Origin: Rhodanobacteraceae bacterium
GTDB lineage: Bacteria > Pseudomonadota > Gammaproteobacteria > Xanthomonadales > Rhodanobacteraceae
NCBI GenBank assembly: GCA_016790075.1
Contig: JAEUPP010000078.1
Coordinates: forward strand, 1-61,230
DNA: 61,230 bases
Direction: 5' to 3'
The position numbers and the translations under genes were made by a program. The notes under the pieces are model-generated. The model saw only the letters and a list, made by a program, of their open reading frames with translations. It did no database searches and was not told the origin of the DNA. Below are positions 1 through 61,230 of this stretch, in pieces (position 1 is the stretch's first letter; every line of letters starts with the position of its first letter).

Positions 1-1
1 A

Positions 2-10396
<10,395 letters not shown>

Positions 10397-10552
10397 TGTT
10401 GATCACGCCAAATGGGCTGGTGTTGCGAAAAATGCGGGATAGTTTGCAAAGTCGCCTAGGGATTCTCTGAAATCCGCGGAAACAGAAAATCGCGGAAATG
10501 TCCGCGCAACATAAATTTATAAAATCCATGACGCGGCTCTCCCATGTTCCAA
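10397..10552. other. Gap after the large NRPS
   Basis: About 150 bases between the NRPS stop and the transposase remnant, more AT-rich than the flanking genes. I see no convincing terminator hairpin or coding sequence. One end of the decayed insertion sequence may lie here, but I could not define an inverted repeat. Confidence 0.4.
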
Positions 10553-10850
10553 CTGAGCATGTTCCAAGTGAGCTTGGGTGACCTCAAGCTGCGCGGCAAG
10601 CGCAAGCGATACAACTGCGAGGCATTTCTGGCGGAGATGGAACAGGTGGTGCCTTGGGAGAGATTGCTGTCGCTGATCGCACTGCGTTGCCCGAGGGGTG
10701 AAAGCGGGCGAACGCGGTGCACACAGGCTACGATGCTGAAGGCAGCTGCGGCGAGCGCGACGGACTCAACGAAGTGGCGAATCTGCTATGTCGATGTCGG
10801 TGATGCCGGTGTGGACCGGCGCGACGAGGCCGTTACGGATGCGGCCAAGA
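10553..10850 (+). pseudogene. IS5-family transposase remnant
   Basis: The first 60 or so codons from about 10,553 read like the N-terminus of an IS5-group transposase, including FLAEMEQVVPWERLLSLI, which matches the conserved F-L-x-x-M-x-Q-x-V-P-W block. The similarity stops near 10,740. A shorter stretch with VGDAGVDRRDE (compare the D-A-G-Y-x-G block of the DDE domain) follows near 10,800, with the region between deleted or frameshifted. From 10,850 to 11,190 I recognise nothing. The frame happens to stay open into the downstream dehydrogenase, which would give that gene a false N-terminal extension. This is a dead element, probably marking a past insertion or rearrangement behind the NRPS. 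Confidence 0.6.
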
Positions 10851-11191
10851 GGCAGGCGCAAAGGCTGCAAATCCTGCTTGTCCGGTCAATTGACAAACCC
10901 GCCGCCAAACCTGTGCAGTCTCTCGTTCGGGCCTTTCGATGTTTAGCTGACGGCATAGGCACGCTGCAAATTGCCAAGCGCACCGCCAACCACCAGCGTT
11001 GCCGCAAACTGCGGCGTTGTTCAGAGTATCCCCTAGGCGGCGCCAGCTCGGCATTGAGCGCGGTCCGCGCATGGGCACGGCAACAGATGCGCGCTCGCGC
11101 GGCGTGCGCGAGGCTGGGCGAGCCGACCGCAATTCCTGCGGCCTCGCCTAGGGGGAGGGAAGGCGGCGCCATCGACAGGAAATGGACGGCG

Positions 11192-13069
11192 ATGCTGAAG
11201 ATGCGGGCTACTTGTTGCATTGCTCTACTGGCAGTAAGTCTGGCTCTCGCATGCAACGCCTCGGCCGCGAACGGCGATTCCGCGGCTCCCACGACCACCC
11301 AGAAAGCAACCGGTGCGCAGCTATTCGAATCGCATTGCGGTGGCTGTCACAGCGGATTTTTAGGCAGCCGTGCGCCATCGAAACAGGTGCTGGCGAAATT
11401 TCCGCCGCGGTCGATTATCCAGGCACTAACGACCGGTGTAATGCGCACACAAGGCTATTCGCTCAGCGGCGAGCAGCGGCGGGCGATCGCTGAGCATTTG
11501 ACGGGCGTCAAATACAGCTCCAGTTTGTTGAACGAGAGTCGTGGCCGCTGCGACGTGAATACAGGCATGTCCGATCCGTCGAAATCGCCGCAGTGGAACG
11601 GCTGGGGCAATGGTTTGGCGAATGCGAGTTTCCAGTCGGGCAAGAGTGCCGGCTTGACGCCTGATCAAGTGAAACACTTGAAGCTGAAATGGGCGTTCGG
11701 GTTCCCAGATTCGTTTTCCGCCTGGTCGCAACCCGTGATTGCATCACAGAGGATTTTCGTCGGCAGCCAGGCAGGCGTGTTTTACTCCCTGTCCGTGACG
11801 AGCGGTTGCACGTATTGGCAATTCGAGGCCGATGCCGGGGTGCGCAGCGCGGCCAGCATCGTGCATTTCGATGCAGCGGCGCGCAAGCGCTACGGTGCGG
11901 AATACGGCGTGCTGTTCGGCGATACCGCTGGCAAGGTGTACGCGCTCGATGCGGCGAACGGCAGGCTGCTGTGGAAGGTGCAAGTCGAAACGCATCCGCT
12001 GGCGCGTATCACCGGTTCGCCGACGCTGTACGGCGACCGCTACTACGTGCCGATGTCTTCCTCGACCACGGTCGAAGCGCCGACCGAAAGCTGCTGTACG
12101 TTCCGCGGCAGTTTGAGCGCGCTCGACGTCGGCACGGGCAAGATACTATGGAAAACCTACACGATCCCGCAGGAGCCGAAGCCGATCGCCGGCACCGAAG
12201 CGGGCGGCAAGACGATGTACGGTCCGGCTGGCGCGGCGATCTGGTCGCCGCCGCTGGTTGATGCGAAACGCGGTGTGGTCTATGCGGGTACCGGCAATAG
12301 CTACACGGGTGACGCGATCAATTCGGATGCGCTCATCGCGTTCGATCTGAAGAGCGGTGCCCTACGCTGGGCGCGCACGCTGACGCCCAACGATGTCTGG
12401 ATTCCGACCTGCCAGGCGCAAGCGGCGGCGAACTGTGACGCGAAGACGGGTCCGAACTTGGATATCGCGAGTCCACCGATGCTGGTGTCGACCAGCACTG
12501 CGCGCGGATCGAAAGAACTGATCCTGGTCGGACAGAAATCCGGCGTCGCCTACGCGCTCGATCCGGATCGCAAAGGCGCGGAGGTCTGGCAGTACCGCGC
12601 CGGACACGGTGGCACCGCGGGCGGCATAGTCTGGGGATCGGCATTCAATGGCGATACGGCGTATTTCCCGGTGTCGGACCTGACCGAGCCGGAACCGGGC
12701 GGTGTGCATGCGGTGGATGTGCGCACGGGCGTGCGGCGCTGGCGCGCGGCGCCGCAGCCGCTCTTGTGTGGCTCGCCGCGCTACGGTTGCACGGCAGCAC
12801 AGCCGGTCGGCGTCAGCGTGATCCCGGGCGTCGTGTTCGCTGGTTCGATAGACGGCGGATTCCGCGCCCACGCCAGCGCCGATGGCGCGCTGCTGTGGCA
12901 GTACGACACAAATCAGGATTTCAAGACGGTGAACGAGGTGCCGGCGAATGGTGGCTCGCTGATCGGTGCGGGCGCAAGCATTGCCGGCGGCATGGTTTTC
13001 GTCAATTCCGGTTACGGCACCAACGGCGGTCGCGCAGGCAACGTCCTACTGGCCTTTTCCGCAGACTGA
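11192..13069 (+). CDS. Periplasmic cytochrome c / PQQ beta-propeller dehydrogenase
   Basis: A 625-residue protein. The ATG at 11192 (a second lies at 11201) is followed by a signal peptide rich in Leu, Ala and Cys and an apparent signal peptidase I site near ASA-A. Residues 49-53 are CGGCH, a c-type haem site, in a small cytochrome domain covering about residues 40-110. The rest is a PQQ-type beta-propeller with repeated W-x-F/V and G-x-x-Y-A-L-D blades and a WNGWGNGLANASFQ segment typical of polyvinyl-alcohol-dehydrogenase-like quinohemoproteins. Such enzymes oxidise alcohols in the periplasm and pass electrons from PQQ through haem to the respiratory chain. Its place between the NRPS and ABC transporter genes suggests oxidative maturation of the exported peptide, as proposed for XcnG in xenocoumacin. 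That role is inference. Longer upstream starts run through the insertion-sequence remnant and are rejected. Confidence 0.85.
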   Translation: MLKMRATCCIALLAVSLALACNASAANGDSAAPTTTQKATGAQLFESHCGGCHSGFLGSRAPSKQVLAKFPPRSIIQALTTGVMRTQGYSLSGEQRRAIAEHLTGVKYSSSLLNESRGRCDVNTGMSDPSKSPQWNGWGNGLANASFQSGKSAGLTPDQVKHLKLKWAFGFPDSFSAWSQPVIASQRIFVGSQAGVFYSLSVTSGCTYWQFEADAGVRSAASIVHFDAAARKRYGAEYGVLFGDTAGKVYALDAANGRLLWKVQVETHPLARITGSPTLYGDRYYVPMSSSTTVEAPTESCCTFRGSLSALDVGTGKILWKTYTIPQEPKPIAGTEAGGKTMYGPAGAAIWSPPLVDAKRGVVYAGTGNSYTGDAINSDALIAFDLKSGALRWARTLTPNDVWIPTCQAQAAANCDAKTGPNLDIASPPMLVSTSTARGSKELILVGQKSGVAYALDPDRKGAEVWQYRAGHGGTAGGIVWGSAFNGDTAYFPVSDLTEPEPGGVHAVDVRTGVRRWRAAPQPLLCGSPRYGCTAAQPVGVSVIPGVVFAGSIDGGFRAHASADGALLWQYDTNQDFKTVNEVPANGGSLIGAGASIAGGMVFVNSGYGTNGGRAGNVLLAFSAD

Positions 13070-13091
13070 CCACAGGGAGCGTCGAGGTTCT

Positions 13092-13925
13092 ATGCTAGAA
13101 GTCAATGCAGTAGGCAAAGCGTTTCCGGTGAAACCGGAAAAGAAGCGTGATGGCGTGGCCGATCCGCGTGAGCAAGGCAAGCTGTTCCACGCCTTGCGCA
13201 ACGTCCAGTTCAGCCTGAAAAAAGGCGTAATCCTCGGTTTGCTTGGCGCGAACGGCGCCGGCAAGACGACGCTGATGCGAATCCTGGCGACGTCGCTCAA
13301 GCCGACCTCGGGTTCGGTCTCGCTGCTCGGCTTCGACATCGTCAAGGACGCTGAAGAAGTACGTAAACGCATCGGCTTCTTGTCCGGTAGCATCGGGCTT
13401 TACGGTCGGCTCAATGCGGAGGAGCTGCTCGAGTTTTACGGCAAGCTCTACGGCTTGACGGCGCCGGTGATCAATGCGCGCATCGCAGCGCTCATCGATG
13501 AACTCGAAATTGGCAGCTTCGCGCACCGCCGCATCGAGACCTTGTCGGCCGGCATGAAACAGCGCGTGTCGATTGCTCGCAGTCTGATCCACTCGCCCGA
13601 GTTCATCATTTTCGACGAGCCAACCACGGGCCTCGATGTGCCGACGGCGCAGGTGATCCTCGGTTATATCGAATCCTGCCGCCATTCCGGCAAGTCGATC
13701 ATCTTCTCGACGCACCACATGCACGAGGTCGAGAAGCTGTGCGACCAAGTGGTGTTGATCCATCAGGGCGCGAATTGTTTTCACGGCAGCGTCGAGGAAA
13801 TGAAACGCACGACCAATTGCGTGCATCTCGACGACGCCTACTTGACATTGACTGGCGAAGCCGCTCCGCACGCGGCGCGGCAGGCGATGCGTCTGGCCAA
13901 GACCGGAACCGGAGGCCGGGCGTGA
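13092..13925 (+). CDS. ABC transporter ATPase (ABC-2/NatA type)
   Basis: A 277-residue nucleotide-binding subunit. Walker A is GANGAGKT, the signature region reads [15 protein letters not shown], Walker B is [12 protein letters not shown], and the H-loop is [10 protein letters not shown]. This pattern is that of NatA/DrrA/CcmA-like ATPases that pair with ABC-2 permeases. The chosen ATG follows an AGGGAG ribosome-binding site by a short spacer; the frame is open further upstream only into the preceding gene. It overlaps the permease gene by one base, so the two are translationally coupled. Likely role: export of the system 1 peptide, or self-resistance. The substrate cannot be told from sequence. 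Confidence 0.93.
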
Positions 13926-15136
13926 TGCGCGGTGCGATTACGATTTTCCTCAAAGACCTGCGCGAGACGCTGCGCAACCGGCGCAATCTGGTGCGCATGC
14001 TGCTGCTGCCGGTTATCCTGCTGCCGTTCGCGGGACACTATTTCCTCTCTTTCACTGACAAACACCGCGAAGACCTGCGCAAGACCACGCTGACCTATGC
14101 GGTGGCCAACGAGCAGGCGCTGCCGGATCTGGTCAAGCTCTATGCCGAGGACGATAGCTTCCAGCGCGTCGACGTGCCGGACGGCAAGGTCGAAGACGCC
14201 GTGCGCAGCAAGAAGGTTCGTTTCGCGCTGCGCATCCCAAACGATGCCGCAGCAAAGCTCAAGGCGGGCGAGGGCGTCAGCATTGAGTTCCTGTATTTCC
14301 AGTCCGATCCCGGCGAAGCGGTGGTCAAGGACCGCGGCACCGCGCCGCTCTTGAGTTACAGCGCGCGCCAGCGCGACTGGCGCCTGGTGTTCCTCGGTTT
14401 CGCCGACGAAGGTACACGTGCGAAGCTGCTTGACCCGGTCAGCTTCACCGTGGTCAACACCGCGCCCGATCGCGAACGTGTCGGCTACGGTCTCGGCGGC
14501 ATCATCGCGTATGCCTTCTTGCTGGTGTGTTTCATGGGCTGTTCGTTTACCGCGATCGATCTGGTGGCAGGTGAGAAGGAACGCGGCACGCTCGAGATCC
14601 TGATCATGCTGCCCTTGCCGCGACTGCAGATCGTGCTCGGCAAGTACTTCGTCATTTTCACGGTTGGCCTGGTCTACGCAACCCTGGCCGCAACCAGCGT
14701 CACCGCGTGGCTGTTGTACGAGGGCAGCGTGGCGTCGAGCCAAGTACGCGAAGTGATCACGCTGATAAAGCCACTCGAGGTCTTTTTGCTTTGGAGCATG
14801 CTGATTCCGGTCACGGCATTGTTCGCGGCGGTGGTGCTGGCGATTTCGGTGTACGCGCGCAGCTACCGCGAAGCAACCACACTGACCGGCTTTGCGAACC
14901 TGTTGGAATCGCTGCTGGTGATGGTCGTGGTGATTCCTGGCATCAGCCTCAACTGGCTTTGGGCAGCGATTCCGGTGTCAAACCTGAGCCTGGTCATCCG
15001 CGAGTTGATCCGTGGCACGCTCGACAACTATCTCGTCGTCGCCACGGTGTTTGCGTTGACGCTTGCGCTCGGTGCGGCCTTGCTGTTGTTCGCGACGGCG
15101 TGGTTCCGGCGTGAGGCGATCATTTATTCGGATTGA
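13925..15136 (+). CDS. ABC-2 type permease (NatB-like)
   Basis: A 403-residue membrane protein whose ATG overlaps the last base of the ATPase stop codon. One transmembrane helix lies near residues 25-45, followed by a soluble periplasmic region of about 150 residues (about 50-190). Then come about five helices, including the conserved cytoplasmic segment DLVAGEKERGTLEILIMLP, which is diagnostic of ABC-2 permeases of the NatB/YhaP group. It should form the channel with the ATPase encoded just upstream. The large periplasmic loop is a feature of NatB-like permeases. Substrate unknown; the context points to a peptide product or immunity. Confidence 0.92.
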   Translation: MRGAITIFLKDLRETLRNRRNLVRMLLLPVILLPFAGHYFLSFTDKHREDLRKTTLTYAVANEQALPDLVKLYAEDDSFQRVDVPDGKVEDAVRSKKVRFALRIPNDAAAKLKAGEGVSIEFLYFQSDPGEAVVKDRGTAPLLSYSARQRDWRLVFLGFADEGTRAKLLDPVSFTVVNTAPDRERVGYGLGGIIAYAFLLVCFMGCSFTAIDLVAGEKERGTLEILIMLPLPRLQIVLGKYFVIFTVGLVYATLAATSVTAWLLYEGSVASSQVREVITLIKPLEVFLLWSMLIPVTALFAAVVLAISVYARSYREATTLTGFANLLESLLVMVVVIPGISLNWLWAAIPVSNLSLVIRELIRGTLDNYLVVATVFALTLALGAALLLFATAWFRREAIIYSD

Positions 15137-15137
15137 G

Positions 15138-15158
15138 CGGAATGCTGTGCGCATTCCG
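15138..15158 (+). terminator. Perfect 8-bp hairpin between the ABC permease gene and mbtH
   Basis: CGGAATGC and GCATTCCG are perfect inverted repeats around a five-base loop, starting two bases after the permease stop. No run of T follows; the downstream sequence is TGTTCCTTGCTG and then the AAGGAG site of the mbtH-like gene. It is more likely a leaky terminator or an RNA processing/stability hairpin inside an operon than a strong terminator. Confidence 0.45.
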
Positions 15159-15183
15159 TGTTCCTTGCTGAAGGAGAAACACA

Positions 15184-15411
15184 ATGTCCAATTTCGACGC
15201 AGAAGACAAAATCGTCTACCGAGTGGTAGTCAACCACGAGAAGCAATACTCGATCTGGCCGCAGGACCGCGAAAACCCGCTAGGCTGGTTTGACGAAGGC
15301 ACGGCCGGCACCAAGCAGGAATGCCTGCAGCACATCGATCAAGTGTGGACCGACATGCGCCCGCTGAGCCTGCAGAAGCATATGCAGAGCCTGCAGCAAC
15401 AAAATCAATAG
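15184..15411 (+). CDS. MbtH-like protein
   Basis: A 75-residue protein with the MbtH signature: an early Y-x-V-V-x-N-x-E region, the Y-S-I-W-P block (residues about 20-24), P-x-G-W, and W-T-D-M-R-P-L later on. MbtH-like proteins bind NRPS adenylation domains and are needed for their solubility or activity. It is preceded by AAGGAG seven bases before the ATG. It is the only MbtH homologue in the window and could serve A domains of both systems. Confidence 0.95.
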
Positions 15412-15424
15412 GGACCGGAGCCCC

Positions 15425-15730
15425 ATGGAGACGCTGGTAGAAAAGCTGGCGCGCGGGCAGCACCCGGTCGCGCTGATCCGCTATCGCGATGTGGCCGAGG
15501 TGGAGGCCGCGCTCACACGTGGCTTCCTGCTAGTCAAATTCACCGGAACCGAAGGCGGCACCGAGATCGGCCTGGAACTCGATCCCGCGGCGACGGCGCT
15601 CGACCGCAGCAGCGGAACGCTCGCCGTGTGTGGCGCGTTGACGCTGGACTTCGCGCCGGTGAAGTGCGCGTTGACGGTAGATCTGGCCACGTTGCGAGGG
15701 CAGGGCGCGCTTCGCGCCGTTCCGGCTTGA
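15425..15730 (+). CDS. Small hypothetical protein beside mbtH
   Basis: A 101-residue protein 13 bases downstream of the mbtH-like gene and in the same direction. I do not recognise the family. There is no signal peptide or transmembrane helix. The sequence starts with an amphipathic helix (LVEKLARGQHPVALIRY) and then alternates short hydrophobic strands with acidic stretches (FLLVKFTGTEGGTEIGLEL), suggesting a compact alpha/beta or beta-sandwich fold of about 100 residues. The tight spacing argues for co-transcription with mbtH and the downstream secreted protein. No function is proposed. Confidence 0.75.
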   Translation: METLVEKLARGQHPVALIRYRDVAEVEAALTRGFLLVKFTGTEGGTEIGLELDPAATALDRSSGTLAVCGALTLDFAPVKCALTVDLATLRGQGALRAVPA

Positions 15731-15795
15731 AGCCGCTGCGGCCGCGACCGGAAAACCGCCGATTCGAATCAAGGGCACACTGACAAGGAACGACC

Positions 15796-17196
15796 GTGTA
15801 CACGATCCAACGAATTTCGCATGCACCGCAACGAATTTCGCCTGCACCGTGGCTGTACCGCCTGCTGTTCGCCGTCGTCAGCCTGATCGCTGGTACTGCA
15901 CCGTGTTTCGCTCAAGACGCCGCTGACGGTGCTCTGCTCGGCACCTGGCAGGGCAATCTTTCAATCAACCCAACCACGCACCTGGCGATCCAGTTCATTG
16001 TCGAGCGCGATGCACAAGGCAAACTCAGTGCGCACCTCAACGCGCCGAACGAGCCAAATCTGCAGAACATCGCCGTCACACGCACCACGTTCAGTGCCGG
16101 CAAGGTTGAATTCACCGTAGACGAGGTCAACGGCAGCTACGAAGGCACGCTGCACGATCGCGCTATTGCCGGCAAATGGAAACAGAACGGCGCGGAGTTC
16201 GATCTGGCGCTCGCGCCGTACGTCGTGCCGAAAGTACCGGCACAAGTCGCCGCGCATCTGGATGGCCCATGGCACGGCACGCTGAACGTGCCGAACACGG
16301 ACATGAAAGTGCCGCTCGTAATCAACTTCAAGAAAGACGCGGGCGCACCCAGTGGCATGAGCGCGACGCTCGACAGCCCCAATCAGGCGGCGTTCGGCAT
16401 GCCCGCAGAAGTCAAGCTTGAGGACAACATTGTGAGCGTGACCGTGCTGCGGCCGAAAATGGCCTTCAGCGGTAAAATCGAAAAAGATCAGCTCGTCGGC
16501 CGCTGGCTGCAAGGCGGTTCAGCGGCGATGAATTTCATCAAGGGTCAGGACGAAACCGTATCGCTCACCGTCGACGAAACCGCGCGCAAGCGCCTCGCCG
16601 GCGACTGGTATGGCGAATTCAGCAACGGTATCGGCATCGCGCTGCGCTTCAAGCAGGAGACGAACGGCAAGTTCCTGGCTTACCTCGACAGCCCGCACGA
16701 AGGGCGCAGGGGCATCCCGCTCGACAAGGTGACGCTCGACAGCGATCACCTCCTGCTCGGCGCTGGCGCAATCCGCATGAGTTTCGACGGCAAGCTCGGC
16801 GCAGACACGATCGCCGGCAGTTTCTCGGCCAACGGTCCGCCGCAGAACGTCGTGCTGAAACGCGGCAACTACACGCAGCAGACGTTCCGTCTCACGCAAG
16901 AGCTGGCGCAGAAGCTGTCCGGCCGCTGGGACGGCAAGGCTGCGAACACGAATATGACCTTGCGTTTCGAGGTCAGCGCCAACGGCGAAGTTATCGGTCA
17001 GCAGGACATCCCGAATCGCCAGATGTTCGCACTGCCCATCACCGACCTGGCCTTTGACGGCGAGAACCTGAAGCTCACGGTCAAGGGTATTTCGGCCGAA
17101 TTCAAAGGCAAGCTGGTGAAGAACGAAATGAGCGGCGACTGGACCATGCCGAGCCTGCAGTTTCCGCTGACGCTGTTGCGCACGGCGCTCAAGTGA
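15796..17196 (+). CDS. Secreted protein with four tandem about 100-residue beta repeats
   Basis: A 466-residue protein starting at GTG with AAGGA six bases upstream. An N-terminal signal peptide (hydrophobic core about residues 20-35, likely cleaved near CFA-QDA) is followed by four tandem copies of one domain. The copies begin near residues 48, 153, 262 and 372 with G-T-W-Q-G, G-P-W-H-G, G-D-W-Y-G and G-R-W-D-G, and each ends in a G-x-W or G-x-F segment before a short strand. The module, with its L-D-S-P-N/H-x-G-x-x-G-x-P core, resembles the beta-rich N-terminal domain found in front of some secreted alpha/beta hydrolases, but no hydrolase domain is present. It is probably a periplasmic binding or scaffold protein. 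Function is unknown; its position between mbtH and the chlorination cassette suggests a link to the product. Confidence 0.8.
   Translation: MYTIQRISHAPQRISPAPWLYRLLFAVVSLIAGTAPCFAQDAADGALLGTWQGNLSINPTTHLAIQFIVERDAQGKLSAHLNAPNEPNLQNIAVTRTTFSAGKVEFTVDEVNGSYEGTLHDRAIAGKWKQNGAEFDLALAPYVVPKVPAQVAAHLDGPWHGTLNVPNTDMKVPLVINFKKDAGAPSGMSATLDSPNQAAFGMPAEVKLEDNIVSVTVLRPKMAFSGKIEKDQLVGRWLQGGSAAMNFIKGQDETVSLTVDETARKRLAGDWYGEFSNGIGIALRFKQETNGKFLAYLDSPHEGRRGIPLDKVTLDSDHLLLGAGAIRMSFDGKLGADTIAGSFSANGPPQNVVLKRGNYTQQTFRLTQELAQKLSGRWDGKAANTNMTLRFEVSANGEVIGQQDIPNRQMFALPITDLAFDGENLKLTVKGISAEFKGKLVKNEMSGDWTMPSLQFPLTLLRTALK
15808..15849 (+). repeat. 21-bp tandem duplication in the signal-peptide region
   Basis: Two adjacent 21-base copies beginning CAACGAATTTCGC differ at one base. 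They encode QRISHAP and then QRISPAP in the positively charged N-region of the signal peptide of the four-repeat protein, lengthening it in frame. This looks like a recent slippage event. Confidence 0.85.
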
Positions 17197-17210
17197 GCGG
17201 AGCGATTCCC

Positions 17211-18077
17211 ATGCAGATAACCCAACTGACTGACGTGGCCGGCCACGAGCTGCGCGATGCCTACCACGTCGCCGGCGACGACAAGCCGTGGATCCTGCTC
17301 GTGATCCCGTTCGGCCTCGATGTGCGCATGGCGGCCGCGTTTTTCGAGTTCTTTGGCACGCACTACAACGTGTGCACGCTGGAAAGCCGTCTGATCCTCG
17401 ATCCGTCGGAGCGCGAATACCAGGTCGCCGATTTCAGCATCGACAACCACGCCGCGGACCTGATCGCCGTACTCGACGAATTGCGCGTGCGCGAGGCGAT
17501 CCTGGTCGGCTATTGCTCCGGCGCCGGCATCGCGTTGGCTGCGATCAACCTGGCGCCGAACCGCTTTTCCGAATTGGTGCTCGCACATGGCGAATACACC
17601 TTGCTCGCCGAGGCGAAATGCACGACGCAGTTCGCCGCCGACATGGACACGCTGCTCGGTCTCGCCGCGAGCAGCGCCGAGCGCGCACAGCTAGTGTTCG
17701 ACAAGATCCAGTCCGAACGTTTCGACGGCGGCCCGAACCGGCCGCAAGGCCTGGACCAGCCGTTCAGCGAGCTGCGTATCCTGAAGCGCTACGCGCGCAA
17801 CTACCTCGCGTACAAGTCCGAGGACTACCTGGGCATGGCGCGCGATGTCTCGCATCCGACTCTGCTGATGGCCGGTGGCAAGGACGTACAGGTCAACGTC
17901 GAGAGCTGCCGCAAGCTGCACGAGAACATGCCGCACGCGAAATTGTTCGTCGATCCCGACGCCGACCACTACGGTGTGCTGACGTCCGATTCGGCGACCT
18001 TGATCGCGATCTGGAACTTCATCTGCGAGAACGCCTATGCACGCAGTCATCGACGTGTCCATTCACGCGGTTTTTAA
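17211..18077 (+). CDS. Alpha/beta-fold aminoacyltransferase with Cys nucleophile (SyrC/CmaE type)
   Basis: A 288-residue alpha/beta-hydrolase-fold protein. The nucleophile elbow is G-Y-C-S-G-A-G, so the nucleophile is Cys (Cys102) instead of Ser. A late Asp (GGKDVQVN) and a His (DADHYGV) complete a triad. Cys in this position is the hallmark of SyrC and CmaE, which shuttle an aminoacyl group from a stand-alone carrier protein to an NRPS carrier domain after halogenation. The stand-alone A, carrier protein and halogenase genes follow directly, and this frame overlaps the A gene by 41 bases. I chose ATG 17211, with AGCGGAG upstream; a GTG at 17193 overlapping the previous stop is also possible. 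The donor would be the chlorinated aminoacyl-carrier protein. The acceptor module is not obvious in the window and may lie upstream. Confidence 0.85.
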   Translation: MQITQLTDVAGHELRDAYHVAGDDKPWILLVIPFGLDVRMAAAFFEFFGTHYNVCTLESRLILDPSEREYQVADFSIDNHAADLIAVLDELRVREAILVGYCSGAGIALAAINLAPNRFSELVLAHGEYTLLAEAKCTTQFAADMDTLLGLAASSAERAQLVFDKIQSERFDGGPNRPQGLDQPFSELRILKRYARNYLAYKSEDYLGMARDVSHPTLLMAGGKDVQVNVESCRKLHENMPHAKLFVDPDADHYGVLTSDSATLIAIWNFICENAYARSHRRVHSRGF

Positions 18078-19554
18078 GCAGCGTGTGGCGCAACACGCAC
18101 ACGCGATCGCTTTGATCGACGGCGAGCGCCAGTTCAGTTACGCGACACTCGATCGCCTGGCCGATGCGCAGGCCACGCGCCTGCGCGCTGACGGCGTCGG
18201 GCCTGGCGACATCGTCGCGCTGTTCATGCGGCGCTCGGCCGAGATGTTCGTGGCGCTGCTTGGAATCCTCAAGGCGGGCGCGGCGTTCATGCCGCTCGAC
18301 GCCGGCAATCCGGCGACGCGCAACCGCTTTTGTCTCGACAAGGCGCGTACGCGTCTGATCGTAACCGACCGCGACTGCGAGGAGCTGCTGAGCGAGACGC
18401 GGCGCGCTGTGCGTGTCGATCTCGACGCGCCGGCGCCGGCCGAAGTCGCAGAGCCGTACGCGGGCAACGGCGAAGACACGGCCTACGTCATGTTCACGTC
18501 GGGCACGACCTCGGAACCGAAAGGTGTGCTCGTGCCGCACCGCGCGGTGACGCGCCTGGTACTCGACACCGATTACGTGCGGATCGAGCCGAGCGACGCG
18601 ATCCTGCAGCTTTCGACGCCGAGTTTTGACGCCTCGACGTTCGAGATCTTCGGCGCGCTGCTGAACGGTGCCACCCTGGTGCTCTACACCGGTGAGGTGC
18701 TCGATCCGAACTTATTCAAGCAGCACGTCGAGCGTCACCGCATCAGCGTGCTGTGGCTGACCGCGGCGTTGTTCCATCTGTTCGTCGACAAGTATCTTGA
18801 AGCCCTGCGACCGTTGCGCGTGCTGCTCGCAGGCGGCGACGTGCTGCATCCAGGCGCCGTTCGGCGCGTGCTCGACGAGATCGACGGCATCACGTTGATC
18901 AACGGCTACGGACCGACAGAGAACACAACGTTCACCTGTTGCCATGTGATGACGCGTGCGAATGCGCCGCACGGCGACAAGGTGCCGATCGGGCGACCGA
19001 TCCGAGGCACCGAGGTGCTGATCCTCGACGAGCAGCGCCGGCCAACGCTGCCGGGCGAGGTTGGAGAACTCTATGCCGCTGGGCGCGGTGTCGCGCTCGG
19101 CTATCTTGGCAGCGAAGGCGTCGAGGGCGCGTTCTTTCACGACAGCGCGCTCGCTGCTGGACGCTTGTACCGTACTGGCGATCTCGTGCGCTGCAACGCC
19201 GATGGCTTGATTGAATTTCTCGGTCGGCGCGACAGCCAGATTAAATTGCGCGGCTACCGGATTTCATTGGAGGAGATCAAGGCGCGTCTGATGCAGATGC
19301 CTGCAATCAAGGAAGCTGCTGTGACGTGCCAGGAGCTCGAGAACGGCGACCAGCTACTGGTCGCATACGTGCGCGCGGACGAAAGCGACGGTCTCCAGAG
19401 CAAGACGGTACGCAAGTACCTGGCCGAGCACCTGCCGCGCTACATGATTCCCGACAAGATCTCGATCCAGTCGGAAATCCCGATCAACCAAAGCGGCAAG
19501 ATAGACAGAAACAAGCTGTTTTCCAACACGCACGCATTCGGAGGCCGTGTATGA
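18037..19554 (+). CDS. Stand-alone adenylation domain, Val-type pocket
   Basis: A 505-residue free-standing A domain with no C or T domain. Core motifs are present: A3 FTSGTTSEPKG, A5 GYGPTENT, A7 YRTGDLVR, A8 around QIKLRGYRISLEEI and A10 NQSGKIDR with the catalytic Lys. The hand-read pocket code is DAFWLGGTFK, one conservative change from the familiar Val code DAFWIGGTFK. It should load Val onto the carrier protein encoded immediately downstream, whose start overlaps its stop by four bases (ATGA). The arrangement matches CytC1/CytC2/CytC3 and SyrB1/SyrB2/SyrC, in which a dedicated A domain prepares an aminoacyl carrier protein for halogenation. Confidence 0.93.
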   Translation: MHAVIDVSIHAVFKQRVAQHAHAIALIDGERQFSYATLDRLADAQATRLRADGVGPGDIVALFMRRSAEMFVALLGILKAGAAFMPLDAGNPATRNRFCLDKARTRLIVTDRDCEELLSETRRAVRVDLDAPAPAEVAEPYAGNGEDTAYVMFTSGTTSEPKGVLVPHRAVTRLVLDTDYVRIEPSDAILQLSTPSFDASTFEIFGALLNGATLVLYTGEVLDPNLFKQHVERHRISVLWLTAALFHLFVDKYLEALRPLRVLLAGGDVLHPGAVRRVLDEIDGITLINGYGPTENTTFTCCHVMTRANAPHGDKVPIGRPIRGTEVLILDEQRRPTLPGEVGELYAAGRGVALGYLGSEGVEGAFFHDSALAAGRLYRTGDLVRCNADGLIEFLGRRDSQIKLRGYRISLEEIKARLMQMPAIKEAAVTCQELENGDQLLVAYVRADESDGLQSKTVRKYLAEHLPRYMIPDKISIQSEIPINQSGKIDRNKLFSNTHAFGGRV

Positions 19555-19799
19555 CACCGCAACAGATCCAGAACCTGATCGTATCGCTGTTCAAGGAGAA
19601 GGAGAGCTTCAAGGACATCGGCCTTGACGAGGACTATTTCGACCTCGGCGTGTCGTCGTTGACCATCGTCGGCTTGCAGATCCAGGTCGAAGAGCAACTT
19701 GGCGTCAACCTGAGCACGCGCGATCTAATGCTGCTGTCCACGATCAATCAATGGGTGCAGGCCTATACCGCCAAATGCGAAGAACTGACCTCGGCCTGA
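19551..19799 (+). CDS. Stand-alone peptidyl carrier protein
   Basis: An 82-residue carrier protein. The phosphopantetheine site is [13 protein letters not shown], with Ser36 as the attachment residue before Leu. The motif departs from the usual GGxSL in the way seen in free-standing carrier proteins of halogenation cassettes. The start overlaps the stop of the A gene by four bases. It would carry Val as the substrate of the halogenase 38 bases downstream, and then be the donor for the Cys-type aminoacyltransferase. Confidence 0.93.
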
Positions 19800-19837
19800 G
19801 CGCCGCACGACCGTCACGAAACCCTGGGGGCAAGAGC

Positions 19838-20776
19838 ATGAGCAAGCAATTTGCATTCACCGCGGAGCAGCTAAAGTCATTCCGCGAAAACGGCTACGCA
19901 GGTCCGTTCGATGCGTACGACCAGAACGAGATGAAGGAAACCTATAAAAAACTTCGCGCCGAAATCTTCGACCGTAGCCATGCGATCTACGATCTCGAGC
20001 ATTCGAGCCTGCTCGCCGGCTACGACCGCCATCTCGACATTGATTTCTTCAGCCGTCACATCATGCGTCGCCAGATCCTGGACAAGGTCGAAGGCATCCT
20101 CGGCCCAAACCTGCTGTGCTGGCGCTCGGAGATGTTCCCGAAATATCCGGGTGACGAAGGCACCGACTGGCACCAGGCGGACACGTTCGGCCATGCCTCG
20201 GGCGCGCCGCAGGTCGTATGGCCGATGAACACGGACTTCGGTGGTGCGATCACGGTATGGACCGCGGTGACGGACGCTGACAAGGAAAACGGCTGCCTGC
20301 GTTTCATCCCGGGCACGCACGAGGAAATGCACTACGACGAAACCAAGGAAATGAAGTATTCGCCGGAACAGGTCAACAAGCTGGAAAAGAACGGCATGAA
20401 GTCCGGCTTTTTCGGCTACGACTACCGCAACCTGCAGAAAGACCCGAGCTGGGTGCCGGATGACGCCAATGCCGTGTCGATGGAAATGAAGGCCGGCCAG
20501 TTTGTGATTTTCTGGTCGACCCTGATGCATGCTTCGTGGCCGAACACGTCGAGCAACCGTACGCGCCTCGGCTTCACCGCGCGCTACGTACCGACCAGCG
20601 TACGTATCTATCCGGACACCGACGTGATCAACGAGTACGGCAGCAAGCTATCGCTCGACAAATACGGTGTCGTGCTCGTTTCGGGCCAGGACGAATACAA
20701 GCACAACAGGCGTCTGCTGAAGAACGCGCGCGGCCTGGAATTCGCGACCGCGCTGGACGAACTCGAAACCGCGTGA
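19838..20776 (+). CDS. SyrB2-type non-heme Fe(II)/2-oxoglutarate amino-acid halogenase
   Basis: A 312-residue PhyH-fold protein close in length and motif order to SyrB2 (310 residues). The decisive motif is [13 protein letters not shown]: His112 is followed by Ala114 where hydroxylases have Asp or Glu. The open iron site lets chloride bind, and this is the diagnostic change of the halogenases. The second iron ligand is His231 in TLMHASW, and Arg249 (TARYVP) should bind 2-oxoglutarate. SyrB2 equivalents are His116, Ala118, His235 and Arg254. Such enzymes chlorinate an unactivated carbon of a carrier-tethered amino acid. With a Val-type A domain next door, gamma-chlorovaline is the simplest prediction, as CytC3 does with Val. 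No CmaC-like cyclopropane-forming gene is seen. The ATG follows a GGGGG-rich ribosome-binding region. Confidence 0.94.
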
Positions 20777-20824
20777 TGCGTGCGCGGCGTGAGTCGCCGG
20801 CGCCCGGTTTCACGCTGCGCGGCC

Positions 20825-20848
20825 GCTGCCGTCCGCCCGGGCGGCAGC
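20825..20848 (+). other. GC-rich hairpin before the decarboxylase-NRPS gene
   Basis: GCTGCCG and CGGCAGC flank a segment containing the 12-base perfect palindrome CCGCCCGGGCGG (20833-20844). It lies in the 112-base gap between the halogenase stop and the next start, and a TTTT run follows about 24 bases later. It could be an attenuator or a partial terminator that sets different expression of the last module; at this GC content chance is possible. Confidence 0.35.
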
Positions 20849-20888
20849 GCGCATGTTCCCCTGACGCGCCGTTTTCTTGGATTTGGCC

Positions 20889-23800
20889 ATGTCCGACACT
20901 GCCGTTCCGAGCGTGACCGTTCCGTTCAGCCGTGCGCAGGCGCGGCTGTGGCGGCTCGAACGCCTCGCCGCCGCCAAATCCAAGCCGAACGCGGTGTTGT
21001 GCTATCGCGTCGACGGAGTCTGCGAGGTCGATGCCCTACGCGCCGCACTGCGGGATATCGTCGCTGCACAGCCGGATTTCCATTCGAGACTGAGCGTGCA
21101 AGACGATGCCCCGGCGTGGCGGCGCGAAGCACTCGAAAGCGTTGAACTTGTCTGCACGGAGCTGGTGCTGCCGGCGGCGGATGCGCACCTGCCGCTACCC
21201 GTGCAGCGCGCCTGGCAAACCGAGCGCGTGTATGCGTTCGCGCTCGAACGGGAAGCACCACTGCGCCTGCGCTGGCTGGCGGATGCGGCCGGTGCACGCG
21301 CTTGGCTGCTGCTCACGTTCCATCCGCTGGTCATGACGCGCGCAGGCTTGGAGCAACTGGCACGGCGTGTCGAGACGCAATTCGGCGCGTCGCGGCCTGA
21401 TATGCCGGTTGTACAGTGCACGGATGCCGTAACGCGCGACGCCTACATCGAGCAAGCCGCGGCGGCGCGTGTGCTGCTCGAATTTCCGACCGATCGCGCG
21501 CGCTCGCCGATCAAGGATTTCACCACCGCCAGTTTCACGTTCCGGCTCGATGCCGCAGAATTGCCGCTGGACGAGTCGCCGTATTTGGCTTTGTTGACGG
21601 CGTTCGCGGTTGGCATCGGCCGCTACGCGCAGCAGTCTGCGCTGACGCTTGGTGTGGCAGACCTGCGCGATGCCGGACGCGCGCCGGCGCATGCCGCGAC
21701 CACGTTCGAGCATGTGCTCGCGCGCTGCGCGCTGATGCCGGTGAGCACGTTCGGTGATGTACGCGCAGCGCTGGCGCAATCGCTCGAACTGGCTTTTGCG
21801 GCGGCCCGCGATGTCGCGCTCGAAAGCCTGCCCTCGAATGGCGCAGGACTGCACGACATGGCCGTTGCACCGTTCTGCCAATTTGCGTTCAGCTACCGAG
21901 AACCCGAGACACCGCCGTGGCAAGTCGGAGCCGTAACCTGGCGGCGCTGCGTGCCGGCCGAACCGGAGCGTTCGTTCAGCCACAGCGAATTGGAATTGCA
22001 TGTGGAGCCGGCGTCCGAGGGCGGTCTGCTGTGCCGACTCGAGTATTCCAGCGCGCTGTTCGAGCACGAAACGGCCGTCGCGTTCTGCGCGCACCTGCGC
22101 AACTTGCTCGCCGCGGTGTGCAGCGAACCGCAGCGTGCGCTGGACGAGTGCGACTTGATGAGCGACGCAGAGCGCGCGGCACTGTTCACGCGCAGCGGTC
22201 CGGTGCAAGAGTTGCCCGTGGTGACGCTGGAGCGGCTGTTCGCACGGCAAGCGCTGCGTCAGCCGGAAGCAATCGCCCTGGTCGACGGCAGCCACGCCTA
22301 CAGTTTCGGCGTTGCCCAACGCTACGCCGACGCTCTGGCGGAGCATCTCGCTGCGCGCGGCATCGGTGAGGGCGATCGCGTCGGCGTGTATCTGCCGCGT
22401 TCGGCCGCCTTCGTGATTGCGGTGCTCGCGGTGCTGCAGCGTGGCGCCGTGTACGTGCCGCTCGATCCGGGCTTCGGCGCGGCGCGCGCGGACGCGATCA
22501 TCGCCGACGGCGACTTGCGCTGCGTGCTGCATGATTTACCGACGGCGCACGACGACCCGCGCTGGCTGCGCTTCGAATGGCGCCTCGCCGCTGCGTCGCC
22601 GCCGCTTGAATCGATTACACGCTCGATCGACGCGCCTGTCTACGTGCTGTACACCTCGGGTTCCAGTGGCCGGCCGAAAGGCGTGATCGGCACGCATCGT
22701 GCGGTACTCAATCGCCTCGTGTGGGCGGAGCAGGCGCTGGCGCTCGCTGCGGACGACGTGTTCTGTCTCAGCACCAAGACCGTATTCGTCGATCATGTCG
22801 CGGAAATGTTTCAGCCGCTGCTGCACGGTCGCCGTCTCGTCATTGCGCCGGATGCGACCGTGCTCGACGCAGCCGCCTTCGCGGCTCTGATCGCGCGAGA
22901 GCGCATCACGCGCCTGACGCAGGTGCCGTTCGCGCTCGCGCGTTTGCTCGATGCGGCGCCGACCGACGCTCTCGCTGCACTGCGTTCGATCACATGCAGC
23001 GGCGACGTGCTCGACGCCGCGCTGGCGCGCCGCTGCTTGGCCGCGCTGCCAGCGACGCGCCTGTTCAATCTTTACGGTTTGACCGAGACCGGTGCGGACA
23101 GTAGCTGCGCCGAGATCACCGCCGCCTCGCTTGGCGATCTGGCTGATTTCTTCCGCGGTGCGCGCGTCGGTGCGGCACTGGGCGTACCGGACGACGGCGG
23201 CGAGTCCGCGTTCACCGTACCCGACGTCAGTATGGACGCGCTGCGCGCCCGTTTCGCTGCGACCGAACTGCCGGCGGCGCCGCGGACGATCGAGGCCTAT
23301 ATGGCCTGGCTCGAACGCGATGTACTGCCGTACGTGGTCGACGTCGGCCGCGGCACATTCATCGGCCACATGACTTCGGCGCTGCCTGACTTCATGGTCG
23401 CGCTCAGTGCGATGGTCGCTCGCCTGAACCAGAACATGGTCAAGGTCGAGACCTCGAAGTCGCTGACTTTGCTCGAACGCCAGCTACTGGCGATGCTGCA
23501 CAAGGAGTTCTTCGCCCAGCACGGTTACGCCGAACGAATCCAGGATCCGGAACATGTGTTCGGCCTGATCGTCAGCGGCGGCACCAGCGCGAATATCACG
23601 GCACTATGGAACGCGCGCCAAGCGGCGGTGCTGGCGCTCGGCTATGACAAGGCCGAACTGATTGAACATGGTGCGCCGGAACTGCTGCGCCGGTCCGGCT
23701 ACGAAGGCTGTGCCATCATCAGCTCCCGCCTGGCCCACTATTCGCTGCGCAAGGCGGCTTCGTTGCTCGGTCTCGGCGAACGCCACCTCGTCTACCTGCG

Positions 23801-25553
23801 TCAAGATGCGCAGCAACGCGCCGACTGCGCCGACCTCGAAGCAAAGTTGACGCAGTGCCGCGCCGAGCGCCGCCTGCCGATCGCGGTCGTCGGCATCGCC
23901 GGCTCGACCGAAACCGGCGTGATCGATCCGCTGCCGCAGATGGCGGCGATCGCGGCGCGCCACGGCGTGCATTTCCACGTCGACGCGGCGTGGGGCGGCG
24001 CGATGATCTTCTCTGAACGCTACCGCGGCCTACTCGACGGCATCGAGCGCGCGGACACGATCACGCTCTGCCCGCACAAGCAATTGTACGTGCCGCAAGG
24101 CATCAGCCTGTGTTTGTTCAAGGATTCACAGCGCCTGCACGCCAGTTCCGTCCAAGCGAACTACCAGGGCCGCCGTGGCAGTTTCGACGCCGGCCAGTAC
24201 ACGCTTGAAGGTTCGCGTCCGGCGATCTTCCTGGCGCTACACGCCATGCTCAGCATCGTGTCGAAACGCGGCGTCGGCGCACTGATCGAGCAAGGCATCG
24301 CGCTGACGCGCCATTTCGCCGAACTGATCGACAAGCACCCGGCGTTCGAACTCGTGGCGCCGCCGCAGATCAATATTCTCAACTACCGCTACATCCCGCG
24401 TGCACTCCGGCCGAAACGGCACTACAACGCGACCGAGAACCGCGTCATCAGCGCCGCGGTCGGCGCGATCCAGCAGCGCCAGTTCCTCAACGGCAAGACC
24501 TTCGTCTCACGCACCGACCTGATGCATCAGGCCTACGGCGACGAACGCATTACCGTGTTCCGCGTGGTCATCGCGAATCCGCTGACCACACCGGAGGATT
24601 TGCGCGCGACGCTGGCTGACCAGCTCGAAATCGCCGCAGCCTGCGTCGAGACCACATCCGCCGAAGCCAGCGCGGAGCCGTGGCACGAGCCGGAAGCGTG
24701 GCAGCGGCGCACGTGCAACGCCGTGCCGATCGGTCGCCCGATCGCGAATACCGAGATCCTGGTGCTCGACGCGCGACGTCGGCTGCTGCCGGCCGGCCTG
24801 GTCGGCGAACTATACGTCGGCGGCGACGGCCTCGCCGCGGGCTATGTCGAGTGCGATGCGACCCCGGCAGCGTTCGTGCCGCATCCGTACAAGCCCGCGG
24901 CACGCCTGCTGCGCACCGGCGATTTCGGCCGCTGGCGCGCGGACGGGCAGCTTGAATTCGCCGGCCGCCGCGACCAGCAGGTGAAAATCCGCGGCATGCG
25001 TGTGGAGTTTGCCGAAGTCGAGGCCGCGTTGCTTGCGCTGGCCGAGGTCAAGCACGCGGTCGTGCTGGCAGAGCAGCGCGAAAGCGACACCCGCCTGGTC
25101 GCGTACGTGGTGCCCGTTGCGACGATGGAAATTCCCGTGGCGGCGTTCGAGCGCACGCTGCGCCGCCGTTTGATCGCGACGCTGCCGCTGCATCTCGTGC
25201 CGCCGGCGATCGTCTTGCTGGACACGCTGCCAGCCTTGCCCAGCGGAAAGGTCGACCGCCGCGCGCTCCATGCCGCGCACGCCGCTGGCGATGCGCCGCA
25301 AACGCGCCTCGAACACGGGGTTGCGCTGCGCCTGCGTGCGATCTGGCAGCGGCTGCTGGATCGCGACGACATCGCCATCGAGGACGACTTCTTCGAGGTC
25401 GGCGGCCACTCGCTCGCAATCGCTGCGCTGCAGGGCGAGATCCGCCGCGAGTTCGGTCTCTTGCTCAGCCTGCAGACCTTGTACGAACACACACGGCTCG
25501 AACACCTGGCGCAGCACGTCGACGCACTGCGCGACGAGGCATTGTCCGTGTGA
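20889..25553 (+). CDS. NRPS module with embedded PanP-like aspartate decarboxylase: C(degenerate)-A[decarboxylase]-T
   Basis: A 1554-residue protein. Residues about 10-420 are a C domain in which HHxxxDG has become HPLVMTR (His145-Pro146), so it is probably inactive. Residues 440-740 carry the A domain to motif A5 (YGLTETG). Residues about 742-1260 are a complete group II PLP decarboxylase of the PanP type: FIGHMTSALPDF, QNMVKVETSKS, FHVDAAWGGA (Asp1032), PHKQLYVPQG with PLP Lys1064, TLEGSRPA, and FRVVIANPLTT at its end. The A domain then resumes before motif A6 with VPIGRPIANTE and GELYVGG, and finishes with A10 LPSGKVDR. A T domain (GGHSL, Ser1508) ends the protein. The pocket code is VDATTSLADK, close to the published beta-alanine code VDWVISLADK. 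PanP enzymes make beta-alanine from aspartate, so this module likely supplies its own substrate. ATG 20889 is preferred to the TTG at 20877. Confidence 0.93.
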   Translation: MSDTAVPSVTVPFSRAQARLWRLERLAAAKSKPNAVLCYRVDGVCEVDALRAALRDIVAAQPDFHSRLSVQDDAPAWRREALESVELVCTELVLPAADAHLPLPVQRAWQTERVYAFALEREAPLRLRWLADAAGARAWLLLTFHPLVMTRAGLEQLARRVETQFGASRPDMPVVQCTDAVTRDAYIEQAAAARVLLEFPTDRARSPIKDFTTASFTFRLDAAELPLDESPYLALLTAFAVGIGRYAQQSALTLGVADLRDAGRAPAHAATTFEHVLARCALMPVSTFGDVRAALAQSLELAFAAARDVALESLPSNGAGLHDMAVAPFCQFAFSYREPETPPWQVGAVTWRRCVPAEPERSFSHSELELHVEPASEGGLLCRLEYSSALFEHETAVAFCAHLRNLLAAVCSEPQRALDECDLMSDAERAALFTRSGPVQELPVVTLERLFARQALRQPEAIALVDGSHAYSFGVAQRYADALAEHLAARGIGEGDRVGVYLPRSAAFVIAVLAVLQRGAVYVPLDPGFGAARADAIIADGDLRCVLHDLPTAHDDPRWLRFEWRLAAASPPLESITRSIDAPVYVLYTSGSSGRPKGVIGTHRAVLNRLVWAEQALALAADDVFCLSTKTVFVDHVAEMFQPLLHGRRLVIAPDATVLDAAAFAALIARERITRLTQVPFALARLLDAAPTDALAALRSITCSGDVLDAALARRCLAALPATRLFNLYGLTETGADSSCAEITAASLGDLADFFRGARVGAALGVPDDGGESAFTVPDVSMDALRARFAATELPAAPRTIEAYMAWLERDVLPYVVDVGRGTFIGHMTSALPDFMVALSAMVARLNQNMVKVETSKSLTLLERQLLAMLHKEFFAQHGYAERIQDPEHVFGLIVSGGTSANITALWNARQAAVLALGYDKAELIEHGAPELLRRSGYEGCAIISSRLAHYSLRKAASLLGLGERHLVYLRQDAQQRADCADLEAKLTQCRAERRLPIAVVGIAGSTETGVIDPLPQMAAIAARHGVHFHVDAAWGGAMIFSERYRGLLDGIERADTITLCPHKQLYVPQGISLCLFKDSQRLHASSVQANYQGRRGSFDAGQYTLEGSRPAIFLALHAMLSIVSKRGVGALIEQGIALTRHFAELIDKHPAFELVAPPQINILNYRYIPRALRPKRHYNATENRVISAAVGAIQQRQFLNGKTFVSRTDLMHQAYGDERITVFRVVIANPLTTPEDLRATLADQLEIAAACVETTSAEASAEPWHEPEAWQRRTCNAVPIGRPIANTEILVLDARRRLLPAGLVGELYVGGDGLAAGYVECDATPAAFVPHPYKPAARLLRTGDFGRWRADGQLEFAGRRDQQVKIRGMRVEFAEVEAALLALAEVKHAVVLAEQRESDTRLVAYVVPVATMEIPVAAFERTLRRRLIATLPLHLVPPAIVLLDTLPALPSGKVDRRALHAAHAAGDAPQTRLEHGVALRLRAIWQRLLDRDDIAIEDDFFEVGGHSLAIAALQGEIRREFGLLLSLQTLYEHTRLEHLAQHVDALRDEALSV
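23110..24660 (+). other. PanP-like PLP decarboxylase insert inside the A domain
   Basis: Approximate limits of the inserted enzyme domain, between A5 and A6. All residues expected for a working fold-type I decarboxylase are visible: a Ser/Gly-rich phosphate-binding stretch (SGGTSANITALW), the HVDAAWGG Asp that holds the PLP ring nitrogen, and the PLP-linked Lys in PHKQL. The similarity covers nearly the whole length of PanP and includes its C-terminal NPLTTPEDLR region. It is a full enzyme, not a fragment. The reading frame is continuous on both sides. Confidence 0.88.
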
Positions 25554-25560
25554 CGTGTCG

Positions 25561-25576
25561 CACATTCCACAATGTG
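25561..25576 (+). other. Small hairpin after the decarboxylase-NRPS stop
   Basis: CACATT and AATGTG form a perfect six-base inverted repeat around CCAC, eight bases after the stop. No clear T-run follows. It may be a weak terminator or a binding site in the 64-base gap before the membrane protein gene. Confidence 0.3.
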
Positions 25577-25617
25577 ATGTATTGGTCTCTCTGCAAATCT
25601 AATATGGATGGTCGGGT

Positions 25618-26244
25618 ATGAGCGGAAAATCTCTCGCGCTGCGTGTGGTGCAAGCGCCGGCGTTCGGCTTCATCTGCCTCAGTGGCGGCGTCACGGCAGT
25701 GACCCAGGCCGCGCAATTCGGCGCAATCCCGGCAACGCTCGCGCCGCGCGGCGTCGGCTGTCTGATGGGCCTTGTGCTGCTGCTGGTCGGCGTAGCGCTG
25801 CTGCGGCTGCGGCCGCTGCTGCAAGCCGATGGCTCGCGCTCGAAAGCGGCGCTGTCGAACCGGTTCGACGCGACGTTGCTGATCCCGGCAGGCTTGGGCT
25901 ATATCGTATTGTTCGCGCTCGGGCCGCTGGAACTGGCGCAATGGGTCACGCCGGTGCTCGCGCTTGCGACGGTGCTGGCGACGACCTTGTGTTGGACTTG
26001 GCTGCTGCGTGCAAGTCTGCTGCCGGCGCCACGCGAGGGCGACGCTGCACCGCGCAAGCCGCCGGTACTGCTGTACGCCTTGTACCTGTACGCACTGGGC
26101 AATCTTGCGCTGCTGCTGTGGCACGGCGAAACCGGGTGGGCGCAGCGTGCGGCGGCATGGATGAGCGTGGTATTTTGGATGTTATATACGTATGGATCTG
26201 TTGCTTTTATACGCATAGAACGCAGTCGCGCGGCGGCGGCCTGA
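25618..26244 (+). CDS. Hypothetical integral membrane protein
   Basis: A 208-residue protein with about five hydrophobic segments (near residues 12-30, 44-63, 84-103, 107-133 and 150-165), a final one near 180-200, and a basic cytoplasmic tail. I do not recognise the family and see no catalytic motif. It lies 64 bases after the decarboxylase-NRPS gene and 15 bases before the rhodanese gene, so it is probably in the same transcript. A role in product transport, immunity or membrane housekeeping is possible but unsupported. Confidence 0.7.
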   Translation: MSGKSLALRVVQAPAFGFICLSGGVTAVTQAAQFGAIPATLAPRGVGCLMGLVLLLVGVALLRLRPLLQADGSRSKAALSNRFDATLLIPAGLGYIVLFALGPLELAQWVTPVLALATVLATTLCWTWLLRASLLPAPREGDAAPRKPPVLLYALYLYALGNLALLLWHGETGWAQRAAAWMSVVFWMLYTYGSVAFIRIERSRAAAA

Positions 26245-26259
26245 GAGAGGAGTTACCAT

Positions 26260-26601
26260 ATGTTTGCATTCTTGATGGGATTGAAGACGATCAAGCCGCG
26301 CGAATTGATGGTGCTGATCGAGCAGAAGCAGGTCACGACGCTGGATGTGAATTCGGTGCAGAGCTGGCGAAAGGCGCACGTACCCGGCGCGCGCAATCTT
26401 GATCCGCAGGCGTTCGACGCCGCGGACTTGCCGCAGGACAAGGGCGCGACGCTCGTGTTCTATTGCTCGAATCCGATGTGCCGCAAGGCACCAAACGCGG
26501 CGCTTCGCGCCAAGCGCATGGGCTACGTCAACGTGCGCGTGATGTCGGCCGGCATCAGCGGCTGGCTCGCGGCAGCACTCGCCACCGAGTCGGCCGCCTG
26601 A
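26260..26601 (+). CDS. Single-domain rhodanese-like protein
   Basis: A 113-residue rhodanese domain with the LDVNSVQSWRKAHVPGARNL region and the active loop C-S-N-P-M-C-R (Cys69 catalytic, Cys74 second). No signal peptide is seen, so it is probably cytoplasmic. Rhodaneses carry persulfide sulfur. The loop has a second Cys where most have a small residue, which may allow a disulfide and suggests a redox or persulfide-relay role. AGAGAGGAG precedes the start. No sulfur-containing product is evident in the cluster, so it may be an ordinary neighbour. Confidence 0.88.
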   Translation: MFAFLMGLKTIKPRELMVLIEQKQVTTLDVNSVQSWRKAHVPGARNLDPQAFDAADLPQDKGATLVFYCSNPMCRKAPNAALRAKRMGYVNVRVMSAGISGWLAAALATESAA

Positions 26602-26715
26602 AGCGAAGAATTCACCGACTGCCCAATCGGGAGTACTAACGCACGAAGTCGATTCATACAGTCTGCTCCTCGCGTTATTGTCGAGGACAATCTCGCAAGG
26701 TGTAGCGAATGAGTC

Positions 26716-26740
26716 GTTCAACGGGCAGAGCCCGTTGAAC
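26716..26740. terminator. Strong hairpin between convergent genes
   Basis: GTTCAACGGGC and GCCCGTTGAAC form a perfect 11-base stem with a three-base loop. It sits between the rhodanese gene (+) and the antiporter gene (-), which converge. A second small inverted repeat (CCCTC/GAGGG, 26746-26760) follows. Position and symmetry fit a bidirectional terminator marking the end of system 1, though no long T-run is present on either strand. Confidence 0.65.
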
Positions 26741-26811
26741 TCCAACCCTCCCGGAGAGGGGCGGGCGTGGTTTGCTTCACTATCAAATTCAAACCGCGAC
26801 ACGACCGCGCG

Positions 26812-28032
26812 TTACGAGCGGGTCTCGGTTGCCGCCAGCATCTCGCGCAGCTTGCTTTCATTACGCAGCCACTGTTTCAGCAGCGACGGCGTGATGATCG
26901 TCGTTACGATGCCGACGATCAGCAGGTGCGAGAACAACTCGCTCGTAATCAGCCCGGCGCGGTAGGCGATGCTGGCGACGACCATTTCCATCACGCCGCG
27001 CGCGTTCATCACGATGCCCACACCGTAGGCTTCGTAGTGCGGCAGCCGGTTGAGCCGCGCTGCGGCGTAGCCGCCGAGCATCTTGGCACCGATCGCGATC
27101 GTGATCAGGCCGGCGAGCGGCGCCGCGTCTTTCAGCGTGCCGAGTTCGAACTGGACGCCTTGGTAGGCGAGGAATAGCGGCGCGAAAAAAACCAGCGTGA
27201 ACAGCTCGAACGCCTGCGTGACGCTGCGGAAACGCGCTTCGCCGAGCAGTTCCTCGGTCATCATCAGAGCACCGAAAAACACGCCGATCACGAAATGAAA
27301 ACCGAGTAAGTCGCTGAATACGCCGAGCCCGAGCATGAACAAGACCACGGCCAGCAGCGGCGTATCGACAGCGGGCAGGGCATGTTCGCTTTGCATCGGT
27401 GGACGTCGGCGTGGCAGCCAATGCGAGCAGACGTAATGGCAGATCGCCACGGCGCTGAGCAGTACGACCAGCTTGGCCACGGCGATGCCGCCGGTTTGCC
27501 ACAGGGAGGATTCCCCGTGCGCGCCGAACATCGCGATCAAGATGCCGAGCAGCAGCAGCACGATCAGATCGGCCAGCAGCGAACTAGAAATCGCGATTCG
27601 CGCGACGCGCGTGTGCAACAGGCCGAATGCGCTTAGGATGCGCAGCGCCACTGGTAAAGCGGTGACCGAAACGCACAGCACGGTCACGCTTCCGGCGACG
27701 AAAGTGAAGTCGAGCACATAGGTGAACGCCGCAGTTGCAATCGCGGGTACGAGAAAACTCAACAGCAGCGCGAGCGCGCCGCGCCCGCGAACGGTCTCGA
27801 TCAAATGCTGCATGCGCATTTCGAGCCCGGCCGTGATCACGACGAAGATGACAGCGAAGTCCGACAGCGGCGCGAGACCTGAATCGGTGCCAAGCCAGCC
27901 GAGCATCGAAGGTCCGATGAGGACACCCGCCACCATCTGGCCTAGCAGAGCCGGTTGACCCAGCCGTTCGGCGATGCGGCCCAACAGGTGCGCGCTGACC
28001 AGTAGAATCCACAAAGAAGCAATCAGTGTCAT
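26812..28032 (-). CDS. Cation:proton antiporter (CPA2/KefB-like)
   Basis: A 406-residue membrane protein with about twelve transmembrane helices. It has the N-terminal LGQPALLGQMVAGVLIGPS block and the FAVIFVVITAGLEM helix of the Na+/H+ exchanger family of CPA2 antiporters. It lacks the C-terminal TrkA-N regulatory domain of full KefB/KefC. It should exchange K+ or Na+ for protons across the inner membrane. It is on the opposite strand from both NRPS systems and is more likely a housekeeping or stress gene than part of a cluster. Confidence 0.9.
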   Translation of the reverse strand: MTLIASLWILLVSAHLLGRIAERLGQPALLGQMVAGVLIGPSMLGWLGTDSGLAPLSDFAVIFVVITAGLEMRMQHLIETVRGRGALALLLSFLVPAIATAAFTYVLDFTFVAGSVTVLCVSVTALPVALRILSAFGLLHTRVARIAISSSLLADLIVLLLLGILIAMFGAHGESSLWQTGGIAVAKLVVLLSAVAICHYVCSHWLPRRRPPMQSEHALPAVDTPLLAVVLFMLGLGVFSDLLGFHFVIGVFFGALMMTEELLGEARFRSVTQAFELFTLVFFAPLFLAYQGVQFELGTLKDAAPLAGLITIAIGAKMLGGYAAARLNRLPHYEAYGVGIVMNARGVMEMVVASIAYRAGLITSELFSHLLIVGIVTTIITPSLLKQWLRNESKLREMLAATETRS

Positions 28033-28283
28033 CCTTGCTCCACAACGTCCAGTATGCGGAATCAGGCCCGATGATTGGTATCGGTCGGCCGATCCGTGTG
28101 CACATTCCCCCTTCCGTCTTGCGCACCCTCTCGTTGTTGCGAGGCTTTCCTGTAGAGGCCTGAAGAGTAATTTGTTATTCGGAACAACTATAACCGTATC
28201 GCGACGCTATTCCTGCGTCGTATTCAAATTACAACAACAAAAGCATAGCGATGCGCTTTTGCGGCAACATAAAATGCAGCCAT

Positions 28284-28691
28284 TCAGACCGTGCTTCGCC
28301 GCAGCAACGCAATGCGACTGCCGGAGCGCAGGATTTCGGCCGAAACCAGGAAGAAAACGAAGGTATTGCCGCTGAAATGGAGCGCTGGTTTCATTGCGCC
28401 GAAAAAGCAGGCGAACGCCACGCTGGTTGCGAGCACTGCATAGGCCAGGCGGGTTGCCTTTAGCTCGATGCATGCGTCGGATTCCACCGCCGGCACCGTC
28501 TCACGCCGCGCGAAGATGGCGAGCGGCAATATCGCGCCTGCTTGCAAGCCGATCAGAAGCACGAGGTAGTCGAGCAAGTCGAAACGACGCAAAAGTTCCG
28601 GCGCAAGCGGTGAAATCGAAAGGAAATAGATGCCGGCTACGGCCGCCAGCGAGAGCAGATATATCCATGCGCTCTTTTCACGGAATGACAT
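28284..28691 (-). CDS. Small membrane protein, unknown
   Basis: A 135-residue protein with about four predicted transmembrane segments (near residues 9-26, 40-62, 83-101 and 107-122) and basic ends. I do not recognise a family. It shares the strand of the antiporter gene, with a 250-base AT-rich gap between them in which I see no gene and which may hold the antiporter promoter. Confidence 0.55.
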   Translation of the reverse strand: MSFREKSAWIYLLSLAAVAGIYFLSISPLAPELLRRFDLLDYLVLLIGLQAGAILPLAIFARRETVPAVESDACIELKATRLAYAVLATSVAFACFFGAMKPALHFSGNTFVFFLVSAEILRSGSRIALLRRSTV

Positions 28692-29255
28692 CCTGTACCC
28701 CGGATGCTATTGCACTGTGCACTTGAGCATAGCACGCGGCTGTCGCTACACACTACCGGTCGAGGTGGCTGATCACTGGTTTTAGAACATTTTCATTGTA
28801 GATCTTAAATAGTCAGAAGATTTTTAATATCTGGCGTGCTCATCAGGAAAGGACGCGGCTGGCAATAAGCCCGTCTGGTTCCACCTAAAGAAGATACTTC
28901 TCGATACCGGTGATGCATGCACAATCGAGACAGCGGCCACTGGCGGTGGGGTAAGTCAGTGGAGGGGAGAGCGCTAAGTAGCAGCCCCTTGCCGAACAGG
29001 CTGAACTGCCGCAGCACTTCTTGTATTTCTGGCTGTTTGTACAGGATCAGGGATTGTTGCGATCGACCCTGACCTCGGTGCGCTGGTAGGTGGCGACTGG
29101 CAGCAGCGGGGCAGGGCGGCAGCTCTGTGCTGGCATGGGCATGCTGACTGGCGTCACACTTTTGTGACTCATCGCTGCGATTCACTTGCGTGATTCGCAG
29201 CCTTACGCAGACCGGCTGTCTACGTAAGGCCGCAATGCTGGTGGTCTAAACGTTG
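28692..29255. other. Intergenic region without a confident gene
   Basis: About 560 bases. A 126-codon open frame on the minus strand (28,805-29,185) has no recognisable motif, no ribosome-binding site that I can see, and a composition rich in His, Arg, Pro and Ser like a chance frame. Near 29,160-29,230 there are short imperfect repeats of GTGACTC/GATTCGCAG type. It may be decayed coding or mobile DNA. Confidence 0.4.
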
Positions 29256-31196
29256 TCAACGGGTTTCGGCTACCACGGGCAGCACGATGGCACTGGCGTT
29301 GGCGCCACCGAACCAGACGCTTTGCGTCGTCTTGCGGTAGTTCTCATTTTTGGCGTACATGATGTTTTCCACGTACGTCTGCGGGTTCCGGTCGTAGAGC
29401 GGAAACAGCGTCGACTGCACCTGCACCATGATGCGATGGCCCGGCAGGAACACGTGATCGACGTCGGGAAGTTTCCACGTGTAGCGTTCTGTCTTGTTCG
29501 GCTTCAGCGGCGACGGTTTGGCGAAGTTCTCGCGATAGCGCCCGCGGAAGATTTCAATGCCGACAGGTAGTTCGAAGCCGGCCATCGATGGCTTCGCGCC
29601 TTGCGAAGCGTCTTCCGGCACGTCGTTGGGATATACGTCGATCAGCTTGACGATCCAATCGCTGTCGGTGCCGGTCGTGGATGCGAACAATTCGACTTCC
29701 GGCGGGCCCATGATGTGGACGGCTCTGTCCAGAGGTGCACTCGTCCACACGGCCACATCCGGGCGACCCGTAACGAATCGCTGGTCGTGGACGAGCCAGG
29801 GCTTCCACTGCAGCGGATTGCCCATGTCGATAGGACGAGGCAGGAAGGGCACGGGTTTGGCCGGATCGCTGATGTAGTCTTCGCGCCCGGAAGCGGCCGG
29901 TTTTTCGAACGTGGCCACGCCGTCGGCGGCCAGGTAGATGGGTCTGGCCTTGCCCATGGGCCAGCGCGGCGACACGTTCCAGGTGTTGGCACCAGTCGCG
30001 TAGGTGAGCACGGGAGGCGTCTTCGGATCGGGGGCCCCCTTGAGCCAGTGATCGAAGAACGGCTTGGCGTATTTCACACGCCATTCTTTCGCTGTGTCGC
30101 CGTTGAAGGTCAGCGCTCCGAGGTCATAGCCGTAGTGGTTGAAACCCGAATGACGCCAGGGGCCAATCACCAACGACACGCGATCGTTATTCGTGTCCTT
30201 GGGTTCCAGCGCGCGATAGACTGCCGGTGCTCCGTAGCTGTCTTCCTGGTCCCACTGTCCGACGACCAGCATCGTCGGCACCGTGTGCGGCCTTGCCGCG
30301 AGCCATTTGTCCACCGCCTGCAGCGACCAGAAGTCCGAATAGGCAGGGTTTTCGAGGAATTTGCGGATGCCGGGCACGTGTTCGGCACCTACCTTCCGGA
30401 CGAAATCCGCCACCGAACCTGCCTCCAGGTAGCGCGTGTAGTCGTCGCCGCCGCCCAGGGGAAACTCGCCGCCGCCATTGCCTTTGTTGAACCCCTGGCT
30501 CAACGGAAAACCCAGGGAATTCACGCGGAACGCGCCATTGTGAAACCAGTCGTCGCCCATCCAGCCATCGACCATGGGGCTTTGCGCAATCACTGCCTTG
30601 AGCGCGGGATGTGGATTGATCAGGCTCATCAGGGCGGTAAAGCCGAGGTAGCTGGAGCCGATGGTGCCGACCTTGCCATTGGCCTCGGGCGTGTTCTTCA
30701 CCAGCCAGTCGATCGTGTCGTAGGCGTCAGTCGCCTCGTCAATGCCTGTCGTGTTCAGCGGCCCTGAAAGCGGACGGTTAAGGATCCACTCGCCCTCGGA
30801 CTCGTGCATGCCGCGGATGTCCTGGTAGACGCGGATGTAGCCATCTTCGACAAACTCCGCATCCATCACTTCGAGAACGTCGACGATGCGCTGGCTGTTG
30901 ACGCGGCCAGTCTGTCTGCTGGCGTTGTAGGGCGTGCGTGACAGGAGGATCGGAGCATTTGTCACGCCTTTCTTCATCAGCACGACCGTAAAAAGCTTCA
31001 CGCCGTCGCGCATGGGAATCATCACTTCCCGCCGTACGAAGTCGGCGGAGGGAAGGATCTGGTCATACTTTTCGACGACGTCGGGCGTCATGGGCGTGAC
31101 GCGGGCAGGTTCCTGTGCTGACACCCCTGCCGATGCTGCGAAGGTCATGCAACAGCAAACGAAGATGCGGGAAAACATGAGTGTGTAATTTTTCAT
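29256..31196 (-). CDS. Secreted alpha-amino-acid ester hydrolase-like enzyme (CocE/NonD family)
   Basis: A 646-residue protein starting at the ATG at 31196, with a signal peptide cleaved near VSA-QEP; the longer open frame upstream is not coding. It has the alpha/beta-hydrolase core of the X-Pro dipeptidyl-peptidase S15 family, with nucleophile Ser182 in G-S-S-Y-L-G (the GxSYxG motif of alpha-amino-acid ester hydrolases), followed by a jelly-roll C-terminal domain. The acidic and His triad members probably lie near GQWDQED and GPWRHSG. Family members hydrolyse esters or amides with a free alpha-amino group, including beta-lactam side chains, in the periplasm. Lying between two peptide clusters, it could cleave or inactivate a product, but it is on the opposite strand and has its own AT-rich upstream region. 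Confidence 0.88.
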   Translation of the reverse strand: MKNYTLMFSRIFVCCCMTFAASAGVSAQEPARVTPMTPDVVEKYDQILPSADFVRREVMIPMRDGVKLFTVVLMKKGVTNAPILLSRTPYNASRQTGRVNSQRIVDVLEVMDAEFVEDGYIRVYQDIRGMHESEGEWILNRPLSGPLNTTGIDEATDAYDTIDWLVKNTPEANGKVGTIGSSYLGFTALMSLINPHPALKAVIAQSPMVDGWMGDDWFHNGAFRVNSLGFPLSQGFNKGNGGGEFPLGGGDDYTRYLEAGSVADFVRKVGAEHVPGIRKFLENPAYSDFWSLQAVDKWLAARPHTVPTMLVVGQWDQEDSYGAPAVYRALEPKDTNNDRVSLVIGPWRHSGFNHYGYDLGALTFNGDTAKEWRVKYAKPFFDHWLKGAPDPKTPPVLTYATGANTWNVSPRWPMGKARPIYLAADGVATFEKPAASGREDYISDPAKPVPFLPRPIDMGNPLQWKPWLVHDQRFVTGRPDVAVWTSAPLDRAVHIMGPPEVELFASTTGTDSDWIVKLIDVYPNDVPEDASQGAKPSMAGFELPVGIEIFRGRYRENFAKPSPLKPNKTERYTWKLPDVDHVFLPGHRIMVQVQSTLFPLYDRNPQTYVENIMYAKNENYRKTTQSVWFGGANASAIVLPVVAETR

Positions 31197-31660
31197 ATTT
31201 AAAATATCGTTTATTGTGTGGTTTCCAGCTTGTCGAATGAAGCGAAGCCGGCATGGGCGCACTTCGTGCGGCCGGGCGCTTTCATGACCGGATTCCTGGC
31301 CGAACGCGTCGGTCGCTTTTCGCGAAAATTGCGCTGGCGCAACCTGTTCTCTCGCCAGGTTGTGGTAACGGCGTGATCGCCAGCACGAAGATAGCCGATG
31401 CCGGGGGTGTCGTTGCCGCCAACTCGACTGAAATAACACAATATCTAGGTAGCTGAGCATGGGTGTACAGTGTTGCGCCCGGAGTTCGGTCAGCGCTGTT
31501 CGCAGTCCTGCGAGCCAACGCAGATGCGGACGCAGTGCCGTAGTCGCGTATTGATCCTGAGCAGCTGCTCGGTCGACCGGGAGCGATCAGCGATGGCCTG
31601 CGTTCTCTTGTCGTGCTCGCGTTCTCACGCCGGCATCGTGGGCAAGGTTCGGTTGGCGAC

Positions 31661-31732
31661 CTATCCGTGCGGCAGCGCATCGATCGGGTTCAGGCATGAG
31701 GCGCGGATCGCGGGTGCCAGGCCGGCGCGGCC
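31661..31732 (-). pseudogene. C-terminal remnant of a MacB/FtsX-type permease
   Basis: The minus strand reads AGLAPAIRASCLNPIDALPHG and then a stop. This matches the usual end of MacB-like permeases (P-A-x-R-A-S/A-x-L-N/D-P-I-x-A-L-x-H-E). Upstream on the minus strand the similarity breaks near 31,735. Only about 70 bases remain, consistent with loss of an earlier transporter gene or a recombination end-point. Confidence 0.45.
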
Positions 31733-31741
31733 ATCGAGGGT

Positions 31742-32116
31742 GTGGTGCGGCCGGAGCGGGTCGAGGCGACGCAACGCGCGGTGGACACGCACGGCTATGC
31801 CGACTGCGTCATGACGCTGGCTCCGCTGCCGGGCTTCGACTTGTGTCACTGGCTCACGGAGCTCAAGCAGCGGGGCCTGTTCGTGCCACGCGGCGTGGCC
31901 GTGCAGGCGGAGATCGCGGCCGTGTACGAGGCCCGCGTCGACAGGGCGCCGAAGGGCGACCGCCGCCAGGTGATGGCGCCAGAGTCCATCCGGCGCGTGG
32001 CGCCGACTCGGCTGGAGAAGATCAACTCGCGCGGCGTGTTCGGCTTCCCGCTGGAGAGCTACGCGAGCCAGCTTCTGCCGTCACAACCAGCAGCGAAAGC
32101 GAGCGGCGCCGGTTAA
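31742..32116 (+). other. Open frame of unknown status, possible decayed mobile-element gene
   Basis: A 124-codon frame with plausible protein-like composition (for example FDLCHWLTELKQRGLFVPRG), beginning right where the permease remnant ends. No family is recognised with confidence; it could be a fragment of a phage or plasmid replication protein or of a transposase. No ribosome-binding site is evident before the GTG start. Kept as a candidate only. Confidence 0.25.
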
Positions 32117-32897
32117 CTTCTGGTTTGCACCGCGCGAGCCTGTCCTCACGGGGTAGCGATGATGTCGCGGCGAATGTGCGGTTGCATTCTCTTTGTCGCG
32201 CGACTTGCAGTGGCTCGGCGGAATCTCAGGTCCGCATGTTACCAAAGCGTGCGGACGTTGAACCCCCTGCCACTTGCATTCAGCACTGTGCGGCATTAGG
32301 GGGGGGGCGGGATGGCCCGGCCTGCAGAGGTTCGGCGGACTGGCTCAGCATTAATGCGGCGAAAGTCAATATGTGCATGCTCATTGTCAATACATCAATT
32401 TAACAAAATGCCGCAGTTTACTTAATAAAATAACTGCCTTGACCAATTAAATGTTCTGCTGATAAGTTCAGAAAGCTTGCGCCCAGAGCAACTATCTGTC
32501 GGAACAGTGTTCGTCGCGAGCCGTGCTTGATGCCGGTCTGCTGGATGGCGGCCGTCACGCGATGAAAGTACCGGTGGGATTGCTGGCACCTCGCACGCAA
32601 GTCAGCCTTGACAGCACAGCAGAATGCCCAGCTTTAGCATGGTCATAAAATAGAAATGAATGTATATTTTAAAAAGTGTGATCCTGTCAGGGGCTCGGTT
32701 GCGAGTAGTGACTACGCGCTGGGCTTCGGGCGAGGTTTTCGGTTGGGTTGATGATGCGTGCTTGCCGTCCTGTTGTGACGGAAGAAGAAAATGAGCATTG
32801 ATTCGTGGGTCCTGAGGTCGCTTGCGGATTCATGTTCAGCTCTAGGCCGTCGGCGAGTAGCCGGTGAACGTGTAGGCTCGCGAGAGCTGCTTCGGGA

Positions 32898-35330
32898 GTG
32901 CGGTTAGTGTTCAAGTCCTACCCGCTGGCGACGCGTTTCTTGCTGTTCGTTATTCTGCCGTTGAGCATTGCAGTCGCGGTAGGCATTCACTATTTGCGCG
33001 GCAGTTTGCCTGGCCGCGGCTCAGTTTCAGTGTCCGCGCCGGTCGGCGCGCCGGTCACGCTGGCGCGTGACGAGCACGGTGTCGTATACATCAATGCAAA
33101 ATCCGATGCCGACGCTTTTTTTGCGATCGGCTACGCGCACGCCCAGGATCGGTTATGGCAGCTGGACCTCCAGCGCCGCCTGGCTCAGGGCCGTCTTAGC
33201 GAGGTGTTCGGTCGCAGCACGCTACAGCAGGACGCCTGGATGCGCACGCTGGGTCTATACGGCGCGGCGGAGTCGGCCTGGGCCCGACTGGATGCACAGT
33301 CGCGTGCATCGCTGACGGCTTACGCTGCCGGCATCAACGCAATGATCAAAGATGCCGAGCGACTGCCGCCCGAGTTTCTCGCCTTCGGCGTGAAGCCGGA
33401 ACTCTGGCGTGAGGTCGATTCGCTGGCCTGGGCCAAGGTGTTTGCGCTGAATCTGGCCGGCAATATGAGGAGCGAGGTCGCCAACCTGGTAGCGAGCCAG
33501 TATCTGGCCCCCCAGCAACTGGTCGACCTTGGCTTGGCGCCGGTCGCCCCCCCCCTTGCCTCCACGCTGCAGCCTTCTGTGACAGGTCTGTTCGGCGGCC
33601 TGTCCGCGTTGCAGAACACGCTTGAGTCCGCGCTCAAGATCGGAGGTCACTACGTTGGCAGCAACGCCTGGGCGGTCGCGGGGCGACTTACCAGCGATGG
33701 TCGGCCGCTGCTCGCGAACGATGCTCATCTGGGGCTGCAGATTCCATCGATCTGGTATGTCGCCCATCTTAAGGGCGACCGACTCGACGTATCCGGCATG
33801 ACTCTCGTCGGGCTGCCGGTCGTGATCTTCGGGCGCAACCGCGAGATCGCCTGGGGCGGTACCAGTATGATGGCTGATGCGCAGGATCTGTTCCTAGAGC
33901 AGATCAGCGCCGACGACCCCAACAAGTATGCCGATGGCGCGGCCTGGGTCGCCTTCGACACGCGCACCGAGGTCATCGCGATCAGGGCCGACTTTCCGGC
34001 GTTCATGCGCGCACCAGTGGAGTCGGTGAAACTGCGTGTACGAAGCACCCGTCACGGTCCGGTGGTCAGCGACATGCTGGGCGCGCTGGATCAGCCAGTG
34101 GCATTGCGCTGGACAGCGCTTGATCCGGACGATCTTTCCTATCAGTCCTTCCTGCAGTTGAACTACGCCAGCGACTGGAATTCGTTCCGGCAGGCGCTGG
34201 AGCACTATGTCGCACCCGCGCTTAATTTGCTTTATGTGGATTCGTCCAACATCGCCAGCATCAGCGCCGGTCGGTTTCCGCTGCGGGCGCGTGGTGAAGG
34301 TCGCCTACCAGTGCCTGGCTGGAACGACGAACATGCCTGGACAGGCTACGTGCCGTTCGAGCAGTGGCCGCAGCGATTCAATCCTGACAGCGGTTACATA
34401 GTTTCGGCCAACGACAACCCGGTCGGTCCCGATTACGCGTACTTCTTGTCGTCTGATTGGGCTCCGCCTCAGCGGGCTCAGCGCATTGCCGCGCTGATCG
34501 AGCAACTCTCCACTGGCGAGCGCAAGCTCGCGCTGGCTGATGTCGAGCGCATGCAGGGCGACACGGTCGATCTGAGCGTCAGTGGGTTGCTGACCTACTT
34601 GCGTGATGTCAAGCCACGCACGGACGAACAGGGCAGGGCTCTGGCATATCTGCGCGACTGGCAGGGAGACATGGCTCGTGACAGCACGGGGGCGAGCGTT
34701 TTTCACGTCTGGACCCGGCACCTGCGCGAAGCTCTGTTTGCGCGTTCACTAAAAGGCTACTGGGACGCAGCGCAGCAGCGCGAACTGGCGGCAATCGTCG
34801 CGCGTACCAGCAACGATCAGATCCTTGCTGCGCTCACGACGCGGTCATCCCATTGGTGTGCCGCGCCAGCGTCTGACCGGTCGTGCGCTGAGGTGGTGTA
34901 TGAATCGCTGGAGTTGACCCTTTCCGAGTTGCGCAAGCTGAAAGGCGCATCCATGGATTCGTGGAAATGGGGTGACTTGCATCACGCGGTTTACGCCAGC
35001 GTTCCGTTCAGCGGCAGCCCGTTCGCAATGCTGTTCGAGCGCCGTGTGGCTAGCGGCGGTTCGCCCGACAGCATCAATGTGGCGAGCGCCCTGTATCGTG
35101 AGTCCGAGGGTTACGAGCAGAACTTCGGTGCGGGATTCCGCCAAATCATCCAGCCAGGCACCACGCCCGTGCACGCCTACATGAATTCCACTGGGCAATC
35201 GGGCCATCCACTGAGCCCGTTCTACGACGATATGGTCAGGCCCTTCCACGACGTGCGCTTTTTTCGCCTGAACGACAAGCTGCAGCCTGCGGTCGATGCG
35301 ACCCTCACCCTGACCCCCGAGCGCGGCTGA
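32898..35330 (+). CDS. Penicillin-acylase-family Ntn hydrolase (PvdQ-like role proposed)
   Basis: An 810-residue protein with an N-terminal hydrophobic anchor (about residues 14-30), a Pro/Gly/Ser-rich linker and a penicillin amidase fold. The autocatalytic site is YVG-SNAWAV, making Ser255 the nucleophile and N-terminus of the beta chain after removal of a spacer. The DAHLGLQIPSIWY and GRNREIAWGGT segments are typical. No ATG start is available; GTG at 32898 is used and GTG at 32907 is equally possible. Its stop overlaps the ATG of the PvdE-like exporter gene, so the two are coupled. In the pyoverdine pathway PvdQ removes the fatty acyl chain from the exported precursor in the periplasm. The same job is inferred here. 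The gene contains a run of nine C. Confidence 0.9.
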   Translation: MRLVFKSYPLATRFLLFVILPLSIAVAVGIHYLRGSLPGRGSVSVSAPVGAPVTLARDEHGVVYINAKSDADAFFAIGYAHAQDRLWQLDLQRRLAQGRLSEVFGRSTLQQDAWMRTLGLYGAAESAWARLDAQSRASLTAYAAGINAMIKDAERLPPEFLAFGVKPELWREVDSLAWAKVFALNLAGNMRSEVANLVASQYLAPQQLVDLGLAPVAPPLASTLQPSVTGLFGGLSALQNTLESALKIGGHYVGSNAWAVAGRLTSDGRPLLANDAHLGLQIPSIWYVAHLKGDRLDVSGMTLVGLPVVIFGRNREIAWGGTSMMADAQDLFLEQISADDPNKYADGAAWVAFDTRTEVIAIRADFPAFMRAPVESVKLRVRSTRHGPVVSDMLGALDQPVALRWTALDPDDLSYQSFLQLNYASDWNSFRQALEHYVAPALNLLYVDSSNIASISAGRFPLRARGEGRLPVPGWNDEHAWTGYVPFEQWPQRFNPDSGYIVSANDNPVGPDYAYFLSSDWAPPQRAQRIAALIEQLSTGERKLALADVERMQGDTVDLSVSGLLTYLRDVKPRTDEQGRALAYLRDWQGDMARDSTGASVFHVWTRHLREALFARSLKGYWDAAQQRELAAIVARTSNDQILAALTTRSSHWCAAPASDRSCAEVVYESLELTLSELRKLKGASMDSWKWGDLHHAVYASVPFSGSPFAMLFERRVASGGSPDSINVASALYRESEGYEQNFGAGFRQIIQPGTTPVHAYMNSTGQSGHPLSPFYDDMVRPFHDVRFFRLNDKLQPAVDATLTLTPERG
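33547..33555 (+). repeat. C9 homopolymer inside the acylase gene
   Basis: Nine consecutive C bases encode part of V-A-P-P-L in the spacer region before the catalytic Ser. A change in length by one would shift the frame and abolish the enzyme. It is either a possible slippage (phase-variation) site or a place where assembly error should be excluded. Confidence 0.9.
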
Positions 35331-37027
35331 TGGAATTTCTCAAGCTCTTCACCGACCGTGCTCCCAATCGCGTGTTCCTGTCGATCTTGCTCGGTGCGAT
35401 CGCGGGCGCCAGCTACGCGTTACTGATACCCATCGTCCTGACCAGCATCGCCAACAGTACGGCTGAACGTGCCGCGAACAAGGCCATGGTGCTGGGTTTC
35501 GAGGTGACCAACTACCAGTTTGGCGCGCTGTTCGCCGGCATCTGTCTGCTGATCATGATTTCGCGTTCGCTGTCGCAGGTGCTGCTCTCACGCGTGGCAC
35601 TGGACGCGACCACCGATCTGCGTGTCAAGACCTACCGCGCCATCATGGGCGCGCCGATTGCGGAGATCGAACGCCTAGGGCCTTCGCGGCTGATGGTGGC
35701 GATCACCAATGATGTGGGCCGCATCGTGTCCGGCGCGTCAATTGTGCCGAACGTGCTGGTGGCTCTGGTTACGGTGACCGGCATGCTGGTGTATCTGGCG
35801 TTTCTCAACATCGACGTGTTCTGGGTCGTCGTGGCCGGTATCGCGTTCGGCATCATCACCTACCAAATACCGATGTACATCGGTAACAAGTATTTCGAGC
35901 GCGGGCGCAAGTTCGTCGACGCCCTGCAGGAGTCGATCCGCGGTCTGATCTACGGCACCAAGGAGCTCAAGCTCAGCAAAGCCAAGCGAGAGCGCTATTT
36001 CTCCGACATCCTGCTGGTAAACGAATACGCCGTGCGCGACAACACCAAACGCGCCAATACCATCGTCATGGCCGCGGCCAACTACGGTGACCTGCTGAGC
36101 TATTTCGTGATCGGCGTAATCGCCTATGTGTTCGTGAGCTATCACGCTGTAGAGCCAGCCAAGCTGGTCGGTGTGGTCATGGCGCTGCTCTATATCGTCG
36201 GTCCGGTTGGCCTGATCCTCAATGCGATGCCGCAGCTTGCTATGGCGAAAGTCTCCTTGCGCCACATCAAGGAACTGTTCGGCAGCCTAGAGCAGGAAAA
36301 ATCAGTCGACCATGTCGTACCCATAGCGCCCTGGCGCAGTCTGCGCTTCAACAACGTCTGTTACAGCTACACCAACGGCAAGAACTCCTTCAGCTTGGGC
36401 CCTATCGACCTGGAGATCAGCCGCGGCGAGATCACGTTCATCGTCGGCGGAAACGGTTCGGGCAAGTCGACCCTGAGCAAGCTCATCGCACTGCATTACA
36501 CGCCGCGTTCGGGTGACGTGCACTTCGGCGAAACACGCGTCGACCGCGACAGCATGAATAGCTGCCGCCAATGCATCACCGCGATCTTCACCGACTACTA
36601 CCTGTTTGACCGCCTGCTTGATTCATTCGGCCAGGATGAACAGGCGACAATCGACCGCTACCTGCGCGAACTGGAACTTGACAAGAAGGTCAGTGTGGAG
36701 GGTGGAAAGTTTTCCACCATTGCCCTTTCCGATGGCCAGAAGAAGCGCCTCGCCCTGCTTGTAACCTTCCTCGAGGGCAGGGACATGTACATCTTCGACG
36801 AATGGGCGGCCGACCAGGATCCGCGTTTCAAGGAAGTCTTCTACCACGGCATCTTGCCGATGCTGCGCGACATGGGCAAGGCCGTGGTCGTGATCAGCCA
36901 CGACGACCGGTATTTCAGCGTCGCCGACAAGGTTCTGGTAATGGAAGAGGGCTCGCTGCTGCGCACCGAATATCCCCAGCACAAGCGACACGAAACCAGT
37001 CCACTGGAGCGCGTCGCCGCGATCTAG
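35330..37027 (+). CDS. Cyclic-peptide-type ABC exporter (PvdE/SyrD family)
   Basis: A 565-residue half-transporter with six transmembrane helices in the first about 300 residues and an ATPase domain after about 330. Walker A is GGNGSGKST, the signature is LSDGQKKR (in place of LSGGQ), and Walker B is MYIFDEWAADQD, all characteristic of the PvdE/SyrD cyclic peptide export group. Its ATG overlaps the acylase stop by one base, and the Ala-type NRPS gene starts 17 bases after its stop. It should export the acylated peptide of system 2 to the periplasm, where the acylase acts. Confidence 0.95.
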   Translation: MEFLKLFTDRAPNRVFLSILLGAIAGASYALLIPIVLTSIANSTAERAANKAMVLGFEVTNYQFGALFAGICLLIMISRSLSQVLLSRVALDATTDLRVKTYRAIMGAPIAEIERLGPSRLMVAITNDVGRIVSGASIVPNVLVALVTVTGMLVYLAFLNIDVFWVVVAGIAFGIITYQIPMYIGNKYFERGRKFVDALQESIRGLIYGTKELKLSKAKRERYFSDILLVNEYAVRDNTKRANTIVMAAANYGDLLSYFVIGVIAYVFVSYHAVEPAKLVGVVMALLYIVGPVGLILNAMPQLAMAKVSLRHIKELFGSLEQEKSVDHVVPIAPWRSLRFNNVCYSYTNGKNSFSLGPIDLEISRGEITFIVGGNGSGKSTLSKLIALHYTPRSGDVHFGETRVDRDSMNSCRQCITAIFTDYYLFDRLLDSFGQDEQATIDRYLRELELDKKVSVEGGKFSTIALSDGQKKRLALLVTFLEGRDMYIFDEWAADQDPRFKEVFYHGILPMLRDMGKAVVVISHDDRYFSVADKVLVMEEGSLLRTEYPQHKRHETSPLERVAAI

Positions 37028-37044
37028 GCGACGAGAACGAACCC

Positions 37045-40000
37045 ATGAGCGGATCCACCAAAGCCACCGCACCGTTTGCGCTGACGCTGACGCAGAGCGA
37101 TATCTATCTGGACCAGGCGCGCCAGTCCACTAGTCCGCTGTATAACGTCGGCGGCTACATGCGGCTGGGCCGTATCGATGTGCCCCGGCTGGCCCGGGCC
37201 CATGGACAGCTCGTGCAGGGACACCAAGCCTTCGGCCTTCGTCTGCACGACAGTACTGCTGTGGTCGAGCAGTCCATTCACTCGTCACGCGATACCGCGT
37301 TGCCGCTGCATGACTTCTCACGCGAAGCCGATCCGGTGGCGGCGGCCGACGCCTGGCTGCAGCAGCAGTTTCGCACGCCGTTTGCACTCCACCGAGGCAG
37401 CCTGTTCCGCGCGTTCCTGCTCAAGCTCGGCGAGGAGAGCTATCGCTACGCCGGCATCACGCATCATCTGGCTATGGATGGCTGGGGTTTCGCGAACTGG
37501 GCGCGCGAACTGTGCCGCCTGTACGACGGCGGTGATGACGCTGTTCAGACATTGGACTGGCGATCCGTCGCAACAGCCGACCAGGACTACCTGGCTGCAG
37601 AACGCTACCGCGTCGATCAGGCTTATTGGCGACGGGAACTGGGAGATCTGCCGCCGCCGCTCTTCGACGCGCGCTATCGCGATGCATGGCAGGACATGGT
37701 TGCAGCGCCGAGCCAGCGCTTGTGCCTGGCCATTGATACCCCGCTGCGGGCGACCCTGCACGATTGCGCGGCTGAGTTGCAGCTAAGCCCGGCGGCTCTG
37801 TTGCTTGGTGTGTTCGCTGCCTACTTTTTGCGTGCCAGCTCGGTGAGCCGCGTTGTCTTCGGCCTTCCGCTCCACAACCGGCGCAGTTTTGCGCAAAAGC
37901 AAATGCTCGGCGTGTTCACCAGCATCAGCCCGCTGTGCGTCGATGCTGGAGATGCTCAGCAGACATTGGCAGGACTGGTCGCGTCAATAGCACGCCACCA
38001 GCGCAGCGCGCTGCGACACCAGCGTTATCCGATCGGCCATATGGTGCGCGATCTCGGCGCAGCGGCGCAGCGGCGTGGCTTGTACGACGTCGGCTTTAAC
38101 TATCTGAAACTCGACGGCGCATTGCAGTTCGACGGGCAGCCGGCACAACTGGTCTATCTGAGCCACGGTTTCGAATCCACGCCGCTGATGCTGACGCTGT
38201 GGGAATCCGACGAGGTCTGCACCCAGTTGCAGCTGGACTACAATCTTGCGTACTTCACTGCCGCGGATGCGGACCTGCTGGGTGCGCGCCTGCTGCACGT
38301 GCTCGGCAATCTCAGGCACAACCTGCAGCGCCGTATTGGCGAGATCGATATTCTTCCGGCACCGGAAGTGGAGCAACTGCTAAGGGGTTTCGGCGATGCC
38401 GATCTTCCCCCCGTTGGGGCGGCCAGCATCGCCAGTCGTTTCGAAAGCCAGGTGTTACGTACGCCGCACGCGCCCGCTGCATCGGCAGACGGCGCTTCGA
38501 TCAGCTACGCCGAACTCAATACACGTGCCAATCGCATCGCTCACCGGCTGCGTGCGTTGGGCATCACACGTGGCGGTTTGGTCGGCATCTGCGCGCATCG
38601 CTCGCTGGACATGCTGGCCGCGGTGCTCGGTATCCTCAAGGCTGGCGCCGCTTATCTGCCGCTCGATCCGGCCTATCCTGCGCAACGCCTGCGCATGATT
38701 CTCGAAGATTCCGCTGTCCAGATCGTCCTGACCGAGGCCACACTCGTCACGCAGCTGGCGATGCACGTGATAGAGACGCAGCTGATCGCAGACATCGTCT
38801 GCGCTGGGGGGGATCCCGAGCTCGATCACAATCCTGTGATTGCGCGGGCTGATGCCCAGGATCTGGCATACGTGATCTATACCTCGGGTTCGACCGGCCG
38901 ACCCAAGGGCGTTGAAATCTGCCACGGCAGTGTCGTGGCGCTGCTGGATTGGGCGCTTGTTGCATTCAGCGCAGCGGAACTCGCACGTGTGCTGGCCTGC
39001 ACCTCTCTGAACTTCGACCTGTCCGTGTTCGAGATGTTTGTGCCGCTGGCGGCAGGTGGAGAAGTCGTCATCGTGCGCGATGCACTGGCGCTCATTGACG
39101 AGCCAGCCGCGGTTAGCCTGATCAATACTGTGCCTTCGGCAATGAAGGCACTGCTAGAACGCAACGCAGTTCCTGGCGGCGTGTTGACGATCAATCTCGC
39201 CGGCGAGCCACTGCCGATGCGATTGGTCAATTCGTTGCTGCTGGAAGGACGTTGCCGCCGCGTCGTCAATCTCTACGGTCCCACCGAAGATACGGTGTAT
39301 TCGACCTATGCCAGTTTTTCGGCACCGCTTTGCCGGGCTCCAGGCATAGGCCGCGCGATTGCGGGTACACAGGCCTATGTGCTCGGCTCCGGCGGTGAGC
39401 TGATGCCATTGGGCGCCATTGGCGAGCTGCATCTGGCAGGTGCCGGCCTGGCCCGCGGCTATCGCAACAACTCCGAGTTGACGGCACAGAAATTCGTGCG
39501 GCAGGAGCTGCCCCGTATCGGCGATGTCCGCCTGTACAAGACCGGTGATCGCGTGCGCTATCGGATCGACGGCGAACTGGAATACCTGGGTCGACTCGAC
39601 GAACAGCTCAAACTGCGTGGCTTTCGCATCGAATTAGGCGATGTGCAGCACGCGCTGGAGCAGCTCGATGACGTCGCGGCTGCCTGCGTCATCGCCGACG
39701 AACATGCCAGCCAGGGCGTGCGCCTCCTTGCTTTCGTCGAGCTGGGCGTCCACCAGCCGGCTATCCCTGCGCGCGCGAAGGGCGCCCAGTTGCGCCGAGA
39801 CCTACGCACGCGCCTGCCGTCCCATATGGTCCCTGCCGTGGTCACGCCGCTGGTGAAGTTGCCGCTGACACCCAACGGCAAGGTCGACAAGGCACGTCTC
39901 GCCAGCCTGGAGAGCGTGATCGCCGATGCGGGGCAGATCGCGCCGGCCGGCGCGACGGAAATAGCCCTGGCGGAGATATGGGCCAGTCTGCTCAACGTCG

Positions 40001-40236
40001 ACGTGGCCGTGATCGGCGCTGATAGCGGACTGTTTGATCTGGGCGGTCACTCGCTGCTGCTGGCGCGCCTTGCGCTGAATATCCGCGAGAGCTTTGGCGT
40101 GGAGCTGTCGTTGCGGGAACTTTTCGATGTTGTGGACCTTCGCGAACTGGCGACGCGCATCGATACCGAGTGCACAGTGCGCTTCATCGAGGAGCGTATG
40201 AGTAAGGCCGTGATGCTGCAGGAAGGATGTTTGTGA
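37045..40236 (+). CDS. NRPS C-A-T, Ala-type, probable first module of system 2
   Basis: A 1063-residue protein. C domain about residues 5-430 with intact HHLAMDG (near residue 140); A domain about 455-950 with YTSGSTGRPKG and NGKVDK; T domain about 970-1040 with GGHSL. The pocket code DLFNNALVYK is one change from the Ala code DLFNNALTYK. There is no upstream loading domain, so the N-terminal C domain may be a starter type that attaches a fatty acyl group. This fits the acylase in the same operon. The C-terminus ends MLQEGCL, resembling the AIEEGVL end of the next synthetase, and probably docks onto a TubC_N domain. ATG 37045 is used because the frame's upstream extension overlaps the exporter gene. 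Confidence 0.95.
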   Translation: MSGSTKATAPFALTLTQSDIYLDQARQSTSPLYNVGGYMRLGRIDVPRLARAHGQLVQGHQAFGLRLHDSTAVVEQSIHSSRDTALPLHDFSREADPVAAADAWLQQQFRTPFALHRGSLFRAFLLKLGEESYRYAGITHHLAMDGWGFANWARELCRLYDGGDDAVQTLDWRSVATADQDYLAAERYRVDQAYWRRELGDLPPPLFDARYRDAWQDMVAAPSQRLCLAIDTPLRATLHDCAAELQLSPAALLLGVFAAYFLRASSVSRVVFGLPLHNRRSFAQKQMLGVFTSISPLCVDAGDAQQTLAGLVASIARHQRSALRHQRYPIGHMVRDLGAAAQRRGLYDVGFNYLKLDGALQFDGQPAQLVYLSHGFESTPLMLTLWESDEVCTQLQLDYNLAYFTAADADLLGARLLHVLGNLRHNLQRRIGEIDILPAPEVEQLLRGFGDADLPPVGAASIASRFESQVLRTPHAPAASADGASISYAELNTRANRIAHRLRALGITRGGLVGICAHRSLDMLAAVLGILKAGAAYLPLDPAYPAQRLRMILEDSAVQIVLTEATLVTQLAMHVIETQLIADIVCAGGDPELDHNPVIARADAQDLAYVIYTSGSTGRPKGVEICHGSVVALLDWALVAFSAAELARVLACTSLNFDLSVFEMFVPLAAGGEVVIVRDALALIDEPAAVSLINTVPSAMKALLERNAVPGGVLTINLAGEPLPMRLVNSLLLEGRCRRVVNLYGPTEDTVYSTYASFSAPLCRAPGIGRAIAGTQAYVLGSGGELMPLGAIGELHLAGAGLARGYRNNSELTAQKFVRQELPRIGDVRLYKTGDRVRYRIDGELEYLGRLDEQLKLRGFRIELGDVQHALEQLDDVAAACVIADEHASQGVRLLAFVELGVHQPAIPARAKGAQLRRDLRTRLPSHMVPAVVTPLVKLPLTPNGKVDKARLASLESVIADAGQIAPAGATEIALAEIWASLLNVDVAVIGADSGLFDLGGHSLLLARLALNIRESFGVELSLRELFDVVDLRELATRIDTECTVRFIEERMSKAVMLQEGCL

Positions 40237-40293
40237 CCAGGGCGCGTCGAGATGGTGCGGGCGCGGCAGTCGTGATGAACGCAAGGTAGCGCA

Positions 40294-41553
40294 GTGGACA
40301 AACGTATCGAGAAACGCAAGTTCGGTAGCAATTTGCATACCGCCGTGATTGCCGTCGCCGTGTTGGTCGCACTGGCAGGCGTCTATGCCTTGGCCAGCGG
40401 GGGGGCGTCGGGTCAGATTCAGAAGCTGCCCCTGCGTAGCCTGACGACCAGCAAAGTCGCGCTGGGCCGCTTCAACGAGACGCTGAGCGTGCGCGGTACG
40501 CTGACGGCGAAATCGACCATCTATCTTGATGCGATCGCCGGCGGAATCGTCGAGGAAAAGATCGCTGAGAAGGGCGCTTTCGTCGAAAAAGACCAGCCGC
40601 TGCTGCGCCTGGCCAACACCAACCTGAAGCTGGAGGTGATCACGCGCGAGGCGCAGATTGCCGAGCAGATCAACTTCCTGCGCAACAACCAACTGCTGGC
40701 CGAGTCCAGTCGCCTGCAACTGCGCACGGACATTCTCGAGAACGAAAACCAGATCAAGCACCTGGAGGAAAAGATCGAACAGGCCGCACCGCTGATCAAG
40801 GGCGGCCTGCTGCCGCGCAAGGACATGACGGAACTGCAGATAGACGTGACCTACTACCGTAATCGCAACGCGATCGCCAAGGAACGCCAGCGCCAGGAGG
40901 AAGCGATTCGCGCGCGCCAGCTCGAGCAACTGCAGGAAAGCGCCGGGATGCTGCAGAAGAACCTCGCCGAGACGCGCAAGGTGCTCGACGATCTTGTCGT
41001 CAAGGCGCCGGCGGCGGGCTACCTCAGCGAACTCAACGTCGAGCTGGGCGAGTCCAAGGTACCCGGTGCACGCCTGGGCCAGATCGACATTCCCGGCAGT
41101 TACAAGGTGGTTGCGCCGCTGGACGAGTTCTACCTGAGCCAGATCAGCGTCGGCATGCCCGCACTGGTCGCCCTCAACGGCCGCAAGGTTGATGCCACGA
41201 TCAGCAAGATCGATGGTCGTGTAAACAATGCGAAATTTACTGTTGAGATCGAAATGCCAGAGCCACTCGGCGAAGGCATCAAGGCCGGGCAGGGGCTGGA
41301 CCTGGAGATCGTGCTTGGCGCCGGCAGCGAAGACGCAGTGATGCTGCAGCGCGGCGCGTTCTTCAATGACACTGGCGGCAACTGGGCGTTCGTGCTGGAG
41401 CCCGATGGCCGCCGCGCAACGCGCCGGGCGATCAAGCTTGGTGAGCGCAACAAGGACTATTTCCGCGTTGTCAGCGGGCTGAAGGCAGGCGAGGTCGTTG
41501 TTATCTCTAGCTACAGCGCTTTCGACAAGGCCGACACGCTCGTTCTCCATTGA
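40294..41553 (+). CDS. MacA-like periplasmic adaptor (membrane fusion protein)
   Basis: A 419-residue protein starting at GTG, with a single N-terminal transmembrane helix (about residues 15-35), a lipoyl/barrel-sandwich half (VRGTLTAKSTIYLDAIAGG), a long charged coiled-coil hairpin (about residues 110-240) and a C-terminal beta-barrel. Such adaptors link an inner-membrane pump to an outer-membrane channel. It is followed by the ATPase and FtsX-type permease genes, giving a MacAB-like or PvdRT-like tripartite system without an outer-membrane channel gene in the window. Likely function: secretion of the mature product from the periplasm. Confidence 0.92.
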   Translation: MDKRIEKRKFGSNLHTAVIAVAVLVALAGVYALASGGASGQIQKLPLRSLTTSKVALGRFNETLSVRGTLTAKSTIYLDAIAGGIVEEKIAEKGAFVEKDQPLLRLANTNLKLEVITREAQIAEQINFLRNNQLLAESSRLQLRTDILENENQIKHLEEKIEQAAPLIKGGLLPRKDMTELQIDVTYYRNRNAIAKERQRQEEAIRARQLEQLQESAGMLQKNLAETRKVLDDLVVKAPAAGYLSELNVELGESKVPGARLGQIDIPGSYKVVAPLDEFYLSQISVGMPALVALNGRKVDATISKIDGRVNNAKFTVEIEMPEPLGEGIKAGQGLDLEIVLGAGSEDAVMLQRGAFFNDTGGNWAFVLEPDGRRATRRAIKLGERNKDYFRVVSGLKAGEVVVISSYSAFDKADTLVLH

Positions 41554-41587
41554 AGCCGCGGGCGCAGGCCCGGCGAGGAACTTACGC

Positions 41588-42283
41588 ATGATCCAACTCA
41601 AGCAACTGTCACGCGTCTTCCGCACCGACGAGGTCGAGACCACGGCGCTGGACAAGATCGACCTGAACGTCGAGGAGGGCGAATTCGTCGCTGTAATGGG
41701 GCCGTCGGGCTGCGGTAAGTCGACCCTGTTGTCGATCCTGGGCATGCTCGATTCGCCCAGCGGCGGTGAGTACCGCTTTGCCGGCGAAGACATCTCCAGC
41801 TATAGCGAAAAGCGGCTGGCCGACGTGCGCAAGCGTTCCGTTGGCTTCGTGTTCCAGAGCTTCAACCTGGTCGACGACCTGACCGTGGCGGAAAACGTGG
41901 AACTGCCGCTGCAGTACCAGGGCGTGCCCAAGGCCGAGCGCAGCGAGCGCGTGCGCGAAATCCTCGCCCGTTTCCAGATCGACGGCCGCAGCGGGCATCT
42001 GCCGCAGCAGCTTTCCGGTGGTCAGCAACAGCGTGTCGCGGTGGCCCGTGCCCTGGTCATAAAGCCCCGGCTGGTGCTCGCTGACGAACCTACCGGCAAC
42101 CTCGATTCCAAGAACGGCGAGGACGTCATGGAAATGCTGACCGCGCTGAACAATGCCGGCACCACCGTGATCATGGTGACTCACTCCGAGCATGACGCGC
42201 GGTACGCCAAACGTATCGTGCGTCTGTTCGACGGACGTATCGCCTCGGACAAGTCCGAGGCACCTGTCAGGTTGGCCGGCTGA
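41588..42283 (+). CDS. ABC transporter ATPase (MacB/LolD type)
   Basis: A 231-residue ATPase. Walker A GPSGCGKST, signature LSGGQQQRVAVARAL, Walker B LVLADEPTGNLD and H-loop VTHSEHDARYA are the standard set of the LolD/MacB group. It starts 34 bases after the adaptor gene. Its stop TGA overlaps the permease ATG by one base, indicating coupled translation. Here the ATPase and permease parts of MacB are separate proteins. Confidence 0.95.
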   Translation: MIQLKQLSRVFRTDEVETTALDKIDLNVEEGEFVAVMGPSGCGKSTLLSILGMLDSPSGGEYRFAGEDISSYSEKRLADVRKRSVGFVFQSFNLVDDLTVAENVELPLQYQGVPKAERSERVREILARFQIDGRSGHLPQQLSGGQQQRVAVARALVIKPRLVLADEPTGNLDSKNGEDVMEMLTALNNAGTTVIMVTHSEHDARYAKRIVRLFDGRIASDKSEAPVRLAG

Positions 42284-44667
42284 TGATCAGGAGTTACATC
42301 ACCGCGGGTCTGCGTGCGCTGCTGCGCCATCGGATGCATTTTGCGCTGAATGTCTGCGGCCTGGCGATAGGGCTTGCGGCAACGTTGCTCGTCACCGCCT
42401 ATGTGCAATTTGAGCTTTCGTTCGACCGCTTTCAGCCCAATCTCGCATCGACCTACCGCCTTGCCCAGGTGCACAACGATGCGGGTGAGATCACCGGCGG
42501 ATTGACCGCGACGAACCGCATTTCGTTGACCGGGCAGCAGATCGCCAAGACCATGCCCGAGGTCAAGTCGCTGTTCAGCCTGTTTCCGCTGAGCCGCGGC
42601 GCGGGTATCCAGATCGAAGTTGATGGTGCGCATCTGCGCCTCAACAATCTGTATGCAGCGACCCCCAACATCCGCGATTTCGTCAAGCTCGACGTGATTG
42701 CCGGCGATCTGGATGCCGCGCTGGCGTCGCCGGGCAAGATCGCGCTGTCACGCAGCGAAGCGATCCGTCTGCTCGGCGAACCCGCGCCCATCGGCAAGCC
42801 GATCAAGTACCGCAACGGCGCGATGACGGTGACGGCAGTGTTCGAGGATCTGCCGAACAACACGCACTACGATTTCACCAGCCTGGCGTATGTGAATCCC
42901 AATCGCAATCCGGATGAGTTCTGGGGCAACACCTATGTCGAACTCGCCCAGGACAGCGACATCGCGGCCCTGGCCGCACGCATCCGCACGCAGATCAATG
43001 CGCGGTCGCCACAGCCCTGGAACGTGGGCCTGCTGCCGGTCAAGGACATCCACATCAAGACGGGCAACAACGAACAAACGATCGCAATCTGCATCGCTCT
43101 GAGCCTGCTGTTGCTGGGTATAGCCAGTTTCAACTTCATCAACATGAGCACCGCCCAGGCTGCCCAGCGCGCGAAAGAAGTCGGGGTGCGCAAGGCACTG
43201 GGGGCGAGCAAGTCGCAGCTGGTCACGCAATTCCTGGTCGAATCGGTGCTGGTCGCCACGATCGCCGCGGTTATGGCCGCGGTAATCGTGCAGTTCAGCC
43301 TCCCCTGGTTCGCCGACATCGTCGGCAGCAAGATCCAGGTCAACTACCTCGGCGTCATGGGCCTTGATCTCATCGCGATCACTCTCGTGGTCGGGGTGCT
43401 GGCCGGCCTGTATCCGGCCTTGTTTGTTTCCGCGTTCAGCGCCAAGCGCGTCCTCAGCGGTGACCTCCAGCGCGGCACCACGGCAATCGCCGTGCGCAAG
43501 ACCCTGCTGGTGGTGCAGTCGATCTTCTCGGTCTGCCTGATCATCGCAACCATCGTTGTGTTCCAGCAGATCCGCTACCTGAGCGATCTCCCGGTCGGCT
43601 ATGCCAAGACCAGCAGGCTGGAGATACGCGGACTCAATCCCGATGTGATCTTCGACCAGAAAAACAGCGGCGTGGTCGACGAGCTCAAGCGTATCGACGG
43701 CGTCGTCAATGCCGCGCCGTTCGACCGCTCGCTGACCGAGGGTTCGGGCGGCGTGCTCGACATCATCTATCCTCATTCGCCCGATACGAAGAATGCAGCA
43801 GGGTTCTCCGCCACCGGCTACGGCTTCATCGAAACGGTGGGATTGAAACTGGTGGCCGGCCGCGACTTCTCGCCGGCGTACGGCGACTGGCACCACAAGA
43901 CCGAACAGGGTCTGGAGACTGCCAGCATCATCATCACCGAATCGATGGTGCGCAGCGCAGGCATCGCCACGCCCGAGGAAGCGGTGGGACAGGTGTTCCG
44001 CCTGGGTATCGACGGGCGCACCGACGTGTTCAACGTCACCGTCGTCGGCGTGGTCGCCGACATCAAGATGGGGTCGGTCAAGGTCAAACAGTATCCTCTG
44101 TTCTTCATCTGCGGCTATTCCTGGTCGCCGGAAAGCACACTGGTGCTGCAGATCGCCGATGCCGACATCGGCCGCGTGCGCGGCGAAGCGACCGCTATCG
44201 TCAAGAAGCACCTCGGTGTGGAAAACGCCGATATACGACTCGTCGAAGACAACTACGACGCCATCTACCGCTACGAACACCGTCAGGCGGAGCTGGTCCT
44301 GGTGTTCTCTGTCCTGGCCATCTTCCTCACCTGTATAGGACTGTTTGGCCTGGCGGCCTACAGCACGCAGCGGCGCAGCAAGGAAGTGGCGATACGCAAG
44401 GTGCTCGGCGCTTCGCGTATGGCGCTCGTGAACCTGCTTGCGGGCGAATACCTGCTGCTGGTCGGCTTCAGTTCCGTGGCCGCGTTTCCGATTGCGTTCT
44501 TTTTCACCAGCGAATGGCTGAGCAATTTCAATGAGCGCATAGGGCAGTCGCCGCTGGTCTACCTGGCGGCGGCCATCCTCATCCTGGTTATCGCGTGGGC
44601 AACGGTATCAGTTCTGGCACTCCGAGCGGCCAGCTTGCGGCCGTCATTGACGTTGCGTCACGACTAG
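42283..44667 (+). CDS. FtsX/MacB-type ABC permease
   Basis: A 794-residue permease with two FtsX-like halves. A helix near residues 20-42 is followed by a large periplasmic domain, then three helices (about 268-415). A further helix near 428-446 starts the second half, which has its own periplasmic domain and three C-terminal helices (about 670-780). Repeated KEVGVRKALGAS and KEVAIRKVLGAS segments mark the coupling helices of each half. It works with the upstream ATPase and adaptor. Long permeases of this shape are common beside NRPS genes in Gram-negative bacteria. Confidence 0.93.
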   Translation: MIRSYITAGLRALLRHRMHFALNVCGLAIGLAATLLVTAYVQFELSFDRFQPNLASTYRLAQVHNDAGEITGGLTATNRISLTGQQIAKTMPEVKSLFSLFPLSRGAGIQIEVDGAHLRLNNLYAATPNIRDFVKLDVIAGDLDAALASPGKIALSRSEAIRLLGEPAPIGKPIKYRNGAMTVTAVFEDLPNNTHYDFTSLAYVNPNRNPDEFWGNTYVELAQDSDIAALAARIRTQINARSPQPWNVGLLPVKDIHIKTGNNEQTIAICIALSLLLLGIASFNFINMSTAQAAQRAKEVGVRKALGASKSQLVTQFLVESVLVATIAAVMAAVIVQFSLPWFADIVGSKIQVNYLGVMGLDLIAITLVVGVLAGLYPALFVSAFSAKRVLSGDLQRGTTAIAVRKTLLVVQSIFSVCLIIATIVVFQQIRYLSDLPVGYAKTSRLEIRGLNPDVIFDQKNSGVVDELKRIDGVVNAAPFDRSLTEGSGGVLDIIYPHSPDTKNAAGFSATGYGFIETVGLKLVAGRDFSPAYGDWHHKTEQGLETASIIITESMVRSAGIATPEEAVGQVFRLGIDGRTDVFNVTVVGVVADIKMGSVKVKQYPLFFICGYSWSPESTLVLQIADADIGRVRGEATAIVKKHLGVENADIRLVEDNYDAIYRYEHRQAELVLVFSVLAIFLTCIGLFGLAAYSTQRRSKEVAIRKVLGASRMALVNLLAGEYLLLVGFSSVAAFPIAFFFTSEWLSNFNERIGQSPLVYLAAAILILVIAWATVSVLALRAASLRPSLTLRHD

Positions 44668-44709
44668 TCGTTGTACTGCTGCTAGTTGCAGTATATGAGA
44701 AATTATACA

Positions 44710-45492
44710 ATGTCGGACTTCTACAATAATCCATGGTTTCATGTCCGGCGGCCGGCTCCCGGCGCGAGCCTGCGCCTATTCTGTTTCCCTTATGCAGGCG
44801 GCAGCGCCAACATCTATGCCGAATGGGCGCAATGGCTGCCGGCTGACATCGAGGTGCTTGCGCTGCAGTACCCGGGACGCGGCAATCGTTTCGGGGAGCC
44901 GCTGATTTCCAGCTGCCGTGAATTGGTCGCGGCGCTGATGCCGCAGATCCGTGCTTTCGTCGGCAAGCCGTTTGCGTTCTTCGGCCATAGCAACGGCGGA
45001 CTGGTCAGCTTTGAGTTGGCGCGTGCGCTGCAGCGTGCCGGCAACACCTTTCAAGTCCATCATTTCATTTCTGGAAAGCGAGCAATCCACCTGCCGCGTA
45101 CGCGCCGCATCACCTACAACCTACCTGAAGAGGAGTTCCGGCAGGAACTGGAGAGCCTCGGCGGCACACCTGCCGAGCTGCTGGCCAACAGGGATCTCAT
45201 GGATATGTACCTGCCGGTACTGCGCGCCGATTTTGCTGTCGGCGAGGCGTATTCCTACTCGGAAGGCGCTCTTCTGAATTGCAACGCAACTCTGTTCGGT
45301 GGCATGGACGACGTTGACGTGCCGCTGGCCGATGTCTTGCGCTGGAGCGAGTTGATCCAGGGGCACGTCGATCATGTGTGCTTACCGGGAAATCACTTCT
45401 TCATCAACAGTCAGGCTAGAAAAATAGTTGAAATTGTTTCAAACAGGCTGACGCAAGCGTTGAGAGGCGTGCCGGCGCACTACGCCGCCTAG
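44710..45492 (+). CDS. Type II thioesterase
   Basis: A 260-residue alpha/beta hydrolase of the external NRPS/PKS thioesterase family. It shows LFCFPYAGGSANIY near the start, nucleophile Ser94 in FGHSNGG, an Asp in GMDDVDVP and a His in GNHFF. Such enzymes clear stalled or wrongly loaded acyl groups from carrier proteins. This matters here because the next synthetase contains a PKS module with an apparently dead AT domain. ATG 44710 is preferred because it best matches family N-termini; TTG 44686 and ATG 44695 are in frame. The 184 bases after it contain no gene. Confidence 0.93.
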   Translation: MSDFYNNPWFHVRRPAPGASLRLFCFPYAGGSANIYAEWAQWLPADIEVLALQYPGRGNRFGEPLISSCRELVAALMPQIRAFVGKPFAFFGHSNGGLVSFELARALQRAGNTFQVHHFISGKRAIHLPRTRRITYNLPEEEFRQELESLGGTPAELLANRDLMDMYLPVLRADFAVGEAYSYSEGALLNCNATLFGGMDDVDVPLADVLRWSELIQGHVDHVCLPGNHFFINSQARKIVEIVSNRLTQALRGVPAHYAA

Positions 45493-45676
45493 CCGGTGCG
45501 GTTTTCGCCGCACGGGGCATCGTTGCTGGTGGGGGAGAGCTACCCGGAGTCGCACGAAGCCAGGCCTCTGCAGCGCTGCATGGCGCTGCATCCGCGCGCA
45601 TTTCTACTGCACCTCCGTCGTCGTGAACGGCGCGGCATGCACGCTGTACCAGGGAGTAGGGGGAGACAAGCAGATC

Positions 45677-48600
45677 ATGGCAATTGCAAAACTTCTCAGG
45701 AAGGCGGCGGATGCGGGCGTGTTCCTCTCCGTGCATGAAGGACAGCTCCGCTTCAAATTGTCGACCGACACTTTTCCGGATGCACTGAAGCAGGAAATCG
45801 TCGCTGCCAAACCCGAACTCATAGCGTTCCTCGAACGCAGCCGCGCTCGGGATGGAGCGGCGGCACGACGCCCCATCCTGCCCGGCACGGCGGCCGGCGA
45901 GCGGGTGCCGGCCTCGTTCGCGCAGCAGCGGCTTTGGTTTCTCGATCGACTCGACGGTCCCAGCTATCGCTACAACATGCCGGTTGCGTTTCGCATCGAG
46001 GGCCGCCTTGATGCGACGCTCGCTGAGCGAGCCCTGGCCATGCTGGTCCAGCGCCACGAACCTTTGCGCACCGTACTCGTGGAAACGCCGGCCGGCCCTC
46101 TGCAGCAGGTGTGTGCAGACGCAGCCTTCAGTCTGGCACGCGACTTACCGCAGGATGCCGATGTGCTCAAGCATGCGGCGCATCTGCAGACTTTGCTCGA
46201 CAGCGAGATATGCAAGCCGTTCGATCTGGCTTGCGACGTTCTGTTGCGCGCGCGACTGATCGGCGACGGCAGCAGTGGTTCAGTGCTGCTGCTGACGCTG
46301 CATCACAGCGCAGCCGATGGCTTGTCGCTTGGCGTGCTTGCGCGGGAATTTTCGCACCTGTACGCATCGCTGCAGCAGCAGGTTCCGGCCGACCTGCCTC
46401 CCTTGCCGGTGCGCTATGCGGACTACGCGCAGTGGCAGCTCGATCGCATGGGCGACGTGGATATGCGGACTCAGCTGAGCTACTGGAGCCAGCAGCTGCA
46501 GGGATTGCCAGGGCAATTTCCGCTGCGCGAAGACCTGGCGCGGCCCAGGCCTGCGCGTTTTCGCGGTGCACGTGCGACTTTCAGTCTCGATGTGACCACT
46601 CTGGCAGGTCTGCGCCATCTCGCCCGGGACGAGCAGTGCAGTCTGTTCATGTTGCTGCATGCGGCGCTGGCCGTGTTGCTGGCGCGCCACGGTCAGACCG
46701 AGGACATCGTCATCGGCACCCCGGTCGCCAACCGCGCCCAGCGCGTGCTGGAAGGTTTGATCGGTCTTTTCGTCAATACCGTGATCCTGCGTTGTGATTG
46801 CAGCGGCAACCCGCGCTTCGTCGACCTGCTACGTCAGGTGCGCAGCGTGAACCTGGAGGCTCAAGCCAATCAGGAAGCGCCGTTCGACGCGGTAGTAGCC
46901 CAGTTGCAGGGCGTTCGCCGCAGCAGCGGCACTGCACCGTTCCAAGTGATGCTGTCGATGGAGCTGGACACGCTCGACAGTCTGGTGTTGCCCGGGGCGC
47001 AGCTGAAACGTCTACCGGACGCGGTCATCGGCACCAAGGTCGACCTGCTGATTTCAGCCTTGGAGCACAACGAGACGCTGGAACTGCGCCTGGACTACGA
47101 CTGCGACGTATTCCTCGCTGAAACGATTGAAGCGTTTGGTGAACGCCTGCTGCGCCTGCTGCGTGGCATCGTCGAGAATGCCGCAAGCCCGATTGGCGAT
47201 TTGCCGCTGCTGTCAGCGCAGGAATCGGCCTATCTGCTGCGTGGGCTCAACGACACGGCGCGCAGCTACCCGCTGGACCGGTGTATCCACGAGCTGTTCG
47301 AGGCGCAGGTCGACCAGACCCCGGACGTGTCAGCGCTCAAATTCGAAAACCACGAACTCAGCTATGCACAGCTGGATGAGCGCGCGAACCGGCTCGCGCA
47401 CTATCTTCGCGCACAGGGCGTCGGTCCCGATGCGCGTGTCGGGCTGCTGGTCGAGCGCTCGCTGGAAATGGTCATCGGCATATTGGGCATCTTCAAGGCC
47501 GGTGGCGCCTATGTGCCTCTCGATCCGGCCTATCCGGCTCAGCGCCTGGAGTTTCTCCTGCACGACAGTGCACCACAGGCGGTGCTGACCCAGACTGCGC
47601 TGCGTGATCGCCTGCCGGTGTCGGGTATGCCCACCCTGTGTCTGGATGATGCAGCGGCCGTGTTGGAGGAGTTCCCGGCCACGCGCCTGAGCGCCGCTGA
47701 CATCGGCCTGACGTCGCGCCACCTGGCCTACGTGATCTACACCTCTGGTTCGACCGGCCAGCCCAAAGGCGTGATGAACGAACACGCTCCCGTGCTCAAT
47801 CGCCTGCTGTGGGCGCGCGACGCGTATGCTTTCGGCGGCGGTGACCGGCTGCTGCAGAAAACGCCCTACAGCTTCGATGTTTCGGTAGGCGAACTGCTGA
47901 TGCCGCTGCTGTGCGGCGCGCAGCTGGTGATGGCGCGCCCCGGCGGACATCTGGACCCGGATTACCTGGCGGCGACCATCGCGCGCGAGCAGATCACGAT
48001 GGTGCATTTCGTACCGTCTATGCTGCAGATGTTCCTCGACCACGAGGTTTCGGCGCAGTGCGGCAGCTTGCGCCGCGTGCTGTGCAGTGGCGAAGCACTG
48101 CCGTACGGTTTGCAGCAGCGTTTCCTGGCTAGCCTTCCGGACGTGGAGCTCCACAACCTTTACGGACCGACCGAAGCGGCGATCGAGGTCACCACGTGGC
48201 GCTGCCGCGCCGACACGCATCCGGGCATCGTGCCGATAGGCCGGCCGATCGCCAACGTCCGCATCTACATCCTTGATGCGCAGCGCAAGCCGGTGCCGCG
48301 AGGTGTGGTCGGCGAGTTGTACCTTGGCGGCATCTGCGTTGCGCGCGGCTACCAGAATCGCGCTGACCTCAGTGCCGCGCAGTTTATTGCCGATCCCTTT
48401 GCCGACGATCAAGCCGCGCGTCTGTACCGCACGGGTGACCTGGGTCGCTGGCTTGCCGATGGCGCGATCGAGTATCTGGGCCGCAACGACAACCAGGTCA
48501 AGATCCGTGGCCTGCGCATTGAACTGGGCGAGATCGAATATCGCCTGGCGCAGTTGCCCGGCGTTGCCAGCGCAACGGTGCTGGCACGCGAAGATCTGCC

Positions 48601-51600
48601 GGGGCAGCAGCGCCTCGTCGCTTATCTCACGCGGTCGCCGGGTACCCTGGTTGATGCTGGCTGGGCCGAGGATCTGCGCCAGGAGCTACTGGCGGTGCTG
48701 CCCGACTATCTGGTGCCGACGCAGTTCGTGGTGCTCGATGCGCTGCCGCTCAACAGCAATGGCAAAGTCGATCGCAAGGCGCTGCTGGCGCGCAACGACC
48801 TGGCCGCAGCCGCGCAGCGATATGTCGCGCCGCGCAGCGAGATCGAACAGCAACTGGTCGATATCTGGCAGCAACTACTGCAGCGCGACAGTGTCGGTGT
48901 GCACGACAACTTCTTCGAGATCGGCGGCAATTCGCTGCTCAGCGTACGCTTGCGCAACGAGGTCATGCGCGCGTTGGCCTGCGAGCTTGCCCTGACCGAC
49001 CTGTTCGAGTATCCGACCATCGCGCAGCTTGCGCGGCACCTGCGTGCTGAAACCACGGCGGACGTCGCACCGCCGCCGCGCACTGATCTGGCCGATATCA
49101 ACCGGTCCATCGCGATCATCGGAATGGCCGGCCGTTTTCCGGGGGCCCGCGACGTGGCCGAGTTCTGGCAGAACCTTTGCGACGGCGTCGAAACCCTGCG
49201 CGAATTCAGCACCGAGGAACTGCGTGAGGCAGGAGTGCCCGCCGCGCTGCTGGATCGGGCTGACTTCGTGCGCAAGGGCGTGCTGCTGGAAGACCTTGAT
49301 CTGTTCGATGCGGAATTCTTCGGGCTGACGCCGCGCGAGGCCGAGCAGATCGATCCGCAGCAGCGCCTGCTGTTCGAATGTGCTACGACTGCGCTTGAGA
49401 TCGGCGGCTACGGCGACATAACCCAGGCGCAGCGTGTAGGCGTGTTCGTCGGCATGATGGACAGCGTCTATCTGGTCGAGAACCTGCTGCCCTCGCTGGA
49501 CATATGGAGCCCGGCCATGACCGCGGCGCGCGTGGCCAACTCGCGTGATTTCGCCGCGACGCGTCTTGCCTACAAGCTGAATCTCAGCGGACCGGCGCTG
49601 ACCATCGCGACGGCCTGTTCGACCTCGCTGGTCGCTGTGCATCAGGCTTGCGCCAGCTTGCGCCTGGGCGATTGCGACATGGCGCTGGCGGGCGCAGCCA
49701 ATGTCACGCGCCTGCGGCCGCACGGCTATCTGTATGTGGACGGTGACATCCGTTCCCGCGACGGCCACTGCCGCACCTTCGACAGCGCGGCCAGCGGCAC
49801 CCGTGGAGGCGATGGTGCCGGCATCGTGCTGCTCAAGCGCCTTGATGATGCCCAGCGCGACGGTGACACGATCTACGCGCTGATACTCGGCACCGCGATC
49901 AACAACGACGCGTCCGACAAGGTCGGCTACAGCGCGCCTAGCGTCGCCGGCCAGGCAGCTGTCGTGCGCGCCGCATTCGCCTCGGCCGGGGTGGAACCGG
50001 CGAGCGTGCAGTATGTCGAGGCGCACGGTACTGCGACGCGCTACGGTGATCCGATAGAGATCCGCGCCCTGTCGCGTGCATTTGGCCGGCTGCCCGCTGG
50101 CTCCTGCCTGATCGGTTCGGTCAAGCCCAATATCGGACATCTCGATTGCGCCGCCGGCGTGGCCGGCCTTATCAAGACCGCGCTGGCGCTGCACCACGGC
50201 CGCGTACCTCCTAGCCTGAACTTCGCCAATCCAAATCCAGAAATAGATTTCGAAAACAGTCCATTTATCGTCAACAAAAAATTGACTGACTGGCCGCAGC
50301 ATGGTTCGCCGCGTCGCGCCGCCGTAAGTTCGTTCGGCATCGGTGGCACTAACGCGCATGCGGTGCTGGAGCAGGCACCGTCGCAACCCGCGCGCGAAAG
50401 TCGTGGCGGGCCCGAACTACTGCTGTTCTCGGCGGACTCTCCGGCGGCGCTATGCGCACAGCGTGAACAGTTCGTCGCCTTTTTACAGGCTACCCCCGGC
50501 TTGTGCCTGGACGATGTCGCGGCCAGCCTTCAACTCGGGCGTGCGGCACGACGTTGCCGCGACACGCTGGTTGCCGCCAGCCTCGGGGAAGCTATTGCCC
50601 AGCTGCATCTGCTCGAAAAAGCCGATCCCGCGGCACAACTGCTCACGGGGCAGGGGGCGCCCGGAACGGTATTCCTGTTCTCCGGGCAAGGCGTGCAGTA
50701 CCCGCAGATGGGGCGCGGCTTGTACGCGCGTTTCAGCGCTTATCGCACGTGCATCGACGAATGCGCTGCCGAGCTGCAGCCGTTGCTCGGGCTTGATCTG
50801 CGCGCGGTGCTGTATCCCGAGAGCGATCCGGAACAGGCGGCGCACTCTCTGCGCAACACGGTGATCGCGCAGCCGGCGCTGTTCGTCACCGGGCTTGCGT
50901 TGGCGCGCCTGCTACAGAGTCTCGGTGTGGCGCCGCAGGCCATGATTGGCCACGGCGTCGGCGAATACGTTGCCGCGCATCTGGCCGGTGTTTTCGATCT
51001 GGCCACGGCGCTGCGACTGGTGGCCGTGCGTGCGCGGCTGATGCAATCGGTCGAGCCCGGCGCGATGCTGGCGGTCGCCCTGGAGCCTGCCGCGGCCGCT
51101 GCCGTGGCGATGGCCAGCGGCTGCGAACTGGCCTGTGTCAACGAACCGGCGGGTTGCGTGCTCGCGGGCACATCATCTGCCATCGCTGCCGCTGCCGCCG
51201 CGCTAGATGAGGCCGGCGTTGCGCACACGCCGTCGCTAACTTCGCACGCGAGCCATGGTGCGATGATGGACACGGCGCTGACGGAGTTCGCCGAGGCCGT
51301 GGGCTCGGCCCAGTTACGCAGTCCTGTCTTGCCCTATGTGTCGACCCTCAGCGGCGATTTCATCGCGGCGGAGCAGGCGATCGACCCGGCCTACTGGGTA
51401 CGCCAGCTACGCGAGACCGTGCAGTTCGCCCGCGGAGTCGATGCGCTGCTGCGCAGCAGCGTTGTCGGCGGCGATAGCGTCTTCCTGGAACTGGGGCCGG
51501 GCCAGACGCTTTGCGGATTCGTGCACAAGCACCCGGCAGCAGCCTCCCGCACGGTGCTTCCGACCATGCGCCACTCGCTGGCGGTTGAAGACGACGTGGC

Positions 51601-53548
51601 AGTGCTGCTGCGGAGTCTGGGCCAGTTGTGGTTGCATGGTGTGGCGCTGGACTGGGGCGGCCTGCACGAACGGCCGCGTCGAATCGCATTGCCCACCTAT
51701 CCGTTTCAGCGGCGTCGCTACTGGATCGATGGGCCGTATGCGGCCAGGCCGACCGAACCAGCTTCGCGCGATTCTGCGCAGGCGGATGCGCTCTACCAGC
51801 CTGTGTGGAAATTGAAACCGCGTCGCCAGGCTGGTGCGCGGTCTGCAGCATCGTGGCTGGTGCTGGGTGATGGAGCGGCGCTGACGCAGAACACGGTAAG
51901 TGCATTACGCCGTGCTGGTGCCAGTGTGGTGCACACCGAGCGGGCGCTGGAGTTCCGTCGCTGCGACGAGCAGCACTACGCTCTGCCGACCACCGCCGAC
52001 GCGTTGCGCGAACTGGTGCAGGCACTGGGGCAGAGTGGCTTCCTGCCGAGCGGAATCCTGCTGCTGGATGCGGCGTTGGCGCCGGTTCCGGCCGACAACG
52101 ACGGTGGTGTGGCGGCGTTCTTGCGCGACTCCTGCGGGGCGTTGCTGGAGCTCCTGGGTGTGCTTGCCACGCAGAGCATGGCGGCCGGACTGCAACTGGC
52201 CGTCGTCACGCGCGGTGCCCAACGGGTGACCGGCGAAGAAGATCTGCTGGTCGTGGCCGACGCGGTTGGTGCATTGTGCAAAGTTACTGAAAGCGAGTAC
52301 CCGGTTCTACATTGCCGTCAGATCGATCTTGCGCCTCGTGAGGCTGATCTTGCTGACTCCCCGCAATGCAGGGAACTCGCGAACCAGCTCGCACACGAAA
52401 TCCTGGGCGGGATGGACGACCGTGTGACAGCCCTGCGCGGCCGCCAACGCTGGGTGCGTGTTCTTGAAGGTCTGGCTGTCGACGCGGAATCGATGCCGCG
52501 GGCTGTAGTGCGCGCAGGTGGTTCATACGTGATCTGCTGCGCGCGCAGCGACGCCGGAATTGCCATCGCCAGACAACTGCAGACAGCCGCAGAAGACCTG
52601 AAGATCGCAGTCATCGCCGCCGATGGCGCTGATGTGTCGGAGACGGATCGAATCGGGCTGGCCGCCGACGGGATCGAGGTGGTCGCGGACGCAGGTAACG
52701 ATGCCGAGCGATTGCGCCGCGCCTTCGCGTCGCAGCGCCAGCGATCCGGCCGCATCGACGGTGTTGTCTACAGCGCGGCCCCAGTCCCGGCGGAGAGGTG
52801 TGCGCTGCCGCAGATCGCCGTGCAGGACCTGCAGGCGTCCTGCAGCGTGAGCCTGCAGATCTTGGCGGCCATCGACGCCGCACTGGACGCTGAAGAAGCG
52901 GACTTCATCGTGCTGCTGTCATCGCTGGCCGCTTGGTGCGGCGAAAGTGGGCAGGGTGTCCAGGCGGCCGCCAATGCGCAGCAGGATGCCTACGCGCAGT
53001 ACCGTCATCAGCACGGCGACACACGTTGGCTCAGCCTGAATCTGGGCTCGCGCGACGACACCGCGCCAAATCTGTTGCGCAGCGTGTTGCTGGCCGCGCT
53101 TGCGGCGGATGCTGCGCCGCAATTGCTGTACGGCAGCGCCGATGAGTTGCAACGCCGCCGCGTGCGCAGCAGTGCCTCGGCAAGCAGGCCTGCAGCGGTG
53201 CTGTACCGGCGCGGCATCGCGGCGTCCGCGCGCAGGGTGCCCACCGACGAAGTCGAGCGGCAGCTACTGCAGAACTGGCAGGAATTGCTGGGCTTTGCGG
53301 ACATCGGCACGGAAGACGATTTCTTCGAGCTGGGCGGTGATTCTTTGCTGGCCACGCGTGCGGTCAATTTCGTCCAGCTGAATTTCGCGCTTGACAGCGA
53401 ACAGTTCGCGATCCGCCATTTTTTCGCCGTGCCGACCATTGCTGGGGTTGCCGCTCGCATCACCGCAGCGTTGATGGACGGCCGCGCCAACGATCAGAAA
53501 AAGCGCCTGCTAGACCAGGGGCTCGCGATAGAGGAAGGGGTGCTTTGA
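45677..53548 (+). CDS. NRPS-PKS hybrid: TubC_N-C-A-T-KS-AT(inactive?)-KR(inactive?)-ACP
   Basis: A 2623-residue protein. Residues 1-52 are a TubC_N-type docking domain. The C domain follows (HHSAADG near 209). The A domain (about 520-1010) has pocket DVGHLSLIEK, closest to Ser (DVWHLSLIDK), and the T domain has GGNSL. The KS (about 1135-1560) has Cys1314 in TACSTS plus VEAHGTAT and NIGHLDCAAG, so it looks active. The AT (about 1655-1945) reads GHGVGEY, with Gly1760 in place of the nucleophile Ser of GHSxGEY. The reductase-like region (about 2035-2500) reads SYVICCARSDAG where a G-x-G-x-x-G motif should be, and Gln2429 replaces the catalytic Tyr. The ACP has GGDSL, and the protein ends AIEEGVL. 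Its stop overlaps the next synthetase start by one base. ATG 45677 has GGGGGAGA upstream; the longer frame from 45623 lacks support. Confidence 0.95.
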   Translation: MAIAKLLRKAADAGVFLSVHEGQLRFKLSTDTFPDALKQEIVAAKPELIAFLERSRARDGAAARRPILPGTAAGERVPASFAQQRLWFLDRLDGPSYRYNMPVAFRIEGRLDATLAERALAMLVQRHEPLRTVLVETPAGPLQQVCADAAFSLARDLPQDADVLKHAAHLQTLLDSEICKPFDLACDVLLRARLIGDGSSGSVLLLTLHHSAADGLSLGVLAREFSHLYASLQQQVPADLPPLPVRYADYAQWQLDRMGDVDMRTQLSYWSQQLQGLPGQFPLREDLARPRPARFRGARATFSLDVTTLAGLRHLARDEQCSLFMLLHAALAVLLARHGQTEDIVIGTPVANRAQRVLEGLIGLFVNTVILRCDCSGNPRFVDLLRQVRSVNLEAQANQEAPFDAVVAQLQGVRRSSGTAPFQVMLSMELDTLDSLVLPGAQLKRLPDAVIGTKVDLLISALEHNETLELRLDYDCDVFLAETIEAFGERLLRLLRGIVENAASPIGDLPLLSAQESAYLLRGLNDTARSYPLDRCIHELFEAQVDQTPDVSALKFENHELSYAQLDERANRLAHYLRAQGVGPDARVGLLVERSLEMVIGILGIFKAGGAYVPLDPAYPAQRLEFLLHDSAPQAVLTQTALRDRLPVSGMPTLCLDDAAAVLEEFPATRLSAADIGLTSRHLAYVIYTSGSTGQPKGVMNEHAPVLNRLLWARDAYAFGGGDRLLQKTPYSFDVSVGELLMPLLCGAQLVMARPGGHLDPDYLAATIAREQITMVHFVPSMLQMFLDHEVSAQCGSLRRVLCSGEALPYGLQQRFLASLPDVELHNLYGPTEAAIEVTTWRCRADTHPGIVPIGRPIANVRIYILDAQRKPVPRGVVGELYLGGICVARGYQNRADLSAAQFIADPFADDQAARLYRTGDLGRWLADGAIEYLGRNDNQVKIRGLRIELGEIEYRLAQLPGVASATVLAREDLPGQQRLVAYLTRSPGTLVDAGWAEDLRQELLAVLPDYLVPTQFVVLDALPLNSNGKVDRKALLARNDLAAAAQRYVAPRSEIEQQLVDIWQQLLQRDSVGVHDNFFEIGGNSLLSVRLRNEVMRALACELALTDLFEYPTIAQLARHLRAETTADVAPPPRTDLADINRSIAIIGMAGRFPGARDVAEFWQNLCDGVETLREFSTEELREAGVPAALLDRADFVRKGVLLEDLDLFDAEFFGLTPREAEQIDPQQRLLFECATTALEIGGYGDITQAQRVGVFVGMMDSVYLVENLLPSLDIWSPAMTAARVANSRDFAATRLAYKLNLSGPALTIATACSTSLVAVHQACASLRLGDCDMALAGAANVTRLRPHGYLYVDGDIRSRDGHCRTFDSAASGTRGGDGAGIVLLKRLDDAQRDGDTIYALILGTAINNDASDKVGYSAPSVAGQAAVVRAAFASAGVEPASVQYVEAHGTATRYGDPIEIRALSRAFGRLPAGSCLIGSVKPNIGHLDCAAGVAGLIKTALALHHGRVPPSLNFANPNPEIDFENSPFIVNKKLTDWPQHGSPRRAAVSSFGIGGTNAHAVLEQAPSQPARESRGGPELLLFSADSPAALCAQREQFVAFLQATPGLCLDDVAASLQLGRAARRCRDTLVAASLGEAIAQLHLLEKADPAAQLLTGQGAPGTVFLFSGQGVQYPQMGRGLYARFSAYRTCIDECAAELQPLLGLDLRAVLYPESDPEQAAHSLRNTVIAQPALFVTGLALARLLQSLGVAPQAMIGHGVGEYVAAHLAGVFDLATALRLVAVRARLMQSVEPGAMLAVALEPAAAAAVAMASGCELACVNEPAGCVLAGTSSAIAAAAAALDEAGVAHTPSLTSHASHGAMMDTALTEFAEAVGSAQLRSPVLPYVSTLSGDFIAAEQAIDPAYWVRQLRETVQFARGVDALLRSSVVGGDSVFLELGPGQTLCGFVHKHPAAASRTVLPTMRHSLAVEDDVAVLLRSLGQLWLHGVALDWGGLHERPRRIALPTYPFQRRRYWIDGPYAARPTEPASRDSAQADALYQPVWKLKPRRQAGARSAASWLVLGDGAALTQNTVSALRRAGASVVHTERALEFRRCDEQHYALPTTADALRELVQALGQSGFLPSGILLLDAALAPVPADNDGGVAAFLRDSCGALLELLGVLATQSMAAGLQLAVVTRGAQRVTGEEDLLVVADAVGALCKVTESEYPVLHCRQIDLAPREADLADSPQCRELANQLAHEILGGMDDRVTALRGRQRWVRVLEGLAVDAESMPRAVVRAGGSYVICCARSDAGIAIARQLQTAAEDLKIAVIAADGADVSETDRIGLAADGIEVVADAGNDAERLRRAFASQRQRSGRIDGVVYSAAPVPAERCALPQIAVQDLQASCSVSLQILAAIDAALDAEEADFIVLLSSLAAWCGESGQGVQAAANAQQDAYAQYRHQHGDTRWLSLNLGSRDDTAPNLLRSVLLAALAADAAPQLLYGSADELQRRRVRSSASASRPAAVLYRRGIAASARRVPTDEVERQLLQNWQELLGFADIGTEDDFFELGGDSLLATRAVNFVQLNFALDSEQFAIRHFFAVPTIAGVAARITAALMDGRANDQKKRLLDQGLAIEEGVL

Positions 53549-56500
53549 TGCAGCATATTGCCGATCTGGTCCGCGAGGCCGAAGCCAACAACGTCATCCT
53601 GCACGTCAAGGATGGCAAGCTGTCGTACATGGCCGAGCAGGGCGGGTTTCCCGTCGAGCTCAAGACGCGCGTGATCAGCCGCAAGCAGGAAATTGTCGAT
53701 TTCCTGCTCACACGGGAAATCGATCGCAGCAGAAGCGAGAACGGCGTGCAGATCGTAGCGGCCGACCGCAGTCAGCCGCTGCCGCTCTCGTTCGCCCAAC
53801 AGCGTCTGTGGATCGTCGACCAGCTCGAAGCCGGTAGCAGTCAGTACAACCTGCCGCTGGTTCTGCGCGCACAGGGGCCGCTGGACCGCCATGCCTTGCA
53901 GCTATCAATAGACAGCATTGTGCGGCGCCACGAGGTCTTGCGCACCCGGTTCGGGGTCTACGGCGACGCGCCGCGCCAGTTGGTCCAGCCGGCGCAGCCG
54001 GTGCCGATCCAGATCGTCGATCTGTCGCAGGAATTGCCGGCCGCGCGCGAGACTCGCGTGGGCGAGCTGGCCGCGGCCGAAGCGGCTCGACCGTTTGATC
54101 TTGCGCATGATCTGATGTTGCGCGTCAGCCTGCTCGTGCTCGGGGGCGACGACCACGTGCTGCTTTTTACACAGCACCACATTGCCTCCGATGGCTGGTC
54201 GGTATCGCTGCTGGCACGCGAATTCGCCGCGCTGTATTCGGCGTACTGCCGCGCCGGGAGCGATCCGTTGCCGCCGTTGCCGATCCAGTATGTCGATTAC
54301 TCCGTCTGGCAGCGCGAACGCTTCGCCGGACAGGGACTACAGCGCGAGCTGGACTACTGGCGCCGTCAGCTTGACGGCCTGCCACCGGTGCACGGACTTC
54401 CGCTCGATCGTCCGCGCCCGCCGCGCAAGAGCAGCCGCGGCGGCGTCGTGCGGCAGTCGCTCGACCGTGAATTGCTCGGCGGCCTGAAGCGTTTGTGTCA
54501 AAGTGAAAATGTAACATTATTTGTTATGCTGCAGACCGCGTTCGCACTGCTGGTCAGTCGTTGCAGTTTCGAGACCGACGTGGCCATCGGCACGCCGACC
54601 TCGGGCCGTTCGCATCCACAGGTCGAGTCGCTGATCGGTTTCTTCGTCGACAATCTTGTTCTGCGCAGCCGTTTCGACCACAACCTGACATTCCGCGCGG
54701 CGCTGGCGCAGAACCGGCAGACCATTCTGGATGCCTTTTCGCACCAGAGCATGCCATTTGATCTGCTTGTGGAGCATCTCAATCCGCAGCGCAGCCTGTC
54801 CTACGATCCGTTAATCCAGATCGTTTTCGGCCTCAACAACAATGAATCGCAGGCACTGGATATCGGCGCACTGCGTTTGATTCCCCTGCAACAGGACAGC
54901 GTCCTGGCCAAGGTTGACCTGGAGCTGGCTGCGATTGAGCGTAATGATGCGCTCGACATTTCCTGGATTTATCGCAGCGACCTGTTCGAAGCCGATGCGA
55001 TGGCGGCCCTGGCGCAGGACTACGAATGCCTGCTGCAGAGCATCGTTGCTGATCCTGCGCGAGGTATTTTCGACTACCCATTGTTGACGTCCGCGCGCCG
55101 GGAGCGGGTCCTGCAGCTCGGCCATGGGCCGGCACATGAGCGATCGGAGCCCGATATCGCGTTCCTGTTCGCGCAGGCCGCGGCACGCACGCCCGACGCA
55201 ACCGCGGTGTGCTGGGCTGGAGGTGCGCTGAACTATGCGCAGCTAAGCGTGAAGGTTCAGCGTCTGGCCGACTATCTGCGCAGCCTCGGCGTGGACCGTG
55301 AATCCCGCGTCGGCGTCTATCTTCCGCGCTCGCCCGAAATGCTGATTGGCGTGTTGGCTGTCATGAAAGCGGGCGCTGCCTACGTACCGCTGGAGCCGGG
55401 TCTCCCGGTGGACCGCATCGCCTACATGGTCGGCGACGCTGCGATCCAGTGGGTGCTGCTGCAGTCGGATCGGCTTGGCGACCTGCCCGCCGGTGGCGTC
55501 GACTTCGTGCTGATGGATGACGCTGTCGCCGATGCGTCATGGCTGCAGGAGTTCGCCGCAGGCTCTTTGCCGGCGGTGGCATCCCAGCCCGAGGATCTGT
55601 TGTACGTGCTCTATACCTCGGGTTCCACCGGCCGACCCAAGGGAGTGATGATCACCCGGAGCAATGCGGCCAACTACCTGGCCCACTGCGTCGACTCCTA
55701 TCTGACGCCTCAGATCGCCGGTGCCGTGGTCAGCTCGCCGCTGTGCTTCGACGCGACCTTGACCACCTTGCTGCCGGCGCTCCTGTGCGGCAAGCCCGTG
55801 CTGTTGCTGCCCGATGATGAAAGCACGTTGGAATGTCTTCTGCAGCGCCTTTTTGCCGACGAGGGCGACTGGTTGTTCAAGATCACGCCGGCGCATCTGG
55901 ATGCGCTTGCGCATTTGCCCCGTCCCGCCGGAAGCGGCGGGTCGGCTCATCGCATCGTGGTGGGTGGTGATCAGTTGACTACCGACACATTGCGCATGTG
56001 GAAGAATAAACTTCTTCCAAATGCCTTTTTTTACAATGAATACGGCCCGACCGAGGCCACCGTTGGCTGCAGCGTCCACGAGATTGCAAGCGGCGACGAC
56101 CTGGCCGCACTGGGAGGGGCGGCGGCCGTGCCTGTGGGCCTGCCTATCCGCAATGTGCAGCTTTACGTGCTCGGGCCGTCGCAGATGTTGCAGCCCATCG
56201 GCAGCTATGGCGAGCTGTACATCGGCGGCGACGGCCTCGCGCGCGGTTATCTCAATCGCAGCGAGCTCACGGAGCAATGCTTCATTGACAATCCGTTCGG
56301 CACGGGCCGGCTGTACCGCACTGGCGACATCGTGCGCTGGTGTGCTGCTGGGCACCTGGAATTCCTCGGTCGCCGCGACGACCAGATCAAGATCCGTGGC
56401 TTCCGCATCGAACTGGGGGAAGTCGAAGCCCAACTGCGCCGGCTAGACCTGGTGCAGGACGCGCACGTTTTGGCACGCAGTGCCTGCCAAGGTGCGCCGG

Positions 56501-59500
56501 TACAGCTAGTTGCCTACGTGGTGGCGTCCGATCCCAATCTGGATGCCGGTCTGCTGGTGCAGCAGTGCCGCAGAGGCCTGACCGACGCCTTGCCCGACTA
56601 CATGGTGCCTTCCTTCATCGTGCCGTTGACGGGCCTGCCCCTGACAGCCAACGGCAAGGTCGATCGGCGTCGATTGCCGGAACCGTCGCATGCTGACTCG
56701 GCCAGCGCGCTCGATGAGGCGCCCCGCACCGCGCGGGAACAGACCCTGTATGCGATCTGGTGCGAGTTGCTGCAGCGTCAGTCGTTCGGGGTGCACGACA
56801 ATTTCTTCGCCCTCGGTGGCGACTCGATTCTTGCGATCCAGATGGTGTCGCGGGCCAATCGTGCCGGGCTTGCGCTCAATACACGCTTGGTGTTTGCGCA
56901 CCAGACCATCGCCGGTCTTGCCGTTCACGGCGGCGGCGTGGCCGCGCAGGCGCAACAGCAGCCGGTCGAGGGTGGTCTGGCGCTGTTGCCCGTCCAGCGC
57001 GCACTGCTTGAAGGCGGCGGTGACGCGCTTAGCCATTTCAACCAGTCCCTGCTGCTCACAGTGCCTGAAGGTTTCGATGGTGTCGCGCTGACAGCGCTCG
57101 TGCGCGCCCTGTACGAACGGCATGACGCGCTGCGTCTGCGATTCCACTGTGACGGCACTGGCTGGCAGGCAACACACGTACCACTCAGCGATGCACTCGT
57201 CGATGCCAGCTGCATCGTCGAATCCGTGCCGGCCGCAGGAGCCTCGGCGAAAGCGTTCATTCAGCAGCGCAGCGAGCTGCACCAGGGCACGCTCGACATC
57301 GGAGCCGGTCAGTTACTGCGTGCTGTGCTGTTCGATGCGGGCGCGCAGTCGCGCCTGCTGCTGGTCGTACACCACCTGGTGATGGACGGTGTGTCCTGGC
57401 ACATCGTGCTGGCGGACCTGGAGAGGAGCTATCTCGACTGGAACGCGGGAAAACCGGTGCAGCCCGCCCCCAAGACCTCGTCCTACCAGGCCTGGGGCGA
57501 GGCCGTCAACGCACATTTGGCCGCGCCTCGCTGTGCGCGTGAACTGGAATACTGGCACGCCCAGCTGGAGCCCAGAACCGAACCGCTGCAGGCGGAGAGG
57601 CGTGCGCGTCAGCGCGCCGACATCGCGAGCAGCCGGCGCGTCACCGTGCACCTGAATCCAAGTGAGACAACAGCGCTGCTGCTGGATTGCGACGCGACTT
57701 ACCGCACAACGATAAATGAGCTTCTCCTGGCTGCGCTGTACTGGGCTCTTCGCCAATGGAGCAAGCGGTCACGCCTGCGCATCGATGTGGAAAGCCACGG
57801 CCGCGAGCACCTTTCCGACGCGCTGGACACCAGCGAAACCGTGGGCTGGTTCACCACCATCCATCCGCTGGTGTTGCAGGCTGCAGGGGACGAGATCGGC
57901 ACCATCATCAAGGCCGTGAAAGAACAGTCTCGCGGCGTGCCGCGACACGGCTTCAGCTATGGCGTCCTGCGGTATATCGCCCGTGACGAAAAACTTGTTG
58001 CTGCTGATGCCGAACAGCCTGCTTCGCTGTTATTCAACTACCTCGGCCAGATCGACTCTCTGCGCGACCATGGCACCCATTTTCGCGTCAGCGACGAAGC
58101 GGTAGGCAATCTCGTCGACCCGGCACGGCTGCGTACGCACCTGCTGGGAATCAACGGCCTGGTTATCGACGGCTCGCTGCGCTTTGACATCGACTACAGC
58201 AGCGCGCAGTTCAATGAAGCCACGGTACGCAACCTGGCCAGTGCGTTCGAGGCTGGCCTGCGCCGTGTCATTCAGCACTGCACTAAGCTGGCCTGGGGCG
58301 AATACACGCCCAGCGACTTCCCACTCGCATGCGTGGATCAGCCCCTGCTGGACGACTGGCAGCGCCGCTATGCGATCGAATCCCTGTATCGCTCCACACC
58401 GATGCAGCAGGGCATGCTGTTCCATAGCCTGATCGATCCTGGCGCCTACGTCACACAGATCTTTCCTACGTTCAGCGGCCCGCTGGATAGCGGTTGTCTA
58501 CGCCGCGCCTGGCGCCTGCTGCTGGCGCGCCACGCCATCTTCCGCACCGCCTTCGTCGGGGAAGGAGACCGCCAGCATCAGTTAGTCTGCCTCGAGGCCC
58601 GCCTTCCGTGGACCGAGATCGATTGGCGCAAACTCGATCCGCATCAGCAGGAGCAGGCTTTCGAGCGCCTGTGTGCGGAAGACCGCAGTGCTGGCTACGA
58701 TCCGCTGCAGTCGCCATTGATGCGTGTGACGCTGCTGCGCCTGGGTGATGCGCGCCATCGCATGCTGTGGAGCCATCATCACAGCTTGCTCGATGGCTGG
58801 AGCATGGCGTTGGTGCTGCGCGACCTCATGCTCGCCTACGGCGCGCTGGCGCGCGGCATGGAGCCAGACTTCCCTGTCACGGCGCCATACCGAAGCTATG
58901 TCGAATGGCTGCAGGCGCAGGACGTTGCGCAAGCCCGCCGCTACTGGCGCGAGTATCTGTCGCCAATGAGCGCACCGACCCCGCTGCCCACGGATCGCAG
59001 CGATCGAACCATCGTGCATGCAACGCTGAGCCTGCAGCTGGGTTCCACTGACACCATGCTGCTGCGACAGCTGGCGAGTCGACACAAGACGACGTTGAAC
59101 ACCCTGATCCAACTGGCGTGGGGGTTGCTGCTGGCGCGCCGCAGCGGTGAGAACACAGTGATGTTCGGTGCCGTTATCGCCGGTCGCCCGCCGGAAGTGG
59201 CCCATATCGAAGGCATGGTCGGACTGTTCATCAACAGCATTCCGGTGGTCGCTTCCTTCGTGCCCGGAAAACCTCTGGAGCAGCAGATCGCCGCACTCCA
59301 GGCGGGTTTCCAGGCCAGCAGTAGCTATGCCTACTTGCCGCTCGTGGACATCCAGCGCGAGGCCGGCATCGCGGCGGGTTCGTCCCTGTTCGACAGCCTT
59401 CTGGTGTTCGAGAACTATCCTCTGGATGCTGCACTTTCCAATAATGGAAATTCAGTCACCGGTGCGCTGCGCGTAGAGAGTGTAGGCAGCAGCATCCGCG

Positions 59501-61230
59501 ACACGTATCCGATAGCCCTGGGTATCACTGAGGGTGAGACGCTGAACGTCGTCTGCAACTACTTCGGCCACCTTTTCTCCGCCCGGCGCATGGGCGAACT
59601 GCTCGATGAACTGCAGTACGTGCTGCAGCAGTTGCCCCGCAGCGACTCGACCGCCACCATTGCCCTGGTACGCCCTGCCCAGGCGCGGGAACTACTGGCC
59701 GTCGAGTCTGCGGCGCTTTATCCCTTGCAGTGCATACATACGCAGTTCGAACTTCAGGCCGCGCGCACCCCGAGTGCGATCGCGGTCCAGTTCGGTGCGC
59801 AGCAGTTGAGCTATCGCGAACTCAATCGCCGTGCCAATCGCTTGGCGTGTTATCTCGTCGATGCAGGCGTAGGTGTGGAATCGCGCGTAGGCATCTACCT
59901 GCAGCGATCCATCGAGATGCTGGTCGCGGTACTTGGCGTGCTCAAGGCCGGCGGCACTTACGTGCCGTTGGAACCCGGACTGCCGGCAGGCCGGATTGCC
60001 TACCTGCTGGAGGATGCGGGAATCGCGTGGGTGCTGTTGGACAGTGCTTCGATGGAGCGTTTGCCGCTGGGCGGTGTGGATGTAGTGCTGATGGACGGGG
60101 CCGCCGACGATGCGGACTGGCTGGTGGAGTTCGACGATGGCAGGGACCTTGTTGAGCGCGTTGCTGTCGCGCCGGACAACCTGGCCTACGTGCTCTACAC
60201 CTCAGGGTCGACCGGTCAGCCCAAGGGCGTGATGATTGCGCATCGGGCGGTGTCGAATTATCTCGCGCATGCGGTGCGCGCGTATGTCGACGCGGACATC
60301 GAAGGCGCCGTCGTCAGTTCGCCGCTGTGCTTTGATGCCACCCTTACGACGCTGCTGCCGCCGCTGTTGGTGGGCAAGCCAGTACTCCTGTTGCCCGACG
60401 ACGGAACCACCTTGGCTGCCCTGGCGGCAGCCCTGTTCCAGTCACAGCGTTGTTGGCTGTTCAAGATCACGCCAGCCCATCTGGAAGCGCTGTTGCATAT
60501 GGATCTCCCGGCGACGGCCGGCACTGCGGCGCATCGTGTGGTCATCGGCGGTGAGCAGCTTCCGGCAGCCACACTACGGCGTTGGAAGCGCGACCTGCTG
60601 CCCAACGCGCGCTTCGTCAACGAATACGGTCCGACCGAAACGGTGGTCGGATGCAGCACCTTCCGTGTCGACACATCTTCTCAGCTGCAGGCGTTGGAGA
60701 TGATGACGGCTGTACCAGTCGGGCAGCCGATCCAGAACACACAGCTGTACATCCTCAGCGACGAGCAGCAGCTGCAGCCGCGCGACTGCATCGGCGAGTT
60801 GTATATCGGCGGAGCAGGGCTTGCGCGCGGCTATCTCAATCGCGCTGCTCTCACCGCTGAACGCTTCGTCGCCAACCCGTTCGGGACTGGGCTGCTCTAC
60901 CGCACGGGCGATCTTGCCCGCTGGTTGCCCGATGGTGAGCTTGCTTTCGTCGGCCGGCGCGACGACCAGGTGAAGATCCGAGGCTTCCGCATCGAACTGG
61001 GCGAGATCGAGAGTGGGCTGCGCGCGATAGGGGCAGTGCGTGATGCCTGTGTACTGGCGCGCAGCGATACGCCGACGGGCGATAAACGTCTGGTGGCCTA
61101 TGTTGTGGCGGCGAGTGCTACGGATGCCTCGTCGATGACGGCCACCTGCCGTGAAGCACTGGCCCGGCGTCTGCCGGACTACATGGTGCCGACGGCGTTT
61201 GTCGTGCTCGATGCGCTGCCACTGACGGCC
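53548..61230 (+). CDS. NRPS, 3'-truncated: TubC_N-C-A-T-E-C-A...
   Basis: 2561 codons without a stop to the window edge. A TubC_N-type docking domain (about residues 1-55) is followed by C1 (HHIASDG, nt 54,177), A1 (55,150-56,680), T (GGDSI, nt 56,815), an epimerase (HHLVMDGVSW, ESHGRE and NYLGQ motifs, nt 57,370-58,045), C2 of the type that follows an epimerase (TPMQQGML; HHHSLLDGWS, nt 58,772) and A2 (from 59,730, cut off just before motif A10). Both A domains give the same hand-read code, DATKVGEVGK, which matches Asn codes. The expected order is therefore D-Asn then Asn. The two A domains are very similar at the DNA level, suggesting module duplication. The start codon overlaps the stop of the hybrid synthetase. 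Confidence 0.94.
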   Translation, partial: MQHIADLVREAEANNVILHVKDGKLSYMAEQGGFPVELKTRVISRKQEIVDFLLTREIDRSRSENGVQIVAADRSQPLPLSFAQQRLWIVDQLEAGSSQYNLPLVLRAQGPLDRHALQLSIDSIVRRHEVLRTRFGVYGDAPRQLVQPAQPVPIQIVDLSQELPAARETRVGELAAAEAARPFDLAHDLMLRVSLLVLGGDDHVLLFTQHHIASDGWSVSLLAREFAALYSAYCRAGSDPLPPLPIQYVDYSVWQRERFAGQGLQRELDYWRRQLDGLPPVHGLPLDRPRPPRKSSRGGVVRQSLDRELLGGLKRLCQSENVTLFVMLQTAFALLVSRCSFETDVAIGTPTSGRSHPQVESLIGFFVDNLVLRSRFDHNLTFRAALAQNRQTILDAFSHQSMPFDLLVEHLNPQRSLSYDPLIQIVFGLNNNESQALDIGALRLIPLQQDSVLAKVDLELAAIERNDALDISWIYRSDLFEADAMAALAQDYECLLQSIVADPARGIFDYPLLTSARRERVLQLGHGPAHERSEPDIAFLFAQAAARTPDATAVCWAGGALNYAQLSVKVQRLADYLRSLGVDRESRVGVYLPRSPEMLIGVLAVMKAGAAYVPLEPGLPVDRIAYMVGDAAIQWVLLQSDRLGDLPAGGVDFVLMDDAVADASWLQEFAAGSLPAVASQPEDLLYVLYTSGSTGRPKGVMITRSNAANYLAHCVDSYLTPQIAGAVVSSPLCFDATLTTLLPALLCGKPVLLLPDDESTLECLLQRLFADEGDWLFKITPAHLDALAHLPRPAGSGGSAHRIVVGGDQLTTDTLRMWKNKLLPNAFFYNEYGPTEATVGCSVHEIASGDDLAALGGAAAVPVGLPIRNVQLYVLGPSQMLQPIGSYGELYIGGDGLARGYLNRSELTEQCFIDNPFGTGRLYRTGDIVRWCAAGHLEFLGRRDDQIKIRGFRIELGEVEAQLRRLDLVQDAHVLARSACQGAPVQLVAYVVASDPNLDAGLLVQQCRRGLTDALPDYMVPSFIVPLTGLPLTANGKVDRRRLPEPSHADSASALDEAPRTAREQTLYAIWCELLQRQSFGVHDNFFALGGDSILAIQMVSRANRAGLALNTRLVFAHQTIAGLAVHGGGVAAQAQQQPVEGGLALLPVQRALLEGGGDALSHFNQSLLLTVPEGFDGVALTALVRALYERHDALRLRFHCDGTGWQATHVPLSDALVDASCIVESVPAAGASAKAFIQQRSELHQGTLDIGAGQLLRAVLFDAGAQSRLLLVVHHLVMDGVSWHIVLADLERSYLDWNAGKPVQPAPKTSSYQAWGEAVNAHLAAPRCARELEYWHAQLEPRTEPLQAERRARQRADIASSRRVTVHLNPSETTALLLDCDATYRTTINELLLAALYWALRQWSKRSRLRIDVESHGREHLSDALDTSETVGWFTTIHPLVLQAAGDEIGTIIKAVKEQSRGVPRHGFSYGVLRYIARDEKLVAADAEQPASLLFNYLGQIDSLRDHGTHFRVSDEAVGNLVDPARLRTHLLGINGLVIDGSLRFDIDYSSAQFNEATVRNLASAFEAGLRRVIQHCTKLAWGEYTPSDFPLACVDQPLLDDWQRRYAIESLYRSTPMQQGMLFHSLIDPGAYVTQIFPTFSGPLDSGCLRRAWRLLLARHAIFRTAFVGEGDRQHQLVCLEARLPWTEIDWRKLDPHQQEQAFERLCAEDRSAGYDPLQSPLMRVTLLRLGDARHRMLWSHHHSLLDGWSMALVLRDLMLAYGALARGMEPDFPVTAPYRSYVEWLQAQDVAQARRYWREYLSPMSAPTPLPTDRSDRTIVHATLSLQLGSTDTMLLRQLASRHKTTLNTLIQLAWGLLLARRSGENTVMFGAVIAGRPPEVAHIEGMVGLFINSIPVVASFVPGKPLEQQIAALQAGFQASSSYAYLPLVDIQREAGIAAGSSLFDSLLVFENYPLDAALSNNGNSVTGALRVESVGSSIRDTYPIALGITEGETLNVVCNYFGHLFSARRMGELLDELQYVLQQLPRSDSTATIALVRPAQARELLAVESAALYPLQCIHTQFELQAARTPSAIAVQFGAQQLSYRELNRRANRLACYLVDAGVGVESRVGIYLQRSIEMLVAVLGVLKAGGTYVPLEPGLPAGRIAYLLEDAGIAWVLLDSASMERLPLGGVDVVLMDGAADDADWLVEFDDGRDLVERVAVAPDNLAYVLYTSGSTGQPKGVMIAHRAVSNYLAHAVRAYVDADIEGAVVSSPLCFDATLTTLLPPLLVGKPVLLLPDDGTTLAALAAALFQSQRCWLFKITPAHLEALLHMDLPATAGTAAHRVVIGGEQLPAATLRRWKRDLLPNARFVNEYGPTETVVGCSTFRVDTSSQLQALEMMTAVPVGQPIQNTQLYILSDEQQLQPRDCIGELYIGGAGLARGYLNRAALTAERFVANPFGTGLLYRTGDLARWLPDGELAFVGRRDDQVKIRGFRIELGEIESGLRAIGAVRDACVLARSDTPTGDKRLVAYVVAASATDASSMTATCREALARRLPDYMVPTAFVVLDALPLTA

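Follow-up and report, generated by a model that had tools for sequence, protein, structure and literature searches.

The locus analyzed here raises the question of what a PLP-dependent decarboxylase does inside the adenylation (A) domain of an NRPS. In the window (i.e., the whole 61,230-nucleotide stretch of DNA from a Rhodanobacteraceae bacterium), positions 20889-25553 (+, frame +1) form one open reading frame that translates to 1554 residues. Translation, Pfam and NCBIfam assigned the whole gene (20889..25553) the domain order C-like, first A half, PLP decarboxylase, second A half and T. The condensation-like N-terminal region (20889..22193, +; Pfam, motif reading) is followed by the first A half with motifs to A5 (22194..23117, +; Pfam, motifs, pocket alignment), a PLP group II PanP-like decarboxylase insert including linkers (23118..24665, +; conserved core 23232-24632; Pfam, NCBIfam, motifs), the second A half with A6-A10 (24675..25298, +; Pfam, motifs) and a T domain with the motif FFEVGGHSL (25311..25550, +; Pfam, motifs). 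The Pfam matches are AMP-binding at residues 451-740 (1.2e-69), Pyridoxal_deC at 822-1168 (5.7e-40), AMP-binding_C at 1376-1454 and PP-binding at 1481-1544, together with a weak Condensation match (6e-16). The signature HHxxxDG is found neither in the C-like domain of the window protein (TFHPLVMT) nor in that of its Massilia homologue (TFHRFVMT), and this domain is possibly non-catalytic, as judged by its motifs.

All A motifs checked, from A3 to A10, are present. Since A5 (NLYGLTE) lies at 727-733 and A6 (GELYVGGDGLAAGY) at 1306-1319, the insert is located between A5 and A6, and the Pfam and motif positions bear out the sequence-only reading, which had described an NRPS module with a decarboxylase at this site. 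The core motifs are split by a whole catalytic domain within one open reading frame, as in interrupted A domains. Known examples, i.e., the methyltransferases of TioS, TioN and KtzH and the oxidases of IndC and EpoB, also carry a catalytic domain in an A-domain loop. The inserts described in excerpts of PMC11355689, PMC8097286, PMC8795117 and PMC8949500 are methyltransferases, oxidases, monooxygenases and reductases; decarboxylases are not among them. The insertion sites in the PMC8097286 excerpt are A8-A9, A2-A3 and A4-A5, and the A5-A6 site of the window insert falls outside these. As these excerpts describe them, methyltransferase inserts modify a carrier-bound amino acid, whereas the window insert would make the substrate before adenylation.

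The sequence-only reading had known of no PLP decarboxylase at such a site; as a claim of novelty this fails, given JamL (UniProt Q6E7J8, the jamaicamide synthase of Lyngbya majuscula). The domain layout of JamL that Milano et al. 2013 (PMC3870968) give in the passages on assembly-line decarboxylases ends in C-HxxPF-A-Pyridoxal_deC-A-CP. In both JamL and the window protein, the A domain is split by Pyridoxal_deC and followed by a carrier domain (A-PF00282-A-CP); JamL differs in being a PKS-NRPS hybrid chain, and the likeness is one of published domain layout only. The same passages cover two assembly-line Pyridoxal_deC domains, that of JamL inside the A domain and that of a Coxiella protein after a C domain. 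They describe the function of the JamL domain as not clarified, list it under diaminobutyrate decarboxylase and note a similarity to glutamate decarboxylase. Further precedents beyond JamL may exist, as the literature search covered open-licence PMC papers. A candidate from solanimycin biosynthesis, SolG, had a high NCBIfam score and was rejected as a precedent, since the word "decarboxylase" is absent from the main text of its paper.

The insert occupies approximately residues 744-1259 with its linkers, and its PanP-like core residues 782-1248. Against NCBIfam TIGR03799 (PanP), residues 782-1248 match profile positions 50-522 at 3.7e-145 and 484.3 bits, and the second-best NCBIfam decarboxylase model reaches 145 bits. 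PanP is the best decarboxylase family for the insert, as the sequence-only reading had proposed; nevertheless, the score misses the equivalog cut-off of the family (606.1 bits). The motifs were found where they had been claimed, FIGHMTSALP at 824-833, FHVDAAWGG at 1029-1037, CPHKQLY with the PLP lysine K1064 at 1061-1067 (24069..24089, +) and NPLTT at 1230-1234. The earlier description of a "complete" PanP-like insert of about 515 residues holds for the catalytic part and fails for the N-terminus, where the start of the PanP profile is absent (match from position 50). Six other fused inserts (L034, L067, L036, L039, L041 and L029) gave 461-527 bits with profile starts of 38-53, and all seven scored fused inserts are below the 606-bit cut-off. 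Four standalone proteins scored as whole frames (from Vibrio, Geobacter, Ralstonia and a cyanobacterium) gave 626-989 bits with starts of 1-24. The upstream part was included in this scoring for the first five of the six inserts and for the standalone proteins, while L029 was trimmed ahead of its match, which limits the start position visible. The insert thus shares with PanP its best family match, the catalytic residues and the FIGHMTSALP and NPLTT blocks, and differs from it in several respects: it is embedded, its N-terminus is shortened, its score is under the cut-off, and it groups with the other fused domains in a clade. By its sequence, it is PanP-like, embedded and shortened, and not a certified PanP.

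Conservation was examined in an alignment of 15 fused rows and 26 of 66 standalone rows (L119 and L121, introduced below, are outside it). Among 76 columns invariant in the 26 standalone PanPs, 70-74 are kept by the 15 fused rows and 72 by the window protein. H950, D1032, H1063, K1064, Y1092 and R1110 are identical in 15/15 fused and 26/26 standalone rows, the lysine being invariant in 41/41 aligned rows. From group II structures, we take the roles of these six residues to be PLP stacking, contact with the pyridine nitrogen, the Schiff-base lysine, proton donation and an arginine for the alpha-carboxylate. The residue discussion in PMC3870968, as excerpted, was also used for assigning the catalytic roles. 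Between the window and Massilia proteins, the most conserved segment is the insert, with 64.5% identity (C, 38.9%; N-terminal A half, 51.8%; C-terminal A half, 53.1%; T, 45.2%).

Genome contigs of 84,980 species genomes were scanned for relatives of the insert, and the best 80 of 580 were kept. In 14 of these 80 loci, the decarboxylase is immediately flanked by an A half on either side within one frame; the remaining 66 have decarboxylase frames of 522-661 aa without A halves. Within the best 80 of 580, the fused loci belong to Pseudomonadota (Massilia, Jeongeupia, two Motilimonas, a gammaproteobacterial MAG, Thiomargarita and Parabeggiatoa), Cyanobacteriota (Plectonema, Richelia and Acaryochloris), Bacteroidota (Chryseosolibacter and Aquimarina), Fibrobacterota (Fibrobacter) and one SAR324 MAG, whose phylum is unsettled in the taxonomy used. 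Two further genomes (loci L119 and L121) also carry the fusion, which brings the total to at least 17 genomes (window, 14 scan loci, L119 and L121), a lower bound because the best 80 of 580 relatives were examined. L010 (genome G055), identical to L067 over 4461 bases, was counted once. The survey for the same fusion that had been suggested as a check therefore yielded at least 16 further genomes, and the recurrence at the same site rules out an assembly chimera, the artifact that the sequence-only reading had named as fatal to it. A chance open reading frame or pseudogene was likewise rejected, given the open 1554-aa frame and the conserved insert and catalytic residues. The 1554-aa protein is a real, intact and conserved member of a rare known architecture. 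The L121 product is a 1064-aa A[decarboxylase]A protein with an intact-looking decarboxylase and a decayed A domain, in which A3 reads YTAGLTGRSKA.

The rarity of the architecture was estimated in overlapping samples of genomes around the window, with matches to the insert counted at E <= 1e-60. The phylum sample had matches in 35/398 genomes, only the window's being fused by frame length. In the class sample, 12/369 genomes matched; two were fused (own and G966), and frame length marked the other ten as standalone. The order sample had 5/398, three fused (own, G055 and G552), one standalone and one fragment at a contig end, and in the family sample the window's own was the single match among 233 genomes. 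Among the loci listed, the nearest fused relative of the window protein is that of Massilia. This relationship and the single match among the 233 genomes of the family suggest that the gene was transferred horizontally.

Phylogenetic analyses addressed the origin of both parts of the fusion; L119 and L121 are in no tree. The decarboxylase tree was built without L009 (a repeat of the window), L010 (from the genome of L067) and the fragment L011. In it, the 15 fused decarboxylases form one clade (100/100) with one standalone member, from Grimontia (L047). The best tree places the Grimontia protein inside the fused group, and strict monophyly of the fused decarboxylases was not rejected (p-AU 0.158; tested with 26/66 standalone rows). 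The A-domain tree was built from 31/44 rows chosen by hand, and the survey behind it required at least 230 positions and 30 bits per hit and excluded the own-genome loci L002-L008; as the fused A half of L038 is absent from this survey, it contains 14 fused rows, not 15. Fused A domains and unfused ones of the VDW type form one clade (100/99), in which the fused ones share a sub-clade (84/81) with a single unfused A domain, that of Chryseosolibacter. Because this unfused domain nests among them, strict monophyly was rejected for the fused A halves (p-AU 7.6e-5). The simplest story is one insertion, followed by wide transfer and occasional loss or release.

The Grimontia decarboxylase (L047:9905-11458) is encoded next to a thioesterase in an NRPS operon. 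Scored as a whole ORF, it gave 434 bits with a profile start of 43, like a fused insert. By these sequence properties, it is maybe a released insert. An A domain of the operon has the code DLTKMGEV, which we take to be Asp-like. Elsewhere in the locus, approximately 600 residues of an NRPS (L047:5699-7498) lie between C and T domains at the place expected for an A domain, and this region had no significant Pfam match (best E 0.043).

A standalone protein nested in the fused clade, as well as the retention of the insert by L121 in spite of its decayed A domain, would fit an insert that merely feeds the general beta-alanine pool, its location in the A domain being incidental, or one that is a structural relic. 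The pleosporacin system may be read in the same direction, since pleosporacin was produced by a host that had only pleA and pleB and not the decarboxylase PleC (PMC12177691, in excerpt). We consider both versions very improbable. The catalytic residues are conserved, and no other segment is as similar between the window and Massilia proteins as the insert, which argues against a relic; that distant phyla share the fusion site and an almost uniform pocket code argues against an incidental location.

The substrate of the surrounding A domain was approached through its pocket. The pocket letters come from an alignment anchored on A4 and A5, and the register at 235, 236, 239, 278, 299 and 301 agrees by eye with a HMMER alignment to a solved NRPS. 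The window pocket consists of V235, D236, A239, T278, T299, S301, L322, A330 and D331, giving the code VDATTSLADK; that of Massilia is VDATASIADK. The 15 distinct fused rows all conform to the pattern [VI]D[AV][TVIL][TAIF]S[LIV][AG]D, and L119, read by eye, has VDATVSIAD. In total, 16/17 fused pockets are close to VDA(T/V)xS(L/I)ADK; the remaining one is the decayed L121, in whose A domain, also read by eye, neither acidic pocket residue is left and the A3 motif is abnormal. The code of A domains that activate beta-alanine is VDWVISLADK, and beta-alanine is a constituent of jamaicamide, the product of the JamL pathway. The window code equals it in 7/10 letters, with Ala in place of Trp239, and in the fused pockets the Asp is shifted from 235 to 236, as in the beta-alanine code. 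A text search of open-licence PMC papers for the beta-alanine code returned no paper. Asp-type A domains have a basic residue in the pocket. In 15/15 fused rows the first nine pocket positions are free of K, R and H, and hence show nothing that would hold an extra carboxylate.

Unfused A domains were also informative. A standalone PanP is encoded in seven cyanobacterial loci, none longer than 21 kb; four of them (L049, L052, L099 and L103) contain unfused VDW(I/V)xS(L/V)A A domains and three (L064, L083 and L102) do not. These VDW-type domains near standalone PanPs, and the pocket code of the 15 fused rows, support the beta-alanine reading of the earlier note. Next to its fused A domain, Chryseosolibacter (L031:2479-8238) has an unfused one with the code VDATFSIA, an arrangement consistent with a free product that can be shared. 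At position 239, all 15 fused rows have Ala or Val and six unfused VDW domains have Trp; on account of this residue, and of a small residue at 299 in window and Massilia, the fused pocket may be larger than beta-alanine needs, most so in these two proteins.

With moderate confidence, we favor a self-supplying beta-alanine module. The embedded PanP-like PLP domain would decarboxylate free L-aspartate at the alpha-carboxyl, releasing CO2 and beta-alanine. The A domain around it has a pocket that resembles those of beta-alanine domains rather than aspartate domains; it would adenylate the resulting beta-alanine and then load it onto the C-terminal T domain. As the C-like region has no HHxxxDG, it is probably non-condensing, and the loaded residue would probably be handed on in trans. 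Aspartate as the substrate, the order of the reactions and the loading of the T domain are predicted from sequence, and it is fair to infer that synthesis and activation of beta-alanine are coupled on one polypeptide. Self-supply is favored by PanP being by far the best decarboxylase family (484 vs 145 bits), and weakened by the seven fused inserts under the PanP cut-off with a shortened N-terminus and by the decayed A domain of L121. Related supply of beta-alanine has been described for free-standing enzymes. According to excerpts of the respective reports, bacterial XabD (xenoamicin; PMC12668312) and fungal PleC (pleosporacin; PMC12177691) are Asp decarboxylases feeding beta-alanine modules, as proposed here, and DtxS4 (destruxin) makes beta-alanine from Asp for an NRPS module; all three, unlike the insert, are free-standing. 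A wider version of the self-supply reading, in which a make-and-activate module of single origin spread over at least four named phyla and SAR324, with the guest domain passing its product directly to its host independently of the cellular pool, is possible, and we put it forward only tentatively.

A different order of events is known from VinN/VinO and BtrJ/BtrK, pairs of separate proteins that work by decarboxylation on the carrier. Applied to the fused protein, the A domain would load L-Asp via its beta-carboxyl on T, and the insert would decarboxylate beta-aspartyl-S-T to beta-alanyl-S-T. Aspartate loading of the VinN/VinO type involves a basic pocket residue for the alpha-carboxylate, and such a residue is absent from the first nine positions in 15/15 fused rows. 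This lack of a carboxylate holder in the nine variable positions, the proteins of L031, L036 and L121, which stop after the A domain with no T recognized in the same ORF, and the unfused A domain of the same code in L031 led us to weight the on-carrier route lower. The insert also retains nearly all standalone-PanP residues, and overall we regard this route as unlikely. The small residue at 239 in fused A domains would suit it, as would the profile starts of the seven fused inserts (38-53 vs 1-24 in the four standalone proteins). Milano et al. (PMC3870968), in the passages cited above, propose this very route for embedded Pyridoxal_deC domains on the grounds that their N-terminal domain is lost, which may give a carrier-bound substrate access to the active site, and excerpts of PMC11355689 and PMC8949500 describe methyltransferase inserts in A domains that modify the T-bound amino acid.

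The neighborhood of the fused gene bears on the product into which beta-alanine would be built. A block at 13739-20776 upstream of it encodes a permease, a 466-aa protein, a hydrolase, an A domain, a T domain and a SyrB2-like halogenase, and the same gene order precedes the Massilia homologue (L029), with 49-79% identity; the fused proteins are 50% identical. The 466-aa protein (15796-17196) is 51% identical to its L029 counterpart; at a threshold of 0.001 neither Pfam nor NCBIfam matched it, and its PDB matches did not go below E 0.4. Pfam and comparison with Massilia identified the next three genes, an alpha/beta-hydrolase (17193..18077, +), a stand-alone A domain with the code DAFWLGGTFK (18037..19554, +) and a stand-alone T domain (19551..19799, +). 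The hydrolase, which we liken to SyrC/CmaE, may have an aminoacyl-transferase role; the A-domain code resembles that for Val, and the T domain is the presumed carrier for the halogenase substrate. The halogenase, a SyrB2/CytC3-type non-haem iron enzyme with WHQA (HxA), lies directly upstream of the fused gene (19838..20776, +; NCBIfam, motif), with 19838 as its likely start in an ORF open from 19751; it is conserved in Massilia and matches 2fct at 2.5e-125. From this block and the fused gene, the product of the window cluster probably contains both a halogenated aliphatic residue and beta-alanine. In Massilia, the region downstream of the homologue (L029:12396-18997) encodes a second PhyH protein and a CmlA-type diiron hydroxylase.

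The tailoring enzymes bring up another candidate, a substituted beta-amino acid made and activated instead of beta-alanine, e.g., from 3-methyl- or 3-hydroxy-aspartate. Ala239 with Thr/Ala299 in window and Massilia leaves more room than Trp239 of the VDW domains, and such a substrate would sit well with the halogenase of the window cluster and the two additional Massilia enzymes. Against this, Pfam named no modified-aspartate enzyme among the 24 window proteins scanned, the six catalytic positions all match those of standalone PanPs, and nearly the same code occurs in fused relatives from other clusters. We think it improbable, and beta-alanine remains the substrate we favor.

The general beta-alanine supply of the organism was considered separately. 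The window's genome (G000) has no recognizable PanD match, while panC is present; PanD occurs in 53/59 sampled genomes of the family. Two of the three other genomes sampled from the same genus (G001 and G003) have neither PanD nor a close match to the insert, so the absence of PanD is independent of the fusion.

As an architecture, an A domain split by a Pyridoxal_deC domain had already been published. The present analysis adds a family, its likely substrate and an order of reactions that can be tested, and the JamL case can now be set beside a family with a nearly uniform substrate signature. If the self-supply reading is true, making the monomer in place would join the known roles of guest domains in A domains, and the fusion would help to predict beta-alanine modules from sequence and could serve NRPS engineering as a natural self-supplying part.
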